Positions 1-46,186 of a stretch of DNA of 46,186 nucleotides are shown here, in pieces. The position numbers were made by a program, and so were the translations under genes. Position 1 is the stretch's first letter. Each line of letters opens with the position of its first letter. This stretch comes from a virus. The notes under the pieces are model-generated. The model worked only from the letters and a program-made list of their open reading frames with translations, had not been told where the DNA came from and ran no database searches. The stretch covers positions 1 through 46,186 of IMG/VR virus record IMGVR_UViG_3300032560_001113. One strand, 5' to 3'.

Positions 1-93
1 AGAATCACGCCACATAGCGAAGCTTTTCAAGCTGTTATTTGGCATGCTATAGTTTCCAATCCTTCTTTACAGGTTAATAAAACAAAGTGGTGA
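1..93 (+). CDS. C-terminal end of an upstream gene, possibly a phosphoheptose isomerase (SIS family)
   Basis: The first frame is open from base 1 to a TGA at 91-93 and encodes about 30 residues ending in VNKTKW. Only the tail is present. The stretch EAFQAVIWHAIVS resembles the last helix of SIS-domain sedoheptulose-7-phosphate isomerases (GmhA), and the next gene starts one base after the stop, so it belongs to the same operon. A GmhA here would fit the heptose-type genes downstream. The assignment is an inference from context and a short tail; another sugar isomerase is possible. Confidence 0.4.
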   Translation, partial: RITPHSEAFQAVIWHAIVSNPSLQVNKTKW

Positions 94-94
94 A

Positions 95-625
95 ATGAAT
101 CGAGCAATTTTTTTTGATCGTGATGGTGTAATTAATAAACTCGTCGAAAGACCAGATGGTTCTAAAACAGCCCCTTGGTTTCTCGACGAGTTTCAATTTA
201 TTGATAATGTTAAAGTAGCGGTGAATATCGTCAGAAATATGGACTATAAAACTTTTGTTGTAACAAATCAACCTGACGTCAAAGGTCCATTGTCTTACAA
301 AGATTTAGATAATATGCATAGAATGATTTCTAATTGGTTGAGAATAGATGATATATACTACGCTGACGATAGAAATTCCAATATGTATAAACCCAACAAC
401 GGTATGATTGAAGATATAATTAAAAAATACTTGATCGATCGTAGTAAATCCTATATAATAGGTGATCGTTGGAAAGATATAGTTGCTGGTAATAGAAGCA
501 AACTAAAAACTATTTTCGTTGGTGAAGAATACACATACCCTTACGAATATAGAAATATACAACCTGATTATATTGTTTCTAATGTTTTAGAAGCTTGTAC
601 CTTGATTGAGGAGATTAATAAATGA
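95..625 (+). CDS. gmhB: HAD-family phosphatase, GmhB-like (heptose-1,7-bisphosphate phosphatase)
   Basis: A 176-residue HAD phosphatase. It has motif I FFDRDG with D8 and D10, motif II TNQ at 57-59, the motif III lysine at K99 in MYKPNNG, and motif IV GDRWKD at 123-128. This length and motif set match GmhB, which removes the C7 phosphate from D-glycero-D-manno-heptose 1,7-bisphosphate in the cytoplasm. Histidinol phosphatase is the close alternative. The zinc-binding Cys cluster of classical GmhB is not visible. The start sits one base after the preceding stop with a GGTG ribosome site, and its stop overlaps the next ATG (ATGA). It lies with a transaldolase and a GHMP sugar kinase, which supports a heptose role. 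Confidence 0.72.
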   Translation: MNRAIFFDRDGVINKLVERPDGSKTAPWFLDEFQFIDNVKVAVNIVRNMDYKTFVVTNQPDVKGPLSYKDLDNMHRMISNWLRIDDIYYADDRNSNMYKPNNGMIEDIIKKYLIDRSKSYIIGDRWKDIVAGNRSKLKTIFVGEEYTYPYEYRNIQPDYIVSNVLEACTLIEEINK

Positions 626-1353
626 TTAAATTATACGCCGATGGCGCCGATATGGTGGGAATAATCGATGCGGCTGGAGATAAAACAATAACGGGGTTTA
701 CAACTAATCCAACTTTGATGCGTCAAGCTGGCGTTATGAATTATGAAGAATTTGCCAAAAACGTTATTAAATTTTTGGCAAGGAATAGGCCCGAAACAAC
801 TCTAAGTTTAGAAGTGTTCGCCGATGAACCTGACGAAATTCGTCGACAAGCTAGAATTATCAGTGATTGGGGTAACGAAAAGAATTATCAAGTATATGTA
901 AAAATTCCTGTCATGTATACTTCGGGCGAAGATACTTATGATTTGATTCAAAGTTTAAGTTATGAAGGAATTAATCTTAACGTTACTGCGGTTTTTACCG
1001 AATATCAAGTAAGCAATATAATCGATAGATTTTGCCCAGAAGTTCCTAGTATAATTTCAATTTTCGCTGGTCGTATTGCGGACGCTGGTGAAGATCCGGA
1101 ATCAATTGTTTCTCGTTGTGTTGGTTTGTATGATGATATTAGAAACGAAGGCGGTAAAGCAGAATTTCTATGGGCTTCTTCTAGAGAAGCTTATAACATT
1201 AAACACGCCGAATGGTCCGGTTGTGATATTATAACCATGACTCCTGATCTCATCAAAAAGGTTAAGGGTTTCGGTAAAGATTTAACACAATTTTCTAAAG
1301 AAACTTGCCAAATGTTCTATAATGATGCTATTAAATCGGGGTACACAATATGA
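622..1353 (+). CDS. Transaldolase family protein
   Basis: A 243-residue TIM-barrel protein of the transaldolase/fructose-6-phosphate aldolase family. Visible landmarks are GFTTNPTLM near 25-33, the Schiff-base lysine K94 in VYVKIPV, SIFAGRIADAG near 147-157 and LWASSRE near 184-190. Transaldolases exchange a dihydroxyacetone unit and make sedoheptulose 7-phosphate, the precursor of bacterial heptoses. In cyanophages a transaldolase redirects host pentose-phosphate flux, but here it is flanked by heptose-type phosphatase and kinase genes, suggesting it feeds sugar synthesis. ATGA overlaps at both ends indicate translational coupling. Confidence 0.85.
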   Translation: MIKLYADGADMVGIIDAAGDKTITGFTTNPTLMRQAGVMNYEEFAKNVIKFLARNRPETTLSLEVFADEPDEIRRQARIISDWGNEKNYQVYVKIPVMYTSGEDTYDLIQSLSYEGINLNVTAVFTEYQVSNIIDRFCPEVPSIISIFAGRIADAGEDPESIVSRCVGLYDDIRNEGGKAEFLWASSREAYNIKHAEWSGCDIITMTPDLIKKVKGFGKDLTQFSKETCQMFYNDAIKSGYTI

Positions 1354-2354
1354 TTGGATTTGAAGAAAACGAAATTTCTATAAAGGCTAACGGCGGAACT
1401 GAGCTTGCTAAACGTAAGCTAGCTTCTCTAATTAATCCAAAAGATTTGGAAGAATTTCAAATTGTATGTTCAAGGGAACGCGAACTAAATTGGGAAAAAA
1501 TTAGAGTTTTCTGGTGTCATGATCTACCAGAAGATCCTGAATCGGCGAAGTTCAGGGATCAATCTTTTAGGGATAACTATCATAAGTTTGTTTTTATTTC
1601 TAACTGGCAGATGCAAAGGTATCAGCTAATTCATGGATTGGCTCACGATCCTAAGTCAATCGTAATTGAATCCGGTATTGAACCAGCGCCACAATCAGCT
1701 TTGGTTAAACCAAAAGACAAGATTCGATTGGTGTACACTTCAACCCCGCAAAGAGGATTGGAAATTCTTTTGCCGGTGTTTGATTCATTGGCGAAGATGC
1801 ATCCAGAAATTCATCTAGATGTATATTCAAGTTTTAAGATTTACGGTTGGGAAGATGCTGATAAGTCGTTTGAGCCTATGTATGATCAAATCAGAAATCA
1901 TCCTCAAATGACTTATCATGGATACGTTCCTAATGAAGAATTGAAGGAAGCGTTGAACAAGGCTCATATTTTTGCTTATCCAAGTATTTGGTACGAAACC
2001 AGCTGTAGAGCTATGTTAGAAGCTATGTCAGCTGGATTGGTCTGTGTTCATTCTGATGTTGGTGCATTACCAGAAACTTCTGGCGGATTGAATCTTATGT
2101 ATCATGCCGATCTTATGGACAAAAATCATCACGCGAATATTTTCATCAATCATCTGAATAATGCAATTAATTTTGTGAAAAGCAATCAGGAACAAAATAT
2201 GATTATGTTCAATAAGGTTTTTGTTGATACTCGTTACAACATCAATCTAATCAAACATAAGTGGGATGTGATGATTGAGGATCAACTCGGTAAATATAAG
2301 ACTGTTGAGTCTCGTGGCAAGCCACAACAAAAATTTATTTACAGGACAATTTAA
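1350..2354 (+). CDS. GT4-type (GT-B fold) glycosyltransferase
   Basis: A 334-residue GT-B glycosyltransferase. The N-terminal glycine-rich NGGTELA near 14-20 and the C-terminal nucleotide-sugar motif with E216 and E224 (ETSCRAMLEAMSAG) are the retaining GT4 E-x7-E signature. STPQRGLEILL near 131-141 is the usual acceptor and phosphate region. It should transfer a sugar from a nucleotide donor; the acceptor cannot be read from sequence. Given its place inside a heptose-type operon (overlap 4 bp upstream, TAATG overlap downstream), an attractive guess is transfer of a heptose to phage DNA, a virion protein or host glycan. Confidence 0.8.
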   Translation: MIGFEENEISIKANGGTELAKRKLASLINPKDLEEFQIVCSRERELNWEKIRVFWCHDLPEDPESAKFRDQSFRDNYHKFVFISNWQMQRYQLIHGLAHDPKSIVIESGIEPAPQSALVKPKDKIRLVYTSTPQRGLEILLPVFDSLAKMHPEIHLDVYSSFKIYGWEDADKSFEPMYDQIRNHPQMTYHGYVPNEELKEALNKAHIFAYPSIWYETSCRAMLEAMSAGLVCVHSDVGALPETSGGLNLMYHADLMDKNHHANIFINHLNNAINFVKSNQEQNMIMFNKVFVDTRYNINLIKHKWDVMIEDQLGKYKTVESRGKPQQKFIYRTI

Positions 2355-3352
2355 TGATTCTTTCTAAAACGCCTTTGCGTATTAGTTTCTTTTCCGGCGG
2401 CAGCGACATGCCTTCTTTCTTTGAAAAGGAAAGCGGCGCTGCTTTGTCTGTTACGATTGATAAGTACATCTACGTGATGCTTCATAAGACTCCTCATTTG
2501 GGAATTAAGATCATGTACGACACGATCGAAGAATTCCCCGACGTCGAACAGATGCAACACGCTATTACTAGAGAAAGTTTGAAACACTACGACGTGATTA
2601 AAGAGTATACGATCGCTTCGATCGCCGATATTTTAGCTAAAGGATCTGGACTTGGATCTTCTTCGGCCTTCACTATCGGTCTGGTTAATTGTCTGGCGCA
2701 TAGAGACGAACAGAGCCGTTACTCGTTGTTGACGCGCGAGTATCTAGCTCAAAAGGCATATTATATCGAACGAGAACTATGTAAGTATCCAGTCGGTAAG
2801 CAAGATCAATACGCCTCGGCTTATGGCGGTATGAACCTATTTGAGTTTCATGGTGACGGTTCTGTTGATATTAAACCTTTAACTTACGATCGAAATCTTT
2901 GGAGTAATCTAGAAAGGAGATTGTTACTTGTTTATTCTGGTCGCGGACGTAATGCAAATTCTATTTTACAGAAACAAGCGGCTGCAATGAACGAAAAAGA
3001 TAAGTTTGACTTAGTCAGAAGGTCTAGAGATAAAGCTTTTATTGGTGCAAAATTGCTGAGCGAAAATAAACTCGACGATTTCGGTAGTTTGCTCCATGAA
3101 GCGTGGATGGATAAAAAGGGTGTCGCCGCCGACATCACTAACGACTACTTCGACCAGATATATGATAGAGCTCTAAAGGCTGGCGCTCTAGGCGGAAAAC
3201 TTCTCGGTGCAGGCGGTGGTGGTTTCTTCTTATTTTACGTCGATCCCAATAATCGCGATAAAGTGATACAATCAGTAACTAGAGACACCAACTGTAAAAT
3301 TTACGATTTCGGTTTCACGGATTACGGTTCAAGAATAACAAGCAGCTGCTAA
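2354..3352 (+). CDS. GHMP-family sugar kinase, probable D-glycero-D-manno-heptose 7-phosphate kinase (HddA-like)
   Basis: A 332-residue GHMP kinase with all three family motifs: PLRISFFSGGSD at 7-18, KGSGLGSSSAF (ATP loop) at 96-106 and GALGGKLLGAGGGGFF at 277-292. The opening LSKTPLRISFFSGGSD is typical of the HddA/heptose-7-phosphate kinase and L-fucose kinase branch rather than galactokinase. HddA phosphorylates C1 of heptose 7-phosphate; GmhB then removes the C7 phosphate. It starts inside the TAATG overlap with the glycosyltransferase and ends the operon. No heptose nucleotidyltransferase is in the window; it may lie upstream of base 1. Confidence 0.75.
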   Translation: MILSKTPLRISFFSGGSDMPSFFEKESGAALSVTIDKYIYVMLHKTPHLGIKIMYDTIEEFPDVEQMQHAITRESLKHYDVIKEYTIASIADILAKGSGLGSSSAFTIGLVNCLAHRDEQSRYSLLTREYLAQKAYYIERELCKYPVGKQDQYASAYGGMNLFEFHGDGSVDIKPLTYDRNLWSNLERRLLLVYSGRGRNANSILQKQAAAMNEKDKFDLVRRSRDKAFIGAKLLSENKLDDFGSLLHEAWMDKKGVAADITNDYFDQIYDRALKAGALGGKLLGAGGGGFFLFYVDPNNRDKVIQSVTRDTNCKIYDFGFTDYGSRITSSC

Positions 3353-3368
3353 ACCTAAATAATAGTGC

Positions 3369-3397
3369 TTGACGAAAAATAAATTATAAGGTATAAT
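3369..3397 (+). promoter_or_regulatory. Sigma70-type early promoter
   Basis: TTGACG at 3369-3374 and TATAAT at 3392-3397 are exactly 17 bp apart. The promoter lies in the only real gap of the + strand block and should start transcription near 3404, reading into the RNase H/PhoH operon. Confidence 0.8.
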
Positions 3398-3424
3398 ATA
3401 TTATGAAACCCAAAGAGAAATTAA

Positions 3425-3808
3425 ATGGATAGTAACAACGTCGTAATTTTTCCAAAACAAAATTTAAATGTTAAGATTCCTGAATTTTCTATGGAAGAAA
3501 TAAATCGTAACGTCGAAATGATGAAACACTATCATATTCAAGAAACTCTATCCAATTTAGCCCCAATCATTTTCAATCAATTAGAAATTGCTGGATTTAA
3601 TATTTCTGACGAAGAAGATGAAGATATTAAAGATGGCGCTTTTGTCGTAGAATCGTTAAGATCTATAATGTGTAAATATTACGGTATATATCATCCATTT
3701 CAAAAAATTGCCGATAGCGTGTTTGTTCCGGATAAAGAAGAAACTGGTGCTCTAAAAATAACTGACTCTCTTAATATAGAATTGAAAAATATCTCAAACA
3801 AAAGGTGA
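3425..3808 (+). CDS. Hypothetical acidic phage protein
   Basis: A 127-residue soluble protein with no recognised domain. It has an N-terminal VVIFPKQN segment, a central acidic run (DEEDEDIKDG near 59-68) and a predicted-helical C-terminal half with a VESLRSIMCKYYGI patch. It is the first gene after the promoter at 3369-3397 and sits 4 bases before the RNase H gene, a position where T4-like cyanophages and rhizobial phages often carry similar small early proteins. No function can be assigned. Confidence 0.75.
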   Translation: MDSNNVVIFPKQNLNVKIPEFSMEEINRNVEMMKHYHIQETLSNLAPIIFNQLEIAGFNISDEEDEDIKDGAFVVESLRSIMCKYYGIYHPFQKIADSVFVPDKEETGALKITDSLNIELKNISNKR

Positions 3809-3812
3809 AATT

Positions 3813-4652
3813 TTGATTATCGTTGATCTGTCTCAGGTGATGTTGTCTAATCTTATGATGCAACTAGGCAACCATACAAACGCTCAAGTTGAAGAAAATA
3901 TGATTAGACATATGGTCCTCAACTCGCTTCGTTCTTATAAGTCAAAGTTTGGTGATGAATATGGAGAAATGATTATTGCTTGCGACAATACAAACTATTG
4001 GCGTAAACAAGCTTTTCCTTATTATAAAGCCAACCGTAAAAAGAATCGTCTTGCTTCAGAGTTAGATTGGAAATCTATTTTCGAATGTATGAATAAGATT
4101 AGGGCAGAGCTCAAAGAATTTTTCCCGTATAGAGTTATTGATGTTGAATCTGCTGAGGCTGACGATATTATAGGAACTCTGGTTAGAGAATTTGACGATA
4201 AAATTCTTATACTTTCTGGGGATAAAGATTTCGTTCAACTTCATAATCGCAACAACATTAAACAATATGACCCCACTAGAAAAAAGTGGTTGTCTCATAA
4301 CGATCCCCAAAAATTCCTTAAAGAACATATTTTAAAAGGTGACTCTGGCGATGGCGTACCTAACGTACTTTCTGCTGATAATTGCTTTGTTGTTGGGGAC
4401 CGTCAGAAACCGTTGACTTCTAAAAAATTCGATCATTATATGAATTTAGACCCGTCTAAATACGATAGTATGGTAGCTAGAAACTATCAACGTAATAAAG
4501 AGCTTATTGATCTTAACTTTACTCCAGAAGAAATTAGAAGTAAGGTTATAGAGCAATATAATAATCAAAACAATAAAGATAAATCTAAGTTGATGAATTA
4601 TTTCATCAGCAACAAACTTAAAAATTTAATGGAAAATATTGGAGATTTCTAA
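3813..4652 (+). CDS. rnh: RNase H, T4 Rnh-like 5'-3' exonuclease
   Basis: 279 residues, similar throughout to T4 RNase H (FEN1/5'-nuclease family), which removes RNA primers and adjacent DNA from lagging-strand fragments. Conserved acidic positions are visible in MIIVDLSQ, IIACDNTNYWR, VESAEADDIIGT, LSGDKDFVQL and KGDSGDGVPN, the metal-binding set of this family. The only start that preserves the first beta strand is a TTG at 3813 preceded by AAAGGTGAAATT; no ATG fits. It is cotranscribed with the upstream hypothetical gene and abuts the next ATG directly. Confidence 0.9.
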   Translation: MIIVDLSQVMLSNLMMQLGNHTNAQVEENMIRHMVLNSLRSYKSKFGDEYGEMIIACDNTNYWRKQAFPYYKANRKKNRLASELDWKSIFECMNKIRAELKEFFPYRVIDVESAEADDIIGTLVREFDDKILILSGDKDFVQLHNRNNIKQYDPTRKKWLSHNDPQKFLKEHILKGDSGDGVPNVLSADNCFVVGDRQKPLTSKKFDHYMNLDPSKYDSMVARNYQRNKELIDLNFTPEEIRSKVIEQYNNQNNKDKSKLMNYFISNKLKNLMENIGDF

Positions 4653-5063
4653 ATGCAGGTTGGTGTAGCTGAGTTCCTAGAAAAGGTTGGGAAACTCAAG
4701 AAAACTGAAGAAAAAGTAGCCGCAATAAAAGCCAACGATAGTTTGGTTTTACGTGTGGTTCTTCAAGGATGTTACGATCCCTCTATTGTTTGGTTGTTAC
4801 CAGAAGGTGCACCTCCATATAAGCCGAACGATCTTAACGACCAGGAAGGTGTTCTAATTAGAGAATGTACGAAACTTAGATATTTCATCAAAGGGTTTCA
4901 CGATAATCTAAATCAAAACAAAAGAGAAACGATGTTCGTTCAACTACTTGAAAATTTAGCTCCCAAGGACGCTGAGCTTCTTTGTCATATTAAAGATAAG
5001 AAACCCCTTAAAGGAATTACCCTTCAACACGTAGTAGAGGCATTACCCGGACTTATTCGATGA
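4653..5063 (+). CDS. DUF6433-type phage protein
   Basis: 136 residues matching my memory of a conserved T4-superfamily early protein family (DUF6433). Features include an N-terminal EFLEKVGKLKKTEEKVAAI helix, the GCYDPSIVWLLPEGAPPYKPN block near 39-59 and FVQLLENLAPKDAELL near 91-106. It is soluble with no enzymatic motif. It starts immediately after the RNase H stop and overlaps the next gene by ATGA, so it is coupled to the replication operon. Function unknown; a replication-accessory role would be only a guess by location. Confidence 0.75.
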   Translation: MQVGVAEFLEKVGKLKKTEEKVAAIKANDSLVLRVVLQGCYDPSIVWLLPEGAPPYKPNDLNDQEGVLIRECTKLRYFIKGFHDNLNQNKRETMFVQLLENLAPKDAELLCHIKDKKPLKGITLQHVVEALPGLIR

Positions 5064-5251
5064 GCAAACAGAACGTTAAAAAGTTCAAAAAGAACGATTT
5101 TTCTTACGAAGAAGAAGATAACTATGACAACCGTAGTTATTACCTAGAAAAAAAGAAACAAAAGCGAATAGAAAAAGCCCTTAAAACTAAGGATATTTCC
5201 GGGTTGCTCGAAGAAGATGAAGACGACTATCACGAAGATGATTGGAAATAG
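5060..5251 (+). CDS. Small charged hypothetical protein
   Basis: 63 residues, with a lysine-rich N-terminus (KKFKKND), an alternating acidic middle and a very acidic C-terminus (LLEEDEDDYHEDDWK). It is likely disordered. It overlaps the upstream gene by ATGA and ends two bases before the next start, so it is expressed as part of this operon. No family recognised. Confidence 0.7.
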   Translation: MSKQNVKKFKKNDFSYEEEDNYDNRSYYLEKKKQKRIEKALKTKDISGLLEEDEDDYHEDDWK

Positions 5252-5253
5252 AT

Positions 5254-5496
5254 ATGCCAACTTATTTGTTTATTAACAATGAAACCGGCGAAGAGTATGA
5301 AAATTTCATGAGCATTTCAGCTCTTGAAATCTATTTGAAAGAAAATCCCCAAGTAACTCAACTCGTTAACGGAGCTCCGTTAATCCATTCCGGTAGAGGT
5401 CTAAAAAAACCAGACTCTGGATTTAGGGATGTCCTTAAAAAGGTGAAAAGAGAAGCCCAGAGAGGAATAAGTAGAAGCACCGTTAATACTTTTTAA
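5254..5496 (+). CDS. FmdB-like small protein lacking zinc-binding cysteines
   Basis: 80 residues starting MPTYLFINNETGEEYE and continuing with a segment ending GRGLKKPDSGFRDVLKK. This is the phage version of the FmdB putative regulatory family, whose canonical members begin MPTYEY and bind zinc through CxxC pairs; no cysteine is present here. I chose the ATG at 5254 because the family starts with MPTY; an in-frame TTG at 5242 would add four residues inside the upstream gene. Function unknown; phage copies sit among early genes as here. Confidence 0.75.
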   Translation: MPTYLFINNETGEEYENFMSISALEIYLKENPQVTQLVNGAPLIHSGRGLKKPDSGFRDVLKKVKREAQRGISRSTVNTF

Positions 5497-5507
5497 TCAG
5501 GATAAAA

Positions 5508-6254
5508 ATGGAACATAGTAAGCGTCTAACAAGAAAAGAAAAAAGAATCCTTCGTCAGCAAAACGGAAAAGAAAATACAAATCAAGAAAAATTAAATTTT
5601 AATCTTAAACACGTAGAACCATTAACCGAAAATCAAAAACGTTCTTTTGAAGCCTATCAACAAGGCAAAAATTTAATGCTTCACGGGATTGCTGGAACGG
5701 GTAAGAGCTTCATATCTTTATATCTAAGTTTGAACCAGATATTATCCGAAAACAGCGTTTACAAAAAGCTTGTTATTGTTAGAAGCGTTGTTCCAACAAG
5801 AGATATGGGATTCCTACCCGGAAGTCCTAAAGAAAAGGCCAAAGTTTATGAATCTCCTTATTATGCGATATGTTCTGAATTATTTGGAAGAGGAGATGCC
5901 TATGATTACCTCAAAAACAAGAACCTTGTTGAGTTTATATCAACTTCTTTCATACGCGGTGTTACTCTTAATGATTGTATTATTGTCGTTGATGAAATAG
6001 CTAATCTAACTCTCCACGAGCTTGATTCTGTAATTACTCGTGTTGGTAAAAATTGTAAAATTATATTCTCTGGAGACTTTAGACAATCTGATTTCACTAA
6101 AGATCAAGAAAAGAATGGTCTCAACGATTTCATGCGTATTATTAAAAGAATGAAATCTTTTGAATTCATAGATTTTCAACGCGAGGATATTGTTAGATCA
6201 AAAATGGTAAAAGATTATATTATATCAAAAGAAGAATTAAGAATTGTCACGTAA
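5508..6254 (+). CDS. phoH: PhoH-like P-loop ATPase
   Basis: 248 residues. The Walker A motif GIAGTGKS is at 60-67 and the Walker B IIVVDE ends at 163, followed by a GDFRQSD sensor segment near 195-201, all typical of PhoH ATPases related to RNA helicases. PhoH-like genes are widespread in marine and T4-like phages. Their role is unsettled, with RNA metabolism or phosphate-stress response suggested. The start has an AGGA site six bases upstream. Its end overlaps the next gene by 11 bases. Confidence 0.88.
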   Translation: MEHSKRLTRKEKRILRQQNGKENTNQEKLNFNLKHVEPLTENQKRSFEAYQQGKNLMLHGIAGTGKSFISLYLSLNQILSENSVYKKLVIVRSVVPTRDMGFLPGSPKEKAKVYESPYYAICSELFGRGDAYDYLKNKNLVEFISTSFIRGVTLNDCIIVVDEIANLTLHELDSVITRVGKNCKIIFSGDFRQSDFTKDQEKNGLNDFMRIIKRMKSFEFIDFQREDIVRSKMVKDYIISKEELRIVT

Positions 6255-6906
6255 AATATTCAAACATAATTTTGTACCATTCGTCGAATTAAAAACCGAA
6301 AATATTAACGGGCGGCGCCACTACGTGCTGCCCGATGGCGTCACTAAACTTAAATCAGTAACAACTATACTAGGCGAAAAATTAGACAAAACTGCATTGA
6401 TTGAGTGGAAGAAAAGAGTCGGTGAAGCTGAAGCTCAAAGAATTTCAACTCAAGCCGCTCGAAGAGGCACAGCCATACATAAAATGGCTGAGAAATATGT
6501 TCTAAACGAAAACAACATATTTGAAAATCAAATGCCTGTTAATATAGAATCATTTGATCCTATTAAACAAATACTAGATAAACATGTTGATAATTTATTC
6601 GGCGTTGAGTTACCTCTTTATTCTAAATCTCTTAAGTGTGCCGGTCGAACAGACTTGGTTGGTGAATATGATGGCGTTTTGTCTATCATAGATTTCAAAA
6701 CTTCAAGGAAACCTAAGAAATTAGAATGGATCGAAAACTATTTACTTCAATCCACAGTTTATTCCATGATGTTTGAATGGACGTATAAAATAGCAGTTCC
6801 ACAAATCGTTATTATTATCACAGTTGATAATGAAAAAACGCCCCAAGTATTTAAACTGGAGCGTTCTCAATATGTTAAAAGAGTGTTGGAAGTGTTTACT
6901 TCATAA
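6244..6906 (+). CDS. PD-(D/E)XK (RecB-like) nuclease
   Basis: 220 residues with the RecB/Cas4-type nuclease core: GTAIHKMAE with H79, CAGRTDLVGE with D137 and IIDFKTSRK with D150 and K152. These residues coordinate metal and the scissile phosphate, so an exonuclease acting on DNA ends is likely. The start is a TTG at 6244 inside the end of phoH; no ATG lies before the conserved N-terminal region. It is the last + strand gene of the early block, and its final 11 bases overlap the converging gene. Confidence 0.8.
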   Translation: MSRKIFKHNFVPFVELKTENINGRRHYVLPDGVTKLKSVTTILGEKLDKTALIEWKKRVGEAEAQRISTQAARRGTAIHKMAEKYVLNENNIFENQMPVNIESFDPIKQILDKHVDNLFGVELPLYSKSLKCAGRTDLVGEYDGVLSIIDFKTSRKPKKLEWIENYLLQSTVYSMMFEWTYKIAVPQIVIIITVDNEKTPQVFKLERSQYVKRVLEVFTS

Positions 6907-7249
6907 ACATAAAAATTAATAACACGAAAATTAAAACTCCCCAAAAATATTTCGATGAGATCAAAGAATTCAAAGCTTCTGTTTCGGCTTTGGATAATTT
7001 CTTTGATCTCATTTTTTTGTATTTAATTTTCTTAGGACCAGAAGAAAAAATAGTTTTTCTCATAGTCATACCACCAGCGTGATATGTTTGTGTTAGTTTA
7101 GTTTTTCCGTTTGGAGATTGAGAAATCGTAGTTCTACCATTTTTATTACCAATAGATTGTGAATGGGTAAATCCTTTACCATAATTCGTTGTTGTGGTAA
7201 ATCTAACTCCGCCAGGACCTTTTATTGTTCTTTTAACCCAGTTTGCCAT
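6896..7249 (-). CDS. Hypothetical tail-anchored membrane protein
   Basis: 117 residues. The N-terminal two-thirds is basic and rich in Thr, Ser and Gly (a TTTTNYGKG stretch). The C-terminus is a single hydrophobic helix (WGVLIFVLLIFMF, about 101-113), suggesting a C-tail anchor in the inner membrane. The ATG follows a GGAG site that lies within the upstream terminator hairpin, so translation may depend on that hairpin opening. No family recognised. Part of its coding region doubles as the terminator of the converging operon. Confidence 0.7.
   Translation of the reverse strand: MANWVKRTIKGPGGVRFTTTTNYGKGFTHSQSIGNKNGRTTISQSPNGKTKLTQTYHAGGMTMRKTIFSSGPKKIKYKKMRSKKLSKAETEALNSLISSKYFWGVLIFVLLIFMFMK
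6955..7018 (+). terminator. Rho-independent terminator embedded in the opposing coding sequence
   Basis: A 14-bp perfect stem (6955-6968 with 6999-7012) encloses an inner CAAAGC/GCTTTG hairpin and is followed on the + strand by a T run to 7018. It lies about 50 bases after the last + strand stop and inside the - strand gene at 6896-7249. It should end the early + operon. Confidence 0.75.
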
Positions 7250-7250
7250 A

Positions 7251-7282
7251 AAAAATACTCCGGAATGCGCTCCCGGAGTATT
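7251..7282 (-). terminator. Terminator after the lipoprotein gene, overlapping the next ribosome site
   Basis: A 10-bp stem (7254-7263 with 7273-7282) with a 9-nt loop is followed on the - strand by TTTTT. The GGAG used by the gene starting at 7249 is part of the 3' arm of the stem. Confidence 0.75.
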
Positions 7283-7323
7283 TATCTTCGTATTTTAAAT
7301 GATGTATTAAAGTAACAATTTCA

Positions 7324-7680
7324 TTACTGAACAAACACACCAGTAACTTTAACAACCTGACCGTTAGGCAGTACTACGTTAGCGACAACAGGTGCATTAG
7401 ATTTACGTACAGCGCCTGCCTTAACAGGAGCGGCTGGTGTTACTGAAGCATTCTTAACAGCAGCACAAATAGCGTTAGCAATAGAATTTGCATCAGTGGT
7501 TACGTTAGATGATACATTAGGAATCATTCCAGCAAGTTCAACAGCGGTTGGAATGAATTGACAAGCCTGAAGAGTTGCCGCTTGAATCTGTGCAGCAGTG
7601 ATAGTTGTTCCCGCAACATTACAACCAGCCAAAGCTAATCCTGATACTAATACTGTTCCAATTAAAATATTCTTGTTCAT
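7324..7680 (-). CDS. Small lipoprotein
   Basis: 118 residues. It begins with a lysine-containing N-region, a hydrophobic core and the lipobox LAGC with the lipidated cysteine at position 20, so it should be exported and anchored by signal peptidase II. The mature part is Ala-rich with two further Cys and no known domain. It overlaps the upstream 187-residue gene by ATGA. Together with the holin-like gene it could be part of a lysis or superinfection-exclusion group. An outer spanin is conceivable, but no inner spanin is visible. Confidence 0.75.
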   Translation of the reverse strand: MNKNILIGTVLVSGLALAGCNVAGTTITAAQIQAATLQACQFIPTAVELAGMIPNVSSNVTTDANSIANAICAAVKNASVTPAAPVKAGAVRKSNAPVVANVVLPNGQVVKVTGVFVQ

Positions 7681-13008: not shown

Positions 13009-13206
13009 AATATATTCTATTCTTGGATCACTAGGAGTTGGTTGACCATACCATATGGTTGTATCCATTTCCATAATACGATAGATGCGATATTCTGGAT
13101 AATTTTGTTCAAATAAATTGAAGACATCATTAACAATTTCGACATTACGAACAACACGAGTATGTTGTTTCATATCATAATTATATTGAACGATTACGTC
13201 AGTCAT
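13000..13206 (-). CDS. Small hypothetical protein between tRNA genes
   Basis: 68 residues (MTDVIVQYNYDMKQHTR to DPRIEYIGA). I chose the ATG at 13206 because AAAGGA lies eight bases upstream; longer in-frame extensions read through tRNA-Gln and tRNA-Asp and are not credible. It has no recognised domain. The sequence alternates strand-forming and charged residues with several Tyr and a YPEYRIYRIMEMD stretch. It ends 9 bases inside the tRNA-Cys gene. Confidence 0.65.
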   Translation of the reverse strand: MTDVIVQYNYDMKQHTRVVRNVEIVNDVFNLFEQNYPEYRIYRIMEMDTTIWYGQPTPSDPRIEYIGA

Positions 13207-13222
13207 ATCAAAATCCTTTAAT

Positions 13223-13298
13223 TGGCTGGGGATCAAGGACTCGAACCTCGGACATCCAGATTCAGAGTCTGGCGTTCTACCAACTGAACTAATCCCCA
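13223..13298 (-). tRNA. tRNA-Gln (CTG)
   Basis: Acceptor TGGGGAT/ATCCCCA with U1-A72, anticodon loop CTCTGAA on CCAGA/TCTGG, discriminator G, CCA encoded. Confidence 0.93.
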
Positions 13299-13304
13299 AT
13301 ATAA

Positions 13305-13378
13305 TGGCGATCCTAAAGGGACTCGAACCCTCCTTTACCCGTAGACAGCGGGTAGCCTTCCCTGACGGCAATAGGACC
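13305..13378 (-). tRNA. tRNA-Asp (GTC)
   Basis: Acceptor GGTCCTA/TAGGATC, anticodon loop CTGTCTA on ACCCG/CGGGT, T-loop TTCGAGT, discriminator G, CCA encoded. Confidence 0.9.
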
Positions 13379-13385
13379 ATTAATT

Positions 13386-13458
13386 TGGTTGCGGTCGCTG
13401 GTGACGCTCCAGTTCTCTAGCTTATGAGGCTAGCATGGCACTTTTCCACTACCCCGCA
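13386..13458 (-). tRNA. tRNA-Met (CAT) number 2
   Basis: Anticodon loop CTCATAA on CTAGC/GCTAG, atypical T-loop AGCGTCA, 3' end CCGCAACCA resembling initiator tRNA. The acceptor pairs only in its outer five positions. Initiator Met or Ile(CAT) are both possible; the GGG/CCC anticodon stem of initiators is absent. Confidence 0.75.
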
Positions 13459-13523
13459 ATAAAATTTATCTAGCAAACAACAAAATCCATTGTACTCGCA
13501 TCATTTTTTGTTTCCTTTTAATA

Positions 13524-13600
13524 TGGTGCTGAAGAAAGGACTCGAACCCTCAACCTTCGCATTACAAGTGCGCTGCTCTACCAATTAAAGCTACTTCAGC
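13524..13600 (-). tRNA. tRNA-Thr (TGT)
   Basis: Acceptor GCTGAAG/CTTCAGC, anticodon loop CTTGTAA on CGCA/TGCG, T-loop TTCGAGT, discriminator A, CCA encoded. The upstream endonuclease stop lies at positions 8-10 of the tRNA. Confidence 0.92.
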
Positions 13601-14226
13601 AATTTAATTATTTCATTCCAACATAGTTGGTTCTTATTCAAGATTAACACTTTAATCTTATTTTGATCACAAACTTTATTTATTTTTTCTTCATCAGAAA
13701 ATCCTAAACTGGGATTATTGTTATTGATCAAATAATCGTTTTTTGGGTCCAAATATATATTATAATCAATCAAATACATATCTGGAGTATATGTTCTATG
13801 CTTACCATTTCTATCAACATAATTAAATTTTTTACAAGTATCCCATCTTATATTATTCTCGTCTAATGATTGTGCAACAATCAATTCATATGTTGAACCA
13901 AGAATTTTATCTTTATATCTTATTCTTCTAGATTGTGAAACGCCACCCAATCCTCTTTCTTTAGCAAGCTTACTCATCTTTATTTTTACAGATTCTGTTT
14001 GACCTCTTTTTCGATTTGTATCAGCTATTCTTTCTAAAGCTTCTTTGGATATTTTAGGTTTTTGTAAACCTAATTCTTTAGCCTTTTTATATTGATTAGA
14101 ATGTTTTCTGATGCTAAAATCATAAATTCTAATTTTACGATCGGGATTTAATTTACACATTCTTTGATGATTTCTCAAAGAATTATTATTTTTACATTCT
14201 TTATTACAAAAAGTACAAAGTAGCAT
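13591..14226 (-). CDS. Zinc-finger homing endonuclease, PD-(D/E)XK-like
   Basis: 211 residues. The N-terminus LLCTFCNKECKNNNSLRNHQRMC is split as CxxC ... HxxxxC, a zinc finger. A basic middle with repeated short helices (NUMOD-like) follows, then GSTYELIVAQSL and a catalytic region YTPDMYL ... YLDPKNDY that fits a PD-(D/E)XK site with DPK as the last element. Similar genes are scattered through T4-like phages as homing endonucleases. A late promoter lies 28 bases upstream, overlapping the end of RNA-B. The last 10 bases lie inside tRNA-Thr(TGT). A related C-terminal remnant is at 10511-10657. Confidence 0.7.
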   Translation of the reverse strand: MLLCTFCNKECKNNNSLRNHQRMCKLNPDRKIRIYDFSIRKHSNQYKKAKELGLQKPKISKEALERIADTNRKRGQTESVKIKMSKLAKERGLGGVSQSRRIRYKDKILGSTYELIVAQSLDENNIRWDTCKKFNYVDRNGKHRTYTPDMYLIDYNIYLDPKNDYLINNNNPSLGFSDEEKINKVCDQNKIKVLILNKNQLCWNEIIKLLK

Positions 14227-14253
14227 TTTTATCTTTAATATTACGTTGATTTA

Positions 14254-14261
14254 TATTTATA
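14254..14261 (-). promoter_or_regulatory. T4-type late promoter overlapping RNA-B
   Basis: TATAAATA on the - strand, 28 bases before the endonuclease start and sharing bases with the terminal stem of RNA-B (14257-14269). Confidence 0.6.
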
Positions 14262-14455
14262 ATTATCGTATCAGTTCTCCAGCCCTTTGGGAGCGCGACT
14301 TCCCTATTCACCTTCACAGAATTTTCGCACGTCTGCTAGACACGATAATTATAATTCGCTGTGGTTTTAGAACATTAGGACCACCATCCTAGACTCGGAA
14401 CTTTTCAGCCCGGAATTACCGACTAACCGTGGGTCGGCGCGTGTCTATTAAGCGA
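14257..14455 (-). ncRNA. Structured non-coding RNA candidate (RNA-B)
   Basis: This 199-nt element fills the 315-base gap between the endonuclease and a small gene, together with a tRNA-like relic at 14471-14537. Domain 1 is closed by TCGCT/AGCGA (14451-14455 with 14356-14360) and holds CCGAC/GTCGG (14433-14437 with 14419-14423) and TAGGA/TCCTA (14376-14391) hairpins. Domain 2 is closed by a perfect 13-bp stem (14342-14354 with 14257-14269) and contains GTCT/AGAC and GGGA/TCCC hairpins. No ORF or tRNA cloverleaf fits. It shares the 10-mer AGGATGGTGG and a 5' AATTAAGGTT with RNA-A. Confidence 0.55.
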
Positions 14456-14470
14456 CAAACCTTAATTATC

Positions 14471-14537
14471 ATATGGTAGAGATTCTAGATTTCTCCTTTA
14501 CCAAGCTACGAGCTTCCTAGCAACTGAGCGACCATAT
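14471..14537 (-). pseudogene. tRNA-like relic, Thr(GGT)-type
   Basis: A 7-bp acceptor (ATATGGT/ACCATAT), a D-arm-like GCTCAGTTGCTAGGAAGC and CTTGGTAAAG, which recalls the Thr(GGT) anticodon loop, are present. The anticodon stem does not pair, the T-loop TTCG is replaced and CCA is absent. It is probably a decayed tRNA upstream of RNA-B. Confidence 0.4.
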
Positions 14538-14541
14538 GAAT

Positions 14542-14673
14542 TTAAATTCCCAAAGACTCGTTTATATATGAAATAGCCTCTTCAATACAAGTTATGGTTT
14601 TTTCATCTTCTATATGTTTATTCTTAAGCATTATTAAAACAAACAAAACTTTTTTAAGCTTCTCATAATCCAT
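14542..14673 (-). CDS. 43-residue hypothetical protein
   Basis: An ATG at 14673 follows AAAGGA at good spacing and opens a 43-codon frame beginning MDYEKLKKVLFVLIML and ending in INESLGI, stop TAA at 14542-14544. It is helical and amphipathic with a short hydrophobic patch (VLFVLIML) that is too short for a confident membrane helix. It lies between tRNA-Ala and a tRNA relic, close to the homing endonuclease. No family recognised. The clear ribosome site is the main support. Confidence 0.5.
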   Translation of the reverse strand: MDYEKLKKVLFVLIMLKNKHIEDEKTITCIEEAISYINESLGI

Positions 14674-14697
14674 AATATATCCTTTATGTTTTTAGAT

Positions 14698-14771
14698 TGG
14701 TGGAGACGGAGAGAATCGAACTCTCAAGTACGCCGTGCAAAAGCGTCAGTTTACCGTTAGCTTACGCCCCC
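14698..14771 (-). tRNA. tRNA-Ala (TGC)
   Basis: Acceptor GGGGGCG/CGTCTCC with two G-U pairs, anticodon loop TTTGCAC on ACGCT/GGCGT, T-arm GAGAG/CTCTC, discriminator A, CCA encoded. Confidence 0.87.
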
Positions 14772-14776
14772 ATTAT

Positions 14777-14855
14777 TGGCTCCTGTCGTAGGGATCGAAC
14801 CTACCTAATCAGTGGTTAACAGCCACGTCCATGCACCAAGCTCGGATTGACAGGA
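14777..14855 (-). tRNA. tRNA-Asn (GTT)
   Basis: Acceptor TCCTGTC/GACAGGA, anticodon loop CTGTTAA on GTGG/CCAC, T-arm GTAGG/CCTAC with loop TTCGATC, discriminator G, CCA encoded. Confidence 0.92.
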
Positions 14856-14864
14856 ATAAAACTT

Positions 14865-14872
14865 TATTTATA
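14865..14872 (-). promoter_or_regulatory. T4-type late promoter before tRNA-Asn
   Basis: TATAAATA on the - strand overlaps the stop codon of the methyltransferase gene and lies 10 bases before tRNA-Asn. Confidence 0.5.
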
Positions 14873-15452
14873 CGTTAGCGAGAACCTTTTGCGTCTTGAA
14901 GCAAAACCAACAAGTAGAAGGTGTTACTCCGACTTTCTCGTTAACGAGATGGTCTCTAACAGCCTTCATAATTCCTTGATAAGGATCTGCGAAATCGTGT
15001 CCAGCCAACAAACCACCAACTTTAACTTTTGGAAACCAAGCCAAAAGGTCTTTACGAAAAGATTCATAATCGTGAGAAGCGTCAATAAAGACAAAATCCA
15101 AAGACTCATCTTCGTAAAGACTAGCCGATTCTGTGCTATCTCCCTTAATTGCTTCGTAATGACCAACAACAGGCCTCATATTATCCTTAAAAACACCCAA
15201 CAAACGACCCGCCTTATTGTCCGGATCAAACATCTGACCAGGTTCGATAACAGATCCGGTAAAATTATCGATACAATCTAACTTAATATCTTTACCGCTA
15301 TTGATAATTTCTACAGCCAAAAAAGCAGAGCTCTGACCTTTCCAAGTACCTATTTCAACGAAATGAGCCTTGTCGGGCGCAGTATCAACTGCATACTTAA
15401 ACATATCCGGATAATTAAACCAACCTTCAACGTTCTGATAAAAATGTTCCAT
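14868..15452 (-). CDS. Class I SAM-dependent methyltransferase (CmcI/Methyltransf_24-like)
   Basis: 194 residues with a Rossmann methyltransferase core. The SAM-binding loop FVEIGTWKGQSS is at about 31-42, an acidic ribose-binding position is in LDCIDNFTG, and FVFIDASHDYESFRKDL carries the DxxH-type motif common in Methyltransf_24 enzymes that act on sugars and small molecules. Such genes in T4-like phages often sit with glycosyltransferases. The substrate is unknown; a sugar or O-methyl acceptor is more likely than DNA because no DNA-binding region is visible. AGGAG lies seven bases before the ATG. The gene is 12 bases from its 2OG-oxygenase neighbour. Confidence 0.78.
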   Translation of the reverse strand: MEHFYQNVEGWFNYPDMFKYAVDTAPDKAHFVEIGTWKGQSSAFLAVEIINSGKDIKLDCIDNFTGSVIEPGQMFDPDNKAGRLLGVFKDNMRPVVGHYEAIKGDSTESASLYEDESLDFVFIDASHDYESFRKDLLAWFPKVKVGGLLAGHDFADPYQGIMKAVRDHLVNEKVGVTPSTCWFCFKTQKVLANV

Positions 15453-15464
15453 ATATAACTCCTA

Positions 15465-16136
15465 TTAATCCGTATCCATAACGATATCGCCCGATACCGC
15501 AATTCTATAATCATCTGAAGTGTAGAAAGGGTTAACTGAATGACCTAATCCTTTGGGGAACAGACAAATTATACCTTCATAAGGATGATCGACCGGAATA
15601 GGATGACTTCTAACTTGACCAAGAATATCTGTGTAATAAAAGACAAACATTGAAGCACACTTAAGAGTGGCCTTTGGAAAAACCGCTATTTCATCTTGAA
15701 TATTATAAGGTATCTTCGTCCAGATAACGAAAGAATAAACACCACCATGAATATGATGAGGATGAAATTCGTGCTTCTTTTGGAAGTTAGCCCAAACGTC
15801 TTTAAACTTAAACCGTCTTGGATGCGAAGCAACGTTAACTACTTCGTTGATAAAATGCGGTTGCGATCTATGATTGTGTAAATCTATCAAGCTATTAATA
15901 TAATCCAACAAAACTGGAGAAAGTTCTTTTGTAAAGTCATATTCTCTTGAAATGTTTGCAGTAAGTTTATAACCAGCTTCTACAGAACCTTCAAACTCTT
16001 TCTCAACAGCGCCGTCGGTTACTTCACGAACCTTAGACATTATATCTTCAGGAACTCTATGAAATACAACACCGTTATTAGGGAAAGTATAGAATAAGGC
16101 TTGATCGCCTTGTAAATTAGAAATTTGATCTGCCAT
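15465..16136 (-). CDS. 2-oxoglutarate/Fe(II) oxygenase-like protein
   Basis: 223 residues of the double-stranded beta-helix oxygenase type common in T4-like phages. Candidate metal and cosubstrate ligands are in EFHPHHIHGGVYSF (H125 to H130), FPKGLGHSVNPF (H199) and YRIAVSGDI (R211). The usual HxD is not obvious, so the exact iron ligands are uncertain. I chose the ATG at 16136 because AAAGGTGAAC precedes it; a longer TTG/ATG frame lacks a ribosome site. A late promoter lies 37 bases upstream, so it is expressed with virion genes and may hydroxylate a protein. Confidence 0.68.
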   Translation of the reverse strand: MADQISNLQGDQALFYTFPNNGVVFHRVPEDIMSKVREVTDGAVEKEFEGSVEAGYKLTANISREYDFTKELSPVLLDYINSLIDLHNHRSQPHFINEVVNVASHPRRFKFKDVWANFQKKHEFHPHHIHGGVYSFVIWTKIPYNIQDEIAVFPKATLKCASMFVFYYTDILGQVRSHPIPVDHPYEGIICLFPKGLGHSVNPFYTSDDYRIAVSGDIVMDTD

Positions 16137-16172
16137 AATTTGTTCACCTTTAAGTATATTGATCAATATTAT

Positions 16173-16180
16173 TATTTATA
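16173..16180 (-). promoter_or_regulatory. T4-type late promoter for the oxygenase and methyltransferase
   Basis: TATAAATA on the - strand, 37 bases upstream of the oxygenase start and five bases after tRNA-Lys(CTT). Confidence 0.65.
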
Positions 16181-16184
16181 CGAT

Positions 16185-16263
16185 TGGTAGACCATATCAG
16201 ATTCGAACTGATGTATGACAGAGATTAAGAGTCTCCCGCTAAAACCAACTCAGCTAATGGTCC
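16185..16263 (-). tRNA. tRNA-Lys (CTT)
   Basis: Acceptor GGACCAT/ATGGTCT, anticodon loop CTCTTAA on GGAGA/TCTCT, T-arm ATCAG/CTGAT with loop TTCGAAT, discriminator A, CCA encoded. Confidence 0.92.
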
Positions 16264-16269
16264 ATAAAC

Positions 16270-16353
16270 TGGTGCCGAGAGTAGGATTCGAACCTACCGT
16301 GTTATAAACGTCCGATTTACAGTCGGGTGCCCGGCCACTTAGGCGGTCTCGGC
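16270..16353 (-). tRNA. tRNA-Tyr (GTA)
   Basis: 84 nt, class II with a long variable arm. Acceptor GCCGAGA/TCTCGGC, anticodon loop CTGTAAA on CCGA/TCGG, T-arm GTAGG/CCTAC, CCA encoded. Confidence 0.93.
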
Positions 16354-16358
16354 ATTAA

Positions 16359-16435
16359 TGGTCGGGGATGCAGGATTCGAACCTGCGACCTCTCGGTCCC
16401 AAACCGAGCGCACTATCAAGCTGTGCTAATCCCCG
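16359..16435 (-). tRNA. tRNA-Pro (TGG)
   Basis: Acceptor CGGGGAT/ATCCCCG, anticodon loop TTTGGGA on CTCGG/CCGAG, T-arm GCAGG/CCTGC, discriminator A, CCA encoded. Confidence 0.94.
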
Positions 16436-16456
16436 TAAATTTTCTTACGTAGTAAT

Positions 16457-16532
16457 TGGAGGACCCACTCGGATTCGAACCGAGAACCTAGAGATTAAAA
16501 GTCACTTGCACCACCAATTGTGCTATGGGTCC
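16457..16532 (-). tRNA. tRNA-Lys (TTT), first tRNA of the block
   Basis: Acceptor GGACCCA/TGGGTCC, anticodon loop CTTTTAA on AGTGA/TCTCT (one T-T mismatch), T-arm CTCGG/CCGAG, discriminator T, CCA encoded. Confidence 0.92.
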
Positions 16533-16537
16533 AACAC

Positions 16538-16713
16538 ATTAAGCTCTGACGACTCTTTTTGTTCAGATCAAGGACATCTGTCCAGCTTAATAATTGTTTC
16601 TTCGTCAGCGTCACGAATACGCTTGTTTCGAGCAAGCCCTTCGGATTCAAGGTCACGACGTTCTAAAGAACTAATACTCGTGACGCTGACGAAGAAACAA
16701 CCGAAGTTGTTTC
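16538..16713 (-). ncRNA. Structured leader of the tRNA transcript (RNA-C) with a two-state hairpin
   Basis: This lies in the 318-base gap before tRNA-Lys(TTT). A perfect 23-bp inverted repeat (16594-16616 with 16678-16700) encloses three small hairpins (GCTTG/CAAGC, CCTT/AAGG, GTTC/GAAC), giving a cloverleaf-like fold. A second hairpin, GAAACAAC with GTTGTTTC closed by a UUCG loop (16694-16713), uses the same bases 16694-16700, so the two cannot coexist fully. A third domain is closed by ATTAAGCT/AGCTTAAT (16538-16545 with 16584-16591) and holds GGACA/TGTCC. A promoter lies about 45 bases upstream. No ORF is present. Confidence 0.65.
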
Positions 16714-16751
16714 AACGTAATTCCTAACAATGTCAAACAGCCTATAAACTT

Positions 16752-16780
16752 ATATTATCTTAGGAGCGATTTAAAGTCAA
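16752..16780 (-). promoter_or_regulatory. Sigma70-type promoter of the tRNA block
   Basis: TTGACT (16775-16780), 17 bp, TAATAT (16752-16757). Predicted start near 16745, upstream of RNA-C and tRNA-Lys(TTT). Confidence 0.72.
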
Positions 16781-16798
16781 CCCCTAATTTTACTCATT

Positions 16799-16826
16799 AA
16801 AAAAGGCGGGGATTTCGCCCCGCCTT
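16799..16826 (-). terminator. Rho-independent terminator
   Basis: AAGGCGGGG pairs with CCCCGCCTT (16803-16811 with 16818-16826) across a 6-nt loop, followed by a T run on the - strand. It separates the HTH gene from the tRNA promoter. Confidence 0.85.
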
Positions 16827-16850
16827 AAGAAGTTCTATTTCTAGAACCTT

Positions 16851-17108
16851 TTAGACGAGACCAGCCGCAATAGCCTTGTATCCTGCGGCGATAACTTGGC
16901 GTGACGGTGTACCGAAACGGTACTTGTTTTTTACCACGCCTTTAGAATTCGTATGCTTATTACAGTAAATCGGATACCCTTCCATACGAAGAGAGTATAC
17001 AACATCATGTGGATTAGCGACGTTATAACGAGCAGAAATCTGCTTAGCAGTAAGCTCTTCGCCGTTAAGGACCAACGCTGTATATACCTTATCAATCTTT
17101 GAATTCAT
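16851..17108 (-). CDS. Small helix-turn-helix protein
   Basis: 85 residues. The segment VYTALVLNGEELTAKQISARYNVANPHDVVYSLRMEGYPIYC reads, in pieces, as a winged helix-turn-helix: a turn after LNGEELTA, a recognition-like helix in NPHDVVYSLRMEG and a C-terminal wing containing NKYRFG. Similar 80-100-residue proteins occur in many T4-like and rhizobial phages. A DNA-binding regulatory role is inferred. I chose the ATG at 17108 because CAGGAG lies seven bases upstream. It has its own strong promoter at 17136-17164 and its own terminator, so it is a monocistronic early gene. Confidence 0.7.
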   Translation of the reverse strand: MNSKIDKVYTALVLNGEELTAKQISARYNVANPHDVVYSLRMEGYPIYCNKHTNSKGVVKNKYRFGTPSRQVIAAGYKAIAAGLV

Positions 17109-17135
17109 TCTTTTCTCCTGTTTCATTATTTAGTC

Positions 17136-17164
17136 ATTATAACTCGAGATTTATTAAAAGTCAA
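17136..17164 (-). promoter_or_regulatory. Sigma70-type promoter of the HTH gene
   Basis: TTGACT (17159-17164), 17 bp, TATAAT (17136-17141), 28 bases before the chosen ATG. Confidence 0.85.
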
Positions 17165-17182
17165 ATATTTTTTTGACTTTCA

Positions 17183-17596
17183 TCAGCCCCTTCTTGATTT
17201 AGAGCCGACTGTTGTCAAATCAGTTTCCGGCGTCGCGTATTGCAATCCACCTTTATTAAAGAGGGGCATAACCCGACTCGCCTTATCAAGAATCTGTTTC
17301 TGAACTTCAGAAGATTCTTTATGCAAGTTGGTCATAACTCCACGTTTAACACAGGAAGACGCATCACCCGACAATCCCGAAGAAACGTAATCGCTTTGAT
17401 CAACTTTCATATACTCATTATACCGCTCTTTAAATTTAAAGTCAAGGGCTTTTTTATCGGCTTTTTTGCCTTTTGTCATAGACAAAACCCAGGCTTCGTG
17501 TTTGGCGGTTGCCTCCGCAAGTTTCTTACTTTTAGAGGGCTTTCTTTTCTTTGTTCGCGTAGTAGTATAATACGCCGGTAAAAGATGCATCGTCAC
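17183..17596 (-). CDS. Hypothetical basic protein with an internal promoter
   Basis: 137 residues, strongly basic at the N-terminus (TRTKKRKPSKSKK) with a later YVSSGLSGDASSCVKRG segment. No family recognised. AAGGAGG lies five bases before a GTG (17596) and eleven before an ATG (17590), so the GTG is the better start. It has a consensus promoter upstream at 17624-17652, and a second promoter (17417-17445) lies within its coding sequence, just before an in-frame ATG that would give a shorter C-terminal product beginning MKVDQSDY. Confidence 0.7.
   Translation of the reverse strand: MTMHLLPAYYTTTRTKKRKPSKSKKLAEATAKHEAWVLSMTKGKKADKKALDFKFKERYNEYMKVDQSDYVSSGLSGDASSCVKRGVMTNLHKESSEVQKQILDKASRVMPLFNKGGLQYATPETDLTTVGSKSRRG
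17417..17445 (-). promoter_or_regulatory. Sigma70-type promoter inside a coding sequence
   Basis: TTGACT (17440-17445), 17 bp, TATAAT (17417-17422), same orientation as the host gene at 17183-17596. Confidence 0.6.
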
Positions 17597-17623
17597 AACG
17601 ACCTCCTTTCAAACCATACACGT

Positions 17624-17652
17624 ATTATACCCTATGATTTTTTAGAAGTCAA
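17624..17652 (-). promoter_or_regulatory. Sigma70-type promoter
   Basis: TTGACT (17647-17652), 17 bp, TATAAT (17624-17629), 28 bases before the start of the 17183-17596 gene and overlapping the end of the upstream gene. Confidence 0.82.
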
Positions 17653-17877
17653 GTCATTTTTGAGGTAGAAATCATTTTTAGAAGAAATTTGTTCGATAAT
17701 TTTTTCTAAAGAGTTTCTAACGCTTTCTCTAGCAGGCACGTATCTTTCTTCTTTGATACGGTTCATTTGTCTGTAGTTAGAATACTTCTCTTCCTCCCAC
17801 ATATCGTCTCTTGCGTCTATCATTTCTTCAAGAGCGTCAATGAATTTATCTAAAGTTTTCTGATGCAGCCTCGACAT
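17632..17877 (-). CDS. Hypothetical helical protein
   Basis: 81 residues, almost entirely charged helix with heptad-like spacing (FIDALEEMIDARDDMW, SLEKIIEQI), suggesting a coiled coil. No known domain. The ATG at 17877 is preceded by GGAGG at nine bases, inside the end of the upstream gene (32-base overlap), so the pair is translationally coupled. The end of the gene overlaps the promoter of the next gene. Confidence 0.65.
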   Translation of the reverse strand: MSRLHQKTLDKFIDALEEMIDARDDMWEEEKYSNYRQMNRIKEERYVPARESVRNSLEKIIEQISSKNDFYLKNDLTSKKS

Positions 17878-18202
17878 CTTCGCTATCCTCCAAATCTTCG
17901 ACGATTATATATTGAGCGTCTTTATCAAGTTCTGCATAAGCTTCTAACAAAGTTCTAACCTTATTAAGACGATTGATTACTTTATTAATAGTTTTTTGAG
18001 AAACCTCGTCATTGTATCCTTCTTGAAGATCCATCAATACCGCGTCTAAATTACTATCGACCGAATAATCTATATGAAATTTTGTTATTTGGCCGTCTTT
18101 AGAAGCTGTTTGTAACTTAAGAGGAGGAAATAGAATCTTTTTAATTTCTTCTATTATTTTATCAGATGGAGTTGGCGGATCTTTCTTTAAGAATTTAAAC
18201 AT
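17846..18202 (-). CDS. Hypothetical protein
   Basis: 118 residues, beginning MFKFLKKDPPTPSDKIIEEIKK and ending with a very acidic helix (VEDLEDSEDVEAASE). The middle (IDYSVDSNLDAVLMDLQEG) may form a small alpha-beta fold. No family recognised. It sits between regA and the coiled-coil protein on the - strand, 18 bases after the regA stop, and overlaps the next gene by 32 bases. Confidence 0.65.
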   Translation of the reverse strand: MFKFLKKDPPTPSDKIIEEIKKILFPPLKLQTASKDGQITKFHIDYSVDSNLDAVLMDLQEGYNDEVSQKTINKVINRLNKVRTLLEAYAELDKDAQYIIVEDLEDSEDVEAASENFR

Positions 18203-18220
18203 AATATAATTTCCTTCTAA

Positions 18221-18619
18221 TCAATTCTTTTTTCTACCCATATTATACTTAGCCTCTAAAATCCAATCTTTTTTCTCTTTATGATTGATAATTTTGATTT
18301 GACTCATTGGAGAAATTGGTTCTTTAATCTTTTGCGGTTCCACCACTTTCAACAATCCCCAATCTTCCAAAAGGCTGACGATCTTATTACGGCGTCCTTT
18401 ATCTTCATCTGAAAAATTTGAAGGCTTACCGTCTATCGAAAACATTTCTTTGAAATGGACGATATAATATTTTCCTTGTTTGTGAAAAATATGACAAGAT
18501 TGATATAACTTTTTATCTTTTCTAGAAGCGACACCAATACGAGTTAGAGTTTCTTTAATTTTAAGAAAATCTTCTTCTTCCGCTATTTTCACTTCAATCA
18601 ACGAATCTAGAATATTCAT
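18221..18619 (-). CDS. regA: RegA translational repressor
   Basis: 132 residues matching T4 RegA over most of its length: EEDFLKIKETLTRIGVA, SRKDKKLYQSCHI, KYYIVHFKEMFSIDGK and LLEDWGLLKVVEP are near-diagnostic. RegA binds the initiation regions of early phage mRNAs and blocks ribosomes. In T4 it lies downstream of 44 and 62, as here, with one extra gene (the 2OG fusion) between. A TGGTATAAT extended -10 element lies about 30 bases upstream and could provide separate transcription. Confidence 0.95.
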   Translation of the reverse strand: MNILDSLIEVKIAEEEDFLKIKETLTRIGVASRKDKKLYQSCHIFHKQGKYYIVHFKEMFSIDGKPSNFSDEDKGRRNKIVSLLEDWGLLKVVEPQKIKEPISPMSQIKIINHKEKKDWILEAKYNMGRKKN

Positions 18620-18636
18620 ATTTGCCTCTTTTCTTA

Positions 18637-19647
18637 TTATTTTACATTATTATACCATAAATTATAAAGGTTAGGGTATTTTTCTATATTTAGGCTTTTT
18701 TGATCTTCTAAATTTGCACACTCAATATACTTGAGATTCAATATAATATCATCATCAAGTTTAATAAACGAACCATCATTAAACTCTATATTATTATCAA
18801 CATAAGTTTCCAACGTTTTTGGTCTATTGATTCTAGAAAAATATGAAACCAATTCAAAAGTCTTTTCGCCAAATTCATTTATAATTAAGTCTTTATCTTC
18901 TAATTTTAAAAGTTGATTTCTGTATATTGTCGTACCAAAAACAGAATGTAATCCAGCCGCAAAACATACATGTTCAGGTAAATTACCATTTTCCAATAAT
19001 TGATAGGTTCTAACCAGATGATCGTGTAATGAACCTATCATATGATTATAATTCAGCGCATTATGTTTAACAAGAAATCTACTTAATTTTTCAAAATTAT
19101 CAGAACGTTTTCTTCTAAATTTAAACATTAATGTTTTTCTCAAACCATTATATTTTCTAGAAACGCCACGTGCGCAATGTTGTATGTTTGATTGAAAAAT
19201 AACAACACGATTCTTTTTTGGTATTACAGAAAAAACTTCTTCGTTTGGTGTTATGAAAGATGTTTCTCCACCCCAATCAAATTCCCATTTACCCTCAACC
19301 AAATAAAATACAAAAGTAATTTCGTCAGATCGGGTACTATCTGTATGATAATAACCATCAACTCCAAAAGTATGTCCTCCTATATAACATCTAATTAAAA
19401 CAGTATTATCTAAAATATCAATTTTATCAGTTATATAATTTTTAACGTGTAATAAAAATTCAGGAATATTGTTGGAAACATCTGATAAATTTTTACTATT
19501 AGTTTTTCCAAAATCTAAAAACCAATGGCCATGTGGGTCGTTTTGCTCATGAGAAAGCCAACCATATCTCATTGGCGAATTATTATAATCCTTGAGCAAT
19601 TTGTTTAATATTTCTTCGGTAAAAAAATTATCTAAAACTTTCATCAT
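18637..19647 (-). CDS. 2OG-Fe(II) oxygenase fused to a DUF6817-like domain
   Basis: 336 residues. Residues about 1-180 form a prolyl-4-hydroxylase-type oxygenase: H101 and D103 in GYYHTDS, H157 in NIQHCARGVSRK and an arginine in GLRKTLMF for 2-oxoglutarate. Residues about 185-336 carry MIGSLHDHLVRTYQLL and CFAAGLHSVFGTT, which resemble DUF6817, a helical histidine-rich domain of unknown function that looks HD-phosphohydrolase-like. The two-domain fusion suggests two steps on one substrate. It is inserted between gene 62 and regA and overlaps gene 62 by ATGATG. Function unknown. Confidence 0.75.
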   Translation of the reverse strand: MMKVLDNFFTEEILNKLLKDYNNSPMRYGWLSHEQNDPHGHWFLDFGKTNSKNLSDVSNNIPEFLLHVKNYITDKIDILDNTVLIRCYIGGHTFGVDGYYHTDSTRSDEITFVFYLVEGKWEFDWGGETSFITPNEEVFSVIPKKNRVVIFQSNIQHCARGVSRKYNGLRKTLMFKFRRKRSDNFEKLSRFLVKHNALNYNHMIGSLHDHLVRTYQLLENGNLPEHVCFAAGLHSVFGTTIYRNQLLKLEDKDLIINEFGEKTFELVSYFSRINRPKTLETYVDNNIEFNDGSFIKLDDDIILNLKYIECANLEDQKSLNIEKYPNLYNLWYNNVK

Positions 19648-20027
19648 TTATCTAAACCACCTTTTTCTAATTTTTTCTTTATTTCCTTCAATTGTTCTTT
19701 GGAAAGAATAAAAGATGCAGTCTTAGCTTTATTATAATTATATCCAAAATATTCTTGAATGGCTTCAATATTGCTATCTTTTTCTTTCTTGGCCCACTTA
19801 CTATTAGTTCTTTTTGTTGGGCGTATAATATTTATGAAATAATCGAATTGAAGTTTTTTGTCTAAATGACCGTTAAGATTCATTTCTTGAGCGTGAAGTA
19901 TAGTGTCTTTATGATACGACAAGGCTCTATTAGTTAGAAACGGAGAATATGATTTCTCCGTCACTTCGTCAACTATAAGATTTTTCTTTGAATAAAGAAT
20001 AGAATTTACATAATCAAAAGGGTTCAT
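19644..20027 (-). CDS. 62: Clamp loader small subunit gp62
   Basis: 127 residues starting MNPFDYVNSILYSKKN. Recognisable gp62 features are SPFLTNRALSYHKDT, HAQEMNLNGHLDKKLQFDY and IRPTKRTNSKWAKK. With gp44 it forms the ATP-driven loader that places the gp45 clamp on primer-template DNA. I chose the ATG at 20027, which overlaps the gp44 stop as TAATG, the coupled arrangement expected for a 4:1 complex. A longer in-frame TTG start (20066) would lie within gene 44 and is less likely. Confidence 0.88.
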   Translation of the reverse strand: MNPFDYVNSILYSKKNLIVDEVTEKSYSPFLTNRALSYHKDTILHAQEMNLNGHLDKKLQFDYFINIIRPTKRTNSKWAKKEKDSNIEAIQEYFGYNYNKAKTASFILSKEQLKEIKKKLEKGGLDK

Positions 20028-20965
20028 TAGTTGAATTCCAAATTGATCATAATTTCCGTTAGACAAGCCATAAGATTAATTTCCTGATCCGCAACGAAAG
20101 CCGCTTGATATTGATATTTACCCAATATCAACACCAGTTGAGCTACATCGGTAGGAGGGAGAAATTCTGAGGCTGTATCATACAACTGACGAAATATACT
20201 GTTCTGATCATTATCAAGATTTTCCCCAACCCATTTACGTAGCCCAGAAAAATTCTTTTCCTTGAGCATAGAAACCAGTTCCTTGATAGAAACTTGTTGT
20301 AGGTTAGCCAAAATACCAGAATCAATTTTACCCGTCGCCGAATAACGCTGAAGCTCGTTAAGAACTCTACGCCAATCAGGAAAATGTTTTTGAATTACTT
20401 CTGCGACGACAGCTTTATCGAATTCTATGTTTTCAGAATTAAGAATGTTTGACACTCGCTTCATAAACTGCATCGCGAGTTTCGCCATTTCTTTTTTACC
20501 GATTTTAAAGTCGATAACCGAACAACGAGAATGAAGAGGCTCGATAATCCTATTTTTAAAGTTACAAGTAAGAATAAACCCGCAATTTCTAGAAAACTCT
20601 TCCATGAAGTTACGAAGAGCCGGTTGAGTCGAATTGGCGTTTAGATAATCCGCCTCATCAAGAATAACATACTTACGCCCTCCAGAAAGAGAAACAGATG
20701 AAGCGAAGTTTAGGATTTCGTTTCTAAGAGTGTCGATATTACCATTCATAGAACCGTTAATAACAATGTAATCACAACCAAGCTGTTCTAACATTGCTCT
20801 AGCTACCGTTGTTTTACCAACACCGGCAGAACCAGAAAGAATAAGGTTTGGAATATTTTGTTGATCTACAAACTGTTGAAAAACAGCTTTTAATTCAATC
20901 GGAAGGATAGTTTCTTCTATAGTTTTTGGGCGATACTTCTCGACCCACAGGAACTCTTCTCTCAT
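20027..20965 (-). CDS. 44: Clamp loader large subunit gp44 (AAA+ ATPase)
   Basis: 312 residues with a full AAA+ clamp-loader signature: WVEKYRP at 7-13, Walker A GSAGVGKT at 45-52, Walker B ILDEAD at 101-106 and the arginine-finger box SRC at 146-148. Its length matches T4 gp44 (319). It hydrolyses ATP with gp62 to load the gp45 sliding clamp for the phage polymerase, which is not in this window. It lies directly after the clamp gene and a terminator, as in T4 (45-44-62-regA). Confidence 0.96.
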   Translation of the reverse strand: MREEFLWVEKYRPKTIEETILPIELKAVFQQFVDQQNIPNLILSGSAGVGKTTVARAMLEQLGCDYIVINGSMNGNIDTLRNEILNFASSVSLSGGRKYVILDEADYLNANSTQPALRNFMEEFSRNCGFILTCNFKNRIIEPLHSRCSVIDFKIGKKEMAKLAMQFMKRVSNILNSENIEFDKAVVAEVIQKHFPDWRRVLNELQRYSATGKIDSGILANLQQVSIKELVSMLKEKNFSGLRKWVGENLDNDQNSIFRQLYDTASEFLPPTDVAQLVLILGKYQYQAAFVADQEINLMACLTEIMINLEFN

Positions 20966-20981
20966 AATATATCTCCATGAT

Positions 20982-21011
20982 AAAAAAAGAGGAACTATAT
21001 TATAGCCCCTC
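20982..21011 (-). terminator. Terminator between gene 45 and gene 44
   Basis: A 10-bp stem with two G-U pairs and a 3-nt loop (20989-21011) is followed by seven Ts on the - strand. It lies 18 bases after the clamp stop and may lower 44/62 expression relative to the clamp. Confidence 0.75.
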
Positions 21012-21028
21012 CCAAGTCAAAGGTAAAC

Positions 21029-21682
21029 TTAGAAAGTTGAAGACTGCTCTACTGCAATCCAATAATCAGCTTCCTTGCCCTTAAAGCAAGAAATACCTTT
21101 AGAACAAATACTAACTTCATAATCTCCAGGGATGATCTTGATATTTTCAGACTTAAAAATAGCCTTAAAAGTTTTATTGGTTGTTCCGATTTCAACAGAA
21201 TACACATCACCAGAAGGATTCTTGGTGTCGGCGGCTTGCAAGCTAATTAGCTTTCCGTCACCAACAACGACAATTTCCGGAAGTCCCAAAACGCCAGCAG
21301 CCTTTTCAACGTCCTTCAAATTATCATTGGTTAGAGTGAAAGTAACGTCGATAGAAGGAAGCTTGATTTCCTTTTCCGGAGTCTTAGTAATCGTGCTTTC
21401 GTCGGCATAAGTATAATGAGTGCTCTTGTTGGCGTCGAAAATATTAACGTACTTATCATTGAAATCTAGTTCGGGGTTGTTGAACAAACTCAATGCAGAA
21501 ATAAAACGATCAAGATTATAGATCGCAAAACGCTTATCAAATTCAGTTGTTACCGTCGCCTTTGCCATAATAGTCTTAGACGTCGAAATAGTCTTCAATG
21601 TATTACCTTCCTGAATTACGATAGAAGGATTAATCTTTGCGAAGTTCTTAAGTACATTAATTGTATTAGTATCAATCTTCAT
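21029..21682 (-). CDS. 45: Sliding clamp gp45
   Basis: 217 residues, the size of T4 gp45 (228). It begins MKIDTNTINVLKNFAKINPSI and shows the phage clamp pattern of two repeated alpha-beta modules: FDKRFAIYNLDRFISALSLF in the first and FTLTNDNLKDVEKAAGVLGL in the second. The trimeric ring tethers the DNA polymerase and, in T4, activates late transcription with gp33 and gp55. It is the first gene of the 45-44-62-regA replication group. Upstream is the glycosyltransferase gene, 31 bases away. Confidence 0.94.
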   Translation of the reverse strand: MKIDTNTINVLKNFAKINPSIVIQEGNTLKTISTSKTIMAKATVTTEFDKRFAIYNLDRFISALSLFNNPELDFNDKYVNIFDANKSTHYTYADESTITKTPEKEIKLPSIDVTFTLTNDNLKDVEKAAGVLGLPEIVVVGDGKLISLQAADTKNPSGDVYSVEIGTTNKTFKAIFKSENIKIIPGDYEVSICSKGISCFKGKEADYWIAVEQSSTF

Positions 21683-21713
21683 AATTTATTCACCTTTCGT
21701 TAATTTAAATATT

Positions 21714-22571
21714 TTACTTCTTCTTCTGTTTACCGCCTAGCTGAGAAGGGTCAGCAGTAGCGGCAGCGCCAATTGACGCCAAATCAGCAAGAGAACCACC
21801 AAAAATATACGTTCCTACATGCTGCATTTTCATCCATGGGCAGAACCATGTCTTAAGTTCAATTTGTTGAGCCTTTTGACAAAACCAATAGTCTTCGGAC
21901 AAGTATCTCTTTGAGACTGGATCGACTTCAGCTTGAAAATACATCATGATCTCGCGAGTACCGTCAAAGTGCTCAGTGCGAACATGATCTGGCTTATACA
22001 TATACTGAGGATATGAGTCCGTAAACTTCTGCATTGCTGGCTTAGTAATCATCATAAATCCAGTTCCAATTTCTAGAACTTCACAAGGTTCTCCAATAGC
22101 AATTGACTGTTGACCGCCCTTTGGATTAAATACAAAATCGCCAACAAACTTTTCAAGCACGTTAGGATCAGCATCGGCAACACCCTTATCTACCGCACGT
22201 TTAATCTTTTCCCAAGAAATACACTTTTTAGGATAAGGTCCGCCAATGATATCATACTTTTCTGGATTTTGTGCTTGAAGAGCCATCAAGGCGATAACGT
22301 CTTGGGGATTAAATCCAATATCAGAATCAATAAACATCAAATGTTCTGCATCGGAACGCATAAACTCATCGCAACAGTAATTTCTTGCGCGCGTAATCAG
22401 TGATTCGTTAAACAAAAAATAATATTGAAGCGGTATTCCATACTGAGCACAAATCGCCGAAAGATCAGCACAAGACTTAGCAAACATACCAGCACATGCG
22501 CCACCATACATTGGAGTGGCGATAAAAAGCTTACGCTTTCTTAATTCTTCTACGTTAATGTTAATTTCCAT
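21714..22571 (-). CDS. GT-A-fold glycosyltransferase
   Basis: 285 residues. The N-terminus LFIATPMYGGACAGMF and NESLITRARNYCC lead to the DxD site FIDSDIGF (D82, D84), the nucleotide-sugar and metal site of GT-A enzymes. EIGTGFMM and SEDYWFCQKA follow as acceptor-side and catalytic-base segments. This architecture recurs in T4-like and cyanophage genomes. The acceptor is unknown. Because the gene is transcribed with a TET/JBP dioxygenase and a base-modifying transferase, glucosylation of a modified base is a reasonable hypothesis. The Lys- and Gly-rich tail (GGKQKKK) could contact nucleic acid. Confidence 0.8.
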   Translation of the reverse strand: MEININVEELRKRKLFIATPMYGGACAGMFAKSCADLSAICAQYGIPLQYYFLFNESLITRARNYCCDEFMRSDAEHLMFIDSDIGFNPQDVIALMALQAQNPEKYDIIGGPYPKKCISWEKIKRAVDKGVADADPNVLEKFVGDFVFNPKGGQQSIAIGEPCEVLEIGTGFMMITKPAMQKFTDSYPQYMYKPDHVRTEHFDGTREIMMYFQAEVDPVSKRYLSEDYWFCQKAQQIELKTWFCPWMKMQHVGTYIFGGSLADLASIGAAATADPSQLGGKQKKK

Positions 22572-22574
22572 ACT

Positions 22575-22871
22575 TTATTCACCTTTATTTTTATAATGAT
22601 CGTTAAACAAACACATTAGCGTGTAATGTAGGGTTTTCATCAAGTCATCTTTGTTATTACCATTTTTCTTACCATAACGCCAAAGATATTTTAATCCTGT
22701 GTTACGAAAAGTAGGAGTGGCGTCCCCGAGAGCAATCCATGCATCAAAACATTGAACATCGTTTTCTGTTTTGTAATGAGCATCGTATGTCTTATCTATA
22801 TAGGCTTTGAAATCTTCAATAATCCGATCTTCAGCATATTTGTATGAGATTTTTTTATCTTTACTTGTCAT
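22575..22871 (-). CDS. DUF3310-type protein
   Basis: 98 residues. HYKTENDVQCFDAW, RNTGLKYLWRYGKK and DLMKTLHYTLMCL follow the DUF3310 pattern (HYK, then KYxxRyxxK, then DLxKaxxYL) found in small phage proteins sometimes annotated as nucleotide kinase-like. I chose the ATG at 22871, overlapping the end of the upstream kinase gene, because longer in-frame starts lie within it. The function is not established. Confidence 0.75.
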   Translation of the reverse strand: MTSKDKKISYKYAEDRIIEDFKAYIDKTYDAHYKTENDVQCFDAWIALGDATPTFRNTGLKYLWRYGKKNGNNKDDLMKTLHYTLMCLFNDHYKNKGE

Positions 22872-23400
22872 TAATAATATCCACAATTCTTTCAAAGACA
22901 ACCAATTGGTCTTTTTTATTATTATTTTCAAACTTTTCAACGTTAAACATAATATTGAAGTTTGTCATTATGTTATTCAATTTAGTTTCTCTACCCGCCA
23001 ACCAAGTTTCATTTTGGTCGCTACCGCGTTCTTTATAACGTTCTGTTCTAATATCTTTCGTAGTTGATAGATAAATTACTGTTGTATCGAAATTATCAAT
23101 ACAATGTTCTAGGAAAGAAGAAGTAAATAACCTATCACCCTCAAATAATACTATACTATCTTTACTCAAAAAGTCAAGAAACTTTATTGCTTCCGGTTGT
23201 ACTGCCATTGACATACGATCTGTCCCTGAAAATACTTCCCCTTCTTCGTATTTACCCAATACGTAAATGTTATCAAATTGAAGGTAAGGAACTAATTTAT
23301 AACTTGTATACTTGGGTTCAAATTTATATTTTTCCAATATCATTTTCATCAACGTGGATTTACCGGAACCAGGTTCTCCGCCAATAGCAATAATTTTCAT
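22861..23400 (-). CDS. P-loop kinase, candidate 5-hydroxymethyluracil-DNA kinase
   Basis: 179 residues with Walker A GGEPGSGKST at 7-16, a kinase-like VLFEGDRLF acidic segment near 84-92 and YLSTTKDIRTERYKERG as the lid region. It is the size of small nucleoside and nucleotide kinases. Its stop and start overlap by 4 bp with the hypermodification-transferase-like gene and it shares an operon with the TET/JBP dioxygenase. In known thymidine-hypermodifying phages a P-loop kinase activates 5-hydroxymethyluracil in DNA, which this context suggests. Ordinary deoxynucleotide kinase remains possible. Confidence 0.7.
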   Translation of the reverse strand: MKIIAIGGEPGSGKSTLMKMILEKYKFEPKYTSYKLVPYLQFDNIYVLGKYEEGEVFSGTDRMSMAVQPEAIKFLDFLSKDSIVLFEGDRLFTSSFLEHCIDNFDTTVIYLSTTKDIRTERYKERGSDQNETWLAGRETKLNNIMTNFNIMFNVEKFENNNKKDQLVVFERIVDIINDK

Positions 23401-24536
23401 ATAAATTTCTCCAAATTATTATTCAAATTTTGATTAAAATCATTCTTAAAACATTCCCAATCATTATCCATCATTATAACTTGACCAGTCTTTAAATAAT
23501 GATTTTGTTTAATTGGGTGAAGACCTGGATCTGAAGGATTACATTCTAACCTTAAATTATTCGGTAAATATTTTTCTCTAGCTTCCCAAAATAAATTAAA
23601 ATCTTCTTTACCTTCCCAAACCTTTTCGGCTCTTTTAATTCTATCATGAAACATATCCACATAGACATTAGGATATCTTCTATTTTTACGGTGCCAAGAT
23701 TTATAACAACAAAGCGTTGATTCAAGAGTAAAATAAGAAACGTCTTTATAAAAAGGTTTGTTTTTAAATCTTATTTTAGATTCTTCAAGAAGTAATTCTC
23801 CTTCTTCGATCAACCAACTTAAATGTTCTTTTTTATATCCTTGAAAATTCGGATTTGTTTTATTGTGCCAATCTAGATCATCTCTACCTAACACAATCGC
23901 TAAACCGTTTCTATGAGATTTACTACCAGACATATCCGTCAAAAATAATTCATCACAATCTACATCAAGCCCAATTATACGCTGATATTCAAGGAAAGAA
24001 AAGGTCGAAAGCCTACCAAAAGCATAAAATTTATTTAACACAGTTTCCCAACAGTTTTTGAAACTACCCAATTCTTCCCAAAATTGTTTTTGTGTTTCAT
24101 TACCAACTAAAGTTTGATAAGATTCTAGAGCTTTACCAAATTTAGTTTTACAATAGCGGCGGTCCATATCCCATTCTAATTTATTCCAATTATCCAATAT
24201 ATATTGTTGAATTTCATTCGGATTAATATTGAAATTTGGATATTTTTTAAAGATGGTCCAAGTTGTTACTATATTTTGACTTACGCCGTTAATAAACGTC
24301 AACCAATACATATCTTCTTCTGTTAAAGAAAATTTGTATTGTAAATAAGGAAACATAAAATATACCGCCCCTGGATGAGAGCGATATTTAAGATGAAATT
24401 CATAAAATCTTAAAAATACTTCGCGGCGATATTGTGGTTCGCGAAAATCCATACCTTGTTTGAGGTCAATTATTTCTTTTGTTTTTTCTATTTCGCTCCA
24501 TCTACCTATAGGATGGACACTATTTTCATTAATCAT
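23397..24536 (-). CDS. Amino acid:DNA-transferase-like (ADDT-type) thymidine hypermodification protein
   Basis: 379 residues. From memory, FYEFHLKYRSHPGAVYFMFPYL near 47-68, DMYWLTFINGVSQNIVT near 76-92, WDMDRRYCKTKFG near 141-153 and LTDMSGSKSHRNGLA near 202-216 match a phage family annotated as ADDT hypermodification transferases. These replace an activated pyrophosphate on 5-hydroxymethyluracil in DNA with an amine or other group. I started at the ATG 24536, which has GAGGA eight bases upstream. Overlaps with the TET/JBP gene (8 bp) and the kinase (4 bp) indicate one coupled cassette. The family call is by recognition; the chemistry is inferred. Confidence 0.62.
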   Translation of the reverse strand: MINENSVHPIGRWSEIEKTKEIIDLKQGMDFREPQYRREVFLRFYEFHLKYRSHPGAVYFMFPYLQYKFSLTEEDMYWLTFINGVSQNIVTTWTIFKKYPNFNINPNEIQQYILDNWNKLEWDMDRRYCKTKFGKALESYQTLVGNETQKQFWEELGSFKNCWETVLNKFYAFGRLSTFSFLEYQRIIGLDVDCDELFLTDMSGSKSHRNGLAIVLGRDDLDWHNKTNPNFQGYKKEHLSWLIEEGELLLEESKIRFKNKPFYKDVSYFTLESTLCCYKSWHRKNRRYPNVYVDMFHDRIKRAEKVWEGKEDFNLFWEAREKYLPNNLRLECNPSDPGLHPIKQNHYLKTGQVIMMDNDWECFKNDFNQNLNNNLEKFI

Positions 24537-25902
24537 CAAAGAAATCCTCTAAACTAGCTGCAGCTTCTTTCTTATACGGATCTTCCATATTATGAGCTTT
24601 CAGATAATCATACCACTCTTGATCTTCCCACATACCGGGGGAAACTCCGTTCCAAAGAGGTCTCCAAAGTTTATGCGATTTATTCAATCTACGCTCGTCG
24701 ACAAATTGTTTACGTAGATTTTCATATTCGAAAGATTTAAGCTCAAGCATTTTTTCACGGAAATAACAAACGATTGAAATACGTTCTGCTTTTTCATGAT
24801 TGAGTTTAATTTCAGTATTACCATGAATTACTTCATGATTATTCACCAACAATAGGTCTCCAGGACGAACATTAACCGCTATTCTTACTTGCGGAAACAC
24901 TAGATATCCGCCTGTGTATTCTCCATCACCTAGAACCAACAGGTTCGATAAACCTTCGTTTAAATCTCCGGCGTCTCTATGACAAGCAGTCCTAAACGAT
25001 TTGTTAACAGTAATAGTTGTAAAAACTGTTCCAGGAACTAGATATCTGGGGTCAAGCTTATCAGCTGCTTCTTTTTGGTTGTTCCAACGCCATGGCAACA
25101 AATCTTTGAATCCGCGATTCAAAGATTGTAGGAAAGGATAAGCTTTCTTAAATAGCTCTGGGTTTTTTTCAGTATAAGAAGTCGCGCGGCCGTAAGGAAT
25201 TCTCGGGTAACGATCATACCAACCAGCGACGCCCGAAAAAACGGATTGAGCGTAATTAGTGTCCGAAATCCATTCATTAAAAGCTCTTTCAGCTTCAGCT
25301 TTGATCATTTCATGAGGCTTATTACTTAGACCATCAACCCATTTATCAAACCAACCAAAATAATCAGGATATTCTTTCATAACTTCGCTACGTAACCAAA
25401 CGTGTCCGCGAACTTCTTCCTTATCGCCTTTACCTTCTTTATACTTTTTTCTAATAGATTCAACAGTTTTCTTTTCTCCAGTAAATTCCCCAAGATCAGC
25501 ACCGTTGTCTAAAAACAAATTAAGAATTTCTAATTCATAAGCGTTCACCCAATCGCGGCCGCCTGGTCCTTGAGCTTCCAATATTTCTCCACGCGGGCCA
25601 GCAGCCAGTCCTCTGTTTTGACTTTGTGTCGCAGCTTCACGAAGCCCCTCGTAAGCCAACTTTTGTTCTTCTGTAGAGAAATAATTTTTACGAAATTTAA
25701 AAGCTATTCTACGTTCGTCATTACCTTTCATACAATCGCTACACTCTAGATCACAACTGGCTTTTCGGGATATATCACAAAGAGGTGGTAAATAACAATC
25801 TGTATCTTCATTGATTACAATATCATAATCAGATTCAGTCGGGAACTTACCCAACATATGTTCTGAATCAAAAATTTGTTTTGCTACTATACGTTTAACC
25901 AT
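24529..25902 (-). CDS. TET/JBP-family 2OG-Fe(II) DNA-base dioxygenase
   Basis: 457 residues. The C-terminal catalytic core (about 290-385) has ITVNKSFRTACHRDAGD with the HxD iron site (H308, D310), NLLVLGDGEYTGGYLVFP, a distal histidine in IHGNTEI (H360) and ERISIVCYFRE with the 2-oxoglutarate arginine (R374). This order is diagnostic of the TET/JBP branch, which hydroxylates the methyl of thymine or 5-methylcytosine in DNA. A Cys cluster at 36-57 (C36, C42, C50, C54, C57) may bind zinc. The start is the ATG at 25902 with AAGGAG upstream; a TTG adds five residues. It has its own promoter and heads the cassette. Confidence 0.82.
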   Translation of the reverse strand: MVKRIVAKQIFDSEHMLGKFPTESDYDIVINEDTDCYLPPLCDISRKASCDLECSDCMKGNDERRIAFKFRKNYFSTEEQKLAYEGLREAATQSQNRGLAAGPRGEILEAQGPGGRDWVNAYELEILNLFLDNGADLGEFTGEKKTVESIRKKYKEGKGDKEEVRGHVWLRSEVMKEYPDYFGWFDKWVDGLSNKPHEMIKAEAERAFNEWISDTNYAQSVFSGVAGWYDRYPRIPYGRATSYTEKNPELFKKAYPFLQSLNRGFKDLLPWRWNNQKEAADKLDPRYLVPGTVFTTITVNKSFRTACHRDAGDLNEGLSNLLVLGDGEYTGGYLVFPQVRIAVNVRPGDLLLVNNHEVIHGNTEIKLNHEKAERISIVCYFREKMLELKSFEYENLRKQFVDERRLNKSHKLWRPLWNGVSPGMWEDQEWYDYLKAHNMEDPYKKEAAASLEDFFDD

Positions 25903-25943
25903 ATTGTTCTCCTTCAATATCTACACATACTATATATGCATCA

Positions 25944-25972
25944 ATTATAGCTTAATTGTGACGTATTATCAA
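25944..25972 (-). promoter_or_regulatory. Sigma70-type promoter of the base-modification cassette
   Basis: TTGATA (25967-25972), 17 bp, TATAAT (25944-25949), 42 bases before the TET/JBP start. Confidence 0.75.
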
Positions 25973-26352
25973 CTTCTTATTTTCTTTTCTAAGATTTTTT
26001 TAACGTTTGGAGGAGTCCAACCTTCGGGCTTCATTATTTTACCATCTTCACGACGAAGTACTTTACCATCAACAAGTTTAGCCATATTACTTCTATGAAC
26101 TTCAGCAAAAATATCGTCGAGAGGAATGCCATAAGAAACGGCAGTACCACAAGCGATGTAAATAATATCAGCTAGTGCATCAGCGACTTCAACAAGATCA
26201 TTGAATGATTCACCGTCCATATATTCTCGGACTTCTTCTCTAAGAAGCTTTACTCTAAGCTTGCGCTCATCGTCATCAGGAAACTCTGGCTTATCGCCAA
26301 TACGCTGACCAAATGCCTGATGAAAATCACGAACGTCTGTAAACATAGTCAT
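25969..26352 (-). CDS. MazG-like NTP pyrophosphohydrolase
   Basis: 127 residues. LLREEVREYMDGE (an ExxE half-site) and DLVEVADALADIIYIACG (the ExxD half-site) form the metal-binding helices of the all-alpha NTP pyrophosphatase superfamily (MazG, phosphoribosyl-ATP pyrophosphohydrolase). These enzymes hydrolyse nucleoside triphosphates, often abnormal or alarmone-related ones. I chose the ATG at 26352 with AGGAAG upstream; it overlaps the preceding gene by 4 bp. The -35 of the cassette promoter lies in its last bases. Confidence 0.82.
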   Translation of the reverse strand: MTMFTDVRDFHQAFGQRIGDKPEFPDDDERKLRVKLLREEVREYMDGESFNDLVEVADALADIIYIACGTAVSYGIPLDDIFAEVHRSNMAKLVDGKVLRREDGKIMKPEGWTPPNVKKILEKKIRS

Positions 26353-26639
26353 TTTGATTCTTCCTTTTTTATAGCCCAAGCAGACCCTAGTGTATCTCTA
26401 AAAAATTTACCATCTGCAGCTTGCTTGATAGCATCTTTACCATAAGCTTTACTAATTTTTGAATCAAGAGAAGATTCTCTCAATTTAAAATTTCCCTTTA
26501 AATACGCAATAACAGAACGAAATAAAAAAATTCTTTCTTCTTTTTTACGGTGTATTTCTTTTGGAGAATTTCTCTTCCAAGTTTTTATTTCTTCTTCTAA
26601 TTCTTTTTCTAAAGACAAAATCATTTCGTCTTTATTCAT
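26349..26639 (-). CDS. Hypothetical charged helical protein
   Basis: 96 residues, starting MNKDEMILSLEKELEEEIKTW, with a highly charged coiled-coil-like N-terminus and a C-terminal FFRDTLGSAWAIKK segment. No domain recognised. It overlaps both neighbours by 4 bp (ATGA), so it is translated as part of the chain from the 26832-27383 gene to the MazG-like gene. Confidence 0.65.
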   Translation of the reverse strand: MNKDEMILSLEKELEEEIKTWKRNSPKEIHRKKEERIFLFRSVIAYLKGNFKLRESSLDSKISKAYGKDAIKQAADGKFFRDTLGSAWAIKKEESK

Positions 26640-26839
26640 TGCTTGTTACTCATAAGACAAATTGCATTACCTTGAGATGTAGGAACAAATGAACCACCAA
26701 CAGAAATGCACTTATCCATAGATGCATAATATTTCTCATTCGTACTTTGAACGCCAAAGTAAATCATACTTACAATACCTAAAACCATTACTGTCGCACA
26801 GGTCCATCCAATAAACCAGTCCCATTCCCAACTACGCAT
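26636..26839 (-). CDS. Small single-pass membrane protein
   Basis: 67 residues. WFIGWTCATVMVLGIVSMIYFGV (split here as an N-terminal WFIGW and the hydrophobic run ending MIYFGV, about 8-30) forms one membrane helix, followed by a soluble tail with two Cys (MDKCISVGG, NAICLMS) that could be periplasmic and disulfide-linked. Overlaps of 4 and 8 bp with its neighbours. Function unknown; the position among host-takeover genes would fit a membrane effector. Confidence 0.65.
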   Translation of the reverse strand: MRSWEWDWFIGWTCATVMVLGIVSMIYFGVQSTNEKYYASMDKCISVGGSFVPTSQGNAICLMSNKQ

Positions 26840-27383
26840 TGATCCACTCCGGAGGTTGTCTGTTAGTCCATTTGTGTAAATTTTTCTTACCTTCGCGATA
26901 ATAATTACGATAATTGATTATCGGGTCTTTAGAAATAATATACTCTTCTGCCATACAAGATGGCATCTCAGTCCACTCCCAAGCTTTCAAGTTATGCGGC
27001 GGAGATTGAAGCATATATGAGAGTTCACCGTAGCATTTGTGCGTTTTGTTATAACGATGATTATACTCTCGCATCAAAGCGTAAAAGTGATCTACGAGCC
27101 AATCGTAGTTACGTACAGAAGTGCGGCACCAAACGGCTGACGGATGATTGATATGCGTAGCAGCATACATAACATCGTCACGAGCGTCTGGAAGAATCCA
27201 ACGACGAGCTTTACGACCAGTTGCTGATTTACCTTCGATTTCTTGACCATCAAGTACTCGATGTGCTGTCGAAAGCAGCTGTGCGCTCTCGAGAATCATT
27301 TTAACAACGTGTTTATCTACGAGCGCCTGAGCAGCGTCCATAGGATCTTCGTCAACGTAGAAGATATTAATAAGAACCTCCAT
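26832..27383 (-). CDS. Conserved phage protein of unknown function (NIFYVDEDP family)
   Basis: 183 residues from the ATG at 27383. NIFYVDEDPMDAAQALVDKHVVKMILESAQLLSTAHR, quoted in parts, is a strongly conserved opening of a T4-like phage family with no assigned function, containing a DKHVVKM block and an invariant STAHRV. A later AATHINHPSAVWCR and GELSYMLQ are also typical. In relatives the protein begins MNIFY. Here an ATT codon stands at that place (27371) with GGAGG five bases before it, so true initiation may be at ATT rather than at the upstream ATG, which has no ribosome site. Confidence 0.72.
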   Translation of the reverse strand: MEVLINIFYVDEDPMDAAQALVDKHVVKMILESAQLLSTAHRVLDGQEIEGKSATGRKARRWILPDARDDVMYAATHINHPSAVWCRTSVRNYDWLVDHFYALMREYNHRYNKTHKCYGELSYMLQSPPHNLKAWEWTEMPSCMAEEYIISKDPIINYRNYYREGKKNLHKWTNRQPPEWINA

Positions 27384-27385
27384 TT

Positions 27386-27393
27386 TATAAATA
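27386..27393 (+). promoter_or_regulatory. T4-type late promoter (+ strand) for the HNH gene
   Basis: TATAAATA on the + strand, 30 bases before the HNH start at 27423 and within the divergent start region of the 26832-27383 gene. Confidence 0.6.
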
Positions 27394-27422
27394 GATGATA
27401 ACGAATTACAAAGGTTATTATA

Positions 27423-27971
27423 ATGTTTCCTGAACCCAAAGTCAAACGTTTTCTTGATCGATATCAAAAGTTAATAGAAACATATAAATCAGTTAATGTT
27501 ACGATACATGAAAATCATCACATATTACCTAAATGTCTTGGTGGTAAAAATGATAAATCAAATTTAATTAAGCTTCCTCCTAAAGCTCATTTTCTTGCCC
27601 ATTATTTTTTATGTAAAGCGTATCCAGATAATAGAAAGTTGAAACATGCATTTGCTATGATGATTGTTTCTAACCCATATCAATCAAGACCATTTACTGG
27701 AGCTATGTATGAACAAGCTAAGAAAGAAAGATCTAATGCATTAAAAGGCGTTCCAAGACCAGAATGGGTGAAAGAAAAACTTAGAAAACCTAAACCGAAC
27801 AAAGAAAATTATAAAAATGCAAAATCAGAAAGTCATAAAATAGCAATAGGATTAGCTCTAAAAGGAATAGTACATAAAAATGACACTTGTATACATTGTG
27901 GTAAAATAGCTACTGTGTTTAATATTAGTCGATGGCATAACAATAATTGTAAAACAAATTTACTATTTTAA
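27423..27971 (+). CDS. HNH homing endonuclease 3
   Basis: 182 residues. HENHHILPKCLGGKNDKSNL (about 30-49) is the catalytic HNH strand-loop with HH, followed by KLPPKAHFLAHYFLCKAYP carrying the last His. The C-terminus has a zinc pair (CIHCGKIATVFNISRWHNNNC) of the NUMOD type used for DNA recognition. AAAGG precedes the ATG. The gene runs against the surrounding operon, carries its own late promoter, overlaps the 5' region of its divergent neighbour and converges with peptide deformylase by 9 bp, all signs of mobile insertion. Confidence 0.85.
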   Translation: MFPEPKVKRFLDRYQKLIETYKSVNVTIHENHHILPKCLGGKNDKSNLIKLPPKAHFLAHYFLCKAYPDNRKLKHAFAMMIVSNPYQSRPFTGAMYEQAKKERSNALKGVPRPEWVKEKLRKPKPNKENYKNAKSESHKIAIGLALKGIVHKNDTCIHCGKIATVFNISRWHNNNCKTNLLF

Positions 27972-28499
27972 AAGATGTTCATAATACTCTCCAAGGGGAT
28001 TCACTTGAATCGCAGAAACGTCACCACGTTTCCAGCTCTTCAAAGCTTGATCTCTATGATAACGATTAGCTCTGTTATAGAATATAACCCCATCTAGGTG
28101 ATCTAGTTCGTGTTGAAATATTCTAGCACTCATACCCGTAAACTGTTTCGTCAAAGTGTCGCTGTTAGGCGTCTGAAAACGAACTCTTATATGTTGAGGA
28201 CGCTTTATTTTAACTAATAATCCGGGATAAGTCAAGCACCCTTCTTCAAGGGAAACTTCTTGTTCGCCTAATTGAACTATTTTGGGGTTGAAGCAAACAA
28301 AGTTTTCTGGAGCTCCTCTCATCGCAAAAATACGGTAAGGAACTCCAACTTGATTAGCAGCCAGACCAATACCCCCAGAGTCATACATGAATTTAACAAT
28401 TTCTTTGCTGAAATCGATAGGATCAAAAGGAGGGTGAGCGAAATCAAAAGGCTTACATTCAGTAGTAAGTATAGGGTCATTTGGTTTTACTAGATTCAT
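27963..28499 (-). CDS. def: Peptide deformylase
   Basis: 178 residues with the three deformylase motifs: GGIGLAANQ at 42-50, EGCLT at 86-90 (metal-binding C88) and HELDHLDG at 130-137 (H130, E131, H134). It removes the N-formyl group from nascent proteins. Phage copies, known in cyanophages, are shorter than bacterial PDF but retain catalysis, and a full catalytic set is present here. It presumably supports rapid maturation of phage or photosystem-type proteins; which substrates matter in this host is unknown. Confidence 0.93.
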   Translation of the reverse strand: MNLVKPNDPILTTECKPFDFAHPPFDPIDFSKEIVKFMYDSGGIGLAANQVGVPYRIFAMRGAPENFVCFNPKIVQLGEQEVSLEEGCLTYPGLLVKIKRPQHIRVRFQTPNSDTLTKQFTGMSARIFQHELDHLDGVIFYNRANRYHRDQALKSWKRGDVSAIQVNPLGEYYEHLLK

Positions 28500-28514
28500 T
28501 ATTATTTTCCTTAA

Positions 28515-28688
28515 TCAATTCCAATGTTTTATTACTCCAGCGATAATAAATAGGTTTGTTATAATATAACTTAATACAATTACAGTTCTAATTATAGCGA
28601 TTTTATCGGATTCATCATCACTTTTGCCTGATTTTTCTCCGAGCGCCTTCGCCCATATGCGCCAAATGTTATTCATTGTTTTGTCCAT
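28515..28688 (-). CDS. Small conserved membrane protein
   Basis: 57 residues (MDKTMNNIWRIWAKALGEKSG...). The N-terminal half is amphipathic and charged. The C-terminal IIRTVIVLSYIITNLFIIAGVI is one membrane helix, quoted here as two halves, IIRTVIVLSY and IITNLFIIAG. Similar 50-60-residue proteins with an NNIWRIWAKALG opening occur in T4-like cyanophages. I chose the ATG at 28688; an alternative ATG at 28676 gives 53 residues. No clear ribosome site. Function unknown. Confidence 0.65.
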   Translation of the reverse strand: MDKTMNNIWRIWAKALGEKSGKSDDESDKIAIIRTVIVLSYIITNLFIIAGVIKHWN

Positions 28689-28722
28689 GTAAATAAAACT
28701 TAACTTAAAGAAAGGATAAAAT

Positions 28723-29100
28723 ATGAAAAACGGATTAACTATAGGACAATTTCTAGCCGATAAAGTAGCTTTTAGCATGGGATCTTGGACGTTTTTAATT
28801 ATACAAACAGCGATGTTGGCGGTGTGGATACTCTTTAACGTATTTTCTCCAAATAATTTTGATCCTTATCCATTCGTATTCCTAAATCTTGTGCTTAGTT
28901 TTCAAGCTGCTTATGCCGCTCCAGTTATCATGATGGCTTCTAATAGACAAGAAGAAATAGATAGAGATCGTAGTATAAAAATATACGATCTCGAAAAACA
29001 ACAACATAAAAATTTATCTCATCTATTAGAGCATATTGATCAACATTTTCATTTATTGAACCAAAGAATTGATAAAATCGAATCAACTCGCCAATCTTGA
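28723..29100 (+). CDS. DUF1003 membrane protein
   Basis: 125 residues of the DUF1003 type. FLADKVAFSMGSWTFLII leads into a first membrane helix ending LFNVFSP, then DPYPFVFLNLVLSFQAAYAAPVIMM is the second, followed by an SNRQEEIDRDR turn and a coiled-coil C-terminus (LEHIDQHFHLLNQRI). AAAGAAAGGA precedes the ATG. It is one of only two + strand genes in the - strand half and converges with gp46, overlapping it by 18 bp. Function in phages is unknown. Confidence 0.85.
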   Translation: MKNGLTIGQFLADKVAFSMGSWTFLIIQTAMLAVWILFNVFSPNNFDPYPFVFLNLVLSFQAAYAAPVIMMASNRQEEIDRDRSIKIYDLEKQQHKNLSHLLEHIDQHFHLLNQRIDKIESTRQS

Positions 29101-30792
29101 AAAATTCTTGTGTTTTTCAAACTTGAGAACTCTATCAAATTTATCATATAATTGGTCGCCTTTATGACTTATTATAAACGTGTTTGTGTCAGAAGTCAAG
29201 CTTTTTATTATCTTAAGAAATTCTTCTGTGCCGTTTCCGTCCAACGAGCTATCGAAAACTTCGTCCATGATCAAAAGGTTAGTATTAATACTATTACGCA
29301 ACTTAGCCACAGCGCGCCAAGTAAATAATATCGCCAAATTGATTCGCATCTTTTCGCCTTCAGAAAACGATTCATAAGAAAATTCGTCGCGGAACCTGGA
29401 TTTGATGGTTTCATTAAATTCCTCATTAAGTTCAAATTGACACATAAATTCCATCGCCGAAAGATATTTATTAATCAGTTTGTTGATAACTGGTATGTAC
29501 TGTTTGATGATACGAGCTTTAATTCCGCCATCTTTCAATAAGATAGAAGCAGCGTTTAATATGTTTCGATCCTCTTTAACGATGACGATTTTTAATTCTA
29601 ACTCTTTCAATTCGTTTTCATAATCCGTAATATTATTGTCTGTGCCTTCAATCTGTTTGTTTTTAATTAAATTGATATCCTTTTTCAATTCGTTTATATA
29701 ATTATTCATAGTTTTGATATCAGTTTCAAGTTTATATATTTCCATCTCTTTATTTCTAATATCATTTAATATTAACATAATTTCATTGAGACGATTATTA
29801 GAAGCTTCATATTCTACGGCTAGTTTATTCAAACCGTCTTGCGATTCTTCAATAATCTCCTTTTTTTCATTTATAGTTTTTTCTCGAAAATCTTCTTGTA
29901 TTGATTGTTTACAAGTTGGACAATCTTTATGTTTATCAAAGAAATCAACATCGCGGTTCAACAAAGCAACTTTAGCTTCTATTTGATGTTTGAGTTGAGA
30001 AAGCTTTGTAATTTTCTTATTTACTTTATCTTGATCTATGATTTTTGAATTTAATTCTTTAACATTTTCAATAAACGTTTCTAACTTACTCAAATTATTT
30101 TGAATTTTGATTTCAGTTTCTTTGATTAAGATTTGCTTTTCGGAAATAATATTTTCGTTATTGTTTTGTATACTCAAAAGATGTTTCTTTGTTAATTCTA
30201 TTTTAGAATCAATAATTTTCTTTTCGGACATTTTATCACGCAATAGTTCATTGTTATCTGATAACTTATCTTTCAACAAAGAATTCATGGTAGTGAAAAT
30301 TTGAAGCTCTAACAAATCTTCGATAATTTCTCTACGATTAGAAGCGGATAATTGCATAAATGGTTGAAACGTTGCCGAACCAAGAACAACCACTTGACAA
30401 AACGATTTGTGATTTACTTTGAGTATTTGCTTTTCAAGTATTTCTTGATAATCTTTCATTTCCGCAGATTGATTCATCAGTGTCTCGTTTTGAAACACTT
30501 TAAACACCGAAGGCTTCATACCTCTAACAATTTTATACTCTTTATTTTGTATAGAAAATTCCACTTCAACTAACAATCCTTTTTGATTGATAGAATTTAA
30601 TAGTTGTGGTTTGTTGATTTTACGAAACGGTTTACCAAACAAAACAAAAGAAAGAGCATCTAGTATAGTAGATTTACCAGCCCCATTTTCACCAACTATT
30701 AATGTAGTGTTATTTTCATTAAGAGAAATTTCCGTAAATATATTTCCGGTCGAAAGAAAATTCATCCATCTTAATTTTTTAAATGTAATCAT
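29083..30792 (-). CDS. 46: Recombination endonuclease subunit gp46 (SbcC/Rad50-like)
   Basis: 569 residues, close to T4 gp46 (560). Walker A GENGAGKST at 34-42, a long coiled coil broken by the zinc hook CPTC near 290, the ABC signature FSEGEKMRINLAI near 475 and Walker B LLIMDEVFD near 503. With gp47 it resects DNA ends for recombination-dependent replication. It overlaps gp47 by ATGA upstream. Confidence 0.95.
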   Translation of the reverse strand: MITFKKLRWMNFLSTGNIFTEISLNENNTTLIVGENGAGKSTILDALSFVLFGKPFRKINKPQLLNSINQKGLLVEVEFSIQNKEYKIVRGMKPSVFKVFQNETLMNQSAEMKDYQEILEKQILKVNHKSFCQVVVLGSATFQPFMQLSASNRREIIEDLLELQIFTTMNSLLKDKLSDNNELLRDKMSEKKIIDSKIELTKKHLLSIQNNNENIISEKQILIKETEIKIQNNLSKLETFIENVKELNSKIIDQDKVNKKITKLSQLKHQIEAKVALLNRDVDFFDKHKDCPTCKQSIQEDFREKTINEKKEIIEESQDGLNKLAVEYEASNNRLNEIMLILNDIRNKEMEIYKLETDIKTMNNYINELKKDINLIKNKQIEGTDNNITDYENELKELELKIVIVKEDRNILNAASILLKDGGIKARIIKQYIPVINKLINKYLSAMEFMCQFELNEEFNETIKSRFRDEFSYESFSEGEKMRINLAILFTWRAVAKLRNSINTNLLIMDEVFDSSLDGNGTEEFLKIIKSLTSDTNTFIISHKGDQLYDKFDRVLKFEKHKNFSRLAS

Positions 30793-31853
30793 TCTAAAGC
30801 TATAGCCTCATTGTATATTTCTACAATTTTATTTTCTAATTTAGTTTTATCTATAGATTTATCTTCAAAAGACTCAATATAGTTTTTGAATATATCTATT
30901 GTTGATTCAGCTTCATTAACTATATCTTTATCATCCTCGAGGTTTAAATTCAAATGGTCTTCAACTATCTGTAAATCAATGGGGTTAACGTTTTCTATAT
31001 TTTCAATGAATTTATCGAACCAATAAAGATTGTTTTTTTCTTGAACGATAACCTTAACCATACAATTTCTATATTCGTTGTAATTTATTTTATTGTTAAC
31101 GAATTTTTCATCAGAATCATTATACCAAATTTTCTTAAACATTTTGTAGGGGTTTTCTACAAATTGTATTTCTCTTGTTTCCGTATCATATACATGAAAC
31201 CCTTTAGGATCATTATAATCAGACCAAGTAAATTCTGCATGAGAACCTAGATAAAATATAGTCCCGTCTGTTGATCTATGATGATAATGACCCGACATCA
31301 CCAAATCAAATTTAGAAAAAATATTACGGTCGTCTCCATGAGATACAATAGAACCTTTATGCATCTCAAACCCTGAGATCTCCAAATGACCCATAACTAT
31401 TTGAGCTTCTGTAGATTTAATTTTTTCCAATGTTTGTTTTCTGTTATCATCACAAATCCAAGGTACAAACAATATTTTTGTTCCATCAAACTCTACTTCT
31501 TCCGGGAACTTGTCGTATATCTTAAACGGATAAGACCCCGAAACTAACTCGTTTAAAGCGTTGACGGAATTAGTGTTTTTAAAATAAGTATCATGATTAC
31601 CCGCGATGATGTGAACGTCGACGCCGCCGTGAGATAAAGGTTCTAGAAAATCTTCCCTGAGTCGACGAGCAGTATTAATGTTAATATATTTGCGACGATC
31701 GACAAGGTCTCCTAGATGAATAACCGTACTAATTTCATTCTTAAGTAGATAAGGGAAAAAGATATTATCAAGAAATATTTTAGAATTATCGAGAAAAGCG
31801 ACATTATCGTTACGAACTCCCCAGTGTGTATCTGTAATAAGAGCGATCTTCAT
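30789..31853 (-). CDS. 47: Recombination endonuclease subunit gp47 (SbcD/Mre11-like)
   Basis: 354 residues, near T4 gp47 (339). It has the calcineurin-like nuclease motifs: ITDTHWG with D8 and H10, VIHLGDLVDRR, IAGNHDTY, and MGHLEISG and MSGHYHHRS further on, which hold the two metals. It supplies the nuclease activity of the gp46/47 complex that processes ends and host DNA. Its end overlaps the gp46 start. Confidence 0.95.
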   Translation of the reverse strand: MKIALITDTHWGVRNDNVAFLDNSKIFLDNIFFPYLLKNEISTVIHLGDLVDRRKYININTARRLREDFLEPLSHGGVDVHIIAGNHDTYFKNTNSVNALNELVSGSYPFKIYDKFPEEVEFDGTKILFVPWICDDNRKQTLEKIKSTEAQIVMGHLEISGFEMHKGSIVSHGDDRNIFSKFDLVMSGHYHHRSTDGTIFYLGSHAEFTWSDYNDPKGFHVYDTETREIQFVENPYKMFKKIWYNDSDEKFVNNKINYNEYRNCMVKVIVQEKNNLYWFDKFIENIENVNPIDLQIVEDHLNLNLEDDKDIVNEAESTIDIFKNYIESFEDKSIDKTKLENKIVEIYNEAIALE

Positions 31854-31856
31854 AGT

Positions 31857-32069
31857 TTATCTTTTTCTAGTATTAGGGTCCATTCTTTTATTTTTAGAAT
31901 GATCTATTGGTTTACTTACGTTATGTTTATAGATTGCCTGCGCACAATAGTCTCTTATAGCTTCTAATCTGAGCTGATAATTCATCAATTCGTTTTCTCT
32001 AACATTTTTATCATTAAGTTTTTCAACTAAGTCTTGAATATTAATCGGTACTAAGTGTAGATTTTTCAT
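31857..32069 (-). CDS. Small hypothetical protein between gene 55 and gene 47
   Basis: 70 residues starting MKNLHLVPINIQDLVEKLND. It is helical and basic at the end (HSKNKRMDPNTRKR). Short proteins of this type occur between 55 and 47 in T4-like phages (the T4 55.x/47.1 interval). The ATG at 32069 has AGAGGA upstream and lies within the end of gene 55 (overlap 29 bp). The longer in-frame start inside gene 55 is less likely. No function known. Confidence 0.62.
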   Translation of the reverse strand: MKNLHLVPINIQDLVEKLNDKNVRENELMNYQLRLEAIRDYCAQAIYKHNVSKPIDHSKNKRMDPNTRKR

Positions 32070-32598
32070 TTTCTTGTTCTTCCTCTGAAAACAATTCAAC
32101 TCCTTTAAGTTTACCCTTCTTTGAAGCAAAAGTCAACTTACTTTCAAAAGACCTTACCAATTCATTTGAATATTCATTAGACTTCAATTGCATGTTATCA
32201 TTATCTGTCCAAAGTTGATTTGTTAGGAAACTATTCTCGAAGTTTTTATGTTTAATGTAAGTTTGCTTTTTTTCCTTTTGTATACGTCTAAGAAAAGCGT
32301 TCCAAGCTATCTGAGTAAAATATGCAAACGGATTATTAGTTTTATCCGGGTTGAAATTATCAACAGCGGCTATACAATCATGAATACCGTCTGAAATCAT
32401 ATCTTGTTTGTAAGTATATCCGGAAAAATTAGGTTTCTTGGCTAAATTTTCACAAATTAAAATAATTGACTGACCTATGTAATTTGAAACTTGCGGCATA
32501 GGTTTATCATCTTCAATAGCTTGTTTTAATTTTGTTTTATATTCTATGATAGAGGTATACAGAGTTTTGTTGTTGATATAATTTCTTGGTTTCTTCAT
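32041..32598 (-). CDS. 55: Late-transcription sigma factor gp55
   Basis: 185 residues, the size of T4 gp55. QVSNYIGQSIILICENLAKKPNF, YTYKQDMISDGIHDCIAAVDNF and FAYFTQIAWNAFLRRIQKEKKQ correspond, piece by piece, to the sigma region-2-like core that recognises the late -10 TATAAATA. The many TATAAATA sites in this window are consistent with its use. AAAGGA lies four bases before the ATG. The acidic C-terminal tail probably holds the clamp-interaction region. Confidence 0.93.
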   Translation of the reverse strand: MKKPRNYINNKTLYTSIIEYKTKLKQAIEDDKPMPQVSNYIGQSIILICENLAKKPNFSGYTYKQDMISDGIHDCIAAVDNFNPDKTNNPFAYFTQIAWNAFLRRIQKEKKQTYIKHKNFENSFLTNQLWTDNDNMQLKSNEYSNELVRSFESKLTFASKKGKLKGVELFSEEEQENEKSTLSTD

Positions 32599-32656
32599 TT
32601 TAGTCCTTTACTTTTTTTGCCAATGTAGTATAATCACTAATGTGATGATGATAATA

Positions 32657-34108
32657 TTAGTAGTTTAAGGAAACATTATATAGTTTATAACTGAACTTCT
32701 CCTCATTGTATATCTTTACTCGTTCCATAAAGTGTAACAAAGTGAAGTTCTTTTTAGACTTCCATGATATATCGTCAGCAATATCATATAATACCGCTTC
32801 TTCTTTAGATTCAGACTTACGTAATCCACGACCGATAGACTGTAAGTTTCTAACTCTAGACTTCGAAGGACTAGAGAATATTATATTGTGAAGGTTTTTA
32901 ATATTAACGCCTGTAGAAAACGTTCCATAAGAAGCTACGATAATAGCATTAGTTTCGTTTTCAACTATTTTCCTTATTTCTTCGCGTTCTTCTCCATCAA
33001 CAGAACCTGAAACATAATATATTTTTCTATCTGGAGCTTCTGAAATTAAATTATCGTAAAGAGCTTTACCGTGTTTTTCTACAAACTGAAATAATAAAAG
33101 AGTGTTACCATTAAGCGATAAAGCTAGATTACGAATGAATTTGTTTCTTGCTTCTAATCTAACTATGAAATCCATCTCGGATTGATAATCCGATGCTCTA
33201 GCTAACATTTTACGGGTAGATTCAGGGTGTGATAGAACAATAGCTTTTATTTTAAAAGAAGCCAAATGTTTTTGTTCTATTAATTCTGATGTTGATGTTA
33301 CTTTTCTGACAGGTCCGAATAGACCTTCTAACACTAACTTATTAGTTTGAGTGCCGTCTAAAGTTCCGGTAAAACCAAATCTATATTTACAATCATCGAG
33401 TTTAGACATTATAGAGGTTAGTGATTTGGCTTTGAATAGATGTGCCTCGTCTCCTATGACTACATCAAACTGTTTATAAAACTCTTTAGGAAGCTTATAA
33501 ATGGACTGCCAGGTAGAGATCGTGATTGGTTTAGTCGTCTGTTTATCTTGACCAGAAAATATTCTATGAACGTATTTAGAAGAATCAAAACCATAGTCGG
33601 CAAAATCAGAAGCAAGCTGAGAAACGAGAGAAGTTGTTGGAACGATAATAAGAGTGCGTTTAGCATAATACCTCACTAAAATATAAATGATGAAAGATTT
33701 TCCTGAAGCTGTTGGTGATAAAAGAAGCGATCTTCTTTCTCTTACAGCATGAATAAAAGCGTTTAATTGATAATCTCTGGGTTGAATAGTTGGTTTAAGT
33801 TCATCAATAAATTCTTTTGCTTCTTTGACTGAAAATTCTTCTGATGAAAAATCGGAAAGATATTCTAATTCATAATTTCTTGATTTACAAAATTCTTCAA
33901 CATAACGATTAAGACCAGCGTATAATTGACAAGTCATCGGATTGAGTAAACGTATTTTACCATCCCACATCTTATTACGATAAGCGGGTGTAAATTTTGC
34001 GCCCGGAACATCAAAAGTAAAATAACTGCTCATCTCCATAATTATTGAAGGTTCGGCTATTATCTTATTGTATAATTCGTTTATTTTGAATATTTGTACT
34101 GTATTCAT
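32657..34108 (-). CDS. uvsW: UvsW recombination helicase (SF2)
   Basis: 483 residues. An SF2 helicase with Walker A SPTASGKS near 130, DEAH box IGDEAHLF near 220, motif III FTGTLDG, and motif VI SIGRGLRKS near the C-terminus. UvsW unwinds R-loops and branched DNA, shutting off origin replication and helping recombination. It is slightly shorter than T4 UvsW (503). The start overlaps the uvsY stop as TAATG, so the pair is coupled, unlike T4 where they are adjacent but ordered differently. Confidence 0.93.
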   Translation of the reverse strand: MNTVQIFKINELYNKIIAEPSIIMEMSSYFTFDVPGAKFTPAYRNKMWDGKIRLLNPMTCQLYAGLNRYVEEFCKSRNYELEYLSDFSSEEFSVKEAKEFIDELKPTIQPRDYQLNAFIHAVRERRSLLLSPTASGKSFIIYILVRYYAKRTLIIVPTTSLVSQLASDFADYGFDSSKYVHRIFSGQDKQTTKPITISTWQSIYKLPKEFYKQFDVVIGDEAHLFKAKSLTSIMSKLDDCKYRFGFTGTLDGTQTNKLVLEGLFGPVRKVTSTSELIEQKHLASFKIKAIVLSHPESTRKMLARASDYQSEMDFIVRLEARNKFIRNLALSLNGNTLLLFQFVEKHGKALYDNLISEAPDRKIYYVSGSVDGEEREEIRKIVENETNAIIVASYGTFSTGVNIKNLHNIIFSSPSKSRVRNLQSIGRGLRKSESKEEAVLYDIADDISWKSKKNFTLLHFMERVKIYNEEKFSYKLYNVSLNY

Positions 34109-34542
34109 TATGAACCGCTTGTAAATCTTATAAAATCAATAGCAGATTTAATCTGATATCCTCTATTAGTTAGGCTTTTGATAATCGATTCTAAAAATTC
34201 TATTTTTTCTTGTTGATACCCTATTTTGAGAGACATATTAATAAGGTCTTCATCAGCTTCCATATACATAGGTATATCGGTTTTAAGTATCAAACCTTTT
34301 GCTGGTAGTTTCCAACCTTTGGTTTGTGTTTCTTCGTTTGGTCCTTGACTCAAAAATTCATATTTTTCTAACTTTAATTGTTTTAAATTAGCTTCTTGTT
34401 TGCGAAGAATCAATTTTTCGTTAATGTAAATATTGTAATATTTTTGATGTAAAGAAGGAATTTTAAGAGCTTCATCACCCAATTCAGTTCTATCTATAAT
34501 AGAATCTTTTTTCCAAAGTTCAGAAATTTCATCAATATTCAT
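34108..34542 (-). CDS. uvsY: UvsY recombination mediator
   Basis: 144 residues. It starts MNIDEISELWKKDSIIDRTEL like T4 UvsY (DLQEELKKDVFIDSTKL), with a K-rich middle and a C-terminal IIKSLTNRGYQIKSAIDFIRF helix matching the UvsY end. UvsY loads UvsX recombinase onto gp32-coated ssDNA. I chose the ATG at 34542, with GAGGTG upstream. A strong early-type promoter with a perfect TATAAT lies 27 bases before it. Confidence 0.88.
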   Translation of the reverse strand: MNIDEISELWKKDSIIDRTELGDEALKIPSLHQKYYNIYINEKLILRKQEANLKQLKLEKYEFLSQGPNEETQTKGWKLPAKGLILKTDIPMYMEADEDLINMSLKIGYQQEKIEFLESIIKSLTNRGYQIKSAIDFIRFTSGS

Positions 34543-34568
34543 AATACACCTCATTTTATTAATATTAC

Positions 34569-34597
34569 ATTATACTATACTTTTCTAGAAAAGTAAA
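34569..34597 (-). promoter_or_regulatory. Sigma70-type promoter of uvsY-uvsW
   Basis: TTTACT (34592-34597), 17 bp, TATAAT (34569-34574). The -35 differs from the other TTGACT boxes by one base. Confidence 0.72.
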
Positions 34598-34598
34598 G

Positions 34599-35123
34599 CT
34601 AAATCTTATTAATATCGTAGTAAGTGTATTTGAAAGAGGCCGAAGCTTCAATATAATTAACGTCCGAGTCTGTTGTATTGAATGTCAATCCTGATAGGCT
34701 TATAGGAAAAGCGTCTACGTAAATTGTTTCGTAATTAGGCGCTTTATCGCTCGTCAATACAGTCAAAGAAATATCCGAATATATACCATCGCCTGTATAA
34801 GAAGGATTGTTGGCTAAATCAGCGTATTCAGAAAAATCTTTTGGTTTACCTAAAGCTTTGAGCCAATTATGTATCTCAAGATAATTCTGTAAATCTTCAT
34901 CAACTTTAAATGTAATACTTAAAGCGTCATAATCTATGTGTTCGCCAGGAAAGGGAATATTTACAAAAGGAGTCGCTGTAATGGCCGGTTTAATTGAAAT
35001 AGGAGCTATGTTAACTTTTTGAACGAAAAAATTAACGTTTGGAGCTTTTTTGATTTGAAATCTGAAATTGAGCGGACTAAGAAAATTACGATTTTCCGGT
35101 GTTGTATTATCTAGTGCTGACAT
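34599..35123 (-). CDS. Virion structural protein, tail-tube-like
   Basis: 174 residues. FLSPLNFRFQIKKAPNVNFFVQKVNI, quoted in parts, together with PFPGEHIDYDALSITFKVDEDLQNYLEIHNWLKALG identify a structural protein common in T4-like phages beside the capsid gene, with a fold resembling tail-tube/gp19-type beta barrels. It is distinct from the true gp19 at 43308-43922. A late promoter lies 23 bases upstream. The exact place in the virion is not known from sequence; neck or tail-completion is possible. Confidence 0.7.
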   Translation of the reverse strand: MSALDNTTPENRNFLSPLNFRFQIKKAPNVNFFVQKVNIAPISIKPAITATPFVNIPFPGEHIDYDALSITFKVDEDLQNYLEIHNWLKALGKPKDFSEYADLANNPSYTGDGIYSDISLTVLTSDKAPNYETIYVDAFPISLSGLTFNTTDSDVNYIEASASFKYTYYDINKI

Positions 35124-35145
35124 TATCGTTATCTCCTTTTCATAC

Positions 35146-35153
35146 TATTTATA
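35146..35153 (-). promoter_or_regulatory. T4-type late promoter
   Basis: TATAAATA on the - strand just after the capsid terminator and 23 bases before the tail-tube-like gene. Confidence 0.7.
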
Positions 35154-35156
35154 CAT

Positions 35157-35180
35157 AAAAAAGGGGAGCCGAAGCTCCCC
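35157..35180 (-). terminator. Terminator of the major capsid gene
   Basis: GGGGAGC/GCTCCCC stem with a UUCG loop (35163-35180) followed by six Ts on the - strand, 34 bases after the gp23 stop. Confidence 0.92.
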
Positions 35181-35213
35181 AGTTTGCGGTTTGAAACCGT
35201 CTTTTTGTATATC

Positions 35214-36617
35214 TTACATAAGGTTGTTAACAATAACGCGACGATAGTAAACGTTAGTGTTAATAGTAAGAGCGCCAGAACCCTTAGTTAGACCCTGAGC
35301 AAATGGGTTAGCAACAACGCCATAACGAGTCTTGAACCCAATCTTTGGCTGGAATGTTGACTGATCAACTGCGCGTACCATCTGTAGAGGAACGTATGGG
35401 CAATAGAACAGACCGGCGTCGAAGGCTGATGAACCCTTATAACCTACAGTGATATAGTTACCGCCGATAGCATATGGATCAATATAAACCTTTAGACGAC
35501 CGTTAAGAACACCAGCAAAAGTATTACCAGTATCATCAACTTCTAGCTTGTTTGAGTTAAGAGCAGGAGCGTAATCAAGAACACCGGCCATCTGTAGAGC
35601 GGAAGCAACGTCCGAAGAACAGATAACGATGTTACCCTTACCACGACGAGTTGTACGAGCGATAAAGTTAGCTTCACGTTCAAGCTGGAACATAAGACCC
35701 TTGAACTTTTCAACTGACCAACGGCCATTTGAGTCTGTATCTAGGTCGAATACACCTGCAGTAGTTGTATTCTGCTGAGCGCCGGCAACCGCTGTGATGT
35801 TGATTGTACGAACAATTTCACGATTGATTTCAGCAAGAATTTCAGCTGAAAGAATGTTTGAAAGTTCTGTTTCAGCATCAAGACCGTGAATTGCCTTAAG
35901 GTCCTGTGCGAGTTCCATTGTATACTCTGCCTTTAGAGCGCGAGTATTAGCAGTTACAGTAACCTTTTCAATTGTGAAGGCCATCTGTGGGAAAGCGTTA
36001 CCTGAATCAACACCAAGAGATTCGCCCTGTGATGTTGACATACCCTGTCCAGTGTTATAAGTGTTGGTAGCTGTAAGTGGTGAAGTATTAGTTGCACCAG
36101 GAATAGTACCAAGGAAGCCCTGACCAAATGTATTTGGATTAACGCCAGTAAGACCACCTTCACCAGTGAAGGCTGTGTTAACTTCGTTGTAGAAAGTTTC
36201 GTTATCTTGGGTCTGGCCGTTAGCAAGACCGTTTGTACCAGTCTGGTTAGCGTAACGTGAACGCATTGCGAAGATAAGTCCAGTAGGACCAGTCATTGGC
36301 TGAACGCCGCAGATATCATAAGCAATGAGGTTAGGCATTGCACGACGTACAAGAGAAATCAATACTGGGTCGAAAGTATCGATACCACCAGCGCCAGCAG
36401 TTGACGATGAAGAACCCATCGCGTTAACTGGAAGTAGTGACGATGTTTCTGAAAGAGTCTGATAACCGCCGTGAGCTCCTGATTCGGCTAGAGCCTTTTC
36501 AGTGTTTTCGAGCATCATTGCAGTTACAGAACGGCGGTGCTGATCCTTGATAACGCCAAGAGCGTCATGGTCAAGAACTGGAGCCCACTTATTTTGAATT
36601 TCCTCAGCTAGATACAT
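35214..36617 (-). CDS. 23: Major capsid protein gp23
   Basis: 467 residues, near T4 gp23 (521). The N-terminus MYLAEEIQNKWAPVLDH and the run DPVLISLVRRAMPNLIAYDICGVQPMTGPTGLIFAMRSRY, quoted in part, are diagnostic of T4-type HK97-fold capsids. The region before about residue 50 should be the prohead leader; ALAESGAHGG is a possible cleavage site for the gp21 protease. It has a strong late promoter 38 bases upstream and its own UUCG terminator, the arrangement expected for the most abundant virion protein. Confidence 0.97.
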   Translation of the reverse strand: MYLAEEIQNKWAPVLDHDALGVIKDQHRRSVTAMMLENTEKALAESGAHGGYQTLSETSSLLPVNAMGSSSSTAGAGGIDTFDPVLISLVRRAMPNLIAYDICGVQPMTGPTGLIFAMRSRYANQTGTNGLANGQTQDNETFYNEVNTAFTGEGGLTGVNPNTFGQGFLGTIPGATNTSPLTATNTYNTGQGMSTSQGESLGVDSGNAFPQMAFTIEKVTVTANTRALKAEYTMELAQDLKAIHGLDAETELSNILSAEILAEINREIVRTINITAVAGAQQNTTTAGVFDLDTDSNGRWSVEKFKGLMFQLEREANFIARTTRRGKGNIVICSSDVASALQMAGVLDYAPALNSNKLEVDDTGNTFAGVLNGRLKVYIDPYAIGGNYITVGYKGSSAFDAGLFYCPYVPLQMVRAVDQSTFQPKIGFKTRYGVVANPFAQGLTKGSGALTINTNVYYRRVIVNNLM

Positions 36618-36654
36618 TTATTTTTCCTTTCGGGTTAATTAAGTTATTTCAATT

Positions 36655-36662
36655 TATTTATA
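36655..36662 (-). promoter_or_regulatory. T4-type late promoter of gene 23
   Basis: TATAAATA on the - strand, 38 bases before the gp23 ATG. Confidence 0.75.
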
Positions 36663-36674
36663 AAATTTAGTTTT

Positions 36675-37967
36675 TTACTTCTTAACTGTTCTTGCAAGAG
36701 CTTGAACGTAACGGTTAACGGCAGGATCAATATTTACAACAGTTCCTACTTCACCTTCAAAAGTTTCTTCTTGAATGTTTGTTGAAGTAGTTTGTTCCTG
36801 TCTAAAATAGTTTTCCTTGATGATCTTCAATTTCTTTTCATAAATTCCAAGATCTCCGTCGAATTCAATTCCTTCAGCGAGAGTCGCGAACTTTTCCTGC
36901 TGTGTTAGTGCAAGGTCGGAAGCGAGTTCTTCAAAAATATCCTTTGCTGATTCTTCAACAACAATATTCTTTAGTTCTACGTTTTCAGAAATTGTTTCAT
37001 TAAGTTTTTCTTCAAGTTCATTTACCTTATCGGCAAGAGCTTCAAGAACATCAACCTGTTCCTGTGGCACAGAAATGTAGTGCTCAGCGAACAAATTCTT
37101 CAATCCTTCGATAAATTCTTCTGCAAGTTCGTTACGAAGTGTTGATTCAATAGCAACCTCGTTTTCCTTCATCCAATTTTCAACTACGTAATCTAGATAA
37201 GTGTCTAGCTTAGAAGTAATTTCTTCTTTGAATGAAACAAGGCTTTCGTTAAGCTGAGCTTCGAATTCTTCTTCAAGACGAGCAGACTCAGCTATAACGC
37301 GCGCTGATACAGCAGCTTCAAACAATGTTGCGGCAGTATCTTTAAATTCTTCTGATAGTTCTTGACCTTCAAACATAGCTTCAACGTCTTCTTTGACATT
37401 AAGCTTTGGCATAGGCATCTTAGTCTTTGGACCCTTTGCGGAAACAGCTTGAGAAGGATGCATATCAATTGAAGACTGATTTGAACCTGACTTATCGCCA
37501 ACGCCCCAATCTTTGCTTGGACCATAAAGGCCGATTACTTTATTGAAAAAGTCAACCATGTCATTTTTGCCCATGCCGTTCATCATGTGCATCATGCCTG
37601 TCATCATACCAATCTTTGACTTAGTAAGAGCCTTTGGATCACCAATTGACTTTGCGGCTGGGTGAAGAGAAGCTGCAGCAGCTGTTTCTTCTTCGACTTT
37701 ACCGAAAGCAGCGGGTCTTTTCTTACCCTTGTTTTCTTTTTCGTCCTGTTTTTCGTCTCTCTTTTCAGATCCTTTGTTTGTCTTAGACCAACCTTGTTCG
37801 CGGTCAGATTCTTTAGAATCTTCTTCTTCCTCTTCTTCGCCTTCTTCTTCCTCTTCTTCGCCTTCTTCTTCCTCACGATCTTTAGCCTTAGCCTTCTTTT
37901 TCTTGGCTTCTTCTAAAGTAGCTCTAAGAATTTCTTCAAATTCACGATTTTTGTTGGTTCCAGACAT
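36675..37967 (-). CDS. 22: Prohead scaffold protein gp22
   Basis: 430 residues, longer than T4 gp22 (269). The C-terminal 250 residues are a charged coiled-coil scaffold (ELAEEFIEGLKNLFAEHY, VDVLEALADKVNELEEKLNE) with a TVVNIDPAVNRYVQALART tail typical of the family. The N-terminal extension has an acidic low-complexity tract of glutamates (about residues 32-50), a basic linker and a Met-rich segment (MMTGMMHMMNGMG). The scaffold fills the prohead and is degraded by gp21. A late promoter overlaps the upstream gp21 stop. Confidence 0.88.
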   Translation of the reverse strand: MSGTNKNREFEEILRATLEEAKKKKAKAKDREEEEGEEEEEEGEEEEEEDSKESDREQGWSKTNKGSEKRDEKQDEKENKGKKRPAAFGKVEEETAAAASLHPAAKSIGDPKALTKSKIGMMTGMMHMMNGMGKNDMVDFFNKVIGLYGPSKDWGVGDKSGSNQSSIDMHPSQAVSAKGPKTKMPMPKLNVKEDVEAMFEGQELSEEFKDTAATLFEAAVSARVIAESARLEEEFEAQLNESLVSFKEEITSKLDTYLDYVVENWMKENEVAIESTLRNELAEEFIEGLKNLFAEHYISVPQEQVDVLEALADKVNELEEKLNETISENVELKNIVVEESAKDIFEELASDLALTQQEKFATLAEGIEFDGDLGIYEKKLKIIKENYFRQEQTTSTNIQEETFEGEVGTVVNIDPAVNRYVQALARTVKK

Positions 37968-37995
37968 TTAAGGTCTCCTTATTAGAATTTAAAAT

Positions 37996-38003
37996 TATTT
38001 ATA
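37996..38003 (-). promoter_or_regulatory. T4-type late promoter of gene 22
   Basis: TATAAATA on the - strand, sharing bases with the gp21 stop codon and 29 bases before the gp22 ATG. Confidence 0.7.
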
Positions 38004-38676
38004 TTAGGGTAGTTTTTACTGTCAACGAAGCTATATAATTTTCAAAAATAGCCAATTGTTGTTCTTCTATTTGACTTCTAGTCATTTTATTTAACGCTTT
38101 TTTAGTGTTCATCAATTTTTCTTCGTACCAAGTATCTTTAACCGGATCATAAAGCCAATCAACTCCTTCCATAATTCCTTCAACAAAAGCGTGTGGGGCT
38201 GAAGGATCGTGAACAATATCAGCAGCAGTGGCTAATCTATAATCGTCTTGAACTTCCATTGCTCCATCTTTACCAGATTTAAGCGATCCTAGACCTCTTG
38301 AAGAAACACCAAATTTACCACCAGATTTAAGAAGACCTTTAGCTATATTGCCCATAGGCGTATCAGTAAGTTTTGCCTTACCAATATAGTTTTTACCTTC
38401 TTTTTTAAGATCTATAATAATATGAGAAACTCTATCTAGGTTAATTGAAGGGCCGGCAGGGTGACCCAATTCACCAAAAGCGCGACTTGATTTGACCATT
38501 TCTTTCATATAACGACCAACTTCTTTATCCAAAATATGAATTGGATAAATTCTTCCGTTGCGATTTTTTAAATCGCCTTGAAGAAACACGCCATGAATAT
38601 AATGTTCTTTTTCGCCATCTTCTTTGGCTTCTGAAAGATATTCAACTTCTTCGAATACTTCTGTTATTAACTTCAT
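37999..38676 (-). CDS. 21: Prohead core protease gp21
   Basis: 225 residues, the size of T4 gp21 (212). HGVFLQGDLKNRNGRIYP, FGELGHPAGPSINLDRVSH with H72, and KFGVSSRGLGSL with S125/S126 are the catalytic His and Ser of the herpes-assemblin-like fold. It processes gp23 and the core proteins during head maturation. It lies between the scaffold and an extra structural gene. Confidence 0.95.
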   Translation of the reverse strand: MKLITEVFEEVEYLSEAKEDGEKEHYIHGVFLQGDLKNRNGRIYPIHILDKEVGRYMKEMVKSSRAFGELGHPAGPSINLDRVSHIIIDLKKEGKNYIGKAKLTDTPMGNIAKGLLKSGGKFGVSSRGLGSLKSGKDGAMEVQDDYRLATAADIVHDPSAPHAFVEGIMEGVDWLYDPVKDTWYEEKLMNTKKALNKMTRSQIEEQQLAIFENYIASLTVKTTLI

Positions 38677-38685
38677 TTTTGTTCC

Positions 38686-40332
38686 TTATGACATTGCTTC
38701 TTGCGCAATAAGATGCGCCGCAACGTTTGTTGATGTTGAATTTGTAGAAACAGCAACAGTCAAAATATCTGGAGCATTACCTCTGATATTATTATAAAGA
38801 GCGAATAAGTTAGTCAAATCAAAAGTCTGTAGACCAGAACCACCAGCTGGTGCTGAAAATGCGTAAACAACTTCGCCAGTATTTGCGGTAACAGCATTAG
38901 CTGTATAATCTCTGGAAGATAGAGAATTGAAAGAACCTAATGTATTTATAGGAGTAAATGTAGCATTAGTTAGTGATACAGGATTTGTTGCAGTACTTAC
39001 AATAAGTTCAATAATCGCAGAGGCGTCAGAAGAAACAACGAGCTGTTGTGGCAAAATTTGACCACGATTTACAAGACCAATTTGATAAGCGTATGCGCTA
39101 TTTGGAGTAAATGTTCCGGTGCTGTTATTTGATAATGGAGAAGAATTAGAAACAATATCAGTAACGTAAATAGAATTAGCCGTATTGTTAGCGATACGTC
39201 CTACGAATGTATTGGAAGAAGAACCAGTTCCTTGGAAAGAAACTGCTCTTCCGACAAACTGATTTGCAGTCCAAACAGAAGTTCCATTTACTGAAAAATA
39301 TGTTGAATTAGCGCCAGATGTAACAATGTTATTAGAAGAACTATTGCCACTAAATTCAACCTTACCCATCTGATTCATTTGTACGGAAACAACTGGATAA
39401 CGTGTTGTATTGGCAGGAATATTTCTGCGATTTATACCAGGAGGCAAACCATAAGAATAAGTAAATCCGCGTTGGTCGTCTCTACGACCTTCAACCATAA
39501 CTGATACGCCGAAGTGAACTAGTACTGAATTTGCAGTTGTCGCTCCAATGTTACGTTGTTCATAACGAACTGGTAAGTTGCCTGTGCGCGACCATGGAAA
39601 TTGTTGTGGCGTTCCACGGTAAGTAGAATTACCAGTACCAACTTCATGAAGAACATAAGGTTCGCCATTAAGCTGACAACCCCAACGAATAGCTCCGGCG
39701 CCATACCAAGCATATTCGATCCAAAGCATTTGAATTTTTGTCCAATCAATTAGTGTGGCGACTGGATCACCATACCAATTTTCGAATGAAAACTTAGTAT
39801 CTACAGGAGCTGTTGACGTATATGTGCCGTCATTGAAATTAACTGTACCTGCATCAGAACGAATAACACAATAAATTCCTGATGGATTATTGGCAGTTGC
39901 AACACCCTGTTCGAAAAATGCACCGTTGCCGTCATCAAAAAAACCAACGCGCTGTACATTGTTTGAAGTTGGCGCGCCAAAATTCATAGCGGTTGCCATA
40001 TACATAGTTTTGCCTGGCTGATAACGCATGTAAGGACGAGACTGGCGGATAGTCAAATCACCTGCATTATTACCAACGAGCATTCTAACACCGCCCATAC
40101 CAGCGAGATGCATAATATTTGCTGCTGATCCAGCAGAAGCGGTGTTGGCTGTTAGATTTTCCCAACGCATTGGCTGAGTACCGTATTCGAAATCAGCTTC
40201 ATAAATATTTTGATGTAAAGAAACTTTCATTCTGCCCACAACGTCGCGAACACGACTTGGCAAAAGAACTGACTCAGGACGAGTCGTCTTCATTGTGTAG
40301 TTGTTAGTACTTGCTGGATACGTAATTGACAT
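38686..40332 (-). CDS. Predicted virion structural protein
   Basis: 548 residues inserted between gp21 and the small core proteins, a place with no counterpart in T4. The N-terminal 320 residues look like a compact beta-rich domain (RPESVLLPSRVRDVVGRMKVSLHQNIYEADFEYG, in parts; QPGKTMYMATAMNFG). The C-terminal half is Ser/Thr/Asn-rich with short strands (NSSSNNIVTSGANSTYF), typical of surface-exposed head fibres or decoration proteins. No enzyme motif. It is probably a head-associated structural protein, judged from neighbours and composition. Confidence 0.7.
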   Translation of the reverse strand: MSITYPASTNNYTMKTTRPESVLLPSRVRDVVGRMKVSLHQNIYEADFEYGTQPMRWENLTANTASAGSAANIMHLAGMGGVRMLVGNNAGDLTIRQSRPYMRYQPGKTMYMATAMNFGAPTSNNVQRVGFFDDGNGAFFEQGVATANNPSGIYCVIRSDAGTVNFNDGTYTSTAPVDTKFSFENWYGDPVATLIDWTKIQMLWIEYAWYGAGAIRWGCQLNGEPYVLHEVGTGNSTYRGTPQQFPWSRTGNLPVRYEQRNIGATTANSVLVHFGVSVMVEGRRDDQRGFTYSYGLPPGINRRNIPANTTRYPVVSVQMNQMGKVEFSGNSSSNNIVTSGANSTYFSVNGTSVWTANQFVGRAVSFQGTGSSSNTFVGRIANNTANSIYVTDIVSNSSPLSNNSTGTFTPNSAYAYQIGLVNRGQILPQQLVVSSDASAIIELIVSTATNPVSLTNATFTPINTLGSFNSLSSRDYTANAVTANTGEVVYAFSAPAGGSGLQTFDLTNLFALYNNIRGNAPDILTVAVSTNSTSTNVAAHLIAQEAMS

Positions 40333-40346
40333 ATTTAATTATACCT

Positions 40347-41249
40347 TTAAATGTTTACAGCACCATCGGCGCTACGATTAGCATATTGATTGGGTACTGT
40401 GTTTGGATTATATGGAGTATCTGAAGGCGCATCTTCTTTAACCTTCTTTTTACCTTTTTTGGTTTTTCCATCTTCAAGCATAGGTTCAGCAAATTCTTCT
40501 TTAACGTCTTTATAAAGAATGTAATCATGGATGCTACCAATTGAAGCCTTTGCCATTGCAACTTTTGCTTGAACCCAAGGTTCGATGTGCATACCTGATG
40601 GCATTTTTTTAAGAAGTTCTTCTGATTTAGCTACGATAGCTCTTAGTTCTGTTGTTACCATACTAATTTCTTCAGGAGTGTCGTCAACGTTTTTTGCTTC
40701 ATCGATATCTTCTTTACGCATCATAGAATACTTAGCTCCAAGGGCCATGCGGATGCGTTCTTCTTTAGATTTACCTGCGAACTTTGGATTTTTTGAATGA
40801 ACAAAATCTTTAATTACTTCTCCTGTAGGAGTTTTTTTAGTAATTACTTCATCAAGTTTTTTACCACCTAGGATCAACTTTTTCTTTGTGGCCATACCAC
40901 CACATTCACACTTTGCGCCTTCGTACATTTTTCCACAAGCTTCACATTCCATTTTTTTTGATTCATAAACTGATTCGTCTTTACCCTTTGAATGACCGAA
41001 GTTTTTCATTCTTTTGTCGTTCATAGAGTATTTTGTAGAACCTTTATATACGTCGTCTCCATTACCAACACGATCGTCGTGTTTTTCAGTTTTGTGAGCT
41101 GCAACAAAATCCTGTTCGCTTTTTGGTTTTGGTTCGTAATCAACCCCAGGATCTTTACCTGTAGAACCTGCCTCTACAGAAGATTTTTTAACACCTTTGT
41201 AATCTTGTTTTCCCTTTGGGGCTAAATCTCTAAGAGGCTTCTTTTCCAT
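40347..41249 (-). CDS. Prohead-core-region protein with a zinc ribbon
   Basis: 300 residues. The Lys-, Asp- and Gly-rich N-terminus (about 1-95) is likely disordered. A CxxC...CxC ribbon follows at C102, C105, C114 and C116, then ERIRMALGAKYSMMRKEDIDEAK and a helical C-terminal domain (VTTELRAIVAKSEELLKKMPSG). It ends with a flexible tail. Similar proteins lie in the core gene group of T4-like rhizobial and cyanophages. It may be a core or packaging-related protein; the zinc ribbon suggests nucleic-acid or protein contact. Confidence 0.68.
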   Translation of the reverse strand: MEKKPLRDLAPKGKQDYKGVKKSSVEAGSTGKDPGVDYEPKPKSEQDFVAAHKTEKHDDRVGNGDDVYKGSTKYSMNDKRMKNFGHSKGKDESVYESKKMECEACGKMYEGAKCECGGMATKKKLILGGKKLDEVITKKTPTGEVIKDFVHSKNPKFAGKSKEERIRMALGAKYSMMRKEDIDEAKNVDDTPEEISMVTTELRAIVAKSEELLKKMPSGMHIEPWVQAKVAMAKASIGSIHDYILYKDVKEEFAEPMLEDGKTKKGKKKVKEDAPSDTPYNPNTVPNQYANRSADGAVNI

Positions 41250-41446
41250 TATTCTTCTTCCTCTGTGTTAATTTCCGAATTATCGTTCGAATAAATTTTT
41301 TGAGCTATATCAATTTTTTTATTTTGTACAGCTATTTGTATTCTATCTCTCATCAAATTACCGAAAGCGTCATTAAAATCAATTGGTCTTTGATCTAAAG
41401 AGCTAGTAATTAAATCTTCTAAATTATATTTATTATCTTCAGTCAT
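41249..41446 (-). CDS. Small prohead core protein (gp67/gp68-like)
   Basis: 65 residues. YNLEDLITSSLDQRPIDFNDAFGNLMRDRIQIAVQNKKIDIAQKI, read in pieces, resembles small core proteins that follow the portal gene in T4-like phages (gp67/gp68 position). It has a helical core with an acidic tail (INTEEEE). It overlaps the next gene start by one base (TAATG). A role in prohead core assembly is inferred from position and pattern. Confidence 0.65.
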   Translation of the reverse strand: MTEDNKYNLEDLITSSLDQRPIDFNDAFGNLMRDRIQIAVQNKKIDIAQKIYSNDNSEINTEEEE

Positions 41447-41462
41447 TTAATTATCATCCTTA

Positions 41463-43268
41463 TTATTGAACTTGCTGCTGTTGCTGATTTGAAGCAATTC
41501 CCATTTGTCTAATATAATCTCTGTTTTTAGCAACAACTTGAACAGCCGCTTTATATTTGGCTTCGTCCTGCATAGTACGATTGCCTTTCTTTTTCTTCAT
41601 TTGATCAACTGTGACCATAGCCTGACGAATAGCTTCTCTTTTTTGAGCATCTTCGTCTTGAGGAGGCTGTTGACCTTCTTGTTGTTGAGGCTGTTGCATT
41701 GCAGCCGCTTGTTGTGCCGCCATATTTTGTTGCTGTTGTAATTGTATATTATTTTCTATCGCAGGATTAACCCAACGCGGATCGCCTGTTTGATTTTCAG
41801 CATTGATTTGAGCATCCATTTCCTCAATATCATCTTCTGACTGTTGAAGAACATTTTTACGAATCCATTCATGCGAATAATATTTACCAACCATATCCTG
41901 AAGGTTACGAGCAAGGTTAGCGCGACCTTCTTCGATTTCGTTATCTTTGAGTTCTGTGAAATAATTGTCTTTAGAATAATCAAATTTTATATCAGTAATA
42001 ATTGATTCACAGTCTTCAATAGTCATTACGCCTTTGAGGACCAGCTGTTTTTCCAACATTTTAATGAATAATTGAGAAAATTTTGATCTTAAACGTATAA
42101 CAAATCTAGCGAATTTTAATTCGTCTCTAGTAATTTCTGTTGCTCTACCAATAGAAAACAACGAATCTGAACTGAGTCTGCTTACTGGCACATTGAGCGT
42201 TTGATAAAATTTCTTTTGAAAATATAAAACGTCGTCCATTTGACCTAAAGTTTGACCGCCCGGAAGGGTAGTAACTTCCGTACCTCTTCCGCCTTCACGA
42301 CGTGGAAGCCAATAATCTTCCAACATAGTCATGAATTTGCGGTCGTCTCTTACTTCGCCTGATGAGGCGTCGTAAATTAATCTGTTTTTATGTTTAACCA
42401 TAATGTCTCGAACGTATTGTTCGGCTTTCATTTTAGGTAAGTTACCTACGTCAATATACCAAATTCTGCGCTCCGGCGCGCGAGCTAAACGGTAAACGAC
42501 CAAAGCGTCTTCAAGTGTTCTAAGTTGATTAAGAGCCTTAATCGCTTTGTGTAAATAAGAAAGAACTAAAGTGCCTTGATTATCTGTCAAACCAGAAGTG
42601 ATATGTAAAATAGAATCTTTGGCAATTTTGAGACCAGTAGTAGCTGGCCCCGTAGTTTTATTTCCGTAACTGAAACCTTTATCGTTGAATACGTAATATT
42701 CATTGATCGTTTTAGGAATAACTGCATCTCCAGCGTTATCACCTCCCGCCATAATTTTCTTTTTTGATACTTCTCTTACTTTACGAATTTTACGTGGATC
42801 AATATAACGTACTTCTTTAATACCGTCTTTTTGGTTCGCTTGATCAACTATAACGTGATAATATAGGCGACCATCAATATACCAACGGCGATAGATATCG
42901 TAAGCGTGTTTATTAAAGTCTAAAATTTTCAAACAATTATGAAATTCTTCTCTAATAACTTTTTTGATATTATCTGATATTTTAACGTTATCAAGATTAA
43001 TGTCGACGATGGTTTGTTCATCTATCGACATTGATTCGTTAACAATTTCATCAACCGCAGCATCACATTCTGGTTGTAAAGCCATTTCTCTATACTTTGT
43101 AACAAGTTCGGCTTCTGTTCTTACCGTGCCGTCAAGGTCTACGTATGTACCGTAAGAACCACCAGCCGCTACAACAACAGCACCGTCGTCGCTATCTTTA
43201 GGAGCAAACGACGGTAATGTTTCCTGTGCTTGTTTACGTTTAAATTCAAACCCAAAAAGTTCTGCCAT
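41463..43268 (-). CDS. 20: Portal vertex protein gp20
   Basis: 601 residues, close to T4 gp20 (524) with a longer Gln-rich C-terminus. Landmarks are YREMALQPECDAAVDEIVNE, VIREEFHNCLKILDFNKHAYDIYRRWY, RYIDPRKIRKVREV, RAPERRIWYIDVGNLPK and REGGRGTEVTTLPGGQTLGQ, each quoted separately. All are characteristic of T4 portals, which form the 12-mer DNA channel and nucleate the head. The C-terminal tail (about 545-600) is rich in Gln repeats. No promoter is evident upstream. Confidence 0.96.
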   Translation of the reverse strand: MAELFGFEFKRKQAQETLPSFAPKDSDDGAVVVAAGGSYGTYVDLDGTVRTEAELVTKYREMALQPECDAAVDEIVNESMSIDEQTIVDINLDNVKISDNIKKVIREEFHNCLKILDFNKHAYDIYRRWYIDGRLYYHVIVDQANQKDGIKEVRYIDPRKIRKVREVSKKKIMAGGDNAGDAVIPKTINEYYVFNDKGFSYGNKTTGPATTGLKIAKDSILHITSGLTDNQGTLVLSYLHKAIKALNQLRTLEDALVVYRLARAPERRIWYIDVGNLPKMKAEQYVRDIMVKHKNRLIYDASSGEVRDDRKFMTMLEDYWLPRREGGRGTEVTTLPGGQTLGQMDDVLYFQKKFYQTLNVPVSRLSSDSLFSIGRATEITRDELKFARFVIRLRSKFSQLFIKMLEKQLVLKGVMTIEDCESIITDIKFDYSKDNYFTELKDNEIEEGRANLARNLQDMVGKYYSHEWIRKNVLQQSEDDIEEMDAQINAENQTGDPRWVNPAIENNIQLQQQQNMAAQQAAAMQQPQQQEGQQPPQDEDAQKREAIRQAMVTVDQMKKKKGNRTMQDEAKYKAAVQVVAKNRDYIRQMGIASNQQQQQVQ

Positions 43269-43307
43269 GTTAAAATTTACCTTTCACAGTACTGTATATA
43301 CTATATA

Positions 43308-43922
43308 TCAATTCGGTCCAAGAGGACCATCTGTAGTTGCAGCGCCTTCATAAGTATTTGTACCGCCAGCTTGTTTTGTAGAAGTTTCAACTGTTGGAAG
43401 CCAATAATCATAAGCGAAGGTAACAGGAAAAGTTTCAATAGTATTTTGCGTATCCCAATCAAGAGCGATAGCGCCAATATTAGTTGGGAAAGCGCCGTAC
43501 ATTGTATATTCTCTGATCATTTCGCCTGTTTTGGCGTACTGAGCAATTTGAAGATCTGTCTTATAAAGTTCAGTATCAATCGCTGCGTCACGAACGTTTG
43601 ATTCAAGACGATTTAAAGCGTTTGACCAAAGTTCAAACATTGAACGAACAGAAAAATCTTCATCGTTCATTACTGTTACATTCCAATCTGTAAAAGTGCG
43701 GTCTCCAGCCAATTTAATCTTGCGGCCGAAGTAACCTATGTCGAAAGAAGAAACTTGGGAAGGAGGAAGTTCGGCGGCACGAGCAACCAAAGTAAACTTT
43801 TGTACAGAAACGCTGTCTATACCAATACCCGCAGGAACTGATAGAGTGATGTTGAATAGTGATGGTCTGGCACCACCGTATACCAGACCATTTGTTTTGA
43901 ATGTGTTAATATTAAAAGGCAT
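43308..43922 (-). CDS. 19: Tail tube protein gp19
   Basis: 204 residues, larger than T4 gp19 (163). Features include SLFNITLSVPAGIG, FTLVARAAELPPSQVSSFDIGYFGRKIKLAGDRTFTDWNVTV (read in parts) and LEWD-like ALDWDTQNTIETFPVTFAYDYWLP, typical of contractile-phage tubes. It polymerises into the inner tail tube inside the gp18 sheath. A 3' tail (TKQAGGTNTYEGAATTDGP) extends beyond the T4 protein. It lies between portal and sheath genes. Confidence 0.95.
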   Translation of the reverse strand: MPFNINTFKTNGLVYGGARPSLFNITLSVPAGIGIDSVSVQKFTLVARAAELPPSQVSSFDIGYFGRKIKLAGDRTFTDWNVTVMNDEDFSVRSMFELWSNALNRLESNVRDAAIDTELYKTDLQIAQYAKTGEMIREYTMYGAFPTNIGAIALDWDTQNTIETFPVTFAYDYWLPTVETSTKQAGGTNTYEGAATTDGPLGPN

Positions 43923-43955
43923 TTATATTACTCCCTTAGAGTTCTTATCTATTTA

Positions 43956-46186: not shown

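Follow-up and report, generated by a model that had tools for sequence, protein, structure and literature searches.

The 46-kb IMG/VR viral record IMGVR_UViG_3300032560_001113, of which all 46,186 nucleotides were analysed (hereafter the window), belongs to a T4-like phage that encodes a clamp loader, a regA-type regulator and head proteins. It carries about two dozen tRNA genes on the minus strand, in a block that ends at position 10398. The features around the head of this block, and the protein gene just beyond its last tRNA, are listed below in minus-strand order.

16851-17126: upstream 91-aa gene
16803-16826 (-): intrinsic terminator of the upstream 91-aa gene (9 pairs, 7 of them G-C, with a T tail)
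16752-16780 (-): predicted sigma-70-type promoter of the tRNA operon, TTGACT-17-TAATAT (9 of 12 consensus matches)
16730-16741 (-): boxA, GCTGTTTGACAT, with a conserved extension, TGTTAGGAA, reaching to 16721
16706-16713 (-): arm A (GAAACAAC) of an apparently transient UUCG hairpin, pairing with strand B, with covariation in relatives
16694-16701 (-): strand B (GUUGUUUC), both the 3' arm of that hairpin and the start of the long helix
16674-16702 (-): leader (5') strand of the 29-bp helix
16621-16673 (-): payload of 53 nt, with hairpins at 16660-16671 and 16638-16652 and a T-arm-like one, GCTTG-CTCGAAA-CAAGC, at 16621-16637
16592-16620 (-): trailer (3') strand of the helix, its end being A' (GAAACAA, 16594-16600)
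16533-16591 (-): second structured spacer, ahead of the first tRNA and closed by ATTAAGCT/AGCTTAAT (16538-16545 with 16584-16591)
16457-16532 (-): tRNA-Lys (ttt), the first tRNA of the block
8532-9965 (-): Ro60/TROVE-fold protein of 477 aa (phrog_850, DUF2828/DUF7788), just beyond the last tRNA

Because a promoter is predicted at 16780-16752 and the upstream gene has its terminator at 16826-16803, transcription is predicted to start upstream of the whole element. Two tRNAs, at 10656-10726 (-) and 16273-16353 (-), were detected by the Rfam tRNA model and not by ARAGORN. Three endonuclease-like ORFs, two of them HNH, lie between tRNAs (11753-12265, 12601-12924 and 13591-14226 (-)), as expected for homing genes. 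An imperfect 24-nt inverted repeat (79%; 10119-10142 / 10361-10384) was also seen between the Ro60-like gene and the last tRNA, where it adjoins a predicted promoter.

The long helix and the competing hairpin

The earlier note had described a 23-bp inverted repeat, a UUCG hairpin and seven bases shared by the two, and its coordinates were all correct; the transcript is the minus strand. The plus-strand sequence TTGTTTCTTCGTCAGCGTCACGA at 16594-16616 has its perfect complement at 16678-16700, and no further copy with up to 3 mismatches was found in the window. No perfect inverted repeat in the window is longer: its 23 bp compare with a mean of 11.7 and a maximum of 15 bp in 60 dinucleotide shuffles, and a chance repeat was rejected on these grounds. 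With G-U pairs included, the helix grows to 29 bp (16674-16702 with 16592-16620).

The stem element as a whole (16594-16700) gave a folding z of -9.3, and the hairpin GAAACAAC-UUCG-GUUGUUUC at 16694-16713 has a predicted energy of -7.9 kcal/mol (z -4.6). The seven bases common to the hairpin and the long stem are those at 16694-16700. In the minimum-energy structures of growing transcripts the hairpin is present from about 50 to 148 nt and is then replaced by the long stem, and forcing the A:B pairing over the whole leader costs 5.9 kcal/mol. Given how much more stable the long helix is, the hairpin has the look of a transient structure and not of a regulated one.

The three small hairpins that the note had placed inside the long stem are indeed predicted, but taken alone they are no more stable than shuffled sequence (z +0.38) and should not be over-read in the window's sequence taken singly. 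Part of the payload (16647-16658) is a partial copy of the trailer strand at 16605-16616 (TCAAGGTCACGA, 83%) and could base-pair with the leader strand while the trailer has yet to be transcribed. No Rfam family matched within the element above its curated gathering score. Matches to microRNA precursors were sub-threshold (31.7 versus 150 bits), of a kind generic to any long hairpin, and were discarded.

Relatives and the predicted exchange of pairing partners

Searching 50,697 phage records by blastn detected no sequence relatives of the element in named phages. Relatives were found in environmental viral contigs, through the neighbouring 91-aa and 233-aa proteins, hairpin patterns and the motif upstream; a DNA pattern of the hairpin only was abandoned, having returned mostly unrelated chance hairpins. 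Fifty distinct elements were kept and three doubtful ones left out. The kept elements head tRNA blocks and have the same anatomy in different letters, the order promoter, boxA, helix, payload, helix and tRNA recurring across the 50. Their helices have 19-29 pairs (median 23), in which the first bases are kept in a few versions and the upper part varies freely, with abundant compensating partners. The enclosed payloads measure 27-151 nt and fall into 25 sequence groups, and boxA stands 19-29 nt from the helix, or 65-75 nt where there is an extra hairpin. One payload was found in chassis with different ends (L335 versus L119, L166 and L345); therefore, chassis and payload have been exchanged between phages. 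Some relatives (L009, L029, L229) carry two or more cassettes in tandem. In L009 a second cassette occupies the position of the window's second spacer, at which relatives may hold another helix-enclosed RNA.

Two further features of the relatives were observed. In place of the A:B hairpin loop, some of them have about 50 nt that contain additional hairpins (GGGGATTC..GGATTCTTACCCCATCGTGGGTGTAAC; L319 at 3300 (-), L325 at 4027 (-), L313 at 7318 (-) and L335 at 3801 (+)). In many, the cassette is followed by a second conserved RNA (L028, 3593-3800, and 22 variants elsewhere), whose ends pair (CTTATTAGGTGTGGTGTTATGG with CCATAACATGACATCACTCCTAATAAG) and which matched no Rfam family.

The comparison bears directly on the relation between the hairpin and the helix. 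Across 20 distinct triples, 136 of 140 A:B cells and all 140 B:A' cells were paired, compared with means of 120.6 and 124.2 and maxima of 132 and 136, respectively, in arm shuffles that ignore relatedness. Both pairings are kept in chassis of quite different letters, for example GAGATAAC/GTTATCTC/GAGATAA, AAACATCG/CGATGTTT/GAAACATC and ATAAGTCT/AGACTTAT/AATAAGT. Arm A also varies by G-U steps that are absent from A' (GAAGCAA, GGAATAG-type), and is therefore not merely a copy of A'. Because A, B and A' change together, both of the mutually exclusive pairings appear to be under selection. The layout of a co-transcriptional switch, which the earlier note had read from the window, is thus supported by the comparison, with both pairings above the shuffle maximum. 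Such a three-strand exchange would provide a compact natural model for strand displacement during transcription, and nature supplies many variants of it.

That covariation conserves two mutually exclusive structures would also suit on/off control of the tRNA block by a transcription attenuator or a riboswitch, and attenuation of the block was among the roles previously suggested. We found no support for such control: neither the window nor its relatives have a U-run behind the hairpin, no terminator-like site was found at the element, and in 45 of the 50 elements the 8 nt that follow strand B contain only 2-3 T. Given also the greater stability of the long helix and the energetic cost of keeping A:B paired, we rejected a terminator at this site and regard an attenuator as very improbable.

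A feature acting at the level of DNA, such as a cruciform or a recombination or homing site, could account for a perfect inverted repeat, for the exchange of cassettes between phages and for endonuclease-like genes inside the tRNA block. We consider this reading, or a repeat arisen by chance, hardly credible, as the repeat lies far beyond its shuffles and its orientation is fixed with respect to boxA and the tRNAs. Counted on the transcript strand, the helices also contain 124 G-U cells against very few A-C ones, an excess that only leans against a DNA feature because the finder counts G-U as pairs.

boxA and the resemblance to rRNA-operon leaders

Absent from the earlier note was boxA, which points to the most likely role of the element. 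GCTGTTTGACAT at 16741-16730 is the only exact copy in the window and lies 10 nt below the predicted -10; the corresponding upstream motif common to the elements is typically GCTGTTTGACATTGTTRGAA or GCTCTTTGACATYGTTRGAA. GCTGTTTGACAT matches boxA as it occurs in the rRNA operons of Alphaproteobacteria. A search of the genome collection with GCTSTTTGACATYGTTRGAA gave 10 matches, two of them immediately upstream of 16S rRNA in Robiginitomaculum; three more were in contigs of other Alphaproteobacteria that break off within 16S-leader-like sequence. The 15-mer GCTGTTTGACATTGT was found at 16 sites in 385 alphaproteobacterial genomes, six located 181-372 nt before a 16S start and two behind a 16S 3' end (8/16), with four more in 16S-leader-like sequence at contig ends. 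Judged by the letters of boxA alone, the host of the phage may be an alphaproteobacterium.

In viral contigs, the extended boxA 20-mer was present at 55 sites, many of them in mutually related contigs. A same-strand tRNA followed within 1.5 kb downstream at 39 of these sites, none had tRNAs on the other strand only, and at 32 a promoter was found with its -10 ending 7-21 nt upstream. A boxA of the window's type was not detected near the tRNAs of T4, DLP6, Cr30, phiM12, HTVC008M or Melnitz, and a search for long helices in the tRNA region of DLP6 returned a single 16-bp stem at its far end. Because named T4-like phages with tRNA clusters (T4, DLP6, Cr30 and phiM12) lack it there, this boxA is not generally required. 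In the open-access library searched, we found no description of such a boxA in phage tRNA operons. As a separate and weaker observation, a gamma-type boxA, GCTCTTTAACAATTT, stands before tRNAs in other phage contigs at 11 of 122 sites, versus 7 with tRNAs upstream; it lies close before tRNAs in L424, L437, L417, L511, L434, L396 and L443, in some of which a promoter is found just upstream.

In the window, boxA heads the tRNA block close below the predicted promoter and is followed by the leader strand of the covarying long helix. On sequence comparison, the element is a real, conserved structured leader, built like that of an rRNA operon, and we estimate at about two in three the probability that it serves as an rRNA-operon-type leader driving the mostly untranslated tRNA operon of the phage. 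The structure, the covariation, the identity of boxA, its position and its orientation are the observations on which this reading is based.

The boxA of an E. coli rRNA operon precedes by 18-19 nt a boxC that is within the leader strand of the helix; this leader-trailer helix has to be longer than 17 bp and coincides in part with the RNase III site, and boxA is thought to tether the leader to the polymerase until the trailer has been transcribed (PMC10250234). The phage element shares with these operons a promoter, a boxA (here of alphaproteobacterial letters), a short spacer, a helix leader strand of more than 17 bp, an enclosed structured RNA, a trailer strand and stable RNAs downstream. The likeness rests on boxA, promoter and helix, boxB and boxC not being among the matched features. 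Unlike its rRNA counterpart, the phage leader encloses a variable RNA of 27-151 nt rather than rRNA, feeds tRNAs, and has a conserved hairpin that competes for the leader strand. It also resembles the nut sites of lambdoid phages, in that a phage-borne boxA for antitermination lies near a promoter, but here boxA is of the host rRNA type and precedes tRNAs, and neither an N-like protein nor a boxB was identified.

According to the model that we propose, the transcript would start with the host-type boxA, to which host NusB-S10 would bind, together with NusA, NusG and SuhB, and modify RNA polymerase. The modified polymerase could then transcribe the roughly 6 kb of tRNA DNA without terminating early. 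Strand B, some 27 nt after boxA, would first be held in the local A:B hairpin, until the trailer strand, emerging about 100 nt later, drives out A and closes the 29-bp leader-trailer helix. As in pre-rRNA, this helix would enclose the payload RNA, which is exchangeable between phages, would aid its release and would be the likely site of RNase III. Binding of Nus factors, antitermination, the order of folding in the cell, cleavage, and the stability and function of the released RNA are the parts of this model that we infer. In another context, Nus factors can favour Rho termination (suhB, PMC5725501). If the model is correct, some phages secure the expression of a large tRNA operon by copying the boxA and the leader-trailer design of host rRNA, and the letters of boxA become a clue to the host as well.

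The enclosed RNA and the Ro60-fold protein

The protein encoded at 8532-9965 returned nothing in a sequence search of the PDB and was matched only by comparison of folds. With a structural model of moderate confidence (pLDDT 73), Foldseek retrieved a Trove domain (9.8e-9) and D. radiodurans Rsr (7.5e-7), and VIA-align gave a Z of 16.7 against the Ro60 of Thermus phage phiLo. In many viral contigs the Ro60-like family is found near tRNA clusters, with at least 5 tRNAs at 56 of 80 loci.

The Y RNAs bound by Ro60 proteins pair at their ends and combine a conserved lower stem with a variable loop (PMC4726728), and YrlA has a tRNA-like domain (PMC7790460). The helix-enclosed RNA could accordingly be a Y-RNA-like partner of the phage protein, its conserved lower stem binding the protein, its variable and sometimes tRNA-like loop doing the work, and the boxA leader merely expressing it; this reading can coexist with that of an rRNA-type leader. 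In its favour, a TROVE/Ro60 fold is encoded at the far end of the same tRNA block, a DUF2828 gene is present in 10 of 17 element-bearing records, and the paired ends with conserved letters, the conserved lower stem and the variable loop recall those of bacterial Y RNAs and of YrlA with its Ro60 (Rsr). A T-arm-like hairpin was found in 6 of the 25 payload groups, the window's included (shuffle mean 0.5, maximum 3). U-U mismatches recur in the helices of relatives, at position 9 in 21 of 49 and at position 12 in 26 of 49, and could mark a protein site, but the helix of the window is perfectly paired there and is free of the bulges of the vertebrate Ro60 site. The phage element further differs from bacterial Y RNAs in that the Rfam YrlA model found no match in it, in being headed by boxA and in occurring as tandem cassettes in some relatives. 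The gene lies 6.6 kb from the element and is common in phages (681 records), and most of the loci fetched by it had no such element within 10 kb. On balance, we see a Y-RNA-like partner as the main rival to the leader reading, possible but doubtful. Since the region also encodes the Ro60-fold protein, binding could be tested directly.

The T-arm-like hairpins also bear on the earlier suggestion of a tRNA mimic, which they support in part. With the tRNA covariance model (RF00005) run on 13 loci of relatives, no match was seen inside the elements, and weak matches to the tRNA-Sec model were obtained. A stand-alone decoy, in which a double-stranded or tRNA-like mimic absorbs a host RNase or a tRNA-cleaving defence and payload diversity reflects an arms race, would fit the T-arm-like parts and a single chassis carrying 25 payload groups that are swapped between phages. 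It leaves unexplained boxA, the conserved competing hairpin and the fixed place before the tRNAs, and we judge it improbable.

Joining the rRNA-type leader to the Y-RNA idea, a group of T4-like phages may have made of the copied rRNA front end, with its inbuilt transient hairpin, a fixed platform for exchangeable small structured RNAs, which would be co-expressed with the tRNAs, processed from the helix and loaded onto the Ro60-fold protein as Y-RNA-like guides or decoys against host RNases. We put this forward tentatively, as a rather unlikely extension of the leader reading.

T4 itself offers a precedent for small structured RNAs at a phage tRNA cluster, its species 1 and 2 RNAs (rnaC and rnaD), the function of which is still unknown (PMC9697503). 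The T-arm of T4 rnaC reads CCGGG-TTCGAAT-CCCGG. Unlike the element described here, rnaC and rnaD lie at the 3' end of the T4 cluster and have no sequence similarity to it, and no boxA, long end helix or competing hairpin was found there. The hypervariable payloads, in a setting that they share with the T4 species 1 and 2 RNAs, would represent a new set of non-coding RNAs in phages.
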